From contig JAPLDR010000062.1 in assembly GCA_026391655.1 (NCBI GenBank), positions 20,284 through 84,283 of the forward strand: DNA of 64,000 bases. The letters are read 5' to 3'. The stretch is from Bacteroidia bacterium. Its GTDB lineage: Bacteria > Bacteroidota > Bacteroidia > Bacteroidales > Prolixibacteraceae. The position numbers were made by a program, and so were the translations under genes. Of this stretch, positions 1 through 64,000 are shown piece by piece. The stretch's first letter is position 1. Every line of letters starts with the position of its first letter. The notes under the pieces are model-generated. The model was not told where the DNA came from, ran no database searches, and saw only the letters and a program-made list of their open reading frames with translations.

Positions 1-62
1 ATTCCCGCCTTTATCTGCTTGTATTTGCTTTGATTCCAGAGATTTTCATTCACAAATATAAA

Positions 63-101
63 TAAAAAAACCGCTATAATTGTATATATTACAGCGGTTT
101 T
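63..101 (-). terminator. Rho-independent terminator of dnaK
   Basis: Arms AAAACCGCT (67-75) and AGCGGTTTT (93-101) form a stem. Read on the minus strand it is followed by a T-rich run, the complement of the A tract at 64-70. It lies just past the dnaK stop codon. Positions 1-62 hold no recognisable gene. Confidence 0.8.
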
Positions 102-130
102 AGATATTTATAAACCTGTTTCCAGGAAAA

Positions 131-2047
131 CTATTTTACTTCCTCAAAATCAACATCTGTTACGTCACCTTCGCCTTTTGGACCTTGCTGTTGCGAGCTT
201 TGTCCGCCATCTTGTGGTCCGGCCTGGCTTCCCTGGCTTTGGGCGCTGGTCGCATTGTACATTTCCTGTGATGCAGCCTGAAACACAGTGTTCAATTCTG
301 TAGTTGCAGCATCGATGCCATTTAAATCCTGAGCCTTATGCGCTTCTTTAAGTTTCCCTAAAGCCGCTTCGATGGGTCCTTTTTTATCTGAAGGAAGTTT
401 ATCTCCAAACTCTTTAAGTTGTTTCTCTGTCTGGAAAATCAGACTATCGGCATGATTCAGTTTTTCAACTCTATCCTTCGCCAGTTTATCTGATTCTGCA
501 TTTGCAGCAGCTTCGTCTCTCATCCTTTTAATTTCTGCATCGGTAAGACCGGTTGATGCTTCAATTCGGATTGACTGTTCCTTATTTGTTGCTTTATCTT
601 TTGCCGTTACGTGAAGAATCCCGTTAGCATCAATATCAAAAGCAACTTCAATCTGTGGTACGCCACGTTGTGCCGGTGGCAGCCCATCAAGGTGAAAGCG
701 GCCAATCGTTTTATTTCCCTGGGCCATAGGGCGTTCACCTTGAAGCACATGGATTTCAACCGATGGTTGACTATCGGATGCTGTAGTAAAGGTTTCGGCT
801 TTTTTGGTTGGAATCGTTGTATTGGCTTCGATCAGTCTTGTCATTACGCCACCCATCGTTTCGATACCTAATGATAACGGAGTAACATCGAGCAATAGAA
901 CGTCTTTTACCTCACCTGAAAGGACACCACCCTGAATGGCCGCACCGACTGCTACTACTTCGTCAGGATTTACACCTTTCGATGGTACTCTGCCGAAAAG
1001 ATTCTGGACCTTTTCCTGAATAGCAGGAATTCGTGTAGAACCTCCGACAAGAATTACTTCGTCAATATCTTTAATGGTCATACCGGCATTCTGTAACGCT
1101 TTGCGGCAAGGCTCCATCGTTGCATTGATCAGTTTGTCACATAATTGTTCGAATTTTGCACGGGTAAGTGTCTTCACAAGGTGTTTTGGCACCCCGTTAA
1201 CCGGCATAATATATGGCAGATTGATCTCTGTTTGTGTAGAACTTGAAAGTTCGATTTTAGCTTTTTCAGCAGCCTCTTTCAGACGTTGTAACGCCATTGC
1301 ATCTTTATGCAGATCAACGCCTTCATCTCTTTTAAATTCATCGGTCAGCCAGTCGACAATCGCCTGATCGAAATCATCACCACCAAGGTGAGTATCACCA
1401 TCAGTTGATTTGACCTCAAAAACGCCTTCACCCAGCTCAAGGATTGAAATATCAAATGTTCCTCCGCCAAGGTCAAAAACTGCGATTTTCATGTCTTTGT
1501 GCATCTTGTCGAGACCATAAGCCAATGAAGCAGCAGTTGGTTCATTGATTATACGACGTACCTTTAAACCTGCAATTTCTCCGGCTTCTTTCGTAGCCTG
1601 ACGTTGTGAATCGTTGAAATAGGCAGGCACTGTAATTACAGCCTCTGTTACTTCCTGTCCAAGATAATCTTCAGCAGTTTTCTTCATCTTCTGAAGTATC
1701 ATTGCCGAGATTTCCTGAGGTGAATAAAACCGATCGTCAATCTTCACTCTTGGTGTGTCATGATCACCCTGAATAACGGAGAACGGTACCCTTTTGATTT
1801 CTTTTGACAGGTTGGTATATGGCTCTCCCATAAAACGTTTAATGGAGGAGACCGTTTTGCTTGGGTTAGTAATCGCCTGACGCTTTGCTGGATCGCCAAC
1901 TTTACGTTCGCTGTTTTCAACAAATGCCACAACTGACGGGGTAGTACGTTTCCCTTCACTGTTGGGGATAACCACCGGTTCGTTGCCTTCCATAACGGCA
2001 ACACAGGAGTTGGTTGTTCCTAAGTCAATTCCAATAATTTTTCCCAT
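131..2047 (-). CDS. dnaK: Molecular chaperone DnaK (Hsp70)
   Basis: This is the ATP-dependent Hsp70 chaperone that works with DnaJ and GrpE to fold and disaggregate cytosolic proteins. The protein has the N-terminal ATPase signature [14 protein letters not shown], the phosphate-binding [11 protein letters not shown] motif, the interdomain linker around [19 protein letters not shown], a beta-sandwich substrate domain and a Q/G/S-rich tail ending in [11 protein letters not shown], the usual C-terminal EEVD-like end. The open frame extends 11 codons upstream (to 2080), but [10 protein letters not shown] at 2047 is the family start, giving 638 aa. It is a single gene; dnaJ and grpE are not adjacent. 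A perfect inverted repeat lies about 65-110 bp upstream. Confidence 0.98.
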
Positions 2048-2112
2048 TTTTCTGTAGATATATTTATACTGTTGATTCAATTTTTAAACCTATTACCTTT
2101 TCCTACCAATCG

Positions 2113-2158
2113 TTGTGCCAATATTAACAAACAGCTCCATTTGGCAATATTGGCACAA
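2113..2158. promoter_or_regulatory. 13-bp inverted repeat upstream of dnaK
   Basis: TTGTGCCAATATT (2113-2125) and AATATTGGCACAA (2146-2158) are exact reverse complements separated by 20 bp. The element lies in the 434-bp region between divergent dnaK and the next gene. It is not CIRCE. On the minus strand the dnaK-proximal arm gives TGGCAC-N5-TTGG, one base off a sigma-54 -24/-12 element. A regulatory role is inferred. A smaller repeat TGTCA-N7-TGACA lies at 2184-2200. Confidence 0.5.
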
Positions 2159-2310
2159 TTATTTGCAGAAATTAAAATCAGAGTGTCATCTTTTGTGACA
2201 AAACGACAGCATGCCTAGATTAGAATAAGAAGTGACGGTTAAACGAAGCGATGGGGAGTCAAATTGACTTCAACTTCAGTCTTTCCCTTGAGGTTATCAT
2301 GAAGGACTAA

Positions 2311-2348
2311 CTTCCGGCGTAAGGCGGCAGGCTGCCATTTGCCGGAAG
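2311..2348. repeat. GC-rich hairpin in the dnaK / DUF5009 intergenic region
   Basis: CTTCCGGC (2311-2318) pairs with GCCGGAAG (2341-2348), and the interior contains a smaller GGCAG/CTGCC stem. It is much more GC-rich than the flanks. The rest of the 2048-2481 gap holds only the inverted repeat near dnaK and a promoter-like box. Confidence 0.5.
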
Positions 2349-2438
2349 CCATCAAACCATCTATTCAAATTCCACGAATGTTATTGAGCATTAAATAAAT
2401 TTGACAATCAAAAATGATAAAACTTGTGTTTAATTTTA

Positions 2439-2446
2439 TAGTTTTG
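2439..2446 (+). promoter_or_regulatory. Bacteroidota-type -7 box (TAGTTTTG)
   Basis: The box matches TAnnTTTG, the primary sigma -7 motif of Bacteroidota, and lies 36 bp before the start codon at 2482. No -33 TTTG at the ideal 19-21 bp spacing is obvious. Confidence 0.4.
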
Positions 2447-2481
2447 ATGCAAACTAAATTAATCCCAAAATTAAATTTTCG

Positions 2482-3606
2482 ATGAAAACAAAAAAAAGTG
2501 AACCGAAACAACCGGAGCGGCTTCAATCGCTTGATGTATTGCGCGGATTTGACATGTTGTGGATTATTGGCGGTGGCAGCCTGATTGTTGCTTTGGCCGA
2601 AACGACGAAATGGGGTTGGCTACAGGTGATTGCCGGGCAGATGGAACATGTGCCATGGGCAGGATTTCATTTCGAAGATCTTATTTTCCCGCTCTTTATG
2701 TTTATTTCAGGAGTGGCTATCCCTTACGCAATTACCGCGAAAGTTGAACAAGGTGTAAAAAGGAAGGCATTGTTCAATAAAATTTTTAAACGAGGGATAA
2801 TTTTGGTTTTACTCGGAATCCTATATAATGGCACACTGAAAAACGGGTTTCCGAATATGCGCGTGGCCAGTGTGCTTGGACAAATCGGACTGGGTTATTT
2901 ATTTGCAGCAACCATTGTTCTATACACCAAATCATTTCAAACACGTCTCGCCTGGTTGATTGGCATTTTGTCAGGGATTGCACTTATGCAACTCGTTGTT
3001 CCGGTTCCCGGATATGGTGCAGGGCTTTTAACTCCCGAAGGTGGAATGAATGCATGGCTCGATCGTATGTTTTTACCGGGCAGATTATATGGCGGAACAT
3101 TTGATCCCGAGGGATTGCTGTGCATTGTTTCGGCAATAACGGTTACTTTAATGGGTGCTTTAGCCGGTTCGATCTTACGTGACGGAGAACCTGCTTCTAA
3201 GCGAAAAGCAGCGAAACTGGCAATTGCCGGAGCTGCACTTACGACTATTGCCCTGATTCTTTCTCCTTTTTATCCGATTATCAAAGCAGCATGGACAGTT
3301 CCTTTCAACCTGCTGACGGCCGGGATCAGTTTTCTCCTGTTGTCGCTTTTTTATTTCACAATTGACGTAAAAAACTGGACCAAAGGAATTATATCGTATA
3401 AAATACTGTTTTTTAAAGTGATAGGGATGAATTCAATTACCATTTACCTGGCTGTTGATATATTAAATTTTGGTCAGATCTCCCGATTTTTTACCGGCTC
3501 CTTTGCCGCCTTTATGGGCGAATGGATTATAATTTTGGGTGCCATAATCATTGAATGGTTGCTTCTTTTTTACATGTATCAAAAAAAGATCTTTTTGAGG
3601 GTTTGA
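2482..3606 (+). CDS. DUF5009 / heparan-alpha-glucosaminide N-acetyltransferase-like membrane protein
   Basis: This 374-aa polytopic membrane protein has about ten hydrophobic segments and belongs to the NagX/HGSNAT-like group. The N-terminal signature RLQSLDVLRGFDMLWIIGG, with the LDxxRG motif, and the following HxxWxGFxFEDLIFPLFMFISG segment are diagnostic of the family. Eukaryotic HGSNAT transfers acetyl from cytosolic acetyl-CoA to glucosamine across a membrane. Bacterial homologues are thought to act in glycan or amino-sugar metabolism, but the substrate here is unknown. It is a single gene that ends at a strong bidirectional terminator. Confidence 0.85.
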   Translation: MKTKKSEPKQPERLQSLDVLRGFDMLWIIGGGSLIVALAETTKWGWLQVIAGQMEHVPWAGFHFEDLIFPLFMFISGVAIPYAITAKVEQGVKRKALFNKIFKRGIILVLLGILYNGTLKNGFPNMRVASVLGQIGLGYLFAATIVLYTKSFQTRLAWLIGILSGIALMQLVVPVPGYGAGLLTPEGGMNAWLDRMFLPGRLYGGTFDPEGLLCIVSAITVTLMGALAGSILRDGEPASKRKAAKLAIAGAALTTIALILSPFYPIIKAAWTVPFNLLTAGISFLLLSLFYFTIDVKNWTKGIISYKILFFKVIGMNSITIYLAVDILNFGQISRFFTGSFAAFMGEWIIILGAIIIEWLLLFYMYQKKIFLRV

Positions 3607-3640
3607 TCCTTTTGTGATACTGTTGTTTATTTTATGAACG

Positions 3641-3677
3641 AAAAATCGTATGATTGTCATGAGATCATACGATTTTT
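3641..3677. terminator. Perfect 14-bp-stem bidirectional terminator
   Basis: AAAAATCGTATGAT (3641-3654) and ATCATACGATTTTT (3664-3677) are exact complements with a 9-nt loop, and the stem ends in T and A runs on both strands. It follows the DUF5009 gene by 34 bp. Confidence 0.85.
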
Positions 3678-3678
3678 C

Positions 3679-3686
3679 TACTTTTG
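3679..3686 (+). promoter_or_regulatory. -7 box candidate (TACTTTTG) for panB
   Basis: This is an exact TAnnTTTG match directly behind the terminator, 123 bp before the panB start. The -33 region would fall within the terminator stem. Confidence 0.4.
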
Positions 3687-3809
3687 CCATGATTAATTTA
3701 TTGTTGAAATAGCCATGATTATAAAATCACCAATAGGAATGAATATTTCCATCATGGCTATTCCATTTGGCCTTAAAAAAGCAAATTACACACAAATGAA
3801 ACTAAAATT

Positions 3810-4628
3810 ATGTCAGTACAGAAAGAGGTGAAGCGGGTTACAACCCATGTTCTTGCTGAAATGAAGTTGCATGGCGAAAAGATTTCGATGTTGACTTCGT
3901 ACGATTACAGCATGGCCAAACTAGTTGATCAGGCTGGGATTGATGTGATCCTGGTTGGCGATTCGGCATCGAACGTGATGGCCGGAAATGAAACTACGCT
4001 CCCCATCACACTTGACCAGATGATTTATCATGGTAAATCAGTTGTAAGGGGAGTAACCAGAGCTTTAGTTGTGGTTGATATGCCTTTCGGAACTTATCAG
4101 GGCAATTCACTCGAAGCGTTGAATTCAGCAATCAAAATCATGAAAATTACGCATGCCGATGCTGTGAAACTTGAGGGAGGAAAAGAGGTGATCGAGTCGG
4201 TTGAGCGAATTATCATGGCCGGAATTCCTGTGATGGGTCATCTCGGACTCATGCCTCAATCAATTCACAAATATGGAACCTATACTGTAAGAGCCAAGGA
4301 AGAGGTAGAGGCGAAAAAACTAATCGAGGATGCCCATTTTCTCGAACAGGCAGGTTGTTTTGCGATCGTTCTCGAGAAAATTCCTGCCAAACTCGGTGCG
4401 CAGGTGGCACATGAATTAAAGATACCGGTTATTGGTATTGGTGCTGGCGGAGGCGTTGATGGTCAGGTTCTTGTGATTCATGATATGCTGGGGCTGACTC
4501 AGGAATTTTCACCCAGATTTTTACGTCGTTACCTGAATCTGGCTGCTGATATCAAAGGGGCTGTCGGAAGTTTTGTTGCGGATGTGAAATCGCGCAACTT
4601 TCCAAATGAAAAAGAGCAGTACGAATAG
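3810..4628 (+). CDS. panB: 3-methyl-2-oxobutanoate hydroxymethyltransferase
   Basis: PanB catalyses the first committed step of pantothenate (coenzyme A) synthesis, adding a hydroxymethyl group from 5,10-methylene-THF to 2-oxoisovalerate. The 272-aa protein has the family length and motifs: [25 protein letters not shown] with the metal-binding Asp, [28 protein letters not shown] and [16 protein letters not shown] with the catalytic Glu region preceding it. It is cytosolic, TIM-barrel, and Mg-dependent in the family. panC is not adjacent. The RluA-family gene follows at 54 bp and may be co-transcribed. Confidence 0.97.
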
Positions 4629-4682
4629 AAAGAGGAGAAACAGATTGAATATTGATATTTGGAATTTTTTGAAACGAATTTA

Positions 4683-5375
4683 ATGACGCAACCGGCTGTT
4701 CTTTTTGAAGATAATCACATTATTGCCATCAACAAGCGATGCGGAGATATCGTGCAGGGGGACAAAACCGGAGACAAAACTTTGGGTGATGATGTAAAGG
4801 AATATCTTAAAGAACGATACAATAAACCTGGCAGTGTTTTTTTAGGGGTGACCCACCGTCTCGACCGGCCAACAAGCGGAGCGGTACTCTTTGCAAGAAC
4901 TTCGAAAGCACTTACTCGGCTGAATGAAATGTTTAAGGAGGATCGGATGATCCATAAAACCTATTGGGCAGTTGTTGACAAAAAACCAGAACCATCGACC
5001 TCACAATTAGATCACTGGCTAGTTCGTGACACGAAGCAAAATAAATCGTTTGCCTATTTAAATGAAAGAAAAGAATCAAAGAAAGCAAGTCTGACTTATC
5101 GTTACCTGGGTTCTTCCGATCGTTTTCATTTAGTTGAAATAGAATTGCATACAGGTCGCCATCACCAGATCAGGGCGCAACTGGCTGCCATCGGTTTACA
5201 CATCAAAGGTGATCTGAAATATGGTTTTCCCAGATCTAACAGCGACGGTGGAATCCATCTTCACTCCCGGAAAATCGAATTTACTCATCCGGTAACCGGC
5301 GATGTTGTTACCATTGTAGCATCACCACCCAACGACCCGGTCTGGAATTATTTTATTCAGTCTATTGAAGATTAA
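4683..5375 (+). CDS. RluA-family pseudouridine synthase
   Basis: This 230-aa enzyme isomerises uridine to pseudouridine in rRNA or tRNA. The catalytic motif HRLDRPTSGAVLFART contains the active-site Asp. Further family motifs are ALTRLNEMFKEDRMIHKTYWA, the tract LVEIELHTGRHHQIRAQLAAIG, and GDLKYG. There is no N-terminal S4 domain, as in the short RluA/RluC-like group. The open frame begins with TTG at 4659, but the ATG at 4683 (MTQPAVLFEDNHIIAINK) fits the family start better. The RNA target cannot be assigned from sequence alone. Confidence 0.93.
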   Translation: MTQPAVLFEDNHIIAINKRCGDIVQGDKTGDKTLGDDVKEYLKERYNKPGSVFLGVTHRLDRPTSGAVLFARTSKALTRLNEMFKEDRMIHKTYWAVVDKKPEPSTSQLDHWLVRDTKQNKSFAYLNERKESKKASLTYRYLGSSDRFHLVEIELHTGRHHQIRAQLAAIGLHIKGDLKYGFPRSNSDGGIHLHSRKIEFTHPVTGDVVTIVASPPNDPVWNYFIQSIED

Positions 5376-5421
5376 GTTGCTGTAATTGAGATATTAAGTA
5401 TCATTCTAGTAATCCGCCACA

Positions 5422-6222
5422 ATGAAAAAAAGACTACTGAATATTTTGAAAATTGTATTGGGTTTTTATATAGTGCTTTGTGGACTTTTGTATCTTTTCC
5501 AGGAGAAATTACTGTTCTTCCCTGAAAAATTGGACAAAGATTTTAAGTTTGATTTCAACCAAAAATTTGAGGAAATAAACATTAAAACTCAGGATGATTT
5601 ATTTTTAAACGGACTTTTATTTAAGTCTGACAGCATGAAAGGATTAATATTTTACTTACACGGGAATTCTGGTTCTATAAAATCTTGGGGGAAAGTAGCT
5701 AAAACTTATACTGACCTTAAATATGATGTTTTTATGTTGGATTACAGAGGATATGGAAAAAGTGAAGGAAAAATTAGCAGTCAAGATCAATTATTTCATG
5801 ATATGCAAAGTGTATATGACAGGTTGAAAACAAATTATGATGAAAATAAGATTATAGTATTAGGTTATTCAATTGGAACTGGTCTTGCCGCAAGAATTGC
5901 CTCTGTCAATAAACCAAAGTTATTAATCCTTCAGGCACCCTACTATAGTCTGACAGATATGATGCGGCATAACTATCCAATTATTCCAACCTTCATTTTG
6001 AAATATAAATTAGAGACATACAAGTATATAAAAGAGTGTAAAACGCCAATAGTGCTTTTCCACGGAGATAACGACGAAGTAATATATTACAATTCATCTG
6101 TTAAACTAAAAGGACAGATGAAGCCAGGTGACAAATTGGTGACTTTACCAGGACAAAGACATAATGGAATGAGTAATAACCCTGATTATCTTAGTGAATT
6201 GAATAAAATATTGAAAAACTAA
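5422..6222 (+). CDS. Alpha/beta hydrolase with N-terminal membrane anchor
   Basis: This 266-aa protein begins with a hydrophobic segment (residues about 8-27) likely to act as a signal anchor. It has the alpha/beta hydrolase fold of the BEM46/ABHD13-like group: oxyanion strand YLHGNSGS, DYRGYGKSEG, nucleophile elbow GYSIGTG with Ser, Asp in HGDNDEVI, and His in GQRHNGM. The substrate is unknown; peptidase, esterase and lipase activities occur in the superfamily. The gene is clearly more AT-rich than its neighbours, with AAA/ATA/TTA-rich codons, which suggests later acquisition. Confidence 0.85.
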   Translation: MKKRLLNILKIVLGFYIVLCGLLYLFQEKLLFFPEKLDKDFKFDFNQKFEEINIKTQDDLFLNGLLFKSDSMKGLIFYLHGNSGSIKSWGKVAKTYTDLKYDVFMLDYRGYGKSEGKISSQDQLFHDMQSVYDRLKTNYDENKIIVLGYSIGTGLAARIASVNKPKLLILQAPYYSLTDMMRHNYPIIPTFILKYKLETYKYIKECKTPIVLFHGDNDEVIYYNSSVKLKGQMKPGDKLVTLPGQRHNGMSNNPDYLSELNKILKN

Positions 6223-6360
6223 TGGCGGAAAAAAGGTGTACACAACAAGGTATTGCCCAACGCGAGGAAAATGATACTTTTTGAACTGACCGAATAAACA
6301 AACGGTTATTCCTTTTATAGAGAGTTGTCCTGAATGCCCTCGCCTTAAGAAGGAAAACCT

Positions 6361-6999
6361 TTATTGTTGATTGTCTTCGAGATAACGCGGGAGACTTTGC
6401 AGTAAGGTTCCGGGCTGGATATGAAGCACTTTCATCCCCGTTGATTTAGCTGCTTCAATGTTTTCTTCCATATCGTCAATAAAAAGGGTCTCCTCAGGAA
6501 CAATATTAGCTTCTTTTATAGCTTGAAGATAAATCTGCGGATTGGGTTTTCGCATTTTCATCTCATGCGAATAGAAGTTTCGTTCGAATAAATCGTAAAA
6601 TGTATAACCAAAATCGGCTTCGAAATTCCGGTGAAATTTTAACCGGTGAATTTCGTTTGTGTTGCTTAACAGATATAACTTGTAGCTCTTTTTCAGCTCT
6701 TCGAGGTACCTGACCCGGTCGGCAGGAATATCAATAATCATGGCTGTCCATGCCATATCAATCTCTTTATCAGATATATGTTTGTTGATCATCTTTCTTA
6801 CATTGTCATGAAATGCCTCGGGTGACGAGTTCCCTTTCTCTAAATTATAAAAAAGTTCTTTATTTAGTGATTGATTGTCCCCTTCGTAAAAATCGTTCCA
6901 TCCGAGATTATGAAAAGCGTCTACGGTAAGTTGAGGATCAATATTGAGGATGACTCCACCGAGATCGAATATGATATTGCGAATTGATTTTAATGACAT
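6361..6999 (-). CDS. HAD-superfamily hydrolase, subfamily IA (YihX-like)
   Basis: This 212-aa HAD phosphatase has motif I IIFDLGGVILNID (nucleophile Asp and second Asp), motif II LLSNTNEIH, the Lys of motif III near MKMRKPNPQIY, and motif IV TLFIDDMEENIEAAKSTGM. The helical cap lies between motifs I and II. Such enzymes dephosphorylate small phosphometabolites; YihX of E. coli acts on alpha-glucose-1-phosphate, but the substrate here is not determinable. It is transcribed divergently from the CDF gene at 7219. Confidence 0.92.
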   Translation of the reverse strand: MSLKSIRNIIFDLGGVILNIDPQLTVDAFHNLGWNDFYEGDNQSLNKELFYNLEKGNSSPEAFHDNVRKMINKHISDKEIDMAWTAMIIDIPADRVRYLEELKKSYKLYLLSNTNEIHRLKFHRNFEADFGYTFYDLFERNFYSHEMKMRKPNPQIYLQAIKEANIVPEETLFIDDMEENIEAAKSTGMKVLHIQPGTLLQSLPRYLEDNQQ

Positions 7000-7090
7000 A
7001 ACTTCCTGTTTTCTGGTTGCAAAGATATTGGTTTCATTTTTCCATTTCGTTCCTTTCTACAAAGAATTCGTGGCTAAACAGCTTTTTTTA

Positions 7091-7154
7091 GCAACATAGT
7101 TGCGATATCTTTGTAATTGAAAGTATTAAAGTATTCATAAAGCAACATAGTTAC
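7091..7154. promoter_or_regulatory. Duplicated GCAAC-N3-GTTGC operator candidate at CDF promoter
   Basis: GCAACATAGTTGC (7091-7103) is a dyad of 5-bp arms about a 3-bp centre. A near copy, GCAACATAGTTAC, lies at 7142-7154. They flank the -7 box TATCTTTG at 7106-7113. Two sites around a promoter of a metal exporter suggest a metal-responsive repressor. The regulator is not in the window. Confidence 0.5.
7106..7113 (+). promoter_or_regulatory. -7 promoter box (TATCTTTG) for CDF exporter
   Basis: This is an exact TAnnTTTG match, 106 bp before the start codon at 7219. A T-rich stretch at 7083-7089 takes the -33 position. The gene would have a leader of about 100 nt. Confidence 0.55.
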
Positions 7155-7218
7155 GGCATATAAGTTTTCTGCAATTTTAACCGTAAAGAAATGGCAGGAA
7201 ATTAATTTAACAATTCTT

Positions 7219-8124
7219 ATGGGAAAACATCACCACAATCACCCAATTGTAACGGGAAAGAACCTGGTTCTTCCGATTCTTCTTAACATGGGAATTACTC
7301 TCGCCCAGATTATTGGAGGATTGGTATCCGGAAGTATGGCGCTTCTATCGGATGCAGCGCACAACTTTAGCGACGTTCTTGCCTTGATATTTAGTTATAT
7401 AGCGGCAAAATTATCAGGTCGTGAAAGAACACTTAAGCAAACCTTCGGCTATAAACGAGCCGGGATTTTTGCAGCTTTCATCAACGCTGCAACCCTGATG
7501 ATTATTGCAACCGTACTGGTGCAAGAGGCTATTGAGCGGTTAATGAACCCAAGACCAATTGAAGGTGAAATCGTGATTTACCTTGCTGCATTAGGTATTC
7601 TTTTTAACGGAGCCAGCGCACTTCTGGTTAAAAAAGGGGCAAAGTCAGATATCAATATGCGCTCTGCTTATCTGCACCTGTTTACCGATATGCTCACTTC
7701 TATTGCCGTATTTATCGGCGGTTTTGCCATCAGCTACCTCGGTTGGTTCTGGGTCGATGGCGTATTGACGATTGCTATTTCTATCTATTTAATTTATAGT
7801 AGTTGGGAAATATTTTACGAATCAATGAGAATTTTCATGCAATTTACCCCAACGCAGATCAATATTGAAGAGATTGCTGCCGAAATCACACTTATTCAGG
7901 GTGTTAAAAATGTTCATCATGTTCATGCGTGGAAACTCGACGATCATGAGATGATGTTTGAAGCCCATCTTGATCTCGAAGAAGATTATACAATCTCACA
8001 TTTTGAACTTATCCTGGAAAAAGTGAGCACAACGCTTCATCGCTTTGATATTCACCATTTCAATATTCAGCCCGAATGGGTTCGTGATGATGAAAAGGCG
8101 TTAATTAACAGATTGGATCACTGA
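7219..8124 (+). CDS. Cation diffusion facilitator (CDF/ZitB-like) metal exporter
   Basis: This 301-aa inner-membrane antiporter exports divalent metals (Zn, possibly Cd/Co) in exchange for protons. It has a His-rich N-terminus (MGKHHHNHP), six hydrophobic segments, the metal-site motifs SDAAHNFSDV and HLFTDMLTS, each with HxxxD, and a cytosolic C-terminal domain with HHVHAWKLDDHEMMFEAH and a His-rich FDIHHFNIQPE segment. These place it in the CzcD/ZitB subfamily. A duplicated dyad in its promoter suggests metal regulation. It is a single gene followed by the repeat array. Confidence 0.94.
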   Translation: MGKHHHNHPIVTGKNLVLPILLNMGITLAQIIGGLVSGSMALLSDAAHNFSDVLALIFSYIAAKLSGRERTLKQTFGYKRAGIFAAFINAATLMIIATVLVQEAIERLMNPRPIEGEIVIYLAALGILFNGASALLVKKGAKSDINMRSAYLHLFTDMLTSIAVFIGGFAISYLGWFWVDGVLTIAISIYLIYSSWEIFYESMRIFMQFTPTQINIEEIAAEITLIQGVKNVHHVHAWKLDDHEMMFEAHLDLEEDYTISHFELILEKVSTTLHRFDIHHFNIQPEWVRDDEKALINRLDH

Positions 8125-8169
8125 AGATTACTTTTGATGGCTGAAGGAGGCTCGGATAATAATCAAGAA

Positions 8170-8664
8170 TCCGGGTTTAAGCATCGATTTCGAAGCAAAA
8201 AGGTTCGAAACCGAGATTATAAACATTAATATAAGTGCAAAAAGCATAAATATATGTGTAAAATATATAATCAAAGGCATAAAAAGCATAAATATATGTG
8301 TAAAATATATAATCAAAGGCATAAAAAGCATTGGATATAGTGATAAATACATAAATATTGGTGCTAAATGCGTCAACATTGGTGTATAAAGAATCGGCAT
8401 CGTTGTAAATAGAGACAAAACTAGAGTTAGAAGCATCGACATCGAAGTAAAAAGATTCGAAACCGATGTTATAAGAACTAATATTGGTGTTAAAAGCATC
8501 AAAATATGTGTAAAATACATAAAAAGTAGCGTTAAACACATCAAATAAAGTGCATAATACATCATATATTGTTTAAGTAACATAAACATATGTGTAAAAT
8601 ATATAATTATTGGTGATAAATTCTTCAATCTTTGTGTATAAAGCATCGGCTTCGTTGCAAAAAG
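8170..8664. repeat. Degenerate tandem array with 21-bp period
   Basis: About 23 imperfect units of 21 bp share an AAAAGCAT...AT..GTGT-like pattern. Within it a 42-bp double unit is repeated exactly at 8239-8280 and 8281-8322, with a partial third copy. The plus frame starting at 8180 reads as heptads such as SIDFEAK, SINICVK, YIIKGIK and SIDIEVK, interrupted by several TAA codons. Two minus-strand frames stay open (8128-8646 and 8177-8539) only because the repeat excludes stops. I see no start site or domain and do not call a gene. It fills the 8125-8735 gap. Confidence 0.85.
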
Positions 8665-8704
8665 GTGGAGCTACATCAATGTTTAGTAATGACCAAAAGT
8701 CCAT

Positions 8705-8712
8705 TACATTTG
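8705..8712 (+). promoter_or_regulatory. -7 box candidate (TACATTTG) for methyltransferase
   Basis: This is an exact TAnnTTTG match, 23 bp before the ATG at 8736, just outside the repeat array. The -33 match is weak. Confidence 0.45.
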
Positions 8713-8735
8713 TAGAAGAAATATAACCATTAAGA

Positions 8736-9347
8736 ATGAGTAATTTTGACAATGTGGCCCGGACATGGGACGAAAATCCTGTTCATCTGGAGCGCTCGAT
8801 GGCGATTGCCTCGAAAATGGAGAAAATGCTTCCACTCAGTAATCAAATGAAGGCGCTTGAATTCGGGGCCGGAACCGGCATTTTAAGTTTTCTACTCAGC
8901 GAAAAGTTGAATCAGATCGTGATGATGGACAGCTCTGCAGAGATGGTGCGGGTGATGGAAGAGAAGATTTTCAATCAAAGGGTCACCAACCTTTTTCCAC
9001 TATGGTTTAACCTCGGGAATGACTTGCCTGATCAATCATTCAATCTGATATTTAGTCAGATGGTTTTGCATCATATATCCGATATTCCGTCCATCTTTGG
9101 AAAATTCTGCCACATGCTTTTACCCGGGGGTTTCCTGGCCATTGCCGATCTTTATCCCGAAGATGGCTCTTTTCATGGTGCAGGTTTTGATGGTCATTTA
9201 GGATTCGATCCGGAGAAACTTAAGGTACTGCTTCAGGAGGTTGGTTTCAAAAATGTTTTTTTTGAATGGTGCTTTTCGATGTTAAAAGATACAACTGATG
9301 TCAGCTATAAATCATTCCCCATCTTTCTGATTACCGCTTCTAAATAA
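8736..9347 (+). CDS. Class I SAM-dependent methyltransferase
   Basis: This 203-aa cytosolic methyltransferase of the Methyltransf_11/25 type has the SAM-binding motif I ALEFGAGTGILSFLL, an acidic motif II VMMDSSAEMVRVMEEK, and a later LPDQSFNLIFSQMVLHHISDI segment typical of UbiE-like enzymes. The N-terminus ARTWDENPVHLERS is common in small-molecule methyltransferases of anaerobes. The substrate is unknown. The metallo-beta-lactamase gene begins 7 bp after its stop, so the two are probably co-transcribed. Confidence 0.9.
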   Translation: MSNFDNVARTWDENPVHLERSMAIASKMEKMLPLSNQMKALEFGAGTGILSFLLSEKLNQIVMMDSSAEMVRVMEEKIFNQRVTNLFPLWFNLGNDLPDQSFNLIFSQMVLHHISDIPSIFGKFCHMLLPGGFLAIADLYPEDGSFHGAGFDGHLGFDPEKLKVLLQEVGFKNVFFEWCFSMLKDTTDVSYKSFPIFLITASK

Positions 9348-9354
9348 TCAATAA

Positions 9355-10190
9355 ATGAGAGTCGTCGTACTGATCGACAATAATCCCGATCCCGAAGGGA
9401 AATTTCTAACCGAACATGGGAATAGCATCTACTTCGAAGCTGATGGCTTAAAATGGCTGTTCGATGTGGGTGCATCACCCGATTTCGGGATCAATGCCAG
9501 GGCAATGGAGATTGATATTGCTGATATTGATTTTCTGGTTCTTTCGCACGCTCATCGCGACCACACTGGCGGACTGGAGTACTTTCTCCGAAAGAATAAA
9601 AAAGTACGTGTTGTAATGGCTCCTCTTAGCTGCGGCCAATTGTTCGTTTCTTACCGAAAACAGATTCACCACGATATAACGATCAATCATGAAATTGTGA
9701 CAGCCTTTGCCGACATGACTGTTGCTTGTCCCCAAATGTTACCTTGATCCGAAATATCCCGAAGATTGATCCGCTACCCAAGGCCAATAGTTTACTTTTT
9801 CAGACTGACTGTAAGGTGGAACGCGCCGACGATTTCCGGCATGAAATTGTGCTGGCAGTCAAAACTGCGGAAGGTTTGGTGCTCTTTTCGGGTTGTTCGC
9901 ATCACGGCATACTCAATATTTTAAGAGCCTCTTCCCAAGCTTTTGATGGGGAGAAACTAATTGCTACCATTGGCGGAACCCATTTGCCGGACAGCGACGC
10001 ATATGATCGGTTTGAAACGATGGAGGAGATCACCGATATGGCAAATACGATTGTTCGGCAATATCCTGGAATGAGGCTGATTACGGGGCATTGCACGGGA
10101 AAACAAGCGCAGCAACAGTTTTCAAAGATACTATCCAATCGTTTTGACCTTTTCCACAGTGGTGCAACTTATTATTTCGACGAAAAATAA
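9355..10190 (+). pseudogene. MBL-fold metallohydrolase, frameshifted
   Basis: Two overlapping frames make one metallo-beta-lactamase-fold protein of about 278 aa. The first (9355-9747) carries the metal-binding motif SHAHRDHTGG after VLIDNNPDPEGKFLTEHG. The second (from about 9726 to 10190) carries the rest: FSGCSHHGILNIL, IGGTHL and LITGHCTGKQA. The break is at the CCCC run 9730-9733: one more C would join them as ...TVACPPNVTL. The family resembles archaeal/bacterial dihydropteroate-linked MBL proteins (AtsA/RomA-like); the substrate is unknown. It may be a real frameshift or a homopolymer sequencing error. The length and motifs are otherwise intact. Confidence 0.8.
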
Positions 10191-10524
10191 TAGAATTAGC
10201 ATCGAATCGATTTATTTTTACGTATTTTTCCGCGATGAAACTTCAATGAACAGGCGTTTTATTCGAACAATATTACGATCAGTTTGTTAACTCTTTCATC
10301 ACATAAGACAACCATACAGCTGAAAATATTTTTAAGGTAACAGCTCATAAAGGAGAGCGTTGAACACAGTTGAATTTTGCGGATCGGAAATTCGCTCATT
10401 AAAATCTGCAAAGCAAAAATAACTTTTGTATTCAAAATTTCCATATTGAAGCAAGCTGTAATACCAATTTATTAACCTTCATATGAAACACCCATGATTC
10501 TGCGCATCGCAAACACGAATGAAG

Positions 10525-10542
10525 ATCCGCCAACTGGCGGAT
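10525..10542. repeat. Palindrome ATCCGCCA-AC-TGGCGGAT
   Basis: A perfect 8-bp-arm palindrome lies in the 392-bp gap 10191-10582. A second copy (TCCGCCA-GC-TGGCGGA) is at 18436-18451. It sits directly upstream of a shared leader ending at the next start codon. The rest of the gap shows no gene; a 61-codon minus frame at 10259-10444 has no support. Confidence 0.65.
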
Positions 10543-10547
10543 GGGTG

Positions 10548-10582
10548 TTCCTTCCGACCATTGAAAAACAAATTATTAACGG
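10548..10582 (+). repeat. Shared 35-bp gene leader, copy A
   Basis: This segment runs from TTCC to the base before ATG 10583 and contains the core AAAAACAAATTATTAACGG. Closely similar segments end at the start codons at 39092 (+), 42207 (-) and 47922 (-). Confidence 0.65.
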
Positions 10583-13399
10583 ATGAAAAGCGATAATAAA
10601 GCAGAAGCTTCTACAATTCTCCGCCAAAAAGCAGAAGCCCTGATGAACAAGAGAACATTAAAAAAAAGTTCACCACTTTCTGAAATCGATGCTATTAAAC
10701 TTGTACATGAGCTTGAGGTGTACCAGATTGAGCTGGAATTGCAAAACGAAGAGCTCTTCAGGGCAAAAGCCGAAGCAGCAGAATTTGCTTCCGGAAAATA
10801 TGCGGAGTTATACGATTTTGCACCGTCAGGTTATTTCACACTTTCCAGGGAAGGCAATATTATTGAGCTGAACCTCTGCGGATCGCAAATGCTTGGCAAA
10901 GAGCGTTCACAATTAAAAAACAGTTCGTTTGGGTTTTTTGTTTCGAATGAAACCAGACCAGGCTTCAATCATTTTCTTGGCAGAGTATTTAATAGCAAAG
11001 AGAAGGAAACCTGCGAATTAACACTTACGGTTAACGGCAACCAACCTATTTTTGCTCAGCTTACCGGCGTCCTTACTGAGAATGAAACGCATTGCCTGGT
11101 AACTGTGGTTGATACGACTCAAATTAAGGAGCTGACTGAATTAAATGAAATACTTTTATCCTCACTTCCACACCCGGCAATGTATATCAGGCGAATAGAC
11201 AGGGTGATATTGGCAGCAAATAAAATTGCATCAGATCTTGGCGTTGAGGTTGGGGGACATTGCTGGAGGGAGTTTATGAAAACAAATTTTGTATCGGAAC
11301 AAGATCGTGAGATTATGGCAAAGTATCCCAATATTGTGCCTGCTGAATTCGGCATTAAATGTTCCTTTTGTCTTGGAGATCAGTGTTTTACAGATGCTAC
11401 TGAACAAAATATCCCGGAAGTTCATGCTTTTGGTAAGATTTGGAATACTTTTTGGGTCAAGGTAAGCGATGATGTTTTTCTTCATTATGCTGTAAACATC
11501 ACCGAACAAAAACTTGCCGAAAAAGCATTGCGTGAAAGTGAAGAAAAATATCATGATTTGTTTGCCAATAATCCGCAACCCATGTGGATTTATGACCTCG
11601 AAACTCTTGCTTTCCTTGAAGTTAACGATGCTGCCGTAAATCACTATGGTTATTCAAAAGCGGAATTTCTGTCAATGACGATAAAGGATATCCGCCCTGC
11701 GGAAGACCTACCTGCCCTTCTGAAAGATATTGATCTAACTAATAACGGCTATTTTCAGGCTGGTGAATGGAGACATATCAAGAAAAACGGAGAAGTAATA
11801 ATTGTTGAAATCACCTCGCATTCAGTGATTTCGAATGGTCGGAAGGCACGTCATGTTTTAATTCACGACATCACCAAGTCAAAGCTGGCGGAGGAGGCAC
11901 TGAATTATGAACAGTACCTTTTACACACCCTGATGAACAACGTTCCTGCCCATATATATTTTAAGGATCTTAAAAGTCGATTTACCCGGATCAACAAAGC
12001 CCAGGCTAAATTATTTGGGCTGAGTGATCCCAGGCAGGCGGTTGGCAAAACTGATTTTGATTTTTTTACGGATGAACATGCACAGCTGGCCTACGAGGAT
12101 GAACAGGAAATTATCAGGACGGGGCAACCGGTCAGCCTGGAAGAGAGGGAAACATGGGCTGATCATTCTGATACCTGGGTTTCAACGAACAAGATGCCCT
12201 TACGCGACAAAGATGGAAAAATTAATGGCACATTCGGAATCTCGATGGACATCACCGCTCGCAAGAGTACCGAAGAGGTTCTGCGGAAGAGCGAGGAGAG
12301 ATATCGTACTTTAATTGAAAACATGGGTGAAGGGGTTGGCTTTTTAGATGTGAATGAAACATTTATTTTCGCCAACCGGTCAGCTGAAAAAATTTTTGGT
12401 ATTGACGAAGGGAAATTGACTGGATTATGTTTAAACGATTTTGTTGTTGGTGAAAATGTTGAAATATTAAAAAACGAAATTCATAAACGTATACAAGGGA
12501 AAAGCAGTGTTTATGAACACGAAATTGTTTTAAAAGACGGAAGTAAAAAACATGTTCTTATTTCGGCAACTCCAAATTTCGAGGATGGAAAATTCATTGG
12601 AACATTTGCTATTTTTCGTGATTTCACCGATTATAAGCAAGCCGAGGATAACCTTCGAAAGAGCGAAGAGGATTTACGAAAGATAAACGACGAAAAAGAT
12701 AAATTTTTCTCCATTATTGCCCACGATCTGCGAAGCCCGTTCAACGGATTTTTAGGATTGACCGAAATAATGGCAGAGGGAATGTCGCGCATGACGTTGG
12801 AAGAGATTCAGAAGATGGCCACGGTCATGCGAAACTCTGCCACAAATCTTTTCCGCTTACTCGGAAATCTATTAGAGTGGTCGCGCATGCAAAGAGGTTT
12901 AACCACTTTTGTCCCTGAGACCTGTTTAGTGATATCAAAAATCTCTGAAAGTATGATGATGGTGCAGGATGCGGCTGATAAAAAGGAAATTACAATCAAC
13001 TATGATGTTCCGGAAGATTTAATGGTTTTTACTGATGGAAATATGTTCGGAGTCATTATCCGAAATTTAGTTACCAATGCGGTGAAGTTTACGCCCAAAT
13101 ATGGAAGTATTACTGTTTCTGCAAAGTCTGTTTACGACAACTTTGTTGAGATTTCCATCATGGATACAGGTATTGGAATGGATGCAGATATAATTGATAA
13201 TCTTTTCCGTCTCGACATAAATACAAGTCGCAAAGGTACAGAAGGCGAATCAAGTACTGGACTCGGATTAATCATCTGCAAAGACTATGTCGAAAAACAC
13301 GGAGGAAAATTATGGGCTGAGAGTGAAGAAGGAAAAGGGAGTACCTTTCGGTTCACACTACCGGGACCAAATGAAGAAATGCAAAGTTCCGAAGTCTGA
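10583..13399 (+). CDS. Multi-PAS sensor histidine kinase
   Basis: This 938-aa cytosolic kinase lacks clear membrane segments. Its order is: an N-terminal module (ILRQKAEALM...HELEVYQIELELQNEEL) leading to a PAS (about 70-190); a second PAS (about 190-310) with a cysteine cluster KCSFCLGDQC; PAS (about 320-435); PAS_4 (about 440-565); PAS (about 570-690); HisKA with phospho-acceptor His714 in SIIAHDLRSPFNGF; and HATPase_c with N box NLVTNAVKFT and G boxes DTGIGMD and STGLGLIICKDYVEKHGG. It has no receiver, so phosphotransfer must be to another protein, possibly a REC in the same island. It is the first gene of the signalling island. Confidence 0.93.
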   Translation: MKSDNKAEASTILRQKAEALMNKRTLKKSSPLSEIDAIKLVHELEVYQIELELQNEELFRAKAEAAEFASGKYAELYDFAPSGYFTLSREGNIIELNLCGSQMLGKERSQLKNSSFGFFVSNETRPGFNHFLGRVFNSKEKETCELTLTVNGNQPIFAQLTGVLTENETHCLVTVVDTTQIKELTELNEILLSSLPHPAMYIRRIDRVILAANKIASDLGVEVGGHCWREFMKTNFVSEQDREIMAKYPNIVPAEFGIKCSFCLGDQCFTDATEQNIPEVHAFGKIWNTFWVKVSDDVFLHYAVNITEQKLAEKALRESEEKYHDLFANNPQPMWIYDLETLAFLEVNDAAVNHYGYSKAEFLSMTIKDIRPAEDLPALLKDIDLTNNGYFQAGEWRHIKKNGEVIIVEITSHSVISNGRKARHVLIHDITKSKLAEEALNYEQYLLHTLMNNVPAHIYFKDLKSRFTRINKAQAKLFGLSDPRQAVGKTDFDFFTDEHAQLAYEDEQEIIRTGQPVSLEERETWADHSDTWVSTNKMPLRDKDGKINGTFGISMDITARKSTEEVLRKSEERYRTLIENMGEGVGFLDVNETFIFANRSAEKIFGIDEGKLTGLCLNDFVVGENVEILKNEIHKRIQGKSSVYEHEIVLKDGSKKHVLISATPNFEDGKFIGTFAIFRDFTDYKQAEDNLRKSEEDLRKINDEKDKFFSIIAHDLRSPFNGFLGLTEIMAEGMSRMTLEEIQKMATVMRNSATNLFRLLGNLLEWSRMQRGLTTFVPETCLVISKISESMMMVQDAADKKEITINYDVPEDLMVFTDGNMFGVIIRNLVTNAVKFTPKYGSITVSAKSVYDNFVEISIMDTGIGMDADIIDNLFRLDINTSRKGTEGESSTGLGLIICKDYVEKHGGKLWAESEEGKGSTFRFTLPGPNEEMQSSEV

Positions 13400-13540
13400 A
13401 GCCCAAAGTCTGAAGTCAGCTTCTCCCGTCTTCCGACTATTAATAAAATCAACAACTTTGCGTCCAATTCATTGATTTTTTGCGTACTTTTCGGGAATAA
13501 AGCCTTTTGAAACATCGTCTAATTTCCAATACCTTTTCTC

Positions 13541-16500
13541 ATGAGTACCAGGAAGCCAAAATCTACAGAACCCATAAAAGAAAAAACATACACTCCAACT
13601 GATAGTATTCAGTTTCCAATTGTCGGCCTCGGCGCCTCGGCGGGCGGGCTAGAAGCATTGGAGCAGTTCTTTGGTAATATGCCCAAAGACAACGGTATGG
13701 CTTTTGTCGTGATCCAGCACCTTGACCCGACCCACGTTGGCATTATGCCCGAGTTGTTGCAACGAATTACCCTAATGAAGGTGATACAGGCCAGCGACCG
13801 CCTTAAAGTGAAACCAAACTGTGTATATGTGATACCGCCCAATAAAAGCATGTCGCTGCTGAAAGGCGCACTGTATTTGTTCGATCCGGTTGAATCGCGT
13901 GGCCTGCGTTTACCTATCGATATTTTCTTCCGTTCGTTAGCCGACGACAGACAGGAAAAAAGCATTGGTATTATCCTTTCGGGCATGGGCTCCGACGGCA
14001 GCCTGGGACTGAAAGCCATTAAAGAAAAAAATGGCATAGCGGTGGTGCAGGAACCCGCCTCGGCCAAATTCGACAGCATGCCCCGTAGTGCCATGGCAGC
14101 CGTAAACGCTGATATTGTGGCACCCGCAGATGAATTGCCCGCCAGACTGATCTCTTTCCTGAAATTTATTCCGGCGGTAAAAACAGATACTGATACAGAG
14201 ATAAAAAACAAAAGCAACCTCGATAAAATTATCATCCTGCTTCGCGAACAATCGGGTCACGACTTTTCGTTGTATAAGAAAAACACTTTGTTTCGGCGTA
14301 TCGAAAGGCGCAAGGGCATTCATCAGATAGATAATATACATAGCTATGTGCGCTTTTTACAGGAAAATCCAAAAGAGGTAGAGCTGCTTTTCAAAGAGTT
14401 GCTGATTGGTGTTACGAGTTTTTTTCGCGACATTCCTGTGTGGAAAATACTCAAAGACACTATTCTTCCTGACCTGATGAATGAATTGCCTGATGGACAT
14501 GTGCTGCGTGCCTGGGTGACAGGGTGCTCGACCGGAGAAGAGGCCTATTCATTGGCGATTGTTTTTAAAGAGGCGCTTGAAAAAATTAAAAAGCACAAAA
14601 AACTAACATTACAGGTATTCGCCACTGATCTCGACCTTGATGCCATTGAGAAAGCCCGTAAAGGTGTTTTCTCCGATAAAATTGCTGTCGATGTATCGCC
14701 CGAACGCCTCAGCCGGTTTTTTACGGTTGATACTGAAGGCTTTCGCGTGAATACTGCCATACGCGAAATGGTCGTGTTTGCTCCTCAGAATGTGATCAAA
14801 GACCCGCCATTTACCAAGCTTGATATACTGACGTGCCGCAATATGCTGATATACATGGAGCCCGAATTACAGCGAAAACTGATGACTCTGTTTAGTTACA
14901 GCCTTAACCCCGGCGGAATTTTGTTGCTTGGCACGGCAGAAACACTTGGAGGTTATAATGAAGGGTTTAAAGAGCTTGATGCCAAATTGAAAATCTATAA
15001 ACGTTCTCCATCTGTTCAATCGCCTCAATTAATTGATTTTCCAAGCTCTTTTTACAATCGTAAAGCAGTGACACCTGAAAAAAAAACACCTCCGAAAATG
15101 ATTGAAAACATCCAGACCCTTGCAGATCAGATTTTGCTTCAGCGCTTCGCCCCTGCCAGTGTGCTTGTAAATGACCAGGGCGATATCGTTTATATTACGG
15201 GTCGTACAGGGAAATACCTTGAACCCGTAGCTGGTAAAGCAAACTGGAATATTTATGCCATGGCACGTGATGGATTGAGCCACGAACTGCCGGGCGCTTT
15301 CCGCAAAGCAATGCAAAACTTTGACCCTGTAATTATACGAAATATTAGAATAGGAAGTAACGGAGGGACTCATTTTGTGGATGTTACAGTTCAACGCATC
15401 GAAACCCCCGATTCGATAAAAGGTATGATTATGGTCGTTTTTACTGATGTGCCATCCATGGTTCTACATGATACAGTGACACTGAAAACAGGATCACGAA
15501 GTTCATCGGGGCGGCAGAAGGAACTGGAGATTGAACTGCAACGAAGTAATGAAGAGATTCAAAGCATCCGCGAAGAGATGCAAACATCGCAGGAAGAGCT
15601 GAAATCGACCAACGAGGAACTTCAATCGACAAATGAAGAATTGCAATCAACAAACGAAGAGCTTACCACCTCCAAAGAAGAGATGCAGAGTCTGAACGAG
15701 GAACTGCAAACGGTTAATATTGAACTACAAAGTAAGGTGTCTGATTTTGTACGCGCGAACGATGATATGAAAAATCTGCTCAACAGTACCGAGGTCGCTA
15801 CCCTTTTCCTCGACAAGGATTTGAACATTCGAAGGTTTACCGACCAGGTAGTCAAAATATTTAAATTGCGTAACGTCGATATCGGCAGGCCTTTCACTGA
15901 TCTGGTCAACGATTTGCAATACCCTGAAATAGAGAATCATGCCCTGCAAGTAATAAAAAATCTGATATCTATTGAAACGGCCATTGAAACACACGACAAA
16001 AGGTGGTTTAATATCCGTATTATGCCCTACCGTACACTCGATGATCGTATCGATGGACTGGTTATCACATTTGCCGACATCAGCGTATCCAAAAAGATGG
16101 AAACTGAACTGAAAGAATCAAATGACTCGCTAAAGACAAAGGAGAAGGCATTGGCCATTTCGGAGACCAGTTATCGTCGCCTCTTTGAATCGTCGAAAGA
16201 TGGGATTCTTATTCTCGATGCAAAAACCGGAAAGATTAAGGATGTGAATCCATTTTTGATTGATTTGTTGGGCTACTCACAAGAACAATTCATTGAAAAA
16301 ACAATCTGGGAAATTGGATTCTTTAAAGATATAGTCGCTAATCAAGATAAATTTTTAGAATTACAGCAAAAGGAATTTGTGCGGTATGAAGATTTACCCC
16401 TTGAAACGATTGACGGGCGAAAGATCAATGTTGAGTTCGTCAGCAGTGTTTATATGGTAGATAAAAAGAAGGTAATTCAGTGTAATATTCGTGACATCAC

Positions 16501-16543
16501 CGAGCGTAAGAAAGCTGAAGAATCGCTTCAGGGGCGCAAGTAA
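13541..16543 (+). CDS. CheB-CheR fusion protein with C-terminal PAS domains
   Basis: This 1000-aa fusion has a CheB methylesterase domain (about 25-215) with the triad Ser33 (GASAGG), His60 (QHLDP) and Asp152 (GMGSDG). A CheR methyltransferase follows (about 220-500) with VTGCSTGEEAYSLAIVF, VFATDLDLDAIEKARKG and ILTCRNMLIYM. Next comes a PAS-like region, then a coiled coil (about 660-730) built of repeats such as STNEELQ, and two PAS domains ending in DITERKKAEESLQGRK. CheB/CheR domains normally set glutamyl methylation of chemoreceptors. No MCP is nearby, and such fusions in non-motile bacteria are thought to tune other sensors. It lacks a kinase domain. Confidence 0.93.
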   Translation: MSTRKPKSTEPIKEKTYTPTDSIQFPIVGLGASAGGLEALEQFFGNMPKDNGMAFVVIQHLDPTHVGIMPELLQRITLMKVIQASDRLKVKPNCVYVIPPNKSMSLLKGALYLFDPVESRGLRLPIDIFFRSLADDRQEKSIGIILSGMGSDGSLGLKAIKEKNGIAVVQEPASAKFDSMPRSAMAAVNADIVAPADELPARLISFLKFIPAVKTDTDTEIKNKSNLDKIIILLREQSGHDFSLYKKNTLFRRIERRKGIHQIDNIHSYVRFLQENPKEVELLFKELLIGVTSFFRDIPVWKILKDTILPDLMNELPDGHVLRAWVTGCSTGEEAYSLAIVFKEALEKIKKHKKLTLQVFATDLDLDAIEKARKGVFSDKIAVDVSPERLSRFFTVDTEGFRVNTAIREMVVFAPQNVIKDPPFTKLDILTCRNMLIYMEPELQRKLMTLFSYSLNPGGILLLGTAETLGGYNEGFKELDAKLKIYKRSPSVQSPQLIDFPSSFYNRKAVTPEKKTPPKMIENIQTLADQILLQRFAPASVLVNDQGDIVYITGRTGKYLEPVAGKANWNIYAMARDGLSHELPGAFRKAMQNFDPVIIRNIRIGSNGGTHFVDVTVQRIETPDSIKGMIMVVFTDVPSMVLHDTVTLKTGSRSSSGRQKELEIELQRSNEEIQSIREEMQTSQEELKSTNEELQSTNEELQSTNEELTTSKEEMQSLNEELQTVNIELQSKVSDFVRANDDMKNLLNSTEVATLFLDKDLNIRRFTDQVVKIFKLRNVDIGRPFTDLVNDLQYPEIENHALQVIKNLISIETAIETHDKRWFNIRIMPYRTLDDRIDGLVITFADISVSKKMETELKESNDSLKTKEKALAISETSYRRLFESSKDGILILDAKTGKIKDVNPFLIDLLGYSQEQFIEKTIWEIGFFKDIVANQDKFLELQQKEFVRYEDLPLETIDGRKINVEFVSSVYMVDKKKVIQCNIRDITERKKAEESLQGRK

Positions 16544-16589
16544 AACCGATGAAAAAAATAGGGAAGCCTTACTATTCGAGCGGTTGAAA

Positions 16590-16634
16590 ACCCCCGAAGT
16601 GGTAATAATCAATAACTATCACCACTTCGGGGGT
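16590..16634. terminator. Perfect 14-bp inverted repeat after cheB-cheR fusion
   Basis: ACCCCCGAAGTGGT (16590-16603) and ACCACTTCGGGGGT (16621-16634) are exact complements with a 17-nt loop. It lies 47 bp after the stop. There is no T run, so the terminator role is uncertain; it may instead be a dispersed repeat or transcript-stabilising hairpin. Confidence 0.55.
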
Positions 16635-16783
16635 CTGAAAAAGACCACCCCAAGGGTTTGTGACTGCCGCCCGAAGGGTTTTATGAAAATGGTGAACTAA
16701 TTTGCTTCTAGTCTGTTTACAATATACAATATATCACCGATTTCATCGGTGCAGTCTCTAACGGGGTATAAAACTTGATTCCC

Positions 16784-17479
16784 ATGAAAAAAGACAACCA
16801 ATCAGCCGCTGCCATCCTTCGCCAAAAAGCAGAAGAGTTGCTGAGAAAGAATATTTTAGAAACGGGTTCGCTTTTTTCTGACATAGACGCACTTAAAATC
16901 AGCCATGAGCTGGAAGTGTACCATATCGAACTGCAACTACAGAATGATGAACTTATGCTGGCAAAATCCTCTGAGCGGGATGCTACTGAAAAATACACTG
17001 AACTATACGACTTTGCACCGTCGGGTTATTTTACTGTTTCAAAAGAAGGAAACATAATTGAGATAAACCTCTGCGGATCGCAAATGCTTGGTGCAGATCG
17101 GTCACGTATTAAAAGCAGCAACTTCGGTTTTTTTGTTTCTGATGATACAAAACCAATCTTCAATAGTTTTCTCGAAAATGTATTTAACAGCAGAACCAAA
17201 GAGACCGGTGAGGTGACCTTGTCTGTTAACGGCAAATTGCCTGTCTATGTTCATCTTACCGGAATCGCTACCGAAAATGGAGAAAAATGCCTTGTAACAA
17301 TGGTTGATATCACTGAGCGCAAGTTGGCAGAAGAAGCATTAAATGAAAAAATGGATGAGTTGGTACTGTTCCACAACCTGACAGTGGGAAGAGAACTTAA
17401 GATGATTGAATTGAAAAAGGAGATTAATGAACTTCTCCGAAAATCGGGTCAGGCAGAAAGACATGTCATAGTCGAATGA
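16784..17479 (+). CDS. Stand-alone PAS-domain protein
   Basis: This 231-aa protein has the same N-terminal module as the kinases starting at 10583 and 24485: ILRQKAEELL...HELEVYHIELQLQNDEL, then YDFAPSGYFTVSKEGNIIEINLCGSQMLG in a PAS domain ending with VDITERKLAEEAL. The C-terminus (LFHNLTVGRELKMIELKKEINELLRKSG) is a helix that in related proteins links PAS to a kinase core, but here the gene stops. It may serve as a sensory adaptor for the CheR or kinase neighbours. ATG 16784 is preferred over the TTG at 16775. Confidence 0.82.
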   Translation: MKKDNQSAAAILRQKAEELLRKNILETGSLFSDIDALKISHELEVYHIELQLQNDELMLAKSSERDATEKYTELYDFAPSGYFTVSKEGNIIEINLCGSQMLGADRSRIKSSNFGFFVSDDTKPIFNSFLENVFNSRTKETGEVTLSVNGKLPVYVHLTGIATENGEKCLVTMVDITERKLAEEALNEKMDELVLFHNLTVGRELKMIELKKEINELLRKSGQAERHVIVE

Positions 17480-17540
17480 AAGAATTGAGCACTTAAAGTT
17501 CGAAATATAGAATAAGAGTTTAACTTTAGGCACTGCTTTA

Positions 17541-17560
17541 ATCTGCGTTCAGTAAAAAAT
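17541..17560 (+). repeat. Shared leader ATCTGCGTTCARTAAAAAA, copy 1
   Basis: This segment lies 7 bp before the GTG start at 17568. A near-identical segment at 18524-18543 precedes the ATG at 18552. Confidence 0.5.
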
Positions 17561-17567
17561 CAAGCTG

Positions 17568-18401
17568 GTGAAAGAAAAAAACAGCCCTGTCAGCGAACTT
17601 ATATTGCAATTGCGGGGTGTAGATGTTTCAAAATACGATGATTCTTTTCTGAATAAATCACTTCAGAAAAGAATCAGGGAAACGCATTGCATTACTGAAG
17701 AATCGTACTACAACTATCTTGAACAGAACAACAAGGAAGGTGAGTATTTCTTAGATTCACTAAATATCAGTTACACCGGGTTTTTCCGTAACCCGCTTAC
17801 TTTTGCTGTTCTGGAAGGTATCATATTGCCTTCTATTGTTTTGAAAAATGCAAATACCAAACGGAAAGAAATTCGAATCTGGTCAGCTGCATGCGCTGCC
17901 GGACAGGAAACATATAGTCTGGCCATACTTTTGGAAGAGCTGAAAAATGGGGACAATGAGAAAATGAATTTTCGCATCTTTGCTACTGATCAGGACGATG
18001 TGCAGGTAAACGAAGCGCGGGATGGTAAATACTTTGCTGCTGCATTAAATAACGTGAATTTGAAGCGGGTTAACCAATGGTTCACTAAACCAGGCGATAC
18101 TTATTCTGTAAAGCAGGAATTGAAAATGAATATTGATTTTTCGGTGTTCGATTTATTCAGCGAGCAATTAGGTTGTCCGCCTGCCAGTATATTCGGCGAC
18201 TTCGACCTCGTCGTGTGTGCCAACCTTTTGTTCTATTACAAACCCGATTATCAGAAAAAAATACTCGAAAAAACAGGCAACTGTCTGGTAAATGACGGCT
18301 ATCTGATTACGGGCGAAGCAGAAAGAGATGTTTTAATGAGGCATAACTATCGTGAGGTATTTCCGCAATCGGCGATATTTCAAAAAATAGCATGCGGATA
18401 A
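17568..18401 (+). CDS. CheR-type protein glutamate methyltransferase
   Basis: This 277-aa SAM-dependent methyltransferase of the CheR family transfers methyl groups to glutamates of receptors. It has the short alpha-helical N-domain (SFLNKSLQKRIRETHC...YYNYLE), then YTGFFRNPLTF and the SAM-binding IWSAACAAGQETYSLAILL, the FRIFATDQDDVQVNEARDGKY motif and DLVVCANLLFYYKPDYQKKIL. It starts with GTG. No MCP substrate lies in the window, so its target may be a sensor of the island, such as the membrane kinase encoded next. It forms a pair with the preceding PAS protein. Confidence 0.88.
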   Translation: MKEKNSPVSELILQLRGVDVSKYDDSFLNKSLQKRIRETHCITEESYYNYLEQNNKEGEYFLDSLNISYTGFFRNPLTFAVLEGIILPSIVLKNANTKRKEIRIWSAACAAGQETYSLAILLEELKNGDNEKMNFRIFATDQDDVQVNEARDGKYFAAALNNVNLKRVNQWFTKPGDTYSVKQELKMNIDFSVFDLFSEQLGCPPASIFGDFDLVVCANLLFYYKPDYQKKILEKTGNCLVNDGYLITGEAERDVLMRHNYREVFPQSAIFQKIACG

Positions 18402-18435
18402 AAATGATTAAGAAATGGAATGCGGATGAAAAGGA

Positions 18436-18451
18436 TCCGCCAGCTGGCGGA
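18436..18451. repeat. Palindrome TCCGCCA-GC-TGGCGGA
   Basis: This is a perfect 16-bp palindrome, the second copy of the element at 10525-10542, within the 150-bp gap before the hybrid kinase gene. Confidence 0.65.
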
Positions 18452-18523
18452 CGCGGATAAAAACGGATTGAAAAAACATTGAAAAATCCGCAATAATCAG
18501 TGTTCCGCTTGCGGATCAGCGTC

Positions 18524-18543
18524 ATCTGCGTTCAATAAAAAAA
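18524..18543 (+). repeat. Shared leader ATCTGCGTTCARTAAAAAA, copy 2
   Basis: It differs from the copy at 17541-17560 by one substitution in its first 17 bases, with a variable A tract, and likewise precedes a start codon. Confidence 0.5.
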
Positions 18544-18551
18544 ATTAAAAT

Positions 18552-21524
18552 ATGAACCTGAAAAATCTTAAAATCGGGACACAACTTCAGCTTGGATTTG
18601 TCGCCATGCTGCTGTTTGTTATGGCGTTAGGTGTGGTTGCCTACCTGCAAACCGACAAAATACACCTGCAAACGGAAACCATTTACAATCATCCATATCA
18701 AGTTAGAATAGCAATTGGTAATCTTCAGTCAGATATCCTGAAAATGCGTTTAGGTAACAGAGACCTGATGTTGGCTAAGAATGATAAGGAAAGGCAAGAT
18801 GCTATTCAATTAATGGAATTATCTGCCGCTGATGTTCTTGCGCAATTCAATGTTTTGAAGGATAAATATTTAGGTCCTCAATCGGATATCGACGAAGCTT
18901 TCAAAGCATTTATCAGCTGGAAAACTGCACGTGAAGAGAATACCAGACTGGCGCTTTCGGGAGAGATCGAAAAAGTGAAGGAGAGCATCCGTTCTACTGG
19001 TACGGTCGGGATTTATCGTGATCAAATGTTAGCCAAAATCCAAATAATTGACGTTTTTTCCAATAAAAAAGCGGAAACATTATATGCAAGTTCCAATGCA
19101 CTAAAAGACTTACTCAATAAGCATTTGATTTTGCTCGTAGCAGCCATTTTATTGCTTTCGGTTCTTATTAATTATATATTAATGAGGAATATCCGTAAGC
19201 CAATTAAAAAACTGACCAATGCTGCAAAACGGTTTCTTAACGGCGATAGGAATGCCCGAAGTTCGTATAAACTTAAAAATGAGTTTGGTGTACTATCTGC
19301 TTCCTTTAATGCCCTTGCAGCGAATATTCAAATGAATATGGATTTAGACGAAAAATCGGCAAAAATTATCCGGCTGATGATGAGGGAAGATGATGCAAAA
19401 AAATTCTTTCAGACTACGCTCAATGCCTTAGCCAACTATACTGGCTCTCAAATGGCTGCAGTGTACTTGTTGAGCGACGACAAAAAAACTTTTGAACATT
19501 TTGAATCTATTGGCATTGATGACAATGCCAGACAATCGTTTGCTGCAGACAGCTTCGAAGGGGAATTCGGTTCTGCTATTTCTTCGCACAAGGTTCAGCA
19601 TATTAATAATATACCGGAAAATACACACTTTGTTTTCCATTCGGTAAGCGGAAAGTTTATCCCGCACGAAATCACCACCATTCCCATTCTTGCCGGTAAC
19701 GAAGTAATTGCCATTATTTCGCTGGCAAGTGTCAGCATAAATGACAATCATTCGATTCAATTGATTGACTACATTCTTGATACACTCTGCACTCGTGTGG
19801 AAGGGATTCTGGCTTACCGCAAGATTAAAGAATTTTCCGGAAAACTGGAACAGCAAAACAGCGAACTGGAGGCTCAAAAAACGGAGTTGGCATCGCAATC
19901 GGCTGAGCTGACGGAACAAAACGCGGAACTTGAAATGCAGAAAAAGCAGTTGCACGAAGCGAGTAGGCTAAAAACCAACTTTTTGTCGAACATGAGCCAT
20001 GAACTGCGTACGCCGCTTAATTCGGTGATTGCGCTTTCAGGTGTTCTCAGTCGTCGGCTTGACAAAAAGATTCCTATTGAGGAATACAGTTATCTGGAAG
20101 TGATTGAGCGCAATGGAAAGAATCTGCTCTCGTTGATCAATGATATTCTCGATATTTCGCGTATTGAAGCCGGGCGCGAAGAAATCGAAGTAATAAGGTT
20201 TAATGTGAGTATCCTGATTTCAGAAGTGATTGGCATGATACATTCGCAGGCACAGCAGAAAAACATAGAACTGCTTTATAAGAAAGGAGATACTGACCTT
20301 TTTATTGCGAGCGACAGAGATAAATGCCGTCATGTTTTACAGAACATTGTTGCCAATGCAGTGAAGTTTACAGAAAAGGGCAAGGTGGAAATATCGGCCG
20401 TTAAAAGTGGTAATAACATTTTGATAACGGTAACCGACACCGGAATAGGTATTTCCGAAAAACATCTTACCCATATTTTCGATGAATTCCGTCAGGCTGA
20501 TGGAAGTACTTCGCGAAGGTTTGGCGGAACAGGACTTGGTTTGGCTATTGCCAAAAAATATGCAAACCTGTTGGGTGGAACAATCTCGGTTGCAAGTGCC
20601 CCAGGCAAAGGTTCCGGTTTTACACTCACCCTGCCTTTGAAATATGTTGCTGAAAACAGGATAATAGAGGAAAATACAATTACAGGTTTCAACCATTCAA
20701 TCAGAACAACACCTGATAAACCTGCTTCCGGTTTATCCCACAAAACCATTTTACTGGTTGAAGACAGCGAACCGGGAATCATTCAGATGAAAGATATACT
20801 CGAATGCAGTGGTTATCAGTTGCTCGTTGCCCATAATGGTGGCGAGGCACTCGGAATTATTGCCCAAAACATTCCGGATGCTTTAATTTTAGACCTGATG
20901 ATGCCAGGTATCGATGGGTTTGAAGTGCTCAAAACCCTGCGTGAAGCAGAATCAACTGCTCAAATCCCCGTACTGATACTCACCGCGAAACATATCACAA
21001 AAGAAGAACTCAATTTTTTAAAACGAAACAACGTTCATCAGTTGATTCAGAAAGGTGATGTGAATCGCAATGAACTGCTGAACGAGGTGGCAGCAATGGT
21101 ATTTCCTGAAACCGTTGAAATGGTAAATCAGGAGCGGGAAATCCAAACCATCAAAGGCAAACCGCTGGTGCTCGTTGTTGAGGATAATCCAGACAATATG
21201 ATCACGGTTAAAGCAATTCTTGCTGATAATTATTCAGTGATAGAAGCGACGGATGGCATTACCGGAATTGAAATGGCTAAAAATCATCATCCGGATCTTA
21301 TCTTAATGGATATCGGACTCCCCGGAGTGGATGGCATTGAAGCATTTAAGTCCATTCGTAAAGATGCCCAGTTGCAGCATATCCCGGTTATTGCCCTTAC
21401 TGCCAGCGCCATGCTCTCCGACCGCGAAACTATTCTGGCACACGGATTGGAGGCTTATATTGCCAAACCCATTGACGAAAAAGAATTTTTCAAAACGATA
21501 AACCAAGTGCTTTATGGAAAGTAG
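18552..21524 (+). CDS. Membrane-bound hybrid histidine kinase (4HB-HAMP-GAF-HK-REC-REC)
   Basis: This 990-aa sensor starts with TM1 (about 14-34), a periplasmic four-helix-bundle/CHASE3-like domain, TM2 (about 190-210) and HAMP (about 210-262). A GAF domain follows (about 275-420), then a coiled coil with repeated Q/N-S-E-L, HisKA with His483 in NMSHELRTPLNSVI, and HATPase_c (NIVANAVKFTEKG, DTGIGIS, GTGLGLAIAKKYANLLGG). Two receivers end it: TILLVEDSEP with DLMMPGIDG, and LVLVVEDNPDN with MDIGLPGVDG and a Lys in YIAKPIDEKEF. The 4HB-HAMP input resembles an MCP front end, making it a conceivable target of the nearby CheB/CheR enzymes. Confidence 0.93.
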   Translation: MNLKNLKIGTQLQLGFVAMLLFVMALGVVAYLQTDKIHLQTETIYNHPYQVRIAIGNLQSDILKMRLGNRDLMLAKNDKERQDAIQLMELSAADVLAQFNVLKDKYLGPQSDIDEAFKAFISWKTAREENTRLALSGEIEKVKESIRSTGTVGIYRDQMLAKIQIIDVFSNKKAETLYASSNALKDLLNKHLILLVAAILLLSVLINYILMRNIRKPIKKLTNAAKRFLNGDRNARSSYKLKNEFGVLSASFNALAANIQMNMDLDEKSAKIIRLMMREDDAKKFFQTTLNALANYTGSQMAAVYLLSDDKKTFEHFESIGIDDNARQSFAADSFEGEFGSAISSHKVQHINNIPENTHFVFHSVSGKFIPHEITTIPILAGNEVIAIISLASVSINDNHSIQLIDYILDTLCTRVEGILAYRKIKEFSGKLEQQNSELEAQKTELASQSAELTEQNAELEMQKKQLHEASRLKTNFLSNMSHELRTPLNSVIALSGVLSRRLDKKIPIEEYSYLEVIERNGKNLLSLINDILDISRIEAGREEIEVIRFNVSILISEVIGMIHSQAQQKNIELLYKKGDTDLFIASDRDKCRHVLQNIVANAVKFTEKGKVEISAVKSGNNILITVTDTGIGISEKHLTHIFDEFRQADGSTSRRFGGTGLGLAIAKKYANLLGGTISVASAPGKGSGFTLTLPLKYVAENRIIEENTITGFNHSIRTTPDKPASGLSHKTILLVEDSEPGIIQMKDILECSGYQLLVAHNGGEALGIIAQNIPDALILDLMMPGIDGFEVLKTLREAESTAQIPVLILTAKHITKEELNFLKRNNVHQLIQKGDVNRNELLNEVAAMVFPETVEMVNQEREIQTIKGKPLVLVVEDNPDNMITVKAILADNYSVIEATDGITGIEMAKNHHPDLILMDIGLPGVDGIEAFKSIRKDAQLQHIPVIALTASAMLSDRETILAHGLEAYIAKPIDEKEFFKTINQVLYGK

Positions 21525-24423
21525 AAGAGTTAAAATTCTGGTTATTGACGATAACCAGGATAACCTGATCAGTATAAAGGCACTGATCAGGGAAGCGTTT
21601 TCGGATGCTTTGATTCTGACCGCATTAACCGGCACTAATGGGATTGAATTGGCAGTCACCGAAGACCCCGATGTGATCCTTCTCGATATTGTCATGCCAT
21701 TTATGGATGGCTTTGAAGTATGCAAAAAACTGAAAACCGACAAAAAGCTATACGAAATCCCTGTCGTTTTCGTTACGGCAATCAAAGACGACAAAGAGAG
21801 CCGCATAAAGGTACTGGAATGTGGTGCCGAAGCTTTTCTTTCCAAACCTATCGATGAATACGAGCTCACTGCCCAGATACGTGCCATTGTGAAAATTAAA
21901 ACCGCCAACGTCGAAAAACATGCTGAAAAAGAACGACTTGCGACTTTAGTGACCGAGCGAACCCTCGAACTTAATGCAAACCATACAGCTACTCTTAACC
22001 TGTTGGAAGATTTGCGAAAAGAGAATGAAGCGAGACGGAAAAGCGAGGAGGCATTACGCGCAAGTGAAGATAAATTTAAGTATATATTTGATTATTCTCC
22101 CGATGGGAAATCGATCACTCTTACTACAGGTGAGATCAACGTTAACAAGGCTTTTTGTAACATGCTGGGCTATACTCAAGAGGAACTCCAACAAACAAAA
22201 TGGCAGGAGATTACTTACCCCGATGACATTGAACTAACTCAAAGAGCGATTGACTCACTCCTTTCAACTGAACAAGAGTCTGTACGTTTCGTCAAAAGGT
22301 TTATTCACAAGAGTGGAGCCATCGTGTGGGTCGATTTACACTCTTCGTTGCGCCTCGATAAGGATAACAAACCACTTTATCTAATGTCCAACATAAGTGA
22401 TATCACCAAGCGAATTCAGGCGGATGAGAGGTTGCGGGAGAACGAAATGAAGTTGCGAAGTACTTTTGATCAATCACCAGTAGGTTCTGTAATTGTTGGT
22501 TTAGACAAATGTTTTATCAAATGTAATTCAGCTTTCTGCCATTTTTTAGGTTACTCTGAGGATGAACTGATCGGGAAAACAATTGCTTATGTTACATGGC
22601 CTGAAGATAATGAGCTGGGAATGTTGGATTTGAAATTGATGATTCAAGGCAAAAAAGATTCTTCTACCTTGCAGAAACGCTATCTTCGTAAAGATGGCTC
22701 AATTGTTTGGGGTGAGATCACTATTTCATTGGAACGCGATTCCGAAAATAAACCAATGTTTTTTTTATCCATTATTCAGAATATCACCGAACGAAAACAG
22801 GCTGAGGAAAAACTCAAAAAAAGCTACGATCTGCTCAACAAACTATCCGCCCAGGTTCCCGGTGTGGTTTATCAGTACCGTTTATATCCCGACGGGAGCT
22901 CTGCTTTCCCTTATTCAAGCCCCGGGATGTATGATGTTTACGAGGTCAAACCCGAAGAGGTGCGCGAAGATGCTTCACCCGTTTTTACCCGGATTCATCC
23001 CGACGATTACGATAATATTGTTGAAACCATTAATGAATCGGCACGTAGCCAGACTCTTTACCACAGCGAGTTTCGTGTTATATTACCCAAACAGGGGCTA
23101 CGTTGGAGGATGTGCGATGCCAAACCTGAACGGTTGGAAGATGGTAGTACATTATGGTATGGAATTATTACTGACATCACAGAACGCAAGCATTCCGAAC
23201 TTCTTCTCCGGGTAATAAATAAAGAGCTTATCCAAACAAATGAAGAACTCATCACAGCCAAAGAACATGCCGAAGAAAGCGACCGATTGAAATCTGCCTT
23301 TCTTGCCAATATGAGTCATGAGATTCGAACCCCCATGAATGGTATTCTGGGCTTTGCGGGACTTTTGAAAGAACCTAATCTTACTGGGGAGGAGCAGCAG
23401 GAATATATCAATATCATCGAGAAAAGCGGAGCACGGATGCTCAATATTATCAATGATATAATTGATATTTCGAAAATAGAATCAGGACTGATGGAAGTGC
23501 ATATCAATGATTCGAATATAAACGAACAGATCGAATATATTTATACCTTCTTTAAGCCGGAGATTGAAAGAAAAGGATTGCATGTTTACTTCAATAATGC
23601 GTTATCCGCAAAAGAGAGCATCCTGAAAACAGACCGGGAAAAAGTATATGCAGTCCTGATGAATCTCGTTAAAAATGCGATTAAATACATTGAAAAAGGT
23701 TCGATAAAGTTGGGATATGAGAAAAAAGACGGATACCTGGAGTTTTACGTAAAAGACACGGGCATAGGGATTCCTAAAGACCGGCAGGAAGCTATTTTCG
23801 ACCGTTTTGTTCAGGCCGACATCGGAGATAAAAGAGCTTTTCAGGGAGCTGGATTAGGATTATCCATTTCGAAGGCTTATGTGGAAATGCTTGGTGGAAA
23901 AATTTGGGTCGAAAGTGAAGAGGGGAAAGGCTCAGCCTTTTATTTTACTATTCCTTACCATTGCGAACATGAAGTAAAAAATGTCATTAAAAATAGTGTC
24001 ATGAATGAAGCAACAGAGATTCAGGTTAGAAACCTCAAAATTTTAATAGTAGAAGACGATGAGGTATCCGGTATTCTCATTGCAATTGCCGTCAAAATAT
24101 TTGGCAAAGACGTATTAAAAGCAAGAACCGGTGTTGAAGCTGTTGAAGCTTGCCGTAATAACCCTGACATCGATTTGGTACTGATGGATATTAAATTGCC
24201 TGTTATGGACGGGTATGAAGCAACAAGACAAATACGACAATTTAACACTAGTGTGGTTATTATTGCAGAAACAGCTTTTGCACTGACTGGCGACCGCGAA
24301 AAATCAATAGCTGTCGGATGTAATGACTATATTTCAAAGCCTTTCGACCGGGCCAAATTGGCTGTGTTAATAGAAAAGCATTTTAAAAACAGGAAAAGTA
24401 ATAAAATAGGGATTGGCACTTGA
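21514..24423 (+). CDS. Response regulator-PAS-histidine kinase-REC hybrid
   Basis: This 969-aa cytosolic hybrid protein begins inside the last codons of the previous gene (11-bp overlap), so translation is probably coupled. An N-terminal receiver (KILVIDDNQDN, Asp58 in LLDIVMP, Lys in FLSKPIDEYEL) is followed by a coil and three PAS domains (about 185-310, 310-430, 435-560). Next come HisKA with His602 in NMSHEIRTPMNGIL, HATPase_c (LVKNAIKYIEKG, DTGIGIP, GAGLGLSISKAYVEMLGG) and a C-terminal receiver (LKILIVEDDEVS, VLMDIKLPVMDGYEATRQI, YISKPF). The N-terminal receiver could accept phosphate from the upstream kinase, giving a relay. Confidence 0.93.
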   Translation: MESRRVKILVIDDNQDNLISIKALIREAFSDALILTALTGTNGIELAVTEDPDVILLDIVMPFMDGFEVCKKLKTDKKLYEIPVVFVTAIKDDKESRIKVLECGAEAFLSKPIDEYELTAQIRAIVKIKTANVEKHAEKERLATLVTERTLELNANHTATLNLLEDLRKENEARRKSEEALRASEDKFKYIFDYSPDGKSITLTTGEINVNKAFCNMLGYTQEELQQTKWQEITYPDDIELTQRAIDSLLSTEQESVRFVKRFIHKSGAIVWVDLHSSLRLDKDNKPLYLMSNISDITKRIQADERLRENEMKLRSTFDQSPVGSVIVGLDKCFIKCNSAFCHFLGYSEDELIGKTIAYVTWPEDNELGMLDLKLMIQGKKDSSTLQKRYLRKDGSIVWGEITISLERDSENKPMFFLSIIQNITERKQAEEKLKKSYDLLNKLSAQVPGVVYQYRLYPDGSSAFPYSSPGMYDVYEVKPEEVREDASPVFTRIHPDDYDNIVETINESARSQTLYHSEFRVILPKQGLRWRMCDAKPERLEDGSTLWYGIITDITERKHSELLLRVINKELIQTNEELITAKEHAEESDRLKSAFLANMSHEIRTPMNGILGFAGLLKEPNLTGEEQQEYINIIEKSGARMLNIINDIIDISKIESGLMEVHINDSNINEQIEYIYTFFKPEIERKGLHVYFNNALSAKESILKTDREKVYAVLMNLVKNAIKYIEKGSIKLGYEKKDGYLEFYVKDTGIGIPKDRQEAIFDRFVQADIGDKRAFQGAGLGLSISKAYVEMLGGKIWVESEEGKGSAFYFTIPYHCEHEVKNVIKNSVMNEATEIQVRNLKILIVEDDEVSGILIAIAVKIFGKDVLKARTGVEAVEACRNNPDIDLVLMDIKLPVMDGYEATRQIRQFNTSVVIIAETAFALTGDREKSIAVGCNDYISKPFDRAKLAVLIEKHFKNRKSNKIGIGT

Positions 24424-24452
24424 AATGAGTCCCGATTCATCGGGCCGAATTT
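24422..24452. repeat. Dispersed AAATGAG-CCCGAT/ATCGGG hairpin repeat, copy 1
   Basis: This element contains CCCGAT-TC-ATCGGG preceded by AAATGAGT and followed by a CGAAT-like tail. A similar element is at 39004-39033. It lies between the stop at 24423 and the ATG at 24485, arguing against the upstream TTG start. Confidence 0.5.
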
Positions 24453-24484
24453 CATGTGGCCATTTAAAGACATATCAGATACAC

Positions 24485-27400
24485 ATGAAAGCAAAAATCA
24501 TCACTTCCAGTTTGGCAGCGCTTCGCCAAAGGGCAGAGGAGCTGATGAAAAAGAAACTGCCAAAAACAACTTCGCAACTTTCGGAAGCCGATTCGCTGAA
24601 AATCAGGCATGAGCTCGAGGTGCACCAGATTGAACTGGAATTACAACAAGAAGAACTCATGTGGGCGGAGGAGCTGACAGCAAAAGTTGCTAACGAAAGA
24701 TATGCTGAATTATGCAATTTTGCTCCATCAGGATATTTTACACTTTCCAAAGAAGGTGAAATAATTGAATTGAACCTTAGCGGAGCAAATATGCTTGGCA
24801 AAGAAAGTTCGCATTTAAAAAACAGCCTGTTTGGTTTTTTTGTCTCAGATAATACGAAACCAATCTTTAATCAATTTCTTGAGGATGTATTTAACAGCGA
24901 AGTCAAGGAAACAAGTGAGGTGATCCTGACAACCAATGGTAACTCGCTAATAAATGTTTTCCTTACAGGCATAGCTAAAGGTAATGGAGATCAATGCTAT
25001 GTAAGTGCGATTGATATCACCGAACGAAAGCGAACTGAAAATGCTCAACTGAATAGCGAAGAAAAGTATCGAAATATTTTTGAGAATATACAGGATGTTT
25101 ATTACGAAGCCACAATCGACGGAATAATCCTTGAGGTTAGTCCAAGCATTAGTTTCATGTCGAAAGGTCAGTATAAGCGCAATGATATTATCGGAAAATC
25201 GATGTACGATTTCTATTATGTTACCGGTGGGCGACATACCGTTCTCGCTTTATTACAAGAACGCGGCATAGTTACAGATTATGAGATATTTCTTAAGAAT
25301 CGTGACGGTTCTCAGGTACCGTGTTCCATTTCTGCAAAGATACAGTTCGATACCAATGGCAAGCCATTAAAGATTATTGGCAATATGCACGACATCACCG
25401 AGCGTAAGCGTGCGGAAGAAGCGTTGGTTGAGAGCGAGATGAAGTATCGGCAACTGGTAGCACAAAGTCCTGATGGAATTTTTATCCTTGATTTGTCCGG
25501 AAAGTTCATATCTGTAAACAAGACTATTTGTGATAATCTCAAATACACTGAGGAAGAACTTCTTTCTATGAAGATTTGGGAAATTGTACCTGAAAAATAT
25601 CAATCTCTCCATAAACAGAGATTAGTGGCTATAATGAGCGGTGAAAGCGTAAATACGGTTGCAGAATATGAAGTAAAAGGGAAAGATGGAGTTACTCACT
25701 TTATTGAAATTCTGTCAGTACCATACTATAAGGAAAATAAAATTATTGGTTTTCAAGGTATTGCCCACGATATTACCATGCGAAAGCAAGACGAGGAATC
25801 TTTACGCCAATATAAGGAACAATTGGAATTTGCGCTTGGTGGTACAAATGACGGAATTTGGGACGTGAAGTTGGATACGGGATCTGTTTATCTCAGTCCC
25901 CGGGGTTGCGAAATTTTAGGTTACAAACCTGATGACCTTCAGAAAATTGTTGAACATTGGAACCAGATCGTTCATCCTGAAGATTTACCAGCAACCAATG
26001 CCGCTTTAACTGCTTACCTTGAGGGCAAAACTCCAATATTCATTATTGAACAGCGTCTGAAAACCTCAACAGGAGATTTCAAATGGATTCTTGCGCGTGG
26101 AAAAGTAGTATCCTACGATTCGAATGGTAAGGCATTGAGAATGGTTGGAACTCATACTGACATTACTGAGCAAAAGCAGGCAGAAAAAGAGATTACAATG
26201 CTTGCTCACTCTTTAAAAAGCATTAATGAATGCGTTAGTATCACTGATTTGGATGACAAAATTTTATTCGTTAATGAATCCTTTTTAAAAACCTATGGAT
26301 ATGCAGAAAATGAATTAATTGGAAAACATATTAGCATAGTACGTTCGCAAAATAACGTGAAGGAATTAGTTGAAAAAATATTACCAGCCACAATTCACGG
26401 AGAATGGCAAGGTGAATTATTGAATAAAAGAAAGGACGGAAGTGAATTTCCGATTTATCTTTCAACCACAATTGTAAAAGATAAGGAGGGTAAGACATTA
26501 GGGCTAATTGGAGTTGCAACTGATATTTCCGAGCGCAAACAAGCAAAACAACTAATAAAGCTTTTAAGCAGGGCTATTGAGCAAAGCCCGGTTACCGTTA
26601 TGATAACCGACAAAAAGGGCAATATTGAATACGTGAACCCGGAATTTACCGAACTAACAGGTTATAAAACAGATGAGGTAAAAGGCAAAAACCCCCGTTT
26701 TTTGCAGTCAGGTCTGCAGACCAGAGAATTTTATAAAGAGCTCTGGAATACGATATTGTCTGGTAAAAGCTGGTACGGCGAGTTACTTAATAAAAAGAAA
26801 AACGGTGATTCATATTGGGAAAGTGCTTTAATTTCTTCTATTGTAAACAATCAGGGCGATATTACTTTTTTCGTCGCTGTGATGGAAGATATTACCGAAA
26901 AGAAAAAAATGGTGGAAGACCTTATTCAAGCCAAAGCAAAAGCTGAAGAAAGTGACCGTTTGAAAACTTCTTTCCTGAATAATATTTCACATGAGATACG
27001 AACTCCGTTCAATGGGATATTGGGATTTCTGTCTCTTATACAAGATAATAATATGTCTGTCAGCGAAAGGGATGAGTATATCAGTATTATCAATAAAAGC
27101 GCTTACCGGCTTATGAATACGATCAACGATATTGTTGAAATATCACAAATTCAGGCTGGGCAAATAAAACTGATAGTTTCCAAAACCAATATTCGCGAGT
27201 TGGCCGGTGAACTTTACATCCGCTTTATAACCGAGGCTGAAATCAAAGGGCTGAAATTCTTCATCAACAAAGATTTACCAAATAAAGTAGAATGGATATA
27301 CACAGATAGCATAAAACTAAATACGATCCTGTCAAATTTAATAGGCAATGCTATAAAATTCACAAATACAGGATCAATTGTATTTGGTATTCGTTTGGTA

Positions 27401-28111
27401 GTAGATAAGGTTGATGAACATGCCTTGTCTCTACAATTTTCTGTAAAAGATACCGGTGTTGGCATTTCTGAAAACAAGCAACAGGCAATATTTGAACGAT
27501 TTATGCAGGCTGATGGTTCTAATACCCGGTTATTTGAAGGCTCAGGATTGGGCCTCTCCATCGCAAAGGCTTATGTGGAGATGCTTAATGGAAAAATTTG
27601 GGTAGAAAGCGAGGAAGGGAAAGGCTCAATATTTTATTTCACAATTCCTTACAAAGATGAGCCGGAAGAAAAAAATGATGCTAAAAATATTGTTATGAAT
27701 GAAGGAACAGAAAATCAGATTAATCCCGAAGTTTTGCGACTCAAGATACTAATTGTCGAAGATAACGAAGAATCGGCAATACTCCTTTCAATAGGTGTCA
27801 GATCATTTGGCAAGGAAGTTATTAAAGTTAGAAACGGATTTCAAGCTATTGAAGCTTGTCGCAATAACCCTGACATCGATTTGGTTCTGATGGATCTTAA
27901 AATGCCGGATATGGATGGTTACGAAGCCACAAGACAGATACGAAGATTTAACAAAGACGTGGTTATTATTGCACAAACAGCTTATGCCTTAATTGGTGAC
28001 CGCGAAAAAGCAGTTGAGTCAGGATGCAATGATTATATTGCAAAACCATTCAATCGGGCAACATTAGGTGTGTTAATAGAAAAGCATTTTAAAAAACCGG
28101 AAAAGGAATAA
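24485..28111 (+). CDS. Six-PAS hybrid histidine kinase with C-terminal REC
   Basis: This 1208-aa cytosolic hybrid kinase starts with the island's shared N-terminal module (LAALRQRAEELMKKK...HELEVHQIELELQQEEL plus PAS) and then has about five more PAS domains. The last PAS contains VKGKNPRFLQSGLQ, the LOV-like motif with Pro where photoactive LOV domains have Cys, so flavin photochemistry is not expected. HisKA carries His836 (NISHEIRTPFNGIL), followed by HATPase_c (NLIGNAIKFTNTG, DTGVGIS, GSGLGLSIAKAYVEML) and a receiver (LKILIVEDNEES, VLMDLKMPDMDGYEATRQI). Its kinase-REC half closely matches that of the preceding gene, indicating duplication. I chose ATG 24485 over TTG 24413. Confidence 0.92.
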   Translation: MKAKIITSSLAALRQRAEELMKKKLPKTTSQLSEADSLKIRHELEVHQIELELQQEELMWAEELTAKVANERYAELCNFAPSGYFTLSKEGEIIELNLSGANMLGKESSHLKNSLFGFFVSDNTKPIFNQFLEDVFNSEVKETSEVILTTNGNSLINVFLTGIAKGNGDQCYVSAIDITERKRTENAQLNSEEKYRNIFENIQDVYYEATIDGIILEVSPSISFMSKGQYKRNDIIGKSMYDFYYVTGGRHTVLALLQERGIVTDYEIFLKNRDGSQVPCSISAKIQFDTNGKPLKIIGNMHDITERKRAEEALVESEMKYRQLVAQSPDGIFILDLSGKFISVNKTICDNLKYTEEELLSMKIWEIVPEKYQSLHKQRLVAIMSGESVNTVAEYEVKGKDGVTHFIEILSVPYYKENKIIGFQGIAHDITMRKQDEESLRQYKEQLEFALGGTNDGIWDVKLDTGSVYLSPRGCEILGYKPDDLQKIVEHWNQIVHPEDLPATNAALTAYLEGKTPIFIIEQRLKTSTGDFKWILARGKVVSYDSNGKALRMVGTHTDITEQKQAEKEITMLAHSLKSINECVSITDLDDKILFVNESFLKTYGYAENELIGKHISIVRSQNNVKELVEKILPATIHGEWQGELLNKRKDGSEFPIYLSTTIVKDKEGKTLGLIGVATDISERKQAKQLIKLLSRAIEQSPVTVMITDKKGNIEYVNPEFTELTGYKTDEVKGKNPRFLQSGLQTREFYKELWNTILSGKSWYGELLNKKKNGDSYWESALISSIVNNQGDITFFVAVMEDITEKKKMVEDLIQAKAKAEESDRLKTSFLNNISHEIRTPFNGILGFLSLIQDNNMSVSERDEYISIINKSAYRLMNTINDIVEISQIQAGQIKLIVSKTNIRELAGELYIRFITEAEIKGLKFFINKDLPNKVEWIYTDSIKLNTILSNLIGNAIKFTNTGSIVFGIRLVVDKVDEHALSLQFSVKDTGVGISENKQQAIFERFMQADGSNTRLFEGSGLGLSIAKAYVEMLNGKIWVESEEGKGSIFYFTIPYKDEPEEKNDAKNIVMNEGTENQINPEVLRLKILIVEDNEESAILLSIGVRSFGKEVIKVRNGFQAIEACRNNPDIDLVLMDLKMPDMDGYEATRQIRRFNKDVVIIAQTAYALIGDREKAVESGCNDYIAKPFNRATLGVLIEKHFKKPEKE

Positions 28112-28130
28112 TCATTTTCCCCTTTCAATC

Positions 28131-28163
28131 AGTCATGACAGGGTTCCAAACCCTGTCATGACT
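28131..28163. terminator. Perfect 15-bp-stem hairpin between convergent genes
   Basis: AGTCATGACAGGGTT (28131-28145) and AACCCTGTCATGACT (28149-28163) pair perfectly with a 3-nt loop. The hairpin overlaps the tcdA stop codon and separates convergent transcription units. There is no long T run. Confidence 0.6.
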
Positions 28164-28968
28164 TCATAACCTCGCTGTTATAAATATGTTGAATTACTAA
28201 TCCGGCCAGTGTAAAGCCGTAAATTGCTGTAATATGGGCTACAGTCCCATTGATGACGGCTTTCTGGCTGCACCATTCATGATCATCCAGCTCCGGATCA
28301 CCAACTACGTTTTTTATTTTCGGACAAAGGCACTTATCTGTTCCGCATGAAGATCCCGAACCCCGGTTTTTGAGTAGCTCCTCGCTGTAAATGCACATAA
28401 ATGGTTTGGCCGGAAGCTCCCCTTTACGAATGTATTTTCTGATTTTTGCTCCCAACGGGCAACCTTTTACCTTCCAGAATTCAGCGACCTTTATTTGCGT
28501 AGGGTCGAGTTTCAGTGAAGCGCCCATTGACGAAAAAAGTACGGCATTGGTTCTGGTTGCCATCCTGATCAGATGTACCTTGCTTCCCAGACTATCAATT
28601 GCATCAATGATATAGTCGTACGAATCAAGGTTAAACTGATCATGATTGGCAGCGTTGTAGATCTTTTGAATATCTGTGATTTCGGCATCAGGATTGATTT
28701 CAAGTAACCGCTTTTTCAAAGCCTCGGTTTTAACTTCGCCGACAGTCTGCATTGTTGCATGAAGCTGCCTGTTTACATTGGTAATGCAAATACGATCGGA
28801 ATCAACAATTGTCAGAAAGCGGATACCCGAACGGATAAGACTTTCAGCACACCAGCTACCAACACCACCAATGCCAAGTATAATCACCTTTTTACGGGCA
28901 ATTTCTGCCATCTTTTCTTTCCCGAATAATAGCTCGGTACGCTGAAATATCCCCTTGCTTGTTTGCAT
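28156..28968 (-). CDS. tcdA: tRNA threonylcarbamoyladenosine dehydratase (TcdA/CsdL)
   Basis: This 270-aa E1-like (ThiF/MoeB-fold) enzyme uses ATP to cyclise t6A37 to ct6A in ANN-decoding tRNAs. The nucleotide-binding motif KKVIILGIGGVGSWCAESLIRSG and the following IVDSDRICITNVNRQLHA are diagnostic, as are YDYIIDAIDSLGSK and the downstream AEFWKVKGCPLGAKIRK region. Cysteines in SSCGTDKCLCPK may bind metal. The open frame extends to 29010, but the ATG at 28968 (MQTSKGIFQRTELLFG) matches the usual start. The VTT protein gene lies upstream on the same strand (74 bp). Confidence 0.93.
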   Translation of the reverse strand: MQTSKGIFQRTELLFGKEKMAEIARKKVIILGIGGVGSWCAESLIRSGIRFLTIVDSDRICITNVNRQLHATMQTVGEVKTEALKKRLLEINPDAEITDIQKIYNAANHDQFNLDSYDYIIDAIDSLGSKVHLIRMATRTNAVLFSSMGASLKLDPTQIKVAEFWKVKGCPLGAKIRKYIRKGELPAKPFMCIYSEELLKNRGSGSSCGTDKCLCPKIKNVVGDPELDDHEWCSQKAVINGTVAHITAIYGFTLAGLVIQHIYNSEVMKS

Positions 28969-29042
28969 CTCAAATTTTTGCAAAATTAGAAGAAAATGAT
29001 GAACGGTCAAGTTTTGAAACTAAGATGAAGAGACTTAGTGAT

Positions 29043-29663
29043 TTATAAAATATCAAATACTTGTAGCAATAAGGTAATAATGAGTATTATCACCGAAATG
29101 AGTGCTATTATTTTCAGGTTTCGCTGAAATATGATCTTAGCTCCTTCGCCATATCTGACAATCAGCCAGGCAAGTAAGAAAAACCGAAATCCCTGAAAAA
29201 TAAGCGTGAAGAGTTCAAAGGTAACGATACTAAAGTTGAAAACTCCGGCAGTAATTGATAAAAACTGATAGGGGACAGGCAATATTGTGGAAAAAAGCAG
29301 GATACCATAACTCCATTTGAGGTAGAGGTTTTGAGCATTCAGGTAATTCGCCTCAGTAAAACCAGGAATGTGATTAAACAAATAATGAGCGAATTGTGTG
29401 AAACTCCCGTCGGGTAGAAGCCATAAATAGTGGCCAATGGTGTAACCAACAATTGAACCCAAAATCATTCCTGCTACGGCCAACAGTGCATTATAGTATG
29501 ATCGTGAAGGATGAATCAGCGAGACCGCGATGAAAACGGCAGTCGTCGGAAGTGGAAAAATTGAAGCATCAAGAAATAGAAACAGGAATATCACGAGCAG
29601 GCTATACCGGCTTTTTGACCATTTTTTTGTCCATGAAAAGGTTTGACTTACTAAACTTTGCAT
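29043..29663 (-). CDS. DedA/VTT-domain membrane protein (YqaA-like)
   Basis: This 206-aa inner-membrane protein has four to five hydrophobic segments and the VTT (SNARE-associated/DedA) features: DASIFPLPTTAVFIAVSLI near the first re-entrant segment, GMILGSIVGYTIGHYLW, and a later SITAGVFNFS. The order resembles the YqaA subgroup. VTT proteins include flippases for polyprenyl phosphate or phospholipids, but the role of this subgroup is not established. It is probably transcribed with tcdA, which lies downstream. Confidence 0.85.
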   Translation of the reverse strand: MQSLVSQTFSWTKKWSKSRYSLLVIFLFLFLDASIFPLPTTAVFIAVSLIHPSRSYYNALLAVAGMILGSIVGYTIGHYLWLLPDGSFTQFAHYLFNHIPGFTEANYLNAQNLYLKWSYGILLFSTILPVPYQFLSITAGVFNFSIVTFELFTLIFQGFRFFLLAWLIVRYGEGAKIIFQRNLKIIALISVIILIITLLLQVFDIL

Positions 29664-29903
29664 AAAGAAAAATTAACCTGACTGATCAAATGTTTTCTTC
29701 CTTTTGGAGAAAAGAGTTATTAAATATTGCAATATAAATTAATGCTCTCCAAATTTAGAACTAAATCAGACGGAAAATAGTCAGGTTCAATTATTTTAAA
29801 AATATATTCAAGGGTTGTACAATAGAATGACTCTTCGATCGATCGGTTAATAGTGTTTTATTTTTTATTACTTTGCTGAAAGTTGAAACAATAAGGAATT
29901 AAG

Positions 29904-30143
29904 ATGAGCAAAGGTCTGAAAAAGAGTGTGCTGCTGAGTTTTTTGGTGATGGGATTTTACATGGTCGTATTTGCCCAGGCACGACTACAGATGGTTGATG
30001 CAGATCATGCAGCGTTTAGTTATTTTGGGCGTACCGACCAATCAGATCCGAAAGCAGTGAGGTTCGACTGGCCTCCTTTGATGGCTAATGTGCTGAAATG
30101 GGGTTACAGCGATACTGAAATCAGATTTTCACCAGAGTATTAA
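29904..30143 (+). CDS. Short secreted protein, probable N-terminal remnant of a CE2-like esterase
   Basis: This 79-aa ORF has a clear signal peptide (hydrophobic core about 8-24, ending VFAQA). The mature part contains AFSYFGRTDQSDPKAVRFDWPP, which resembles the start of the jelly-roll domain that precedes the SGNH domain in carbohydrate esterase family 2 proteins (typically ...YTGR.D.S.P..P.F.WPG). The protein ends soon after, with no SGNH catalytic domain and no continuation in another frame that I can see. It is therefore likely a truncated relic. The DUF1080 gene follows at 45 bp. Confidence 0.55.
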   Translation: MSKGLKKSVLLSFLVMGFYMVVFAQARLQMVDADHAAFSYFGRTDQSDPKAVRFDWPPLMANVLKWGYSDTEIRFSPEY

Positions 30144-30188
30144 ATGTCTTATTCAAATGATTCAAAATGATTTATAAATAACTACACA

Positions 30189-30971
30189 ATGAAAAAATTA
30201 ATTTTACTGCTACTTATTTTAAGTGCCTGCAATACAGGTGTTAAAAAGAACAAACAGTCCGATATGCCGGGCAAATGGATTAGCATTTTTAACGGCAAGG
30301 ATTTGGATGGATGGATTCCAAAAATTACAGGCGATTCCGTCGGAATAAATACCTTAAATGTATTTCGGGTTGAAGATTGTTTGCTAAAAGTCTCGTATGA
30401 TAAGTATGATAAATTTAACAACAGGTATGGCCATCTTTTTTACAAAGAACCGCTTTCAAAATATAAACTTAAAGTCGAATACCGGTTTGTGGGTGGAGTA
30501 TTGCCCGATGCCGAATCTTTCTGCTACCGGAACAGTGGAGTGATGATTCACTCACAATCCCCTCAAAGTATGGGTATTGCTCAGTACTGGCCGGTTTCGC
30601 TTGAGACACAGTTGTTAGGCAGCACTGATTCGGTTAAACAGCGAACTGCAAACCTCTGCACTCCGGGAACAACAATTTGTGTCAGTGGCAAAAGGACCGA
30701 AGATCACATTATTCCATCAACCTCCAAATATTACTTCGACAACGAGTGGGTAAACCTTGAAATTATTGTTGATGGAGCGAAATCTATTTGTCATATTGTG
30801 GAAGGCGATACGGTATTAAGGTGTTCGATGCCTCAAATAGGTGGGAGCTTGTTGCCTGACAACTACCCGGTGCCGACCGGAACCCTTATCGACAGTGGTT
30901 ATATTGCCTTGCAGGCTGAAGGTCAGTCTATTGAATTTCGAAAAGTTGAACTGATGAAACTGGGGGATTAG
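30189..30971 (+). CDS. DUF1080 (3-keto-disaccharide hydrolase-like) lipoprotein
   Basis: This 260-aa protein carries a lipoprotein signal peptide with lipobox LSAC (Cys14). The body is a concanavalin-like DUF1080 domain beginning GKWISIFNGKDLDGWIPK, then NRYGHLFYKEPLSKYKLKVEYRF, NSGVMIHSQ, and the C-terminal SGYIALQAEGQSIEFRKVEL. DUF1080 proteins bind or hydrolyse modified glycosides; some hydrolyse 3-keto-disaccharides. It is exported, probably surface-attached or periplasmic. The 273 bp after it hold no gene I can see. Confidence 0.88.
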   Translation: MKKLILLLLILSACNTGVKKNKQSDMPGKWISIFNGKDLDGWIPKITGDSVGINTLNVFRVEDCLLKVSYDKYDKFNNRYGHLFYKEPLSKYKLKVEYRFVGGVLPDAESFCYRNSGVMIHSQSPQSMGIAQYWPVSLETQLLGSTDSVKQRTANLCTPGTTICVSGKRTEDHIIPSTSKYYFDNEWVNLEIIVDGAKSICHIVEGDTVLRCSMPQIGGSLLPDNYPVPTGTLIDSGYIALQAEGQSIEFRKVELMKLGD

Positions 30972-31244
30972 CTGGAGTCCAATTGGATTACGGGGAAATT
31001 ATACTGTTGACATGAACAGAACCGAAAAATTTCCTCCTTGTTCATAGAAGTCGGTTTGCAATTACCTGATAAATTAAAGGAAAAACCTCGCAACTATTAT
31101 CCAAGTTATGACTCTGGAAAATGGAGCACCTAAACGGATTATCTTAAAAATAATGCCGATCATTAAACAATTAAACATCAGATAGTAAAAGAATAAATTA
31201 AAGAAAACCCGACTTTCAATGGTTATCAAAATTGTGATGGCAGT

Positions 31245-32366
31245 TTACCAAGTCTGGTTTGTTGAAAGGAATATATTGGCAAAACGCTGTCCAAGAACCA
31301 AGTATCCATGGCTGTCATAGTGGACACCCGTCTCAATTCCACTTGATGTGTATTCCTTGAGTAGACCAAGGTCGCTGGTCTTTATCAGGTATGTATCAGG
31401 CACAGGAGTTGGCCCGTTTACAACTGCATTCTGAGCGGATACTACAACTGACCTAAAGGGGAATATTGAAGATGGATAAATTGCACCTAGTTCACCTATA
31501 AAGAACGGCAAGTTGTGGTTACCCACAAAGGCTCGAACATTAGCGATAAATCCGCGAAGATTGTCCTCGTACTTTGATGCCTGATCATCATACATTGAAT
31601 CTGTCTCTCCTTGATGCCAGAACAACCCACGGATTTCCGGAACCCACCCTTCATCGCGGAGTGCTTGTATGCCGAATGCTACCTCTTGAGTTAAAATATT
31701 GTAAATGAACAAACTTCCACCTCCATTCGGTGTCCAATCTTTTTTCAGAGAAGAACCGCCTTGAGCAATCTTAATAAAGTAAACCTTCTTACCAAGTGAG
31801 TCAGCCAACTTTCGTCCCAAGGTTATCTCTGGGCCGAACTGGTTATCATTCATCATGTTTGGTCGATGATCTTTCCACTGATGATTCGTAACCGAACCAT
31901 AAACATTTGACCACCACATGCTGACATCATGCTGCACCTCGGTGATTCTCAAATCGGTATTAATGGAGGGATAATAAAGATCAAAAGTCTTGCCATCGCC
32001 AGACATATTCGACTGACCTGCAAGGAGAAAAACGGGCACATGAACTCCCTCAACTGTACAGATTGAGATATACTTTCCATCAACTGTCATTGCTTTAACT
32101 ATAGCTGTGCCTGCAGAAATCTTAGACACCAAACCGTTTTCACTAACCGTTGCAATCATATCATCGCTGCTTGCCCATGTTATTTTCTGGATTGTCGCTG
32201 ACCTCGGAATTACATTTGCTTCCAACTGCTCGGTTCCGCCAACCGCGATTCTGACTGTATCCTTATTAAAACTTACTCCTGTCACGGCAATATAGAGAGT
32301 GGCATTTTTACAGCTCATAAACATGAGTACAATTACCAAAAGAAAGAGTGCTTTTGTATTTTTCAT
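31245..32366 (-). CDS. Lipoprotein with Big_2 domain and sialate O-acetylesterase-like (SASA) domain
   Basis: This 373-aa lipoprotein (lipobox MSC, Cys19) has a bacterial Ig-like Big_2 domain (about 28-105: VTGVSFNKDTVRIAVGG, ITWASSDDMIATVSENGLVSKISAG) followed by a SASA/CE6-type SGNH domain. Block I is VPVFLLAGQSNMSGDGK with the nucleophile Ser, then a central LFWHQGETDS block, and the C-terminal Asp-His region is GVHYDSHGYLVLGQRFA. Such enzymes remove acetyl groups from xylan, pectin or sialic acids. It lies alone on the minus strand, facing the DUF1080 gene. Confidence 0.88.
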   Translation of the reverse strand: MKNTKALFLLVIVLMFMSCKNATLYIAVTGVSFNKDTVRIAVGGTEQLEANVIPRSATIQKITWASSDDMIATVSENGLVSKISAGTAIVKAMTVDGKYISICTVEGVHVPVFLLAGQSNMSGDGKTFDLYYPSINTDLRITEVQHDVSMWWSNVYGSVTNHQWKDHRPNMMNDNQFGPEITLGRKLADSLGKKVYFIKIAQGGSSLKKDWTPNGGGSLFIYNILTQEVAFGIQALRDEGWVPEIRGLFWHQGETDSMYDDQASKYEDNLRGFIANVRAFVGNHNLPFFIGELGAIYPSSIFPFRSVVVSAQNAVVNGPTPVPDTYLIKTSDLGLLKEYTSSGIETGVHYDSHGYLVLGQRFANIFLSTNQTW

Positions 32367-32698
32367 ATATTAATGATAGAAAAGCTTAAAATTAAAACAA
32401 ATCTATGAATATTCAAATGATTACTTACGTTCCTGTTTTCCTCTTCTTCCCTCTTACGGCTTTAAATTGATGAATCATCCGATTGAAGTTGATATTGGTG
32501 GATTTAATTGAATATAGACGTCCCTTTTATTGTATTCTTGATAATTCTTCTTGATTCTTGCCAATTATTACATGCTTTAGTAAGAGAAGAAGGCGAGATA
32601 ACTGATTAAGGTTATTGTACAACCAAGAGCATGTATTATTTTTGTAATATGGAAGATTAGTATGTTGGTTATTGTTACTATAATGTTATCCAACAAAG
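32367..32698. other. Intergenic region without recognisable gene
   Basis: This AT-rich stretch upstream of the esterase lipoprotein holds no ORF with support. A 96-codon minus frame and two plus frames here overlap the tRNA and are artefacts. Confidence 0.6.
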
Positions 32699-32734
32699 AA
32701 AAAACCTTACAATCGTTTGACTGTAAGGTTTTTT
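32699..32734 (-). terminator. Terminator of tRNA-Leu
   Basis: AAAAAACCTTACA (32699-32711) and TGTAAGGTTTTTT (32722-32734) form a perfect 13-bp stem with a 10-nt loop, ending in a T run on the minus strand directly after the tRNA. Confidence 0.9.
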
Positions 32735-32741
32735 GTGGTAG

Positions 32742-32825
32742 TACCCGGGGCGGGAATCGAACCCGCACGATATTGCTATCACTGGATTTTGAGTCCAGCG
32801 CGTCTACCAATTCCGCCACCCGGGC
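32742..32825 (-). tRNA. tRNA-Leu (anticodon CAA)
   Basis: This 84-nt type II tRNA on the minus strand begins GCCCGGGTGGCGGAATTGG, has the anticodon arm CTGGA-CTCAAAA-TCCAG with anticodon CAA (reads UUG), a long variable arm, the T arm GCGGGTTCGAATCCCGC and the 3' acceptor strand CCCGGGT plus discriminator A. CCA is not encoded. The first pair is G-U. Confidence 0.95.
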
Positions 32826-32965
32826 AGGTAGAACGGCTTTTTGCAGCGCGGCACAAAGATAATCCAAAATTCTTTTTCCCGAAATATTTTTTTTTGGATA
32901 ATTCCTTAAGGGTATATTGCATTTCAGCTGTCAATGCTCTATATTGTACCTTTTAATTTTAATTC

Positions 32966-33547
32966 ATGTTGACGGGCAGCGACAGTCAGATTTTAGAGGC
33001 AATAAAAAGAGATGATAATGGCGCGTACGAAATGGTTTTTCGCGAATATTACCGTCCAATGACTGCCTATGCTTTCAGGTTTCTAAACGATCTGTCTGAT
33101 TCAGAAAGTATTGTGCAGGATGTTTTTCTACGTCTTTGGCAAAAAAGAATGGAAATTATGATTGCCTCGTCTCTGCAAAACTATCTGTTTAGGTCAGTTA
33201 AGAATCAATGTATTAATCATATAGAGCACGAAAAGATCAAGACGGGATATCAGGTCATGGTCATCAAAAATGAAACCGACCGGAGTGAATACAGTGAGTT
33301 CTTTCTCGAATTTGGTTTGAAGAGAAAAATTGAAACAGCGATAGCAGCACTTCCCGAAAAGCGGCAGGAGATCTTTCGGCTTGCACGTGAGAACGGACTT
33401 AAATATCGCGAAATAGCCGATAGGCTTGAAATCTCGGTTAAAACCGTAGAGACGCAAATGACATTGGCACTTAAACAATTAAGGGAATCATTGAAAGAGT
33501 ATAAGAACCTGGTGATGTTTTTTTTGTGCAATGTTAGGGGTAAATAG
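32966..33547 (+). CDS. ECF-type RNA polymerase sigma factor
   Basis: This 193-aa sigma-70-family ECF factor has sigma region 2 (about 15-85: AYEMVFREYYRPMTAYAFRFL, SESIVQDVFLRLWQKR) and region 4 (about 125-180: LPEKRQEIFRLARENGLKYREIADRLEIS plus KTVETQMTLALKQLRESL). It belongs to the Bacteroidota-expanded group paired with FecR-type anti-sigma factors. The FecR gene begins 34 bp downstream. The pair probably controls the following outer-envelope genes after a surface signal. It starts with ATG 140 bp after the tRNA on the opposite strand. Confidence 0.95.
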   Translation: MLTGSDSQILEAIKRDDNGAYEMVFREYYRPMTAYAFRFLNDLSDSESIVQDVFLRLWQKRMEIMIASSLQNYLFRSVKNQCINHIEHEKIKTGYQVMVIKNETDRSEYSEFFLEFGLKRKIETAIAALPEKRQEIFRLARENGLKYREIADRLEISVKTVETQMTLALKQLRESLKEYKNLVMFFLCNVRGK

Positions 33548-33580
33548 TTAAATAATTGTCTTTTAAATAAACGAAATAGG

Positions 33581-34581
33581 ATGCAATTCAATAATAACAT
33601 ACCAACCGATAAAGAGACCCGATGGACAGCTTTCCTTAACGGCGAGCCGGATATTTCGGATGTTTCAAATATGGAAGTTGAGGAAATGGAAGATTTTACT
33701 TCTGTCTGGGAAGCAGCCGGTACCAACTTTGGTTATTCAGCAGCAAATCCTGATCAGGCATGGGTTAACCTCCTGAAAGAGAGGACGGAATCAGATAAAA
33801 ATCTAAAATTTAGGATATTTAAATCCCGTGTTTTAAAATACGCAGCCATAATTGTGGTGATGATCGGTGTCGGATTTGCAACTTATAAGGTCGTTCAAAT
33901 ACCTGAAAAACAGGCAGAACTGCCAGTAATAATGGCCTTTGCTGAAACGGAAGCGCATCCTGTGAATCTCACTGTAATTATCTTGCCCGACGGTTCGACG
34001 GTGAAAATGAATGCAAGTACAAGAATTGAATACCCTGAGATTTTTGCTGCGAATGTTCAGGTGAGGGATTTTTTGAAGTTACACGAGATACTGCACGCGC
34101 GTTTATTATTGAGACGGCGAATGCATCCGTAGAGGTGGTCGGAACTTCGTTTAATGTATCAGCCTATCCCAATACTGGCTTAGTAGAAGTGAATGTCAAA
34201 ACAGGAAAAGTTAAGTTAACGCAACATATCGAAGGAAAATCAGTAAGTCAATCTGCAATCTTACCGGCAGGAGAGCGTGGCTGGATAAGGGTGACTGACG
34301 GAGAGATGGGCCATTATGAGATGCTTGCACCCAATTATTCATCGTGGATCACAAAAGAGATCAGTTTTCAGCGGACTCCGCTTGCAGAGGCATTCTCTGT
34401 CCTTGAAAATACATACCACGTGAAGATCAAAATGGAAAGCTCCGATATTGGAAGAATACCATCCACAACTAATTTTGCGAATAAGAAACTGGATTTTATC
34501 GTTGATGTATTAGCTCGTACTCATAAACTTAAAGTGAAAAGAAACGGTGACGAAATTGTATTTTCAAATATTAAGAAGTAA
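33581..34581 (+). pseudogene. FecR-family anti-sigma factor, frameshifted
   Basis: Two consecutive frames form one FecR protein of about 333 aa. The first (33581-34132) has a cytosolic N-terminus, a TM helix (about 86-106, YAAIIVVMIGVGFATYKVV) and the start of the FecR domain (LPDGSTVKMNASTRIEYPE). The second (to 34581) continues with EVVGTSFNVSAYPNTGLVEVNVKTGKV and a C-terminal DUF4974-like domain (ISFQRTPLAEAFSVLENTYHVKIK). Adding one G at the GGG run 34065-34067 restores RGFFEVTRDTARAFIIETANASVEVVG across the junction, which is the conserved FecR core. So either one base is missing from the sequence or the anti-sigma is truncated after its TM segment. Confidence 0.85.
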
Positions 34582-34651
34582 AGAACTATGGGAATATCAG
34601 TCGTTCGAAAGTATAAAGTAGTTTTAGTAAAAGTAGTTTTTGATTGTTTGG

Positions 34652-34683
34652 TTAGCCCCGACCCGTTTCATGGTCGGGGCTAA
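34652..34683. terminator. Hairpin after fecR
   Basis: TTAGCCCCGACC (34652-34663) and GGTCGGGGCTAA (34672-34683) pair perfectly with an 8-nt loop. There is little T run on the plus strand. It separates the sigma/FecR pair from the next three genes. Confidence 0.6.
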
Positions 34684-34805
34684 AACTATTCCTCGATTAT
34701 TTATTGGGAAATTAATTATTGTTTGATTTAAACTAAACTTTTAATTAGATGATAATTTCGTCAGGAAGTAGTATTTTCGTAATCATGTAAAATAATTGCT
34801 AACCC

Positions 34806-36320
34806 ATGCGGCTTGTCAGGTCATGCGTTTTACTTCCTTTTATACTTTTGCTATGCTTTGTATTGCGGGCTCAGGAGAGTATGTCGTTGCTTGAACGCCG
34901 GATTAATTGTCAAATCGATTCGGCTACTGTAGAGCAGATTCTCGAAAAGGTAGTAACAGACAATGATTTGTTCTTCTCGTACAACCCGGATATCCTTCCC
35001 AGGGAGAAAAGTTCTGTTCAATTATTCAATGTGACACTGGGGGAATTACTTCGTAAAATACTCACTGAAGATAAATATAAAACTGAAATAATAGATAATC
35101 AGGTAATTATAACGTTAAAAGAGGTCAGTTCTATCAAATTGTCGGGAATAATTGTCGAAGGGAAGGATGATACTCCGGTTCCGTTTGCCTCCCTGACTAT
35201 TGCAGGTGAAAGTATTGGAACGATGACTAACATCGACGGGCGCTACGACTTTATTATTCCGTGGCGTCTTCGCGATAAAATGATTTCTGTTCGTTGCCTC
35301 GGCTTTCAATCGCGTGAGCTGACACAAAATGAACTGATGGCGAATGCAAAAATCAGATTGGAGTCCGTAACGATTCATTTGCGCGAGATAACGGTTAAAC
35401 CTGTTGTTGTGACTGATGTTTTAAAAAACTTCAGAAATAATATTGAGAAAAACTACGAATTATCAACTCAGCTGATGATCACTTTTTATCGGGAAACGAT
35501 CAAAAGAGACGATCAGTACATTGGCGTTTGGGAAGCGATCATGGAGATGCTGAAAAGTCCTTATAATTCAGGAGGTATTGACAAGGTGAGATTTCTGAAG
35601 GGGAGAAAGAGTAATTTTAACAAAACTTTTAAAGATGTCAGTCTGAAGATCCAGGGAGGACCATGGTATATCACCACTTTGGATATTGTCCGGAATCTCG
35701 AAACTTTTCTCGATCCTGAATTTGAGAATCTCTACCGTTACAGGTTTGAGCAACCTGTAATGTACAATGGCCGCGTGACCTGGGTGATCAAATTCTCGAG
35801 GAAAGAAGATGTTGACTTTCCATGCTATTATGGTAAGATTTTAATTGATGCCGACAGTTACGCCCTTGTTAATGCCGAGTTTGGACTTGACAAAAAGAGT
35901 CTTAAAATGAACGGGGAAACTTTTATCAGGAAAGAGCCTCATGGTTTTACCACACGACCCGAAGGTGCTGAATATATGGTGAACTACAGAATGGTCGATG
36001 GACGATGGCAGTTCTATTCAGCCCGTACCGATGTGATATTCAAGGTAAAACAAAACAAGGAAAATTTTAAAACTGAATATCGTAGTGTTTCGGATATTCT
36101 TGTAACTCAGCAATATACATTTCCTCGCCGCGCAAGGTTTGGTCCCGACGGACTTTTCAGGGCAGATGATATTTTTTCAGATATAATTGGTCAGTTCGAC
36201 CCTGAGTTTTGGGGAAATTACAATGTGATCAAACCTGATGACGATTTAAGCAAGGCACTTCTGGAAGTAAAAACAACAGAGAAGGATTTGAAAAACAACG
36301 ATTCTGAAAATGAAAAATAA
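34806..36320 (+). CDS. STN and carboxypeptidase-regulatory-like domain outer-envelope protein
   Basis: This 504-aa exported protein (signal peptide about 1-23) has a Secretin/TonB short N-terminal (STN) domain (about 28-105: RINCQIDSATVEQILEKVV...IIDNQVIITL), which in TonB receptors contacts FecR-type anti-sigmas. A CarboxypepD_reg-like beta domain follows (about 110-190: KLSGIIVEGKDDTPVPFASLTIAGESIGTMTN), then about 300 residues of beta-rich sequence found in other Bacteroidota proteins. There is no plug or 22-strand barrel, so it is not a full TonB receptor. Its position after the ECF/FecR pair suggests that STN signals to the anti-sigma. It runs into the next gene with an 18-bp gap. Confidence 0.85.
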   Translation: MRLVRSCVLLPFILLLCFVLRAQESMSLLERRINCQIDSATVEQILEKVVTDNDLFFSYNPDILPREKSSVQLFNVTLGELLRKILTEDKYKTEIIDNQVIITLKEVSSIKLSGIIVEGKDDTPVPFASLTIAGESIGTMTNIDGRYDFIIPWRLRDKMISVRCLGFQSRELTQNELMANAKIRLESVTIHLREITVKPVVVTDVLKNFRNNIEKNYELSTQLMITFYRETIKRDDQYIGVWEAIMEMLKSPYNSGGIDKVRFLKGRKSNFNKTFKDVSLKIQGGPWYITTLDIVRNLETFLDPEFENLYRYRFEQPVMYNGRVTWVIKFSRKEDVDFPCYYGKILIDADSYALVNAEFGLDKKSLKMNGETFIRKEPHGFTTRPEGAEYMVNYRMVDGRWQFYSARTDVIFKVKQNKENFKTEYRSVSDILVTQQYTFPRRARFGPDGLFRADDIFSDIIGQFDPEFWGNYNVIKPDDDLSKALLEVKTTEKDLKNNDSENEK

Positions 36321-36338
36321 ACTAATAAATATTCACGA

Positions 36339-38912
36339 ATGAAAACTATTAAGAAGGCTCTGATTTTTGTGATTCTTATGATCTATTCTACCGCATTTGT
36401 TTTTTGTCAGGAGAATGATTTCATATCCCGGTTAAAGACGCAATTGCTTTTATACCGTACGCAAATGGTAAATCAAGATATTGTAATTCAGACAGATAAA
36501 ACTCTTTATCGTCCGGGCGAAACGATCTGGATGAAAGGTTATGTTGCTGATGCAATAACTCATGTACTATCCTTGAATAGCCTTGAATTGTCGGTTCTGC
36601 TTGCTAATAATAAAGGAGTCAATTTAGTTGAAGGTAAATATCTTCTAAAAAACGGGGTTGTCGATTGTCGTTTTACAATTCCTGCGGATCTGCAAAGTGA
36701 TGATTACTATTTAATTGCCTATACTCCTGAAATGGAGAATATTGGTATACAGGCAGTCTTTAAAAAAAATATCTTTATCGGAAGTCCTGAACATCTTGAT
36801 GTAGTTCCTAATCTTGAGTATTCAAAACCTTTTTTTACTCCGGAGCAAAAGGAAACAGCGACCATCAGATTAAAGGATTTTGACGGGAAGCCGTTGTCGG
36901 GCAAAAAGTTTGAATATCAAATTGTCTGTGATAAAAGGGAGCTTTTGTCAGGGAAAGGAAAGACTGGAGCGAATGGTGCTGGAGAAATTGTTTTTTTTAC
37001 ACCTTCCCAGCAAAATGGGAGTCCGATGATGGTTTCTTTAGATGTTCCTTCAGGGAATGACAGATTAAATCTGATCAGTAAGGTTCCTCTGGCATCAGAA
37101 AAAATCAATATCACCTTCTTTCCCGACGGAGGTAAACTTGTACCCGGAATTCCGCAAATGGTTATTTATGAGGCCACAGATCAACTTGGAAAGCCTGTAA
37201 GCATTAGAGCTGAAATTATTGATGAGCAGGGGAAATTTTTATCCGCGACTGCAACAATTCAGCCAGGACTTGGGGTTTTAAGCTTACTCAATAATAACGT
37301 TAATACTTTAAAGTTGAGGATAACAAGTGATATCGGGAAAGGACAGGAGACATCATTACCTTCCCTTTCACCAGGAAGTATGAGTCTTTCCGTAAAAAAG
37401 AATGACGGGAAAAACCTCTCTCTTTTGCTTGGCAGATCACCAAAATCGGAACTTTCAAAGTTTATGATCGTTGCTGTAAGCAATGGAGAAATGATTTGGG
37501 CGAGCGATTTTGAACTTGAGCAGGCCGGCGTACTAAATGTTCCACTCGAAAATTTCCGATCCGAAATTGCGGCTATTGCGGTTTTCAGTGAAACAGGAAT
37601 GCTCATTGCCCAAAGGTTGGTTTATACTGGGAAGAAACAGTCACTTAATATTTCGTTAACTCCGAATAAAAGTGGATATAAGAAAGGAGAAGCAGGCGAT
37701 ATAAAGTTGAAAATTGCGGACTCGGATGGAAAGCCTGTTAAAGCCGAACTTGCTGTAAGTCTTGCTGATCATTACGCTTTTCCTGCTTCATCTTCATGTG
37801 TTAATTTTCTTACTTATGGTCTCGAAAAACCTTTCCCGTTTAAAGAACCGCTTGATAAAGTGAACAGAATTGCACTGGATTACTTATTGGCAACCAATAG
37901 CATGAAAGGGTTTGACTGGAGCCAGGTTGTTGCTATAGATCCTGCTAAAACTACGAATATAAGATTGGGGGCAATGCGGGTTTCGGGGAAGGTGGTTGAT
38001 TCAAAGGATTTACCGGTGCCCAATGCTCTTGTAAGCCTGACCGGTTTGTCGCTTCAGCAGTTTAATGCACGCAGCGATCAGAACGGTGAGTTTTTTATTA
38101 ATCTACCTGTGCCTGTTGAGAAAAAGAACCTGTCAGCTTCAGCAACAGATGGATCCGGCAAGGGAAATTATCGTGTAATATTAAATAAAAGCTTTAAAGA
38201 TGAGCTTGTTAATAGCCTGACTAATACTTCAGTTAACGACTGGCAAATACTTGACCAACTTTATCAGTCGGACTATTTCAAAGAAAATCCGGATTTTCTT
38301 AAAGCCGGTTCTTCATCTAAAGTCAGAGGTGGAGACAAAGTATCCAGGGAACCATATTGGAAAAAAAATCTTAACAGTACTACTAATCTTATTGACATTA
38401 TAAAAACAATAAGACCCTTCGAAATGATGGGAGGAAAAATCGTTTTCAGAGGAGGAAATTCTCTTAATTATCAGGATGGTGCTCTAATCGTTGTTGATGG
38501 TATAAGAATGGGAACAGATCCCTCTGCGCTAACTTCGATCAGTCCTCATGATGTTGAGGACATTCAGATTTTCGTTAATCCCGTTGACATGTCCAGGTAT
38601 ACATCCTTAAACTCGGTTGGCGTTATTGAGATCAAGACCAAGCACGGGAAGGGAAATAATGGACCTTCTGAAACTGATGTTAGCCAAAAGGTTAGTGATC
38701 CAACGATATTTAAACCTGAAACTATTGGAAACGATAGGTACGATTTAAAGACCACGCTACAGTGGATTCCAGTTGTGTTTACAGACGAAAAAGGCGAAGC
38801 GACTATCCCGTTCAAAACAGGAGGTATTAAATCGAATTTTGTTTTCGAGATTGCCGGATTCACCGATCAGGGACAATGGATTGGTAGTCAGACGGAAATA
38901 ACCGTGAAATAG
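36339..38912 (+). CDS. MG2 macroglobulin / TonB-plug-like exported protein, paralogue 1
   Basis: This 857-aa protein has a signal peptide (about 1-23). An MG2 alpha-2-macroglobulin-type domain (about 45-145) opens with IVIQTDKTLYRPGETIWMKGY, followed by further macroglobulin-like beta domains. A CarboxypepD_reg domain lies near 545-615 (MRVSGKVVDSKDLPVPNALVSL), a TonB-plug-like segment near 690-775 (GALIVVDGIRMG, ISPHDVEDIQIF, SVGVIEIKTK), and an A2M-like C-terminal strand near 800-850 (WIPVVFTDEKGEATIPFKTGG). No thioester motif or beta barrel is seen. The function is unknown; envelope assembly or surface substrate handling is possible. It is co-transcribed with the STN gene. Confidence 0.85.
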   Translation: MKTIKKALIFVILMIYSTAFVFCQENDFISRLKTQLLLYRTQMVNQDIVIQTDKTLYRPGETIWMKGYVADAITHVLSLNSLELSVLLANNKGVNLVEGKYLLKNGVVDCRFTIPADLQSDDYYLIAYTPEMENIGIQAVFKKNIFIGSPEHLDVVPNLEYSKPFFTPEQKETATIRLKDFDGKPLSGKKFEYQIVCDKRELLSGKGKTGANGAGEIVFFTPSQQNGSPMMVSLDVPSGNDRLNLISKVPLASEKINITFFPDGGKLVPGIPQMVIYEATDQLGKPVSIRAEIIDEQGKFLSATATIQPGLGVLSLLNNNVNTLKLRITSDIGKGQETSLPSLSPGSMSLSVKKNDGKNLSLLLGRSPKSELSKFMIVAVSNGEMIWASDFELEQAGVLNVPLENFRSEIAAIAVFSETGMLIAQRLVYTGKKQSLNISLTPNKSGYKKGEAGDIKLKIADSDGKPVKAELAVSLADHYAFPASSSCVNFLTYGLEKPFPFKEPLDKVNRIALDYLLATNSMKGFDWSQVVAIDPAKTTNIRLGAMRVSGKVVDSKDLPVPNALVSLTGLSLQQFNARSDQNGEFFINLPVPVEKKNLSASATDGSGKGNYRVILNKSFKDELVNSLTNTSVNDWQILDQLYQSDYFKENPDFLKAGSSSKVRGGDKVSREPYWKKNLNSTTNLIDIIKTIRPFEMMGGKIVFRGGNSLNYQDGALIVVDGIRMGTDPSALTSISPHDVEDIQIFVNPVDMSRYTSLNSVGVIEIKTKHGKGNNGPSETDVSQKVSDPTIFKPETIGNDRYDLKTTLQWIPVVFTDEKGEATIPFKTGGIKSNFVFEIAGFTDQGQWIGSQTEITVK

Positions 38913-39003
38913 ATTTTGCAAGGTCAAACGCGGCACAAAAGTAGCTTTAACATTCAAAATGAGGATTTCTAAAAATGAAGAATATTTTAATTAAATGTCT
39001 AAA

Positions 39004-39033
39004 TGAAATGAGCCCCGATCTATCGGGACGAAT
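39004..39033. repeat. Dispersed AAATGAG-CCCGAT/ATCGGG hairpin repeat, copy 2
   Basis: AAATGAGCCCCGATCTATCGG followed by GACGAATC is closely similar to 24422-24452. It sits in the 179-bp gap between the two paralogues, just before the shared leader. Confidence 0.5.
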
Positions 39034-39057
39034 CGAAGATCAACGAAATGGAGTTAA

Positions 39058-39091
39058 TTCCATACGACATAAAAAAACAAATCATTAACGT
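39058..39091 (+). repeat. Shared gene leader, copy B
   Basis: This 34-bp segment from TTCC to the base before ATG 39092 has the core AAAAAAACAAATCATTAACG. It aligns with the segments at 10548-10582 (+), 42208-42242 (-) and 47923-47957 (-). Confidence 0.65.
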
Positions 39092-41665
39092 ATGAAAGCT
39101 GTTAACAAAGTGCTGATTTTTTTGATTCTTTTAAACTTTTTCTTCACAATTGCTCTTTGTCAGGAAAATGATTTTATTTCACGGGTAAAGACGGATTTGT
39201 TCATATACCGTACTCAAAAAAGCGATCAATCTATTGTAATACAGACAGATAAATCTCTTTATCGTCCGGGTGAAACAATCTGGATGAAAGGCTATGTGAC
39301 CGATGCGATGACACATGTCTTGTCGTTAAAAAGTCTTGAATTGTCGGTTCTACTCGTTGATAATAAAGGAGTATCAGTTATCGATAGTAAATATCTTCTT
39401 AAAAACGGGGTCGTCGAGTCTAATATTCCAATTCCCTCCTATTTGAAAAGCGATCTCTATTATTTAATCGCCTATACACCCGAAATGGAAAACATTGGGA
39501 TACAGGCAGTATTCAAAAAAATGATTATTATTGGAAGACCTGAGTTCCTTGGGGTTGTACCACACCTCGAATTTTCGAAATCAATGTTTTTACCCGAGCA
39601 AAAGGAATCTGCCCTCCTTCACCTGATGGATTTTGACGGGAAGCCATTATCAGGCAAAAAGTTTGAATATCAAATTTTAAATGATGGTAAGGAGCTTTTA
39701 TCCGGAAAAGGAAAGACTGGAACAAATGGAACAGGTGAGATTGTGTTTTTGACAACTTCAAAACAAAGCGGGAATCCGGTGATGGTTTCGATGGATATCC
39801 CTGTCGGAAACGATGTATTAAACCTGGTAAGCAAGATTCCATTGGAATCGGAGAAAATCAATATCACGTTCTTTCCTAATGGTGGTAAGCTGGTTCCCGG
39901 AATTCCACAAATTGTAATTTATGAAGCAACAGATCAACTTGGAAAACCGGTGACTATCAAAGCTGATGTTGTTGATGACCAGGGAAATTTCATAACATCA
40001 ACGTCGACCATGCAGCCCGGGCTGGGTATTTTGAATTTGCAAAATGACAATCGTACCGCATTAAAATTGCGAATTAAAAGCGAGATTGGTAAAGGTCAAG
40101 AGATCCTGTTACCACCGCTTTCACTGGGAAGTATGAGTATTTCGATAAAAAAGAACGACGGTAAGAACATCTCGCTTTTACTCGGCCGATCACCAAAATC
40201 GGAACATGCAAAATTTATGATCGTTGCTGTAAGCAATGGAGAGATGATTTGGGCAAGTGATTTTGAACTTGATCAGGCAGGTGTACTCAATGTCCCGCTT
40301 GATAATTTTCAGTCCGAAATTGCTGATATTGCGGTTTTCAATGAAACTGGAGCGTTGATCGCACAGCGGTTAGTATATACAGGGAAGAAGCAGTTGCTCA
40401 ATTTTACGTTAACGCCCAATAAAAGTGAATATATAAAAGGGGAGGAAGGATCGCTAAAAGTGAAAATTACAGATTCGGACGGGAAGCCTGTAAAGGCCGA
40501 ACTTGCTGTCAGTCTTGCTGATCTTTATACTTTCCCCACTTCTTCATCAAGTGTTGGTTCTCTTAATTATAGCCTTGAAAAACCGCTCCCTTTTAAAGAA
40601 CCGCTTGACAAGGTAAACAGAAGTGTATTGGATTATTTTTTGGCGACCAATCGTTTTAAAGGGTTCGACTGGAATCAGGTTTTGGCATTGGATCCATCTA
40701 AAACTAAGGATATTAAAAATGTGGCAATGCGCATTTCCGGTAAAGTAGTTGATTCAAAGGATTTGCCGGTACCGAATGCCCTGGTAAGTTTATCCGGCAT
40801 GTCGCTTCAGCAATTTAGTGCTCATAGCGATCAGCATGGTGAGTTCAGCATTATTTTGCCTTTCACTGTTGATAAGCAAAATCTGTCAGCTTCGGCCACA
40901 GATGGATCCGGCAAGGGAAATTACCGCGTGATTCTGAATAAAAACTTTAAGGAGGAACTTATTAATAGTCTGAATAAAACTTCGGAGAATGACTGGCAAC
41001 TGCTTGAACAATTGTATCAGGCGAATTATTTCAAAGAGAATCCCGATTTTCTTAAAATCGGCTCTACCTCCAAGTCAAAAGGCGACGATAAAACGCCTAA
41101 GGAACCATTTTGGAAAAAGAATGTTACGAATTCAACCAGTCTTCTTGAAATTATAAAATCGATAAGATCCTATCAATTGATGGGTGGAAAAATAGTATTC
41201 AGAGGTTCAAATTCTTTGATGGCTCAAGACGGTGCGTTAATTGTTCTTGATGGCGTTAAGATGGGTACCGATCCCTCTGTATTATCTGAAATCAATCCCC
41301 GGGATGTCGAAGATATTCAGATTTTACTTAATCCGATTGAAATGGCAAGGTACACCTCTTTAAACTCGGTGGGAGTGATTGAAATCAAAACGATGCAGGC
41401 GAAGGGGAATAATAATTCTTTTGAAACAGACAACATTGGAAAAACTACAGGTGTGAAGGTATTTAAACCGGAATCAATTGGAAATGAAAAGTACAACTTA
41501 AAAACCACCTTGCAGTGGATTCCAGTTGTGTTTACAGACGAAAAAGGCGAAGCGACTATCCCGTTCAAAACAGGAGGTATTAAATCGAATTTTGTCTTCG
41601 AAATTGCCGGATTCACCGATCAGGGACAATGGATCGGCAATCAGACTGAGATCAAGGTTGAATAG
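39092..41665 (+). CDS. MG2 macroglobulin / TonB-plug-like exported protein, paralogue 2
   Basis: This tandem paralogue of the preceding gene has exactly the same length (857 aa) and domain order: signal peptide, MG2 with IVIQTDKSLYRPGETIWMKGY, inner macroglobulin-like domains, CarboxypepD_reg (MRISGKVVDSKDLPVPNALVSL), plug-like segment (GALIVLDGVKMG, INPRDVEDIQIL, SVGVIEIKTM) and the C-terminal WIPVVFTDEKGEATIPFKTGG. Protein divergence is moderate over most of the length, but an 83-bp tract near the 3' end is identical in DNA. It has its own leader, unlike the first copy, so it may be expressed separately. The function is unknown. Confidence 0.85.
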   Translation: MKAVNKVLIFLILLNFFFTIALCQENDFISRVKTDLFIYRTQKSDQSIVIQTDKSLYRPGETIWMKGYVTDAMTHVLSLKSLELSVLLVDNKGVSVIDSKYLLKNGVVESNIPIPSYLKSDLYYLIAYTPEMENIGIQAVFKKMIIIGRPEFLGVVPHLEFSKSMFLPEQKESALLHLMDFDGKPLSGKKFEYQILNDGKELLSGKGKTGTNGTGEIVFLTTSKQSGNPVMVSMDIPVGNDVLNLVSKIPLESEKINITFFPNGGKLVPGIPQIVIYEATDQLGKPVTIKADVVDDQGNFITSTSTMQPGLGILNLQNDNRTALKLRIKSEIGKGQEILLPPLSLGSMSISIKKNDGKNISLLLGRSPKSEHAKFMIVAVSNGEMIWASDFELDQAGVLNVPLDNFQSEIADIAVFNETGALIAQRLVYTGKKQLLNFTLTPNKSEYIKGEEGSLKVKITDSDGKPVKAELAVSLADLYTFPTSSSSVGSLNYSLEKPLPFKEPLDKVNRSVLDYFLATNRFKGFDWNQVLALDPSKTKDIKNVAMRISGKVVDSKDLPVPNALVSLSGMSLQQFSAHSDQHGEFSIILPFTVDKQNLSASATDGSGKGNYRVILNKNFKEELINSLNKTSENDWQLLEQLYQANYFKENPDFLKIGSTSKSKGDDKTPKEPFWKKNVTNSTSLLEIIKSIRSYQLMGGKIVFRGSNSLMAQDGALIVLDGVKMGTDPSVLSEINPRDVEDIQILLNPIEMARYTSLNSVGVIEIKTMQAKGNNNSFETDNIGKTTGVKVFKPESIGNEKYNLKTTLQWIPVVFTDEKGEATIPFKTGGIKSNFVFEIAGFTDQGQWIGNQTEIKVE

Positions 41666-41724
41666 GACAAGGCGTTAAAGATCAGGTGCTGCAAATCCAG
41701 GTTTGATTTTGAATAGTATGAAAT

Positions 41725-42207
41725 CTATTTCACATCCTCCTTCTTAAACCGGAGCGGGAGCAAACTGTCTATTCCATTGAGAGCGAATATTTTGTTTGTA
41801 CTATCGAGTAATATTCGTATTGGTTTGCCTGCAAGATCTTCATATTCAGCCATTACCTGCCGGCAGGCTCCACAAGGTTTAGCAATATCTGAAGGGGTGG
41901 CGGAATGGTTTAACGTGCTGACTGCTATGGCAATAATCGGAACATTTGGATATTGGGCAGAGGCATAGAACATGGCAGTTCTTTCAGCACATAGTCCGGA
42001 CGGATATGCTGCATTTTCCTGATTATTTCCCGTGACAATTTTGCCGTTGCCGAGAAGAACCGCTGCTCCCACTCGAAAGCCGGAGTAAGGGGCATAAGCA
42101 TTTTTTGCGGCATCCCGGGCTTTCATTATCAAAATATTATCTTTCTCAGGCAATTGGGCTGTCGCCTCGTATTCCGTGAATTTTATCTGGAGAGTTATCT
42201 CTTTCAT
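41725..42207 (-). CDS. cdd: Cytidine deaminase
   Basis: This 160-aa zinc enzyme deaminates cytidine and deoxycytidine in pyrimidine salvage. The active-site motifs are present: NAYAPYSGFRVGAAV, NQENAAYPSGLCAERTAMF (zinc Cys and catalytic Glu) and PCGACRQVMAEY (two zinc Cys). It is the homotetrameric short form. The open frame runs to 42285, but ATG 42207 (MKEITLQIKF) is the likely start, and a shared leader repeat ends exactly there. It is convergent with the MG2 paralogue. Confidence 0.95.
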   Translation of the reverse strand: MKEITLQIKFTEYEATAQLPEKDNILIMKARDAAKNAYAPYSGFRVGAAVLLGNGKIVTGNNQENAAYPSGLCAERTAMFYASAQYPNVPIIAIAVSTLNHSATPSDIAKPCGACRQVMAEYEDLAGKPIRILLDSTNKIFALNGIDSLLPLRFKKEDVK

Positions 42208-42242
42208 CAGTAGATAATTTGTTTTTAAATTGCCTGATGGAA
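42208..42242 (-). repeat. Shared 35-bp gene leader, copy C
   Basis: On the minus strand this segment runs from TTCCATCAGG to the base before the cdd ATG, with the core AAAAACAAATTATCTACTG. Further upstream, GGGTGTTCC and a 15-bp segment (42253-42267) are identical to DNA upstream of copy A (10512-10526), but without the palindrome found there. Confidence 0.65.
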
Positions 42243-42418
42243 CACCCATATTATCTTCATTCGTGTTCACGAAGCGTGGAGTCATGGATGTTTCATGACC
42301 TGCTGTTGAACAACCTGCAAATGTACAATATATTTCATTCAGTTATTTTTTAATGGCAATCATCCCGATTTTTTTAATTTTGAGGCTGAATTGAATAATA
42401 TAACTTGATTAATTGCAT

Positions 42419-43411
42419 ATGTATCTTTATAGATTTAAAATATTTTTTGTAATCGTTCTGTCTGTCTGGTTTGGCAATCCGGCATTTTGTGAATCACTGC
42501 AGAAGAATTCACGACAGCAATATATTGACGTGTATGCACAGCTGGCTATTCAGGAAATGAATGAATACCATATTCCTGCAAGCATTACAATGGCACAGGC
42601 TTGTCTTGAATCGGGTGACGGCAACTCAACACTGGCTCTGGAAGCAAATAACCATTTCGGGATAAAATGCAACAGTTCATGGTCGGGCCCTTCAATCCGA
42701 CAGGATGACGAATCCCGCAATGAGTGCTTCCGGAAATATGGTACTGCGATTGAATCTTATAGAGATCATTCAAAGTTTTTAACTGGCGGCATGCGTTATC
42801 AGTTTCTATTTGATTATGATATAAAGGATTACAGAAAATGGGCATATGGATTGAAAAAGGCGGGTTATGCTACTGATCCGCAGTATCCTGAGAGACTGAT
42901 TAGAATTATTGAGGAATTTCAGCTTGATAAGTTGGATACCTATTATAATAGTACTACACGTTATGTAAGACCCGAAAGGTTAGGAAGTGGTTCAAAATCC
43001 ACGACCCGTCGCAAAGGAAATTCGGGAATTGATGACTTCTCGATTAATCCATATGTGACCAGAAATGTAGAAAAGCGGAACAATGTCAAAGCATTTTTTG
43101 CAAAAGAGGGCGATACTTACGAGCAGATTGCCGCCGAGTTTTCGCTTAAAGATTGGGAAATCTACAGATACAACGATGTTGAACAGGGAGCCAGACCCGA
43201 GGCTGGTTCAATCGTATATCTTCAAGGCAAACGCGGAAGTGCACCGCGAGGAAACGATTTTCATATTCTGAAACAGGGAGAATCGCTTTGGTCGGTGGCA
43301 CAGTGGTATGGAGTGAGGTTGAACGCGCTTTACCGTAAAAACAGAATGAATCCTGGTGAAGAACCTAAACCCGGACAGCAAATTTCATTAAGGAAAAAAG
43401 TGAAAAAATAA
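42419..43411 (+). CDS. Secreted glucosaminidase with two LysM domains
   Basis: This 330-aa peptidoglycan hydrolase has a signal peptide (about 1-23), a mannosyl-glycoprotein endo-beta-N-acetylglucosaminidase/FlgJ-like domain (about 35-180) with the catalytic Glu in ITMAQACLESGDGNSTLA followed by NNHFGIKCN and FRKYGTAIESYRDHSKFL, and two C-terminal LysM modules (about 222-270 and 281-328; ILKQGESLWSVAQWYGV) that bind peptidoglycan. It probably cleaves cell-wall glycan during growth or division. ATG 42419 is preferred to the TTG at 42413. It is transcribed alone. Confidence 0.93.
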   Translation: MYLYRFKIFFVIVLSVWFGNPAFCESLQKNSRQQYIDVYAQLAIQEMNEYHIPASITMAQACLESGDGNSTLALEANNHFGIKCNSSWSGPSIRQDDESRNECFRKYGTAIESYRDHSKFLTGGMRYQFLFDYDIKDYRKWAYGLKKAGYATDPQYPERLIRIIEEFQLDKLDTYYNSTTRYVRPERLGSGSKSTTRRKGNSGIDDFSINPYVTRNVEKRNNVKAFFAKEGDTYEQIAAEFSLKDWEIYRYNDVEQGARPEAGSIVYLQGKRGSAPRGNDFHILKQGESLWSVAQWYGVRLNALYRKNRMNPGEEPKPGQQISLRKKVKK

Positions 43412-43503
43412 TGGTCGAAAGTAGATGCGCCCGGTGTGCGCATTAAAATGATTTGAAGAAACATTAATCATTGACAATGAAAATACTATTTTCCATACTA
43501 TTA

Positions 43504-44469
43504 TCAAAGTGCCTTGTAATTAAGAACATTAGGAAAACCGCGAAGAAACTCAGCAATTCCCATCCTATTTTTACCTGCAAGTTGCAAATCAAGGATATGC
43601 AGAAAACCATCAGCACAGGCAATTTTGAGGAATTTTTTATTGTCGCTCAGTATCTCCCCAGGTTTGCATTGATGACTGACTTGTTCAATCGAGGCTTTGA
43701 AGATTTTTATGCCGGTTTGGGCACCGGAACCATGAAAAGTTGTCCATGCAGCGGGGTAAGGACTTAAGCCTCTGATCAGATTGTAAATATTGATTCCCGG
43801 ATTTCCCCAGTCAATCATGCAGCTCTCCCTGGAAATTTTCGGAGCGTGCAACCGATCCGGATCAATTGGCATTATATTTTGCGGAAGTGGAATGATGGCT
43901 CCGTCAGCTAAAGAATCAACAGTTTTAAGGACAAGTTTTGCTCCGATGACCATCAACGCGTCGTGCAGTTCACCAATCGTCTCCTCCGGTCCAATTTTAA
44001 CTTTCGCCTGAAACAAAATATTCCCGGTATCAATCGTCTGTTTTAAAAGAAAAGTGGTTACTCCGGTTTCCTGATCACCATTGATGATGGCCCAGTTAAG
44101 AGGAGCCGCTCCCCGATAATTAGGGAGCAGCGAACCATGTAGATTAATCGTGCCCATTGTCGGCATATTCCATACCACTTCAGGAAGCATTCTGAATGCA
44201 ACAATTATTTGAATGTCAGGATTTAAAAATTTCAGCATGTGGAGAAAATTTTCATCTTTCAGTTTTTCAGGCTGTAAGACGGGCAATCCACAACTGGTTG
44301 CATATTGTTTGACGTCAGATTGATGCAGCTTCTGACCGCGACCCGAAGGCCGGTCAGGAGCGGTCACAACTCCGACAACGTTGTAGCCATTTTCGACCAG
44401 GGCTTTCAAACTCCCGACTGCAAATTCAGGAGTTCCCATAAAGACAATCCGCAGATCTTTTCCACTCAT
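43504..44469 (-). CDS. fmt: Methionyl-tRNA formyltransferase
   Basis: This 321-aa cytosolic enzyme formylates Met-tRNAfMet using 10-formyl-THF for translation initiation. The N-terminal Rossmann domain begins RIVFMGTPEFAVGSLKAL. The formyl-folate site has INLHGSLLPNYRGAAPLNWAIINGDQETGVT with the catalytic Asn/His/Asp set. The C-terminal OB-fold region includes RGLSPYPAAWTTF. The length is normal. It lies 25 bp downstream of the DUF5522 gene on the same strand. Confidence 0.97.
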   Translation of the reverse strand: MSGKDLRIVFMGTPEFAVGSLKALVENGYNVVGVVTAPDRPSGRGQKLHQSDVKQYATSCGLPVLQPEKLKDENFLHMLKFLNPDIQIIVAFRMLPEVVWNMPTMGTINLHGSLLPNYRGAAPLNWAIINGDQETGVTTFLLKQTIDTGNILFQAKVKIGPEETIGELHDALMVIGAKLVLKTVDSLADGAIIPLPQNIMPIDPDRLHAPKISRESCMIDWGNPGINIYNLIRGLSPYPAAWTTFHGSGAQTGIKIFKASIEQVSHQCKPGEILSDNKKFLKIACADGFLHILDLQLAGKNRMGIAEFLRGFPNVLNYKAL

Positions 44470-44494
44470 CGATTAAGAATTTAAGTGATTTCTG

Positions 44495-44683
44495 TTAGCG
44501 CAGATTTGTATTTCCTTTGTTTGCCTTTGGAAAGTAAGGACAGTTTTTACAGCCGTTTCCACAACAATAGCCTCTGTTTTTCAGAAAACTTTCTGTCATA
44601 ATTCTGTAACCTTCTTTCGTTAAATGATAATCAACTCCTTCTTTCAGTTCGTTTTTATATTCTATATTATCAAACATATACAA
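44495..44683 (-). CDS. DUF5522 small cysteine-rich protein
   Basis: This 62-aa protein matches the DUF5522 family of Bacteroidota: YHLTKEGYRIMTESFLKNRGYCCGNGCKNCPYFPK. The CC-x3-C-x2-C cysteine set suggests metal or Fe-S binding. The family function is not known. It precedes fmt closely and is likely in the same operon. The 238 bp upstream (44684-44921) show no gene. Confidence 0.85.
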   Translation of the reverse strand: MYMFDNIEYKNELKEGVDYHLTKEGYRIMTESFLKNRGYCCGNGCKNCPYFPKANKGNTNLR

Positions 44684-44921
44684 ATTAATTATTTGAATTT
44701 CCTAAATCGGAATAGTTGTAATGTGGCAAATCGCATTTGTAATACTAAACTGTAATCAATAACAAACCAATACAAGGAAAGGTTTTAACACTTCTTGATG
44801 AGACGATTAGACGACGGCATAAAAAGACCGGACAAAAAGCCGGAGTGAGGGTGGGAGCGACAGCGTTAATCAATCACTTTTAACCTTAATCCTTTAACCG
44901 ATATCCTTTTGCCTTTTCCCC

Positions 44922-46127
44922 CTATAATGAATGCCCCATCCTGTCGCGTTTGGTCTTCATGTAAACCTCGTTGTAGGGATTTGATTTGATAACAATAGGG
45001 ATTGATTCTACAACTTTCAATCCATATCCTTCCAAACCAACCCTCTTCACCGGATTATTGGTTAGAAGTTTCATTTTTCGTATGCCAAGACTGCATAGAA
45101 TTTGCGCTCCAACACCGTAATCGCGTTCGTCGGGATCGAATCCAAGATGGATATTCGCATCAACAGTATCGATTCCCTGTTCCTGAAGTTTGTAGGCTTT
45201 GATCTTATTCATCAGACCAATACCACGTCCCTCCTGTTGAATGTACACAATAACTCCTTTGCCTTCTTTTTCGATGAGTTCCATGGCTTTGTGCAGCTGA
45301 TCGCCACATTCACAACGCAATGAACCGAAAATGTCGCCGGTAGCACACGATGAGTGGACCCTGACGAGAACTGTCTCTTCTGGTTCCCATTCGCCTTTAA
45401 TCAATGCAATATGTTCAACTCCGTTTGATTTCTGGAGAAATGGGATTAATCTGAAATTCCCATGTGCAGTAGGTAATTGCACCTCTTCACCTCTTTCTAT
45501 AAGGCTCTCTTTATTCAGTTTGTAAGCGATAAGATCGGCAATTGAGACGAGTTTTAATCCGAATTTTTGAGCAATTTCAAATAGTTCAGAGAGTCTCGCC
45601 ATTGAGCCATCAGGATTCATAATCTCAACCAGAACACCGGCGGGTTCAAGATCTGCCAGGCGGGCAAGGTCAACGGCTGCCTCAGTGTGCCCTGCCCGAC
45701 GAAGGACACCGCGACTCCTGGCGCGCAAAGGGAAGATGTGTCCCGGACGACCAAGTTCGTGTGGTTGTGTTGAAGGATTGGCAAGCTTACGAATCGTAAT
45801 TGCCCGGTCATGTGCCGAGATACCTGTGCTAACATTATCTCCGATTGCATCAACCGAAACGGTAAAAGGGGTATCGTGAAGGGAAGTATTTCTTCCAACC
45901 ATCATATCAAGTTCGAGTTCTTCGCAACGCTCTTCAGTAATTGCAACACAAATCAATCCGCGTCCTTCGGTTGCCATAAAGTTGACCATTTCAGGGGTGA
46001 TCTTTTCGGCCGCTGCAATAAAATCACCCTCGTTTTCGCGGTCTTCATCATCAACAACGATGACTAATTTTCCATCGCGAAGGTCTTCAACGGCTTCTTC
46101 AATGGTATTCAGTTTAATATCGTTCAT
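44922..46127 (-). CDS. ribBA: Bifunctional 3,4-dihydroxy-2-butanone-4-phosphate synthase / GTP cyclohydrolase II
   Basis: This 401-aa riboflavin enzyme has an N-terminal RibB domain (about 1-200; [47 protein letters not shown]) that makes DHBP from ribulose-5-phosphate. The C-terminal RibA domain (about 205-395) opens GTP; it has the zinc motif [20 protein letters not shown] and [13 protein letters not shown]. Both active sites look intact. No FMN riboswitch is seen upstream, because the LptF/G gene ends only 18 bp away, so regulation would be at the operon level. Confidence 0.97.
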
Positions 46128-46145
46128 TCTTAAAATTATTTTTAA

Positions 46146-47618
46146 CTAAGTATCTTGCTTTTCTTCATCCTCTTTTTTAAGAAATTTGAAAATTTTCTTA
46201 AAGAAATCTGCATAGGCATTTATATTTAATGCCACCGAGTCGTTTGCTGCTTTGTAAGTCAATAAAATTCCGGCCGGGAGGAAAACGAATGTCGAGAACC
46301 ATACTCCCCACCAAAGTTCAGCTACACTTTCGCGTGAGAATTTTTCACCGGTAGTGGTAATAATCCAGTAAAAAATAAAGAGTACTACAGAAATTACCAG
46401 AGGCATTCCAAGTCCTCCTTTTCGTATTATAGCGCCTAATGAAGCACCGATGAAAAGAAATATGAGGCACGCGGCTGCACCTGTGTATTTTTTGTGCCAC
46501 TCAATCCCAAACCGATTCAGATTACGAACGTTGGAAACAATCATTTCATCCGATTGCAGAATGGCGCGCGCATTACTCCGTGCAGAATTAAGCGCCATGT
46601 TAATGAGATCTGATCTCATCGAAGATGATGATTTCTTCAGAATAGAGTCGACATCGGAATATTGAACCAATTTTAGCGCTGGTGTCGGGAAAGTATCTTT
46701 TCGGGCTAATTTGAAAACATTGGCATTTAATGGAGATAAATAGCTAAGCATTAGGGCATTATTTGTCCTAAATCTATCAAGCTCCCTGCCAAGTGAATCC
46801 ACGAAATAGACAATCTGTGCGTTGTTTAGTGCCCGGTTTGAATTTCGGAAAATACTTTCATCTTTACGTTCGAGTTCCATCCCCTGCAGAACCGTGAAAA
46901 TGGATTGCTTCTTAAATTTATCAGTTCTGGACGGGAAAGTCGTTTTTTGCCGATCCTGGGATTGCATTTCGGAATGAGTCTCACCGGAAAAAAGGTTCAG
47001 AATCATATATTTTTTATCTGTGGTGATTTTCATCGTTCCCGAGTCAGCTACTGTCACAGCTGCATTTCCTTTGTCTTCAGTGTGATCGTAGATCATGATA
47101 TCATAGAGCATATCTCCATTTGCAGATCTTCTACCAACTTTAATAGAATAGTTATCTATTTCGTTTGAAAAAATTCCCTCCTTTACTATGATTTCAGGAC
47201 GCAGCTGACGAATACTCGACATCAGGGCAATCAGCTTTTTATAGGAAACAGGGATCACCTGATTGTAAAAGTAAAACGATCCTATACTCATGAAGATAGT
47301 TAACACAATAACGGGCTTCATGATCCGGTAAAGCGATATACCTGCAGCCTTCATGGCCAGTAATTCGTTGTTTTCGCCAAGATCACCAAAAGTCATAATC
47401 GATGCAAGAAGCATTGCCAACGGCAAGGCATTATTCATCAACATGGCCAAAGTGTAAATAATGAATTCTAATATTACGCTGAATTCCAGTCCTTTACCAA
47501 CAAGCTCATCGAGGTAAACCCACAAAAACTGCATCAACAGTACGAATAGGGAGATAAGGAGTGTAACAAAAAATGGTCCGATAAAACTTTTAATAATGTA
47601 CCAATGTAGTCGCTTCAT
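46146..47618 (-). CDS. LptF/LptG family permease
   Basis: This 490-aa YjgP/YjgQ-type inner-membrane protein is part of the LptB2FG machine that extracts lipopolysaccharide from the inner membrane. It begins [21 protein letters not shown], has an N-terminal pair of TM helices with [31 protein letters not shown] (the coupling-helix region), a large periplasmic beta-jellyroll domain, and a C-terminal set of three TM helices (about 380-470). F and G cannot be told apart with confidence. It sits between the START-like pseudogene and ribBA on the same strand. Confidence 0.93.
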
Positions 47619-47678
47619 GCAATGGGTTTCTGAGACTAAGGCAAAGTTACACCTTTTTTGGGATTTGGGGTACTTAAT

Positions 47679-47922
47679 CTACGAGCCGATCATTTGTTTC
47701 AATTTCGCCACCTGAGAACACCAAAGATTACTGGCATCTTTAACTTCGCATGGTCAGAATTTCGGCCTGTTGTTCCGTATTTCCCCAGAAGAATGTAAAG
47801 ATTTTACCCTCTTGTTTCACATTGTCGGCAAACCATTCTGCCAGGCCGGAGGGAGCGCTGATCCGGCTGAACAAAACAGCAGGTGAAGTTTGTAGGAAAA
47901 ACTCTAAACTGATCTCTTTCAT
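47679..47922 (-). pseudogene. START-like (SRPBCC) domain protein with internal deletion
   Basis: The first 57 or so codons are the N-terminus of the Bacteroidota START-like family: MKEISLEFFLQTSPAVLFSR, then APSGLAEWFADNVKQEGKIFTFFWG, then EQQAEIL. The frame ends at TAA about 47740. In another minus frame, the family C-terminus follows at once: ASNLWCSQVAKLKQMIGS and a TAG at 47679-47681. The normal protein is about 125-130 aa, so roughly 50 central codons are missing and the two ends are out of frame. It shares a leader with cdd and others, and lies upstream of the LptF/G gene. Confidence 0.75.
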
Positions 47923-47957
47923 CCGTAAATAATTTGTTTTTTTAAGAACGGATGGAA
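47923..47957 (-). repeat. Shared 35-bp gene leader, copy D
   Basis: On the minus strand it runs from TTCCATCCG to the base before the START-like ATG, with the core AAAAAACAAATTATTTACGG. This is the fourth copy of the leader family. Confidence 0.65.
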
Positions 47958-48139
47958 CTCGTATTTAAAATTTTCATCCGTATTTGTGTTTAGCGAATAT
48001 GCTCGTTTCATAAGTAAAGCAACTTTATTCCGTAAATTTAAGTTTATTCTGATCGACAGCTGCAAAATAGACATTTATTTAGAAATTACAATACATTACT
48101 TATTGAGAGCAACAAAAATTAAAAAAATAAACATTGGGG

Positions 48140-48169
48140 TTGTCACAAACCAGAAAGGTATTATCTTTG
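48140..48169 (+). promoter_or_regulatory. Bacteroidota promoter of tRNA-Met
   Basis: A TTGTC -33-like element at 48140 and an exact -7 box TATCTTTG at 48162-48169 have the usual spacing of about 19 bp. The tRNA begins 20 bp after the box. Confidence 0.75.
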
Positions 48170-48189
48170 CACGCTCAAACAACGAAAAT

Positions 48190-48263
48190 GGCGAGGTAGC
48201 TCAGTTGGTTAGAGCGCACGATTCATAATCGTGAGGTCACCGGATCATCCCCGGTTCTCGCTA
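48190..48263 (+). tRNA. tRNA-Met (anticodon CAT), variant T loop
   Basis: This 74-nt tRNA has acceptor GGCGAGG/TCTCGCT with terminal G-U pairs at both ends, D arm GCTCAGTTGGTTAGAGC, anticodon stem CACGA-TTCATAA-TCGTG and a T stem ACCGG/CCGGT. The T loop reads ATCATCC, so positions 54 and 58 are A and T instead of the usual T and A. It is an elongator-type Met tRNA; initiator features (mismatched 1-72, GGG/CCC stem) are absent. A lysidine-modified Ile tRNA is a less likely alternative. Confidence 0.9.
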
Positions 48264-48276
48264 CAAACTATAATTG

Positions 48277-48307
48277 AGAGGTTTATGAGCAATCATAAAC
48301 CTCTTTT
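48277..48307 (+). terminator. Terminator of tRNA-Met
   Basis: AGAGGTTTATGA (48277-48288) and TCATAAACCTCT (48293-48304) form a perfect 12-bp stem with a GCAA tetraloop, followed by TTT. Confidence 0.9.
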
Positions 48308-48334
48308 GCCTCCAATCGATTTAAAAACCATCCA

Positions 48335-50542
48335 ATGATAAAAACTATTCCAATTCTTTCCCTGACATTACTATTTCTGTCTGCGTGCACCGGATCTGCT
48401 CCTAAACAAGTTAAGGAAGACAGGCTGACCGATTTTATTGATCCATTTATCGGAACTGCTTATCACGGTCATACTTATCCGGGAGCTGCTTTTCCTTTCG
48501 GTCAGATTCAGCTGAGTCCCGATAATGGTACTCAAGGCTGGGACTGGTGTTCAGGATATCATTATTCCGACAGTGTTGTCGCTGGTTTCAGTCATCTTCA
48601 CCTTAGCGGAACAGGAATTGGCGATTTAGCTGATATCTCTTTTCTGCCAATTACCTCTGAAGTCACTTTTCAGGAAGGTGAAAAAAACATGGATTTCGTT
48701 AAACGATATGCCGGAAAATACAGTCATAGTCAGGAAGTTGCAAAGCCAGGTTATTATTCGGTGATTTTAAAGAATAATGGTATAAAAGCCGAATTTACGG
48801 TGACCGAAAGAGCCGGTTTACATCGGTATTCATTTCCTGAAGGAGGCGAAAACAATTTACTGATCAATCTTGGTTTTTCAATCAACTGGGATAAACCTTA
48901 CCAAACTTCGTTAAATGTCGTTGATAGTTTATTGGTTACCGGTTCTCGAATGTCAAATGGCTGGGCGGTCGATCAACATGTGTTTTTTGCCGTGAGGTTC
49001 TCGAAACCTATTTCCAAATCGGTAATTACGAATGTTGGTGGTGAAGGCCGAACTGTTGGCTACTTGAAATTTAGTGAGAAACAGGTGATGGCTAAAGTTG
49101 GAGTTTCGTCAGTAAGCATTGAAAACGCCCTTGCCAATCTTGACGGTTCTTTACCGGGTTGGAATTTTGAAGCTACGCAAAAAGTTGCATTGGACGCATG
49201 GGAAAAGGAACTGTCAAAAATCAGGATTCAATCGGTCGATTCGGTGCAAAAGATGATTTTTTACACGGCACTGTACCACACTATGGTTGCGCCGGCATTG
49301 TTTTCCGACTCGAACGGAGAGTTTAAAGGGGTGAAAGGCGATGTTCAAAAAGCTTCCGGCTACAATCGTTATACTGTGTTCTCCTTGTGGGATACTTACC
49401 GGGCACTGCATCCTTTATTTACACTCACTCAGCAATCTAAGGTAAATGATATGGTCAAATCGATGCTTGATCATTACAAACAAACAGGTTTACTGCCTGT
49501 ATGGGAACTCGAAGGAAATGAAACTTTTTGTATGGTAGGTAACCATTCAATTCCCGTAATTGCAGAAGCTATTCTAAAAGGAATCGGCGATTTCGATCAG
49601 CAACTGGCCTTCGAAGCAATGAAAGTAACTTCGATGAAGGATCGTGACGGTATGGGGCTTTACGATAAGCTTGGTTTTATGCCTGCCGATAAAATTCAGC
49701 AGTCGGTTGCCAAATCGCTTGAAGTTGCTATTGACGACTGGTGCGTAGCCGCTGTTGCTCAGAAGCTTGGTAAGACTGAAGATGCTGCTTATTTTGGCAA
49801 ACGTGCTGAAAGCTTTAAGGCTTATTTTGATAAGGAAACTGGATTTATGCGTGGAAAACTGAGCAACGGACAATGGACAACTCCGTTCGATCCGGCATTC
49901 TCGAAACACGAAGGAAGCGATTATACCGAAGGAAATGCCTGGCAGTATTTGTGGCTCGTTCCACAAGATGTTAATGGTTTAATTGAGTTATTGGGTGGAA
50001 AGAAAGCCTTTGCCGATAAACTTGATCAGTTGTTTAAGGTTGAAGAAGGTGTAAAAGGGAAAGAGGCTTCATCTGATATTTCCGGATTAATCGGTGCCTA
50101 TGCGCATGGGAACGAACCCGGACACCATACCTCATTTTTGTTCAACTATGCCGGCCGTGCATGGCGCACACAGGAATTGAATCGTCAGATTCAGACCACT
50201 ATGTACACCAATAAGCCGGAAGGTTTATGCGGGAACGAGGACTGCGGGCAAATGTCGGCCTGGTATGTTTTCAGTGTCATGGGATTCTATCCTGTCAATC
50301 CTTCAGAACTGAGATACCAATTTGGTTCACCATTGGTTCAGGAAGCAAAACTCGAAGTATCGCCGGGTAAATATTTCATAATGAAAGCACCACTAGCTTC
50401 GGCAGCAAATAAATACATTCAGGAAGTAAAACTGAATAGTGAGGTTCTGGTTCGTTCATACATTACTCATCAGGAGATTATGGATGGAGGGATGCTTGAA
50501 TTTACAATGGGTGCTCAACCGAATAAGGAACTCTTCAAATAA
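48335..50542 (+). CDS. GH92 family alpha-mannosidase lipoprotein
   Basis: This 735-aa exported lipoprotein (lipobox LSAC, Cys18) belongs to glycoside hydrolase family 92, calcium-dependent exo-alpha-mannosidases acting on N-glycans or mannans. It opens with DFIDPFIGTAYHGHTYPGAAFPFGQ and GWDWCSGYHYSD. Catalytic-domain motifs include VFSLWDTYRALHPL, YTEGNAWQYLWLVPQD, the HGNEPGHHTSFLFNYAG segment with the catalytic Glu and calcium ligands, and GNEDCGQMSAWYVFSVMGFYPVNP. The length is typical. It starts 28 bp after the tRNA terminator. Confidence 0.96.
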   Translation: MIKTIPILSLTLLFLSACTGSAPKQVKEDRLTDFIDPFIGTAYHGHTYPGAAFPFGQIQLSPDNGTQGWDWCSGYHYSDSVVAGFSHLHLSGTGIGDLADISFLPITSEVTFQEGEKNMDFVKRYAGKYSHSQEVAKPGYYSVILKNNGIKAEFTVTERAGLHRYSFPEGGENNLLINLGFSINWDKPYQTSLNVVDSLLVTGSRMSNGWAVDQHVFFAVRFSKPISKSVITNVGGEGRTVGYLKFSEKQVMAKVGVSSVSIENALANLDGSLPGWNFEATQKVALDAWEKELSKIRIQSVDSVQKMIFYTALYHTMVAPALFSDSNGEFKGVKGDVQKASGYNRYTVFSLWDTYRALHPLFTLTQQSKVNDMVKSMLDHYKQTGLLPVWELEGNETFCMVGNHSIPVIAEAILKGIGDFDQQLAFEAMKVTSMKDRDGMGLYDKLGFMPADKIQQSVAKSLEVAIDDWCVAAVAQKLGKTEDAAYFGKRAESFKAYFDKETGFMRGKLSNGQWTTPFDPAFSKHEGSDYTEGNAWQYLWLVPQDVNGLIELLGGKKAFADKLDQLFKVEEGVKGKEASSDISGLIGAYAHGNEPGHHTSFLFNYAGRAWRTQELNRQIQTTMYTNKPEGLCGNEDCGQMSAWYVFSVMGFYPVNPSELRYQFGSPLVQEAKLEVSPGKYFIMKAPLASAANKYIQEVKLNSEVLVRSYITHQEIMDGGMLEFTMGAQPNKELFK

Positions 50543-50572
50543 ATTTTTCCTGACAAATATCATCATTTTGTG

Positions 50573-50580
50573 TATATTTG
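50573..50580 (+). promoter_or_regulatory. -7 box (TATATTTG) for thioredoxin-like gene
   Basis: This is an exact TAnnTTTG match 96 bp before the start at 50676. The -33 region is T-rich but has no clear TTTG. Confidence 0.5.
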
Positions 50581-50675
50581 TCTCGGGTTTGATATGCCCG
50601 GTCATCAGCACTTTCCTTTATAACCTTTAAAACCTTATTTTCGAGTTTATTAATTCCTAATCAACAACAAAACCC

Positions 50676-51491
50676 ATGAGAAAATCATTAATTCTATTTT
50701 TTGTTCTTTGCATGTCATATCAAAATTATGCTCAGGTTTTTTGGCTTGCAGATGTGAAACAGTCTCAATCAATTGCAAAACAGCTGGATAAACTAATTCT
50801 TATGGATTTCTGGGCCGATTGGTGCGGCCCCTGCAGAGTGATGGACAATGACTTGTGGCATCATCCTGAAATGCAAAAAATATCAGCCTCCTTTGTATGC
50901 TTAAAGATCAATATAGACTTTAATAAAAAAACTGCGATGGATTACAATACCCAGGTTATTCCCAAGGTAGTACTCACAACTCTCAACGGCGAAACTATTT
51001 GGGAAACAACGGGATATAGCAATGCCGAATCTTATTTGTCAATTCTTAGATCGATACCTGGAAATGTTAAGGAATTAAATCAGTTCATTGGAAACCTTGA
51101 AGAAAACAAGAATGATGCACGTGCGAATTTTTTGGTAGGTACAGAGTTCCAGAAAATTGGTAAAGATTTAAAAAACAAGGAACTAAAATATTCTTTTTTA
51201 GAATGTTGTGAGAGGTATTTGTCTAAAGCCCAAAAGAATAGTAAAGATGCGAATTTGACTGAAGAAATTGAACTTTATTCGTCGCTTAACGATGTTTATT
51301 GGGACAAAGAGAAAAAAGCGTTAAAGAAAATCGAAAAAATGAAATCTGAGCCGAAGGATAGTCATCTTTCCGAACTCAGGCATTACATTTTGGCAAATTG
51401 TTATAAAAATTCAAATGACCTGACCGGGTTTCAGAAAGAGAAACAAATGATTACAAGTAAGGAATATATCGATTATCTTGATAATCAATGA
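50676..51491 (+). CDS. Exported thioredoxin-family protein
   Basis: This 271-aa protein has a signal peptide (about 1-19), then a thioredoxin domain (about 22-125) with the redox motif DFWADWCGPCRVMD and the cis-Pro in QVIPKVVLTT. The C-terminal 140 residues are helical and charged, probably TPR-like (LVGTEFQKIGKDL, YLSKAQKNSKDANL). It is likely a periplasmic thiol reductase or disulfide-handling protein; similar proteins occur with exported glycosidases. Its partner is unknown. It is convergent with the GH16 gene. Confidence 0.88.
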   Translation: MRKSLILFFVLCMSYQNYAQVFWLADVKQSQSIAKQLDKLILMDFWADWCGPCRVMDNDLWHHPEMQKISASFVCLKINIDFNKKTAMDYNTQVIPKVVLTTLNGETIWETTGYSNAESYLSILRSIPGNVKELNQFIGNLEENKNDARANFLVGTEFQKIGKDLKNKELKYSFLECCERYLSKAQKNSKDANLTEEIELYSSLNDVYWDKEKKALKKIEKMKSEPKDSHLSELRHYILANCYKNSNDLTGFQKEKQMITSKEYIDYLDNQ

Positions 51492-51546
51492 AATTTTCAA
51501 AACTTAGGTCCGATATTGGAAACCTACCTGTAATTTCTGAAAAAGA

Positions 51547-52434
51547 TCATTTTTCGACTTTCTGGTAAACTCTCACATAATCAATTTCATACTTAACCGG
51601 GAAAATTGTTTTCTCCGGATCGCCACCATTGCCGCCAAGAGCCATGTTCAGAAGAATATACTGCGGGCTAATAAACGGGTTGCTGCCATCGGGATTAATC
51701 GTTTCGCTCAGTAGTGTTGTGTTGAGCAAAACTTCGTCGAGATATAGTTTAATCGATTCGGAAGTCCAGTCCATTCGCCAGACATGGAATTTTTTAACCC
51801 AAAGAGAATCTGTAGCTGTAAATTGGGAAAAGGGAATTTTTTCAGAATGCCATTTGGCGACAAATTTTTGAGCTGTTCCCCAGGCTACATTGGCCAGAAT
51901 GGTTGGCTCGCTGTTTACGCGGTAAAATTCCATAAGGTCAATTTCTCCGTTCGATGGCCATTGATTGATAATTCCCAATGTCCAGATGGCTGGCCATGAG
52001 CCCATTGCTGTGTCAATTCTTGCCCTGACTTCGAAGCGTCCGTACAGCCATTGTTTAAATCCACGGGTATTAATGCTTGAGGATGTGTAATGAGCAAATT
52101 CCCTGTTAGTTTTCCAGTTCTGGCTTGCAGCCAGATAATTTGGGTTGGGAAGTTCTTCCCGTCGACCTTCAATCGTGAGAACTCCATTAGCACTAAGGGC
52201 ATTATTTTCCTGATACCACTGCAATTCTTCATTTCTGACAAATCCCTTTTCAAAATTCCAATAATCCGGATTGGGTTTGCCTTTGGCATTAAATTCATCG
52301 GCCCAAACCAGTTTCATACCTGGAATCTCTGCAGCAGGCCTGGAGTCAGGAGCCAATTGATTCAACTCCTGTGCGAAAGCTGATTGGCAAATTAACAAGA
52401 GCAAAAACAGTAAAGTAGTCGGTCTCTTTTTCAT
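51547..52434 (-). CDS. GH16 family endo-beta-glucanase (laminarinase-like)
   Basis: This 295-aa secreted enzyme has a signal peptide (MKKRPTTLLFLLLLICQSAFA). The GH16 jelly-roll contains LVWADEFNAKGKPNPDYWNFE, GFKQWLYGRFEVRARID and the catalytic motif GEIDLMEFYR (E-I-D-x-x-E, nucleophile and acid/base Glu), preceded by WPAIWTLG. The C-terminus has LNMALGGNGGDPEKT and YEIDYVRVYQK. The family cleaves beta-1,3 or 1,3/1,4 glucans, agar or carrageenan; the WPAIW and MEF context suggests laminarin. The open frame to 52485 has no better start than ATG 52434. Confidence 0.95.
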   Translation of the reverse strand: MKKRPTTLLFLLLLICQSAFAQELNQLAPDSRPAAEIPGMKLVWADEFNAKGKPNPDYWNFEKGFVRNEELQWYQENNALSANGVLTIEGRREELPNPNYLAASQNWKTNREFAHYTSSSINTRGFKQWLYGRFEVRARIDTAMGSWPAIWTLGIINQWPSNGEIDLMEFYRVNSEPTILANVAWGTAQKFVAKWHSEKIPFSQFTATDSLWVKKFHVWRMDWTSESIKLYLDEVLLNTTLLSETINPDGSNPFISPQYILLNMALGGNGGDPEKTIFPVKYEIDYVRVYQKVEK

Positions 52435-52576
52435 AATTCTAAGGTTGAATTGAACGGTTGACAAAATCCGGGTAAACGACTGCATTAATATCCCCCGATA
52501 TATATTTGCTACGAGGAAGCCCTATGCAACCTAGATAATCCCCCGAATTTCGGTAGACGTTTGTTGGTTGTAGTTT

Positions 52577-53065
52577 CTATTTTTTAAATAATTTATCTCT
52601 CAGATTTATAAAATCTTTCCAAAATCCAGTTGGATCCCATCTATGATAATTTTTATTTCTATTTTGAATCCAAAACTCAGTTGGTGCATTTGACTCTAAT
52701 GTATGTGTGATAGCCAAAACGCCAAATTTGCCCACATAATCTAGTATGTATCTTTGCTTAATTGTATCAATCAAAATCGTTTTATTATAAGGATTAAATT
52801 TTTCATCCAACTTTAATGAAGGTTTGCAACTTACTCCTTTTATAAGTAAGCCATAAATCTTACTGTTAGTCTTATATATTTTAATGCTATCTATAAAACC
52901 ACCAAACTCACCACATTCAGCAACATATCCGGAAATCATAAGTGTATCACCACTAAAATCATTAAAATCAATATGAATTGTATCAGGCTTTTGGTAAGTT
53001 GGCCATTGAGCGTTTAATCCAAAATGAATTAATAATCCAATTACAATCAATCCTATTTGTTTCAT
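52577..53065 (-). CDS. Hypothetical secreted protein
   Basis: This 162-aa protein has an evident signal peptide (MKQIGLIVIGLLIHFGLNAQ). The mature part is beta-rich with two cysteines (AECGEFGGF, GVSCKPSL) and no domain I recognise. Segment SLKLDEKFNPYNKTILIDT and the C-terminal WDPTGFWKDFINLRDKLFKK are distinctive. The gene is more AT-rich than the glycosidase genes around it. It sits upstream of the GH16 gene on the same strand (142-bp gap) and diverges from the GH43 gene. Confidence 0.7.
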   Translation of the reverse strand: MKQIGLIVIGLLIHFGLNAQWPTYQKPDTIHIDFNDFSGDTLMISGYVAECGEFGGFIDSIKIYKTNSKIYGLLIKGVSCKPSLKLDEKFNPYNKTILIDTIKQRYILDYVGKFGVLAITHTLESNAPTEFWIQNRNKNYHRWDPTGFWKDFINLRDKLFKK

Positions 53066-53321
53066 ATTTTATCTAAGGTTAGTGAGCGATTTTTCAATTG
53101 CAACCAACTCCCGAATATAAAGAATCACCTGTGATGGTCATGGTCATATTGATATATTACTCAGACAGTTCATTTGATAAGTCTTTAGTAGCGATGTAAA
53201 AATAAGGTTTTTAAAGGAGATCAGCTACAAAACAGCGCATTAATTTGCTAATTTTGATCAGTTGATCATCAGAAATCCATTTTTTACGAATCAATTTGTA
53301 ATTTTTCTTAACTATCATAAA

Positions 53322-54914
53322 ATGAATAAAATATGTTTTTTGGTGTGCTGTTTTTTAGTTTTGATATTAAGTAATATAACTTCATCAGCGCAAATCACCT
53401 TTCGAAATCCGGTAATTCCGGGTTTTCATCCCGATCCAAGTGTCTGTCGTGTGGGTGATGATTATTACCTGGTTACTTCCACTTTCGAATATTTTCCGGG
53501 TGTTCCCGTATTCCATAGTAAGGATTTGGTGAACTGGGACCAAATCGGACATTGCCTGACCAGAGATTCACAACTTCCTTTGCAGAAATGTCGTGCTTCC
53601 GGCGGGATTTATGCCCCGACGATCCGTTATCACGATGGGCTTTTTTATATGGTAACCACCAATGTCTCGGGCGGGGGAAACTTTTTCGTAACTGCGAAAA
53701 ATCCGGCAGGCGAATGGAGTGAACCGTTGTGGGTGAACCAGGGCGGGATTGATCCGACCATTTTCTGGGATGAGGACGGGAAAGTCTATTTTATGAGTAA
53801 TGGCCATCAATACAGTGATGGTAAATATGTTGAAGGAATTGTGATTTCAGAAATCGATCTTAAAACCGGGAAACGGATCACCGAGCCAATTCCGGTTTGG
53901 CACGGAACGGGAGGGCGTTATCCTGAGGCACCTCATATTTACATGAAAGACGGATATTATTACCTGTTGATTGCCGAAGGTGGCACCGAATATGGACATG
54001 GGGTGACCGTTGCGCGGAGTAAATCTGTTTATGGTCCTTACGAGGCGGCTCCTGTGAATCCAATTCTTACCCATTTCAAAAATAAAACTCAGACGAGTCC
54101 TATCCAGGGAACGGGGCATGCCGATCTGATTCAAGCGCACGACGGAAGCTGGTGGGCTGTGTTTCTGGCCTTCAGGCCGCAAAACGGAAGTCATCACCTC
54201 ACTGGTCGCGAAACCTATCTGGCTCCGGTCTCGTGGCCCAAGGATGGTTGGCCGATCGTGAACAACGATGGAAGCGTTGCTATTGAGATGAATTGCCCTA
54301 CACTTCCATTGAAACCATTTGCGGTAAAACCAGTCAGAGATGAATTTAGTACTGTAGTTCCGGGATTTGAATGGAACTATTTACGAAATCCTTCCATGGA
54401 GAATTATCTGTTTGATGCAAAGAATGGCAAGTTAATTTTGAAGGGAACCGGCTTAACCTTGAATGATACCGATTCTCCTACATTTTTGGGAAGGCGGCAG
54501 GAACATATCAACTTTTCGGCGACTACTTCACTCGAATTTCAACCTGCGAAGACAAATGAAGAGGCGGGAATTACGGCTTTGATGAATAATGGCTATCACT
54601 TTGATATCGTAAAATCGAAAGGCATACTCGTATTGCGTTACCAGTTGGGGAGCATAACCCATATTGCCAAAGAAGTGGCATTGAATACAGATAAAGTTCA
54701 ATTGCGAATCGAAGGATCAGACAAATACTACACCTTTTCATATAGTATTAATGGTCTAAGTTTTGTAATATTGGGTAAGGCAGACACTAACCTTATCAGC
54801 ACCGAAACTGCGGGTGGATTTACAGGAGTTTACCTGGGAATGTTTGCTTCCGGAAACGGCGTTAAATGCAACACTCCGGCAATATTCGATTGGTTTGAAT
54901 ACAAGGGGATTTAG
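53322..54914 (+). CDS. GH43 family beta-xylosidase / alpha-arabinofuranosidase
   Basis: This 530-aa exported enzyme (signal peptide about 1-24) has a five-bladed GH43 beta-propeller starting ITFRNPVIPGFHPDPSVCRVGDDYYL, where the first Asp is the general base. Other motifs are YFPGVPVFHSKDLVNW, GGIDPTIFWDEDGKVYF and GRYPEAPHIYMKDGYYYLLIAEGGTEYGH (general acid Glu). The C-terminal 190 residues form a concanavalin-like domain (LGRRQEHINFSATTSLEF, GITALMNNGYHFDI) typical of XynB-type xylosidases. The open frame from 53262 includes unlikely upstream codons; ATG 53322 begins the signal peptide. Confidence 0.95.
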   Translation: MNKICFLVCCFLVLILSNITSSAQITFRNPVIPGFHPDPSVCRVGDDYYLVTSTFEYFPGVPVFHSKDLVNWDQIGHCLTRDSQLPLQKCRASGGIYAPTIRYHDGLFYMVTTNVSGGGNFFVTAKNPAGEWSEPLWVNQGGIDPTIFWDEDGKVYFMSNGHQYSDGKYVEGIVISEIDLKTGKRITEPIPVWHGTGGRYPEAPHIYMKDGYYYLLIAEGGTEYGHGVTVARSKSVYGPYEAAPVNPILTHFKNKTQTSPIQGTGHADLIQAHDGSWWAVFLAFRPQNGSHHLTGRETYLAPVSWPKDGWPIVNNDGSVAIEMNCPTLPLKPFAVKPVRDEFSTVVPGFEWNYLRNPSMENYLFDAKNGKLILKGTGLTLNDTDSPTFLGRRQEHINFSATTSLEFQPAKTNEEAGITALMNNGYHFDIVKSKGILVLRYQLGSITHIAKEVALNTDKVQLRIEGSDKYYTFSYSINGLSFVILGKADTNLISTETAGGFTGVYLGMFASGNGVKCNTPAIFDWFEYKGI

Positions 54915-54987
54915 GTGATTGAATACTTAAATGAAGAGATAAATCATATCGGGCACATTCACCAATTGGAGGATCAATCCTTGTGTA

Positions 54988-55076
54988 CTTTGCGTATCCC
55001 TTGCGCGCTTTGCGGTTAAGCATTTTTTGCCGCAAGGGTCGCAATTCCGCAAATGCGGAACGCAAGGTTCGCAAAG
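54988..55076. repeat. Large imperfect inverted repeat (CTTTGCG...CGCAAAG)
   Basis: Outer arms CTTTGCGTATCCCTTGCG (54988-55005) and CGCAAGGTTCGCAAAG (55061-55076) pair, with inner GC-rich stems (CCGCAA/TTGCGG types). It dominates the 358-bp gap 54915-55272, which has no gene. Open frames through it, such as 54862-55074 minus, are products of the repeat. Confidence 0.7.
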
Positions 55077-55272
55077 ATTTTTTAAGATTAAAACAACCTA
55101 AAATATGCCTATGGCGAGCACAACGGAGGGGAAAAAGGTCGTCTATACCACCGTTTTATCAGATCCGGAATAAAAACAACCCTTCCACACCTCCAAACGA
55201 GTTCAATTGGAAAAATAATGACCAAAATACCCCTATGAAGAGTCCAACTGGATAAATTCAGGTTGTAAACAT

Positions 55273-57681
55273 TTAAAGATTAATTGTTGTTTTCCCCTTC
55301 AAGGTGATTGATTTCCCTTTCCAGATAAAAGTTCCGGTCAGATTATCAGGCAATTCAACTGATCCTTCAATTCCACCGTTTCCTGATCTTCTTAAATCGA
55401 AGCGAATCGGTCCCAACGGATGAGGCATCTGTCCTTTAATGAATTTCAGCGATCCCAGGGCCGGCTCCATCTTAACGGTTTTGAAACCTGGAGAAGCCGG
55501 TCTAATCCCGGCTACTGTTGCCAGAAAATCGTAATTCGGACTGGCACTCCACGCGTGGCAATCGGAGCGGGCAGGGTCGGGATTTTCGGCAAAGGTAGTT
55601 AACCCGTCTTGTAACATTTTTTCCCACAAGCCGAGGGTTTCAAGATAGCGATCGGCCAATCCCGTTTTTTTCAGTGCCTGCGTGAGGTAAAACCTGAAGT
55701 ACATTGTTGGCTGGATAAGTGTTTTGTCATTGATAAATTTCTCAACGAAAGCTTTCTGTTTGATTTTCGGAATGGTATTGGTCAATACGCCAAAAATCTG
55801 GGCATGCATACTGAAGCTATTTTTTGCTGGTGTATCGGCAAGATAACCTCTTTGTTCATCCCAGCAATTTTTGTAAACAGCCTGCGTCAGTTTCTGAACC
55901 AGTTGTTTATATTTCATTGCCTCAGAAGTTTGTCCGAAAAATTCATGTAATTCTGCGGCTCTTTGCGCTGCATAAGCGAACTGCATAGTCAGAATTGATG
56001 AGTTTCCGTCCATTCTTCCACCTTGAGGAACTCCGCCAATCCTGTTTTCTGAAATCCATGGCCATTCGGTTGCCCAGTCAACAAAATTCCAGTATTCAAC
56101 CTTTCCAAGCATACCTGTCGTACGATCGATTCGTGCATTAAACCAGCCCAAAACCTGATCAATTCCATTCATAAATCCTTTAATAAACTCAGGATCATCA
56201 CGGAGTGTACAGTAATCGTGAACCATATCTACCCAGTAAAGCGAGAAAGGGGGAATAATCTGGGGACTTGCAGAAGGATATCGGCTTTGGGTTAATCCTT
56301 CGTAAATAATTGATTCTTTGTAGTTCAGAAGCGCATTTCTGATCAGGCGATCGTCGCCCGAAACATAGAGTGATATTAATGACTGAATCCTGGTATCGCC
56401 AACGTATTGTAATTGTTCGTAATAAGGACAATCGTAATAAGTTTCGCTGGCACATAATCGTGCTGTTCGCCAGCCAACATTCCAGATTTTCTTAAGGTTA
56501 TCGTTGTCAGATTCGAAAACCGCCATTTCTTTAAGCGGATAGGCTGTAAATTCACTCTTAAAATCGTTAATAATCAGTGGTTCGTCTTTTGTTTGGACCT
56601 CAAACTGAAGGTATCGCCACGTGCGAAACCACAAAGGTCTGAACAGCCGGTTTTCTCCTCCATCGGGAAGAAAACAATCAGAATAGCCCAGGATAGATTT
56701 CCCTTCGATTTCATTTCGGTTCCCTTTTTGTCCTTTTACATCAAACAATGATTCAGAATAGGTCATTTTTATCTGACTATCTTTTCCTTTTGTGGTAAGC
56801 AATTCAGGATACCCTGTTGTCAGGTTTCCCTGATCGAACAATACGGTAAGTTTAGTATTTGCGGGGATCTCCCATTTTTCTTTTCCATAAATAAATCCTG
56901 CGGGAATAGTATATCCTGTTGATCGGCGGGTGGTTGACATACGTTGATAGAATTGCTCCATCATCGGAATTCGTCGCGGAGTCAAAACCCAGTTGATATC
57001 GGTTCCAACACCGCGTGGATGACCAACATCTATAGTTTTAGGTGTTAACCAGTTGTTGTCGTCATAGGATGGCAATTCCCAGCCCCATGGGTATTGACTC
57101 GCATCGACACGATCGCAAGGGCCTACCACTACGAATTGCCCTGAAGTCTCTTTGGCTCCTGCTGAAGCCGGGGAGTAGGAGCGGTTTTTAATCACTTTCC
57201 ATGATGAATCTGTATTGACAATCTCTTCTGACATGGAATTTCCCTGAACGATCAATGCTGTTTTCAGCGAAAACTGTGCCCAGGGTTTCAGATCGCCAAA
57301 GTTCCAGACCTCTGCTGCAAGAAGATTATTACCAGGTTTTAAGTATGGGGCAATGTCGATACTTTCATAAAACCAGTGTGCCGGATCACCTCTGGCTGGT
57401 CCAAAACAGACCGCTTTACCATTCACAAACAGACGGTATCGGTTATCAGCCGAAATATGAATGATAAACTCATCCGGAACGGCTTTTAAATCAAAGCTTT
57501 TCCTGAAGTGGAATACCCCGTAATCAAGAACTGATTCTGTCGGATGGGTTATCCAGGAAGCTTTCCAGTGATTGTTAAGCAATCCCGGGTTGATTTTATT
57601 ACCAGTGACTGACTGACCAGTTGTCTCATTCATAAACAAACTAAGAATCAATATACTAAAGCAAAAAAATCTGATGATCAT
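55273..57681 (-). CDS. GH78-like alpha-L-rhamnosidase
   Basis: This 802-aa exported enzyme (signal peptide about 1-22) has an N-terminal beta-sandwich (WKASWITHP, RLFVNGKAVCFGPARGDPAHW), a middle Bac_rhamnosid-type domain (FRPLWFRTWRYLQFEV), an (alpha/alpha)6 barrel with SETYYDCPYYEQLQYVGDTRIQ holding candidate acidic residues, and a C-terminal beta domain (FKTVKMEPALGSLKFIKGQMPHPLG). The family releases terminal L-rhamnose from pectin, gellan or flavonoid glycans. Sequence details differ from the best-studied GH78, so specificity is open. It is convergent with the GH43 gene. Confidence 0.9.
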   Translation of the reverse strand: MIIRFFCFSILILSLFMNETTGQSVTGNKINPGLLNNHWKASWITHPTESVLDYGVFHFRKSFDLKAVPDEFIIHISADNRYRLFVNGKAVCFGPARGDPAHWFYESIDIAPYLKPGNNLLAAEVWNFGDLKPWAQFSLKTALIVQGNSMSEEIVNTDSSWKVIKNRSYSPASAGAKETSGQFVVVGPCDRVDASQYPWGWELPSYDDNNWLTPKTIDVGHPRGVGTDINWVLTPRRIPMMEQFYQRMSTTRRSTGYTIPAGFIYGKEKWEIPANTKLTVLFDQGNLTTGYPELLTTKGKDSQIKMTYSESLFDVKGQKGNRNEIEGKSILGYSDCFLPDGGENRLFRPLWFRTWRYLQFEVQTKDEPLIINDFKSEFTAYPLKEMAVFESDNDNLKKIWNVGWRTARLCASETYYDCPYYEQLQYVGDTRIQSLISLYVSGDDRLIRNALLNYKESIIYEGLTQSRYPSASPQIIPPFSLYWVDMVHDYCTLRDDPEFIKGFMNGIDQVLGWFNARIDRTTGMLGKVEYWNFVDWATEWPWISENRIGGVPQGGRMDGNSSILTMQFAYAAQRAAELHEFFGQTSEAMKYKQLVQKLTQAVYKNCWDEQRGYLADTPAKNSFSMHAQIFGVLTNTIPKIKQKAFVEKFINDKTLIQPTMYFRFYLTQALKKTGLADRYLETLGLWEKMLQDGLTTFAENPDPARSDCHAWSASPNYDFLATVAGIRPASPGFKTVKMEPALGSLKFIKGQMPHPLGPIRFDLRRSGNGGIEGSVELPDNLTGTFIWKGKSITLKGKTTINL

Positions 57682-57864
57682 AATTTTATATTTTACATGT
57701 AATAAATTGACAGTTATTGGCTTGTTAAAATTAACTGAAATTTTCGGAAATGCTCAATAAATAGTTTAACTCTGAAAATTTCGATTGATTTTTCATCGCT
57801 TTTTTTTGTGTTGAAAAAAAAGATTTTATTAACAAATATCAGCTTTTTATTGAGAAATAATATT

Positions 57865-57872
57865 TATTTTTG
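57865..57872 (+). promoter_or_regulatory. Possible -7 box (TATTTTTG) of hydrogenase operon
   Basis: This is a TAnnTTTG match 97 bp before the first gene of the hydrogenase operon. The 287-bp gap to the GH78 gene is very AT-rich and otherwise featureless. Confidence 0.35.
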
Positions 57873-57954
57873 GAAAACTTACTAAACTGATTAATAATCA
57901 CAAGCTTTACATCAGACAATCGATTTCATCAATATATTTTGATAACCTAATTGT

Positions 57955-57960
57955 AAGGAG
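57955..57960 (+). promoter_or_regulatory. Strong Shine-Dalgarno (AAGGAG) before NuoE-like gene
   Basis: AAGGAG lies 8 bp before ATG 57969. Most starts in this window lack such a site, so it fits a highly translated operon. Confidence 0.6.
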
Positions 57961-57968
57961 ACCGGAAA

Positions 57969-58469
57969 ATGATTACCAAAGACGAAGTTTGCAGTGTTCA
58001 TACCAGTACGCAGAAGGAAAAATTCGACCTTCTAGGAAATGTTATCATCGATTACGACAGGAAAGAGAGTAACCTGATTCAGATTTTACATATGGCACAG
58101 GCAATATTTGGTTACGTCCCTGCTGATGTGCAGTATTTTATTGCTGATCAGATGGAGTTGTCAATTTCAAAGGTAAACAGTGTTTTAACCTTTTATTCAT
58201 TCTTTTCAACGCAGCCAAAGGGAAAATATACAGTTTCAATATGCTTGGGTACAGCCTGCTATGTGCGTGGAGGCAAGGAAGTTCTGAATAAACTAAAATC
58301 GGTTTTAGGCATCGATGTTGGCGCAACTACCGAAGACAAAATATTTTCCCTTTCTGTGATGCGCTGCATCGGAGCATGCGGATTAGCTCCTGCAATGACC
58401 ATTAACAACAAAGTTTATAAACAGGTTAACCCGAATAAAATTCCGCGGATTCTCGGAATGCTGAAATAG
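57969..58469 (+). CDS. NuoE/HydC-like [2Fe-2S] subunit of [FeFe] hydrogenase complex
   Basis: This 166-aa thioredoxin-like ferredoxin subunit is the first gene of the hydrogenase operon. After a helical N-terminus (LIQILHMAQAIFGYVPADV...ISKVNSVLTFYSFF) it has cluster ligands Cys92 and Cys97 (SICLGTACYV) and Cys133 and Cys137 (MRCIGACGLAP), all four present. In HydABC enzymes this subunit shuttles electrons between the flavin subunit and the catalytic subunit. The gene is followed by the NuoF fusion at 73 bp. Confidence 0.93.
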   Translation: MITKDEVCSVHTSTQKEKFDLLGNVIIDYDRKESNLIQILHMAQAIFGYVPADVQYFIADQMELSISKVNSVLTFYSFFSTQPKGKYTVSICLGTACYVRGGKEVLNKLKSVLGIDVGATTEDKIFSLSVMRCIGACGLAPAMTINNKVYKQVNPNKIPRILGMLK

Positions 58470-58542
58470 AGGTAATGCCTTTCTTATTTAAGTTCGTCCA
58501 ATTCAATCATCGGTTGACATCACATAATCACTCTTAAACACA

Positions 58543-61500
58543 ATGAAAATTTATAGTCTTAACGATCTTGAAGCGATCAGGAACGATTTTCTGAATCAGG
58601 AAAAGGAATTTCAGTTCACTGCTCATATTTGCTACGCTGCCGGTTGTATCTCATCTGATTGTAAGGAATTCAAAGAGGCCTTTGTGCAAGCATTGGAGCG
58701 TGAAAAACTTCAGTCAAAAGTCAAAATAAAATTGACGGGATGTATGGGTGCTTGTACATTGGGGCCCACCTTAATTATTAATCCCGGAAGTACATTATAT
58801 TGTAATCTTAAACCGGCAAATGCTACTAATATTGTGAATCAGCATATTAAAAAAGGCAGAATTGCCGAAAAATTTTGCTTCAAAGATCCTGACTCAGGTG
58901 AGATCATTCATGATTTCCATAACATCCCGTTTTTCAAACATCAGAAAAAGATAGTTCTTCAGAATTGTGGCGTCATTGATTATGGATCCATCAATGAATA
59001 CATTGCGCATAACGGGTATTTTGCATTAGGAAAAGTTCTCAATTCGATGACTGCTCTTGAGGTGATCGACGAAATAAAAAAATCGGGGTTACGCGGCCGT
59101 GGTGGCGGTGGCTTCCCCACAGGCCTTAAATGGGAAATGGCCAATGGTGCCAAAGACGGTCAGAAATACGTCATTTGCAATGCCGACGAAGGTGACCCGG
59201 GTGCATTTATGGATCGTAGTTTGCTCGAAGGTGATGCCCATACAGTGATTGAGGGAATGTTGATTTGTGGTTATGCAATCGGAGCATCTAAAGGGATCGT
59301 TTATATAAGGGCTGAATATCCGATTGCTGTTGAACGTTTGACCATGGCGATTAAGGCGGCACAGGAACTCGGGCTTTTGGGCGGGAATATTCTGGGTCGT
59401 GATTTCAATTTTGATATTGAAATCAGGATTGGAGCAGGTGCATTTGTCTGTGGCGAAGAGACTGCATTGATGAATTCGGTTGAGGGGAAAAGGGGCGAAC
59501 CCAGGCAGAAACCTCCGTTCCCGGTGCAAAGCGGGTTATTTGGAAAACCAACTGTGATAAATAATGTTGAAACCTTTGGCAATATAGCCCCTATCATTTT
59601 AAATGGGTCCGGGTGGTTTTCATCTATCGGAACGGAGAAAAGTAAAGGGACAAAAGTATTTGCAATTGCCGGGGATATCGTTCAGAAGGGATTGATTGAA
59701 GTACCAATGGGGATCACTTTGGGCGATATCATTTACGAGGTCGGTGGCGGTATTCCGAAAGGGAAATCATTTAAAGTTGCTCAGACTGGTGGTCCATCAG
59801 GCGGTTGTCTCACTGCCATACATCTTAATGTCCCAATTGACTATGACTCATTGGTTCAGCATGGTGCCATCATGGGATCGGGTGGTTTAATTTGTGCCGA
59901 TGAGGATACATGCATGGTTGATATGGCCCGTTTTTTTATGGATTTTGTTCAGGATGAGTCATGTGGAAAATGTATTCCTTGTCGCATAGGAACGAAGCGA
60001 ATGCTCGAAATCCTCGAGCGAATAACCCGCGGTGAAGGCAAAGATGGTGATGTAGATCTCCTTGTTGAATTAGGTAACTCAATCAAAGAATCTGCTATTT
60101 GTGGGTTAGGCCAGACAGCCCCGAACCCTGTTCTTAGTACGATCAAATATTTCAGGCATGAGTATGACGAGCATATTCGTCATAAATACTGTCGCGCCGG
60201 AGTTTGCGGCGATCTATTTATCTCTCCATGTCAGAACGCCTGTCCTGCCGGAGTGAATGTCCCCGGATACATCGCCCTTATTGCTGCCGGAAGGGTGCGC
60301 GATGCATATAACCTGATCCGGCAGGAGAATCCGTTTCCATCTATCTGTGGCCGGGTTTGTACGCATCCTTGCGAAAGCAAATGTCGCCGGGCACAGATCG
60401 ACGAACCAATAGCAATTGCAGATCTGAAGCGTTATGCTGCTGATTATGTGTTGAATTCAGGAGAGCCATTTATGAGCATGATTTTTCAGAAAAACGGAAA
60501 GTCTGTTGGAATTATTGGAGCCGGTCCATCGGGATTAACCTGCGGTTATTATTTAGCACTGCTTGGCTATACGGTTGATATTTATGAGGAGAAAAATGTC
60601 GCTGGTGGAATTTTGGCTTATGGAATACCCGAATACCGGCTGCCCAAGGAGGAATTGAGCAAAGAAGTTGATTCAATAACGAGGGCAGGTATTAATATCA
60701 TCTATAATTCAAAGGTTGGGACAGATATTACGTTTAAAGATTTAAAATCAAAGTATAATGCCGTTTACATAGCAACGGGAACTCAGCTTTCGCGGAAAAT
60801 CGGAATCAAAGGGGAAGAGAAAGAAGGTGTTTATCACGGGCTTGATTTCTTAAGGGACATTAATCTGAAAAAGGATGTGGAGGTAAAGGGAATCGTTGCG
60901 GTGATAGGTGGCGGAAGTACAGCCATAGATGCAGCCAGATCGGCTCTTCGACTTGGTGCTCAAAAGGTATACTTGCTTTACCGGAGGACAAAAGAAGAGA
61001 TGCCGGCCGACAAAAGAGAAATTAATGATGCCATTGAAGAGGGTGTTATCCTGCACGAACTGGTTGCGCCTGTTCGCTTTGTCGGAAACGGGGCTATTTC
61101 CCGTATTGAATGTGTTAGAATGCAACCCGGTAGTTTTGGCAAAGATGGACGGCGTGTGCCGGTAGTTATTCCCGAGTCCAACTTTATGATGGAGATCGAT
61201 CTGGCAATTCCGGCCGTGAGCCAGTACTCCGATTTCCCTTTTATTTCGAAAGCGGACGTTGGGATTACCGATTGGGGAACATTTATTGTTGATCCTGATA
61301 CACAGATGACGACTCAACCCGGAGTTTTTGCGGGGGGCGATGTGGCGCGTGGATCGGATGTTGTAATCACCGCTATCGCAGATGGTAAGAATGCTGCAAA
61401 ATCGATTGACAAATATCTTGGAGGTAAAGGTAAATTAAATATTGGTGAGCCAATCGAGCTTCCAAACAGGAGACCAGATGAAGGTGATGCTGCTGAACAT

Positions 61501-61629
61501 GAACGACTTCAGATGCGGTACCTCGATCTGGAAGAACGGAAAGGGAACTTTAATGAAGTTCCGCTTGGTTTTCATAAACTGAATGCCATTGCCGAAGCGA
61601 TGAGATGTTTACAATGTTCAAAACGTTAA
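58543..61629 (+). CDS. NuoF-GltD fusion: NADH/FMN subunit joined to FAD-NADPH module
   Basis: This 1028-aa chain contains an N-terminal thioredoxin-like [2Fe-2S] domain (Cys30, Cys35, Cys67, Cys71). A NuoF/HydB core (about 125-545) follows with the FMN/NADH motif GLRGRGGGGFPTGLKW, ICNADEGDPGAF, and the [4Fe-4S] ligands Cys474, Cys477, Cys480 and Cys520. A GltD/NfnB-like half (about 555-1028) has Fe-S cysteines 563, 567, 602, 606, 610 and 614, the FAD motif IIGAGPSGLTCGYY and the NADPH motif VIGGGSTAIDAARSAL. The usual C-terminal ferredoxin domain of HydB appears replaced by the GltD front end. The architecture implies electron exchange between NAD(H), NADP(H) and the hydrogenase; direction and bifurcation are inferred. 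It is co-transcribed with HydA (21-bp gap). Confidence 0.92.
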   Translation: MKIYSLNDLEAIRNDFLNQEKEFQFTAHICYAAGCISSDCKEFKEAFVQALEREKLQSKVKIKLTGCMGACTLGPTLIINPGSTLYCNLKPANATNIVNQHIKKGRIAEKFCFKDPDSGEIIHDFHNIPFFKHQKKIVLQNCGVIDYGSINEYIAHNGYFALGKVLNSMTALEVIDEIKKSGLRGRGGGGFPTGLKWEMANGAKDGQKYVICNADEGDPGAFMDRSLLEGDAHTVIEGMLICGYAIGASKGIVYIRAEYPIAVERLTMAIKAAQELGLLGGNILGRDFNFDIEIRIGAGAFVCGEETALMNSVEGKRGEPRQKPPFPVQSGLFGKPTVINNVETFGNIAPIILNGSGWFSSIGTEKSKGTKVFAIAGDIVQKGLIEVPMGITLGDIIYEVGGGIPKGKSFKVAQTGGPSGGCLTAIHLNVPIDYDSLVQHGAIMGSGGLICADEDTCMVDMARFFMDFVQDESCGKCIPCRIGTKRMLEILERITRGEGKDGDVDLLVELGNSIKESAICGLGQTAPNPVLSTIKYFRHEYDEHIRHKYCRAGVCGDLFISPCQNACPAGVNVPGYIALIAAGRVRDAYNLIRQENPFPSICGRVCTHPCESKCRRAQIDEPIAIADLKRYAADYVLNSGEPFMSMIFQKNGKSVGIIGAGPSGLTCGYYLALLGYTVDIYEEKNVAGGILAYGIPEYRLPKEELSKEVDSITRAGINIIYNSKVGTDITFKDLKSKYNAVYIATGTQLSRKIGIKGEEKEGVYHGLDFLRDINLKKDVEVKGIVAVIGGGSTAIDAARSALRLGAQKVYLLYRRTKEEMPADKREINDAIEEGVILHELVAPVRFVGNGAISRIECVRMQPGSFGKDGRRVPVVIPESNFMMEIDLAIPAVSQYSDFPFISKADVGITDWGTFIVDPDTQMTTQPGVFAGGDVARGSDVVITAIADGKNAAKSIDKYLGGKGKLNIGEPIELPNRRPDEGDAAEHERLQMRYLDLEERKGNFNEVPLGFHKLNAIAEAMRCLQCSKR

Positions 61630-61650
61630 ACTGATGAAAATCAAATTACT

Positions 61651-63426
61651 ATGATAAATATTACCATCAATAATAAAGTCATTCAGGTTGAAGAAGGAAC
61701 TACAATATTTGAAGCAGCAAAACAGCATGGTGTTTTAATTCCTCACTTTTGCTACATGGAGAATGTCCACCAGATTGGTTCATGCCGGATCTGTGTTGTT
61801 GAAGTGGAAGGTGGGAAAACCCTGATGGCATCATGTGTCACAGAGGTAAAAGAGGGGATGATCGTTCATACAAATTCAGAACGGGTTCGCGATGTCCGGA
61901 AAGTGATTTACGAGCTAATGCTCTCGGATCATCCGAAGGAATGCCTTAGTTGCTGGCGAAATCAAAACTGTGAATTACAAGATCTTGGAAATTTAATTCA
62001 AATCAGCGAATTCAGATACGAAGGCGCTAAATCAAAGGATATTATTGACACTTCAAGTCCATCCATCGTCCGCGACAGTTCAAAATGTATTCTATGTCGC
62101 CGTTGTGTGACGGTATGTAATGATATACAAGGTGTTGGTCTGATGAATCCACATCATCGTGGTTTTTCTACCTTCATAGGACCATCGGAGGACGAACTAC
62201 TTGGTGAATCGGTTTGTACCAATTGCGTACAGTGTGTATTGGTCTGCCCTGTTGGAGCCCTGAAAGAAAAAGATTCTACAGCAATAGTCTGGGAGGCATT
62301 ATACGATAAGACAAAAACGATAGTCGTCCAAACCGCTCCTGCTGTGCGGGCAGCGCTTGGAGAAGTATTTGGTTATGAGCCTGGTATGTTAGTGACGGGA
62401 AAAATGGCTTCTGCGTTACACGAACTGGGTTTCAATTACGTTTTTGATACCAATTTCGCAGCCGATCTCACAATTATGGAAGAGGGTTCTGAATTTCTCG
62501 GAAGGGTAAAAAATGCCATCACTGCACCTGGGAAAAATGACGTTTTGCCGATGATAACAAGTTGCAGTCCAGGCTGGATAAAGTTTATTGAACACCGGTA
62601 CCCCGATCAGTTATCGAATCTTTCCAGTTGTAAATCACCACATATGATGCTTGGCGCTTTGACAAAAACCTATTTTGCCGAAAAGATGAATATTGATCCC
62701 GCAAATATTTATGTGGTTTCGGTAATGCCTTGCACAGCAAAAAAATTCGAGATCACGCGTCCCGAAATGTTTAATAACGGATTAGCCGATGTTGATGCAG
62801 TAATAACAACACGTGAGCTGGGACGGATGATTAAAGATGCAGGAATTGATTTCCGAAACTTGCCCGATGGCGAATTTGATAGTCCGTTAGGCCTTTCGTC
62901 GGGAGCTGCCGATATCTTCGGAACTACAGGAGGCGTGATGGAGGCTGCATTGCGCACAGTATATGAGTTGGTTACAGGACGTGAACTTCCTGCAAACAAT
63001 CTTCACATTACTCCTCTTGAAGGATTAGACAGAATTAAAACCGCTGAGTTGAAAATCGAAAATCCTTTACCTGAATTTAGCTTTTTGGCCGAAGTAACAG
63101 TCAAAGTCGCTGTTACGAGCGGATTATTAGGAGCCGCAGAGTTGCTTAATGAAATTAAAAAAGGTACAAGCCCCTACCATTTTATTGAAATAATGGGCTG
63201 TCCCGGTGGATGTATCAGCGGCGGTGGACAACCACGACCGGTCAATGATGCTATAAGGACGAAACGACTTGAAGCCATTTACAGGGAAGATGAAGGGAAA
63301 CTATTGCGTAAATCGCATGAAAATCAGGATATCATGATGTTATATCATGATTTCCTTGGTGTTCCTCTCGGCCATAAATCTCATGAATTGCTTCATACCG
63401 TTTATACCCGGAGAAGTAAAAATTGA
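61651..63426 (+). CDS. hydA: [FeFe] hydrogenase catalytic subunit (HydA-type)
   Basis: This 591-aa enzyme interconverts H2 and protons at an H-cluster. Its N-terminal electron chain has a [2Fe-2S] domain (Cys34, 45, 48, 62), a His-ligated cluster (His94, Cys98, 101, 107; HPKECLSCWRNQNCELQ) and two [4Fe-4S] sites (Cys146/149/152/156 and 189/192/195/199). The H domain has L1 MITSCSPGW (303-309 TSCSPGW), L2 MPCTAKK (Cys361) and L3 MGCPGGCISGGGQP (Cys517, Cys521). L1 has Ser306 where the prototype has the second Cys. The neighbours indicate a soluble, flavin-linked trimeric or larger complex. Maturases HydEFG are not in the window. Confidence 0.96.
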   Translation: MINITINNKVIQVEEGTTIFEAAKQHGVLIPHFCYMENVHQIGSCRICVVEVEGGKTLMASCVTEVKEGMIVHTNSERVRDVRKVIYELMLSDHPKECLSCWRNQNCELQDLGNLIQISEFRYEGAKSKDIIDTSSPSIVRDSSKCILCRRCVTVCNDIQGVGLMNPHHRGFSTFIGPSEDELLGESVCTNCVQCVLVCPVGALKEKDSTAIVWEALYDKTKTIVVQTAPAVRAALGEVFGYEPGMLVTGKMASALHELGFNYVFDTNFAADLTIMEEGSEFLGRVKNAITAPGKNDVLPMITSCSPGWIKFIEHRYPDQLSNLSSCKSPHMMLGALTKTYFAEKMNIDPANIYVVSVMPCTAKKFEITRPEMFNNGLADVDAVITTRELGRMIKDAGIDFRNLPDGEFDSPLGLSSGAADIFGTTGGVMEAALRTVYELVTGRELPANNLHITPLEGLDRIKTAELKIENPLPEFSFLAEVTVKVAVTSGLLGAAELLNEIKKGTSPYHFIEIMGCPGGCISGGGQPRPVNDAIRTKRLEAIYREDEGKLLRKSHENQDIMMLYHDFLGVPLGHKSHELLHTVYTRRSKN

Positions 63427-63484
63427 AGTAAAATGAATGTTTGAAATAAAAGTTTTAAGATCTTAATACTCAAATTATTTTCGA

Positions 63485-63976
63485 ATGAATCCAGTTACTG
63501 ACCTCATTAAAAGCCTTGCTGACCAACATGGCCGAAGCAGGCATAATCTGCTGCCGATTCTTCAGGGAGTCGTTGAACAGGAAAAATACCTTTCCGAATA
63601 TTCTATGATTGAGATTGCCCGCGAACTTGATCTGCCGGCATCTGAAGTTTACGGTACCGCAACCTTTTATTCTTTTCTCGAATACAAAAAAATGGGCAGG
63701 TATATCATTCGTATCTGCAAAACCATTACTTGTTCCATGAAAGGGAAAAATCAGGTTCTGCTCGCCATCCAGGACATGTTAAAAATCGGGGTCGGAGAAA
63801 CTACCCCCGACGGAACTTTCTCACTGCTTCAAACCAATTGTCTGGGATTTTGCCACAAGGCACCTGCAATGCTTGTGAACAATGAGGTTTTTACTGATCT
63901 GACTCCTGAAAAAGTGCGTGAAATATTGAGAATGTATATGAATAAGAAAAAGGAAGGAGGATCATATGACAACTAG
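63485..63976 (+). CDS. Second NuoE-like [2Fe-2S] subunit
   Basis: This 163-aa protein is a second thioredoxin-like ferredoxin subunit of the operon, with Cys78, Cys83 (RICKTITCSMKG) and Cys119, Cys123 (TNCLGFCHKAPAML). It has the usual NuoE N-terminal helices (LLPILQGVVEQEKYLSEYS, VYGTATFYSFLEY) but differs from the first NuoE (57969-58469) throughout. The stop codon overlaps the start of the next gene. It probably serves a second flavin subunit. Confidence 0.93.
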   Translation: MNPVTDLIKSLADQHGRSRHNLLPILQGVVEQEKYLSEYSMIEIARELDLPASEVYGTATFYSFLEYKKMGRYIIRICKTITCSMKGKNQVLLAIQDMLKIGVGETTPDGTFSLLQTNCLGFCHKAPAMLVNNEVFTDLTPEKVREILRMYMNKKKEGGSYDN

Positions 63977-64000
63977 TTACCAGCTAAAACGAGCCGATTT
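63966..64000 (+). CDS. Start of next operon gene (partial), possibly NuoF-like
   Basis: ATG 63966 lies 11 bp inside the end of the NuoE-like gene and is preceded by the purine-rich AAGGAGG at 63954-63960. Only MTTSYQLKRAD is visible before the window ends. Position after nuoE suggests a NuoF-like subunit, but this is not shown by the sequence. Confidence 0.5.
   Translation, partial: MTTSYQLKRAD

Follow-up and report, generated by a model that had tools for sequence, protein, structure and literature searches.

In the 64,000-nucleotide stretch of Bacteroidia DNA analysed here (the window), the intergenic region behind a gene for a cation-efflux transporter contains a degenerate tandem array with a step of 21 bp. 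We think it probable that this array is a non-coding intergenic minisatellite of a class typical of its lineage, with a pitch of two helical turns (21 bp corresponds to two turns of B-DNA). With the same probability, the class is defined by its step, not by its sequence, its members being intergenic, non-coding, poor in indels and subject to fast turnover. The readings given here and below overlap, and the confidence placed in them does not sum to one.

The original prediction had put the array at about 23 units of 21 bp, and 23 exact, gap-free units were indeed found at 8180-8662, with a mean divergence from the consensus of 0.32. The repeat statistics were obtained against 1000 dinucleotide shuffles, with the duplicated 42-bp segment taken out beforehand. 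Identity at lag 21 was 0.539, as opposed to 0.308±0.021 in shuffles (z=11), and reached about 0.54 at lags 42 and 63; the maximum of any shuffle at any lag from 5 to 69 was 0.40. The autocorrelation revealed no 7-bp sub-period, and units often matched better at 42 bp than at 21 bp. The predicted exact duplication of a 42-bp double unit was confirmed, since 8239-8280 and 8281-8322 are identical letter for letter, and the repeat continues to 8331. This duplication is the most recent expansion event of the array and, as the sole pointer of its kind, hints at copy-number variation between strains. The units, longer than about 9 bp, stand head to tail outside genes, which places the array among minisatellites. 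All five predicted plus-strand heptads (SIDFEAK, RFETEII, SINICVK, SIDIEVK and RFETDVI) are present. The pair said to recur at both ends (SID.E.K/RFETD) is found, as SID.E.K/RFET.., at 8180, where the array begins, and again midway, at 8432, but not at the 3′ end, where the last unit reads SIGFVAK.

Table 1. Features of the array region in the window and 21-bp arrays of the same genome.
Feature	Position	Strand	Remarks
Upstream gene, cation-efflux (CDF) transporter	7219..8124	+	
Open minus-strand frame across array, 172 aa	8128..8646	-	pN/pS 1.0 between units; judged no gene
Predicted 10-pair hairpin (AGGCUCGGAU/AUCCGGGUUU)	8148..8178	+	between efflux stop codon and array; fold prediction
Second open minus-strand ORF, 120 aa	8177-8539	-	
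Degenerate tandem array	8180..8662	+	23 units of exactly 21 bp, gap-free; consensus about AGCATCAATATTGGTGTAAAA
Unit pair SIDFEAK-RFETEII (plus frame)	8180..8221	+	CG steps enriched
Perfect 42-bp double-unit duplication	8239..8331	+	2.2 copies; TRF, 100%
Second, similar unit pair SIDIEVK-RFETDVI	8432..8473	+	
Downstream gene, class I SAM methyltransferase	8736..9347	+	
Own-genome 21-bp arrays: window array, L079 (CGTAGTTGGAACTATCACAAC), L087 (TAATGCGAATTAGCATTACCA), L110 (TGAATCTTCTATATGGTGGTA), L077, L072			

The array starts 55 bp after the stop codon of the cation-efflux gene and ends 73 bp before the methyltransferase gene; gene boundaries, here and at the other arrays, were taken from ORF length, not from annotation. 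The efflux protein has its close relatives in MAGs designated Mariniphaga sp. and Prolixibacteraceae, and the host is therefore an uncultured member of that group. The hairpin predicted in front of the array has no U run and may possibly be an old transcript end; no terminator-like site was listed at 8148..8178 or otherwise seen behind the efflux gene. Further downstream, a metallo-hydrolase-like gene (9355-10190) is split into two overlapping frames (9355-9747 and 9726-10190), the result of a frameshift or an assembly error.

The heptads had suggested a decayed repeat-protein gene. The plus frame holds four in-frame TAA stops; three of them replace terminal AAA codons as predicted, whereas the fourth stands mid-unit (unit 8537). 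Likewise, the minus frames, expected to stay open, are largely open in two cases out of three, but the third has 16-17 stops. Stop-free frames occur in such arrays because the consensus unit is itself stop-free. Arrays of this type are an annotation hazard, as they yield long open frames (172-251 aa) on several strands, which gene calling may record as hypothetical proteins. In the plus frame, pairwise pN/pS between units was 0.70-0.75, within the neutral-star and column-order nulls, and no frame of the array gave a pN/pS clearly below either null. The entropies of the three plus-frame codon positions were 0.98, 1.06 and 1.24, so that the third position was somewhat more variable, though not significantly (p=0.26). 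With the identical method, a coding control, the 21-bp coiled-coil stretch of the window at 15500-15751, gave a pN/pS of 0.59 (p=0.00), and a second coding control (L114) was missed; with one of two controls detected, the power of the test is limited. No protein relatives of the heptads were found in 18 genus genomes, 395 phylum genomes, GTDB contigs, viral contigs, plasmids, Pfam or PDB, and none of the relatives searched carried an intact homologous ORF. The other 21-bp arrays of the same genome are likewise without a coherent coding frame. Arrays of 21 and 63 bp in L068, L114 and at 15.5 kb of the window look like coding repeats and were left out of the count given below. On these sequence grounds, and with the limited power of the pN/pS test in mind, we conclude that the window array is in all likelihood non-coding.

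To place the array in context, arrays of any period were sought in 1.21 Mb (about a quarter) of its own genome and in 0.2-0.4 Mb of each of four relatives. Arrays outside long ORFs were counted by their fundamental period; detection was by constant period, which favours indel-free arrays. In the host genome, 21 bp was the fundamental period in 6 of 15 intergenic arrays (Table 1), and in the five sampled genomes pooled in 9 of 38, with one such array contributed by G011 and two by G023. By comparison, periods of 20, 22, 23, 24 and 25 bp accounted for 0, 1, 1, 1 and 1 arrays, respectively, and 19 bp for 0-1. G028 and G019, of the same family, yielded none with this period in 400 and 195 kb, respectively, and in 400 kb of E. 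coli K-12 none of three arrays had it. A model of the units based on sequence alone retrieved 21-bp arrays at other loci of the family (in G525, G017 and G007, the last behind nuoN with the unit AGCATTGATCTAAATGCTCAA), and a class-wide model search added two from other families, in G608 and G589. Besides the host, other species of its genus and of its family carry 21-bp arrays. Weak matches of the sequence-only model in L023-L030, L179-L183 and L185-L188 were without a 21-bp array and were dropped, and a 42/84-bp signal in L164 (G019) seems to come from a tandem pair of tRNA-like genes and not from an array. Most 21-bp arrays start 0-55 bp past a stop codon, and their unit sequences are mostly unrelated between loci; the two G023 arrays (L174, 2651-3112, and L173, 843-1073) share both their unit (TTCAGTCTTCAACGGCTACAA) and their tail (ATTGACTTA.TGGCAAGGG).

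Several individual loci deserve mention. The second half of the G023 array in L174 is apparently in reverse orientation. The G589 array (L184, 1571-1822) is a clean one, with 12 nearly identical units of AGGAACAAAATGGTCTGACAA, and is perhaps a recently formed member of the class. Between convergent genes in L077 (13003-13170, G000:C130), five TTACACTTT motifs follow one another in 21-bp steps; after them comes a hairpin, long and perfect (GTGGCCGGGTGACT...AGTCACCCGGCCAC), as is typical of terminators. In L072 (5830-5960, G000:C130), the superperiod is 42 bp, the inverted arms are long (GGTTCGAT...ATCGAAC and GGTTCCA...TGGAAC), and adjacent units show an apparent compensatory C-G/G-C swap. G028 contains dispersed intergenic elements (L124, 18090-18175; L126, 7929-8015; L137, 2562-2670; L120, 1570-1630; L132, 12050-12110) in which 11-bp tandem units form seemingly inverted arms (TTACCCTTTGG...CCAAAGGGTAA; TTTGTCCATGG), possibly a MITE-like family of another genus.

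Phase constancy was analysed by a leave-one-out profile scan. Each array showed a single phase, with out-of-phase matches at background, and no phase shift was detected in 14 arrays comprising 154 units and 936 differences from consensus, an outcome towards which detection by constant period is biased, though arrays broken by indels would still appear as adjacent segments. The content of arrays differed between species at every locus compared: the Mariniphaga/Prolixibacteraceae relatives examined had no 21-bp array next to the orthologous efflux gene, the other genus members lacked one at the L079 locus, and of the relatives compared at nuoN only G007 had one. Behind the orthologous efflux gene of G001 (YR4_bin-0611; L041/L235), the intergenic space is filled by ca. 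40 heptamers (CCAGNNG/CCAACAG), and a trace of a 7-bp period is seen at the same place in G009.

In the window array, the unit is able to fold into a small stem (columns i+j=19), in which 71% of cells pair and the plus strand is the one where G-U is favoured. The paired fraction, 0.69, exceeded the column-order null when G-U pairs were allowed (p=0.001) and showed no excess with Watson-Crick pairs only (p=0.42); it follows that plus-strand RNA is favoured, if the signal is real. The minimum free energy of the folded array RNA gave z -2.45 against column-order shuffles and z -4.5 against dinucleotide shuffles. L087 also self-paired above the column-order null (p=0.015, z -3.5 and -4.8). Among arrays found independently of the window model, self-complementarity was weak (Fisher p 0.01 with G-U pairs and 0.11 without), and co-variation inside stems was slight. 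A hairpin string as a general property of the arrays was rejected: despite fold z values of -4.5 to -5.9 and hand-picked compensations, column-order nulls show most arrays to be no more self-complementary than chance would make any 21-bp repeat. Two dyads 10.5 bp apart arise automatically from one dyad and a 21-bp translation and are thus no evidence. No Rfam covariance model matched at gathering score, and a single chance-like match (E=0.029) lay outside the array. The arrays analysed have no 10.5-bp AT harmonic, and neither a motif common to all 21-bp arrays nor a binding protein was found. Of the two original ideas, a two-helical-turn array fits better than a relic gene, since intergenic arrays of unrelated sequence in the genome and the family repeat with this very step of 21 bp; protein binding or bending may go with it, though neither an AT harmonic nor a common motif speaks for either. 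The window array may have a role in DNA or RNA structure.

How do other explanations fare against the same data? If the array were the remnant of a gene that encoded a heptad-repeat protein with units of the SINIGVK type, its step would equal seven codons and its stops would have been acquired later. Throughout the 21-bp class the step is divisible by three, several arrays contain a frame that is almost free of stops and in which hydrophobic residues alternate, and the slight excess of variability at third positions, for all its p value, points the same way. Yet no frame shows a purifying signal (in a test that missed one of two coding controls), no relative has an open version, and frame-preserving indels (3 or 6 bp), tolerable in a gene, are absent; together with the TAA stops and the lack of protein relatives, this makes the relic gene quite improbable. 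Somewhat better, though still rather unlikely, is an array that works as transcript structure, the efflux mRNA ending in a string of small hairpins that would block exonucleases or aid termination. The G-U preference of the stem on the gene's own strand, the fold energies of the window array, the stop codon that precedes most arrays and the lack of any other visible intrinsic terminator agree with such a string, but the other arrays do not beat the column-order null, an exact 21-base step is unnecessary for hairpins, and in L022 and L110 the favoured strand is not that of the gene.

A selectively neutral satellite, produced by slippage or unequal recombination at tolerant intergenic sites, with a step set by the duplication machinery and not by function, is a plausible account, even if we lean slightly against it. 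It sits well with the species-specific loci, the unrelated units, the fresh 42-bp duplication and the quite different 7-bp array that follows the orthologous efflux gene in G001. Decay should, however, bring indels, of which none was seen beside 936 differences (in a search that favours constant period), and generic slippage is not expected to prefer one step sharply. Very improbable is a mobile element of the BrickBuilt kind (a MITE minisatellite), which is also intergenic and degenerate, has units of similar length and comes from the same phylum (PMC4596501), and which the shared units and tail of the two G023 arrays resemble. No terminal inverted repeats flank the window array, the longest exact inverted match between its flanks being 7 bp, and neither the array nor its flanks have a second copy in the genome, where other matches are 15-33 bp long and at chance level.

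Under the minisatellite reading that we prefer, arrays would arise when 21 or 42 bp are tandemly duplicated at gene ends, and would then accumulate point mutations and be subject to fast turnover. The exact step would be kept since phase matters in DNA, with a protein or a superhelical arrangement reading every second turn; alternatively, it could stem from a duplication process that itself has a 21-bp step. The window-array unit, self-pairing on the plus RNA strand, might in addition serve transcript structure at the 3′ end. That Prolixibacteraceae, perhaps with other Bacteroidia, possess a cellular system which builds or keeps arrays of this pitch and of arbitrary sequence at gene ends, be it a DNA-coating protein whose repeat spans two turns or a copying process whose step is fixed at 21 bp, is a speculative and, on present data, unlikely extension. 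Bacterial minisatellites are usually viewed either as coding repeats or as a single sequence family in each genome; here, the step length recurs and not the sequence, with many unrelated intergenic arrays of one genome at exactly 21 bp. Should a complete census bear this out, the step would have to reflect a structural or mechanistic rule, be it of the DNA helix, a bound protein or the duplication process. Such a rule could be tested in a cultured relative.

Among known systems, readings of the TIGR-Tas, DGR and retron type were rejected, as neither conserved repeats separated by variable spacers nor A-biased substitution is present. REP/BIME elements are intergenic, short, hairpin-capable and often located 3′ of genes; REPs share one conserved sequence genome-wide, whereas 21-bp units vary by locus. 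Plasmid iterons and the ParR and omega centromere arrays are phased direct repeats with steps of 7-22 bp that are read by DNA-binding proteins; they have well-conserved units, located on replicons next to the genes of these proteins. The window array resembles them in its phased direct repeats, but conserved units or an adjoining binding-protein gene were not seen here. Intergenic heptamers such as TAACTGA, for which a regulatory role has been proposed, occur in Beggiatoaceae, Cyanobacteria and some Bacteroidetes, as a fixed 7-bp sequence that, in the main genome studied, lies mostly just upstream of start codons (PMC4679880). They too form short intergenic tandem arrays, and 21 is three heptamers, but the window array is without a 7-bp sub-period. 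The 464/PgRS element of Porphyromonas gingivalis consists of 41-nt tandem repeats with terminal inverted repeats and is present in many copies (PMC4596501); it is likewise an intergenic tandem repeat of a Bacteroidota genome, and differs in its unit length, its ends and its copy number. BrickBuilt, from the same species and the nearest published relative of the 21-bp class, has 23 nt units in up to 22.8 copies, one unit family at 19 loci, a leader and a tail with IS5-like inverted ends, and at most 11% mismatch and 0-6% indels per element (PMC4596501). It shares with the window array its phylum, its intergenic position, imperfect tandem units of similar length, predicted stem-loops and the lack of an Rfam match; the window array is set apart by the absence of such ends and of visible indels, by a divergence of about 32%, by units that are mostly particular to each locus, and by its 21-bp step.

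What the first reader, a model, noticed from the sequence alone, without database searches (positions are those of the whole stretch)
58543..61629. Hydrogenase operon subunit fuses NuoF (NADH/FMN) to a GltD/NfnB-like (FAD/NADPH) module
Seen: one 1028-aa frame holds a [2Fe-2S] domain, the NuoF FMN/NADH and Fe-S motifs, then two GltD-type Fe-S motifs, FAD GAGPSG and NADPH GGGSTA motifs. It lies directly before hydA. Known: HydABC hydrogenases bifurcate between NADH and ferredoxin, and NfnAB and Stn use a GltD-like subunit for NADPH. Inference: this enzyme may link H2 with NADH, NADPH and ferredoxin in one complex, acting as both hydrogenase and transhydrogenase.
Basis: partly seen in the sequence, partly recalled or inferred. 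Interest (0 to 1): 0.7.

Follow-up and report, generated by a model that had tools for sequence, protein, structure and literature searches.

The report
Hydrogenase subunit with built-in NADPH module
A bacterial hydrogen enzyme has its ferredoxin-docking tail replaced by an NADPH-handling module; the layout was described in 2024, but the sequence evidence here suggests it pairs NAD and NADP instead of NAD and ferredoxin, which has not been tested in the laboratory.

Summary
Window 58543-61629 is one open 1028-residue frame: a bifurcating-type HydB/NuoF half, then a GltD/StnC-type FAD/NADPH half, between a NuoE-like gene and hydA. It is no assembly join: full-length copies occur in 12 of 18 genomes of the genus, and 59 of the 80 best loci of a species-wide scan carry it. 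The architecture is in print: Zheng & Huang 2024, 'sub-type I BfuB'.

The module replaces the B3/B4 ferredoxin-docking tail, keeps the FMN/B1/B2 core, and is of the StnC kind (permuted; Lys or His where NfnB has Glu; NADP arginines). NADP+ therefore probably takes ferredoxin's place: 2 H2 + NAD+ + NADP+ <=> NADH + NADPH. Ferredoxin docking on the module's clusters is not excluded.

Two further results: ferredoxin and NADP tails have been exchanged repeatedly on the same core, and the fused core also sits beside NiFe-hydrogenase, molybdopterin/MetVF and glutamate-synthase-like genes. In the window the operon continues into a second, plain NADH-type hydrogenase. No biochemistry was done.

The parts
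57969..58469 (+). hydC1: NuoE/HydC-like [2Fe-2S] subunit, 166 aa (cluster C1)
   Evidence: Pfam 2Fe-2S_thioredx E 5.9e-49
58543..61629 (+). HydB-GltD fusion subunit, 1028 aa
   Evidence: AlphaFold2 model pLDDT 89.5, pTM 0.85
58630..58755 (+). N-terminal [2Fe-2S] site B5 (C30, C35, C67, C71)
   Evidence: C30 is Cys in 50 of 67 aligned fusions, C35 in 48, C67 and C71 in 65 (2 rows gapped)
59074..59589 (+). FMN/NAD(H)-binding domain (Complex1_51K, aa 178-349)
59920..60174 (+). NADH_4Fe-4S domain with cluster B1 (C474, C477, C480, C520)
   Evidence: 67 of 67 fusions
60172..60207 (+). B2 site residues H544, C550, C555 (with C457 and T484 upstream)
   Evidence: C457, H544, C550 and C555 in 67 of 67, T484 in 54 of 67; residue roles from PMC8880783 passages
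60205..60459 (+). Fer4_20 / DPD_II two-cluster domain in place of the B3/B4 ferredoxin-type tail
60502..61386 (+). FAD and NADP(H) Rossmann domains (GAGPSG, GGGSTA, YRR)
61576..61617 (+). C-terminal RCLQC helix that should supply the permuted cluster ligands
   Evidence: C1022 and C1025 in 67 of 67
61651..63426 (+). hydA1: [FeFe] hydrogenase subunit, 591 aa, NuoG-type Fe-S domains plus H-cluster domain
63485..63976 (+). hydC2: first gene of a second hydrogenase trimer
63966..64000 (+). start of hydB2 (394 aa plain NuoF; continues in L003, then hydA2, 596 aa, and a DJ-1-like gene)

Best explanation
The fusion is the B subunit of a soluble [FeFe] hydrogenase (HydC1-fusion-HydA1) of the Bfu/HydABC kind, in which the ferredoxin-docking B3/B4 tail has been replaced by an StnC-type FAD/NADP(H) module. 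Shown by sequence: the H-cluster subunit, FMN/NADH site, B1 cluster, B2 site, two-cluster DPD_II domain, FAD and NADP motifs, and the absence of the B3/B4 tail. Inferred: electrons from H2 run through HydA1 and B1 to FMN. One branch reduces NAD+ at FMN. The other runs through C1 of HydC1 and B2 into the DPD_II clusters and FAD, and reduces NADP+. The reaction would be 2 H2 + NAD+ + NADP+ <=> NADH + NADPH + 2 H+, reversible and without ferredoxin. With the physiological potentials of Schut et al. Table 1 (NAD -280, NADP -380, Fd -500 mV), H2 evolution from NADH plus NADPH would be balanced near 150 Pa H2. That lies between NADH alone (about 3 Pa) and NADH plus ferredoxin (about 16 kPa).
For: Domains. 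The NuoF half matches NfnB and bifurcating HydB: Z 57.4 over 524 residues to 9bp5_B; 68% identity to A. woodii HydB 7q4w_B over 423 aligned residues. The second half matches T. sibiricus NfnABC subunit A, 9n5v_A, at Z 48.9 over 450 residues and StnC residues 102-566 by sequence. In 67 aligned fusions the B1 cysteines, C457/H544/C550/C555, five DPD_II cysteines, the C-terminal RCLxC pair and R699 are invariant; YRR in 65; the StnC-K170 position is Lys in 58, His in 9, Glu in none. NuoF-half tree: the fusions are not one clade (AU p 0.0026), and starred branches force at least 4 changes between ferredoxin tail and NADP tail, so the two tails have been exchanged on one core. HydG maturase is present; no RnfC scores over its cut-off (genome 96% complete).
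Against: No activity, structure of the complex or cofactor content was measured. In NfnAB the same kind of cluster domain serves ferredoxin, so absence of B3/B4 need not end ferredoxin use. The B2 residue set discriminates only partly: the complex-I-like NuoF of the same genome has C, T, H and C and lacks only the last Cys. FMN-based bifurcation in HydABC is itself debated, and this site was assigned to Zn in T. maritima (PMC9499530 passages). NADP arginines are lost in 2 of 67 (L055, L060). The genome has 4 POR-domain hits and a NuoE-HydB protein with an intact ferredoxin-type tail (L122), so ferredoxin metabolism exists in the cell.
Confidence: 0.5

Rival explanations
1. Three-carrier enzyme, as the first reader and (in part) Zheng & Huang propose: ferredoxin still takes part, docking on the DPD_II clusters, with FMN and/or FAD as bifurcation centre, so that H2, NADH, NADPH and ferredoxin are all linked.
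For: In NfnAB the GltD-like subunit holds b-FAD, two [4Fe-4S] clusters and the ferredoxin site (PMC10482914 passage). R699, the NfnB R201 / StnC R239 equivalent, is invariant. Zheng & Huang postulate a possible FAD bifurcation centre.
Against: No B3/B4 domain. The module is the permuted StnC type, with Lys/His and never Glu at the proximal-cluster position in 67 sequences; in Stn this FAD was concluded to be non-bifurcating.
Confidence: 0.25
2. Non-bifurcating enzyme: an NAD(P)-linked hydrogenase and transhydrogenase in which NAD and NADP are alternative, uncoupled partners.
For: HydA1 scores above the NCBIfam cut-off for 'NADH-dependent [FeFe] hydrogenase, group A6' (863 against 765 bits). 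The S. wolfei HydB, which lacks B3 and B4, did not bifurcate (told in PMC11406978). B2 residues are partly present in complex-I-like NuoF.
Against: The NuoF half groups with ferredoxin-tailed HydB and keeps C457/H544/C550/C555 in 67 of 67. hydA2, beside the plain NuoF, reaches the same A6 model (877 bits), so that model does not separate the two types.
Confidence: 0.23
3. The two trimers encoded in tandem (hydC1-fusion-hydA1 and hydC2-hydB2-hydA2) form one larger complex, with two diaphorase arms feeding hydrogenase subunits.
For: Both sets are complete in 8 of the 12 genus genomes with the fusion (7 in the same order, L028 swapped; L024 keeps only a hydA2 remnant, L025 shows none in the 17 kb fetched, L026 and L031 run out of contig). 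In L058, L059 and the split locus L090 two hydC-hydB sets have one full hydA. The second HydB of the window, L045, L047, L058, L059 and L090 lacks the ferredoxin tail (6 of 6).
Against: None of the 10 other genomes from a 395-genome phylum sample shows a second set in the 11-19 kb fetched. The further second HydBs near fusions, in L044 (other strand) and L081 (about 6 kb away), do have ferredoxin tails. The order is swapped in L028. Each set is complete in the window genome.
Confidence: 0.1

Closest known systems
Sub-type I BfuABC, Hydrogenedentota [FeFe] group A3 (Zheng & Huang 2024, PMC11406978)
   Same: BfuB in which the B3/B4 domain is replaced by DPD_II plus a C-terminal FAD/NAD(P) domain, beside FeFe BfuA and BfuC (abstract and sections 7-9 read).
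   Different: Another phylum (19 SusD hits suggest Bacteroidota). The word start 'NADP' does not occur in their main text ('NAD(P)' does), and they propose a possible FAD bifurcation centre; here the evidence points to NADP replacing ferredoxin. Their sequences were not compared directly.
Stn / Nfn-Bfu transhydrogenase (StnABC, NfnABC)
   Same: Same HydB-like core and same permuted GltD module with Lys at the proximal cluster.
   Different: In Stn the module sits inside the NuoG-like subunit (in the A. noterae operon, between parts matching hydA1 2-98 and 98-207), the B subunit keeps a ferredoxin tail, and the third substrate is NADP, not H2.
HydABC bifurcating [FeFe] hydrogenase (A. woodii, T. 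maritima)
   Same: HydC, HydB core and HydA with H-cluster domain; NuoF half 68% identical to A. woodii HydB over 423 aligned residues.
   Different: No B3/B4 ferredoxin domain; extra FAD/NADP module.
NfnAB (NfnB/NfnL)
   Same: GltD-like FAD/NADP(H) fold with two [4Fe-4S] clusters.
   Different: RCLQC helix N-terminal in NfnL, C-terminal here; Glu in NfnB, Lys/His here.
HydDB group A2 'glutamate synthase-linked' [FeFe] hydrogenase
   Same: FeFe hydrogenase next to a GltD-like protein.
   Different: HydDB assigns A2 if the protein downstream of the catalytic subunit has GltD-type domains but not NuoF, and A3 (NAD plus ferredoxin) if it has NuoF (passages); a fusion holding both is not foreseen, and here it lies upstream of hydA.

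Membership tests
Sub-type I BfuB (Zheng & Huang 2024) | B3/B4 domain replaced by DPD_II with a C-terminal FAD/NAD(P) domain | tested here: met
   Pfam Fer4_20 and Pyr_redox_2 directly after NADH_4Fe-4S; no Fer4-type family at E 0.001
Sub-type I BfuB (Zheng & Huang 2024) | Beside FeFe bfuA and bfuC | tested here: met
   hydC1 and hydA1 flank it
Sub-type I BfuB (Zheng & Huang 2024) | Groups with the Hydrogenedentota sub-type I sequences in a tree | not tested
   their sequences were not fetched
Bfu family (Schut et al. 2022) | BfuB has IPR017896 (4Fe-4S ferredoxin-type, B3/B4) | tested here: not met
   by Pfam as a stand-in: no Fer4-type family in P0001 at E 0.001, whereas the ferredoxin-tailed L122 protein gives Fer4, Fer4_7 and Fer4_21; InterPro itself was not run; definition read
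Bfu family (Schut et al. 2022) | B2 residues Cys, Cys/Thr, His, Cys, Cys | tested here: met
   C457, T484, H544, C550, C555; four of the five also in a complex-I-like NuoF
Bfu family (Schut et al. 2022) | Bifurcates between NAD and ferredoxin | not testable with these tools
   needs enzyme assay
Stn transhydrogenase | GltD-like module with Lys at the K170 position and C-terminal RCLxC | tested here: met
   K629, C1022, C1025
Stn transhydrogenase | Module located in the NuoG-like subunit; no hydrogenase | tested here: not met
   module is in the B subunit; HydA1 has an H-cluster domain
NfnAB | Glu at the proximal cluster, b-FAD | tested here: not met
   Lys or His in 67 of 67; Glu in NfnB and the 5jca_L alignment

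The most novel reading that the evidence does not exclude
A whole parallel branch of the Bfu family uses NADP(H) in place of ferredoxin as low-potential partner. The fused HydB-GltD core is a transferable module that has been exchanged with the ferredoxin-tailed form several times. It serves not only [FeFe] hydrogenases but also NiFe hydrogenases, molybdopterin/MetVF enzymes and glutamate-synthase-like proteins. In the window genus it is paired with an NADH-only hydrogenase as a two-gear H2 valve without ferredoxin.
Probability: 0.4. Interest if true: 0.78.

Novelty: new member of a known kind. Interest (0 to 1): 0.55.

Why it matters
If NADP replaces ferredoxin, genomes with this fusion are misread wherever a NuoF-bearing [FeFe] hydrogenase is taken as proof of ferredoxin-linked bifurcation. 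Their H2 yields, H2 thresholds and NADPH budgets would differ: a predicted balance near 150 Pa H2 instead of about 16 kPa. It would also be a natural experiment on how the disputed FMN/Fe-S bifurcation site works, since the acceptor on the low-potential branch has been swapped for another.

Tried and rejected
Assembly join or chimeric gene: rejected, because full-length copies occur in independent genomes.

Acetoanaerobium noterae hit (94% of the query in two pieces): looked like a fusion, but the locus encodes a Stn operon with the module inside a 1196-aa subunit. Not counted.

B2 residues as proof of bifurcation: weakened, because the complex-I-like NuoF of the same genome has four of five.

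Tandem second hydrogenase as a general feature: rejected. Not seen around the fusion in the 10 other genomes of the phylum sample; found in the genus and in L045, L047, L058, L059 and L090.

Monophyly of all fusions: rejected for the NuoF half. In the GltD half the fusions need one change only, but support is 69 with 6 outgroup rows, so that says little.

Rows dropped: seven near-identical genus rows, and the row L108_p534, before the tree; those seven, three more genus rows and all rows without a ferredoxin tail before the tree; the ten genus rows and other GltD-like pieces with 330 or fewer aligned residues before the tree. One search warns that long branches meet (L003 hydB2 with L128), so its basal order is not used.

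Literature: eight full-text searches. Of the 15 papers opened, only PMC11406978 describes the fusion in what I saw. Seen of each: PMC11406978 abstract, sections 7-9, passages; PMC9304861 abstract, section 4 part 1 of 2, section 5 parts 1-2 of 3, section 6 part 1 of 2, passages; PMC10482914 section 9 and passages; passages only of PMC8880783, PMC9499530, PMC6288185, PMC7311640, PMC7483475, PMC5037454, PMC6349859, PMC3543383, PMC9012536, PMC5736913, PMC7325909 and PMC8965080. PMC5626996: title and start of abstract in a listing. PMC10327494 was listed but could not be opened. Most listed papers were not opened; subscription papers, preprints and supplements were not searched.
Full report
What is there. 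Window 58543-61629 is one open frame of 1028 residues. Pfam finds a NuoF-type FMN domain, SLBB and NADH_4Fe-4S domains, then Fer4_20 (DPD_II) and Pyr_redox_2; the N-terminal thioredoxin-like [2Fe-2S] domain is just under its cut-off but has all four cysteines. Upstream is a NuoE-like gene (57969-58469), downstream an [FeFe] hydrogenase gene (61651-63426). Past the window end the operon continues with a second hydC, a plain 394-residue NuoF, a second hydA and a DJ-1-like gene. hydA1 and hydA2 are 54% identical.

It is real. The same full-length fusion is in 12 of 18 genomes of the own genus (G000 included), and at 77%, 48% and 45% in three further genomes among the 61 searched. It is in 11 of 395 genomes sampled evenly from the phylum, G000 being one of the 11 (E limit 1e-228, so more diverged copies could be missed). 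Of these, 53 hold one frame with both halves to near the C-terminus; L059 ends in the same RCLxC motif but aligns only to query 399 of the GltD half; 5 more (L053, L065, L070, L084, L096) are cut by the contig end: 59 of 80. L090 has it split in two frames. Record titles name Firmicutes/Clostridia, Bacteroidetes, Deltaproteobacteria, Spirochaetes, Chloroflexi, Acidobacteria, Planctomycetota, Omnitrophota, Verrucomicrobia, Nitrospirae and others.

The first half. The NuoF half is of the NfnB/HydB kind: best structural match 9bp5_B (Nfn-ABC) at Z 57.4, rmsd 1.5, 524 residues; 68% identity to A. woodii HydB 7q4w_B over 423 aligned residues (model pLDDT 89.5, pTM 0.85). Across 67 aligned fusions (the 53 scan loci, the window and 13 fetched relatives) the B1 cysteines and C457, H544, C550 and C555 of the B2 site are invariant. 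The same four are invariant in 28 of 28 ferredoxin-tailed HydBs. A caution: the complex-I-like NuoF of the same genome has all but C555.

The second half. It aligns with StnC residues 102-566 and with NfnL, but the RCLQC helix that is N-terminal in NfnL and in 4ylf is C-terminal here, as in StnC. So the module is the permuted StnC kind. The position of StnC K170, a cluster ligand that is Glu in NfnB, is Lys in 58 and His in 9 of 67, never Glu. The arginines of the YRR motif are present in 65 of 67; the exceptions are L055 and L060. Arginines that stabilise the 2'-phosphate of NADP(H) are described for a related subunit in PMC8965080 (passage); that YRR is that site is recalled and inferred from the alignment. 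In Stn this FAD was concluded to be the non-bifurcating flavin (PMC10482914 section 9).

What is missing. HydB of bifurcating enzymes ends in a two-cluster domain (B3, B4) proposed as the ferredoxin exit (PMC9304861). In the fusion no such domain is found; the first DPD_II cysteine (C563) comes eight residues after the last B2 cysteine (C555). The module thus stands where the ferredoxin domain stands in the relatives.

Mechanism. I therefore think NADP+ replaces ferredoxin on the low-potential branch, with FMN/NAD+ as the other branch. Shown: the parts. Inferred: electron path, coupling and stoichiometry. With the potentials of Schut et al. Table 1 the equilibrium H2 pressure would be about 3 Pa for NADH, 147 Pa for NADH plus NADPH, and 15.6 kPa for NADH plus ferredoxin. 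The second operon encodes a plain NuoF without N-terminal [2Fe-2S], B2 tail or ferredoxin domain; Schut et al. list the S. wolfei hydrogenase among non-bifurcating enzymes whose B subunit lacks B2-B5, and its paper calls it NADH-dependent and ferredoxin-independent (title seen). The pair could be two gears of one H2 valve; this is a proposal.

Exchange of tails. In a tree of NuoF halves (57 fusions, 28 ferredoxin-tailed) the fusions are not one clade: 7 changes, at least 4 forced by starred branches, 0% of 200 bootstrap trees with one, AU p 0.0026. The same core has switched between a ferredoxin tail and an NADP tail several times; the tree does not tell the direction.

Other partners. Among 59 fusion loci examined, the neighbours within a few kb include [FeFe] HydA in 22, molybdopterin oxidoreductase and/or MetV/MetF in 8, NiFe large subunit in 6, a Glu_synthase-domain protein with a short NuoG-like protein in 6, a CooC-like ATPase in 1, and none assigned in 16, of which 12 have under 1.5 kb of sequence after the fusion (labels by similarity to proteins typed with Pfam). 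In the phylum sample, 9 of the 10 other genomes have hydA next to the fusion and 1 has the Glu_synthase-like pair. Adjacency does not prove a complex.

Known or new. Zheng & Huang 2024 (PMC11406978; abstract and sections 7-9 read) describe the same replacement of B3/B4 by DPD_II plus FAD/NAD(P) as 'sub-type I BfuB' and postulate an extra FAD bifurcation centre. Schut et al. 2022 required IPR017896 in BfuB, which would leave such fusions out of their 1558 sequences (my inference). In what I opened I found no text that proposes NADP in place of ferredoxin, or the non-hydrogenase partners (searches). The window protein is thus a new member of a known architecture with a sharper, testable reading.

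Noticed in passing
window 63485-64000 and L003:7769-11848: A second, complete hydC-hydB-hydA set follows directly, with a plain 394-aa NuoF and then a DJ-1-like gene. Both sets are complete in 8 of 12 genus genomes with the fusion; in L028 the order is swapped.
   Followed up: yes
L067, L073, L074, L080, L083, L085, L139: The fusion sits beside a 224-253 aa NuoG-like protein and a 526-585 aa protein with part of the Glu_synthase domain (sizes for the first six; L139 by tblastn match); substrate unknown.
   Followed up: partly
L049, L054, L055, L056, L060: The fusion sits beside MetV/MetF-type (methylene-THF reductase) genes and, in four of the five, a molybdopterin oxidoreductase gene. L055 and L060 have lost the NADP arginines, hinting at NAD specificity.
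   Followed up: partly
L058, L059, L090: Two hydC-hydB sets with a single full hydA, which suggests a shared hydrogenase subunit (L090 also has a 897-aa frame with a weaker hydA-like match).
   Followed up: partly
L121:3504-10553 (own genome C121): A 1488-aa flavoprotein carries Fer4_20 and Pyr_redox_2, the same kind of GltD module, near its N-terminus, beside CCG-domain, FlpD (MvhD-type) and MetV-type proteins: an Hdr-like complex with a GltD module.
   Followed up: partly
L122:6194-8701 (own genome C4, minus strand): An 835-aa NuoE-HydB fusion with an intact ferredoxin-type tail; no hydA among the ORFs listed beside it.
   Followed up: partly
L090:8998-11989: In an Atribacteria record the fusion is split into two open frames (620 and 370 aa) with an ambiguous residue near the break; left as it is.
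   Followed up: no
own genome G000: No RnfC hit above cut-off, while HydG and four POR-domain hits are present; how reduced ferredoxin is reoxidised is open.
   Followed up: partly
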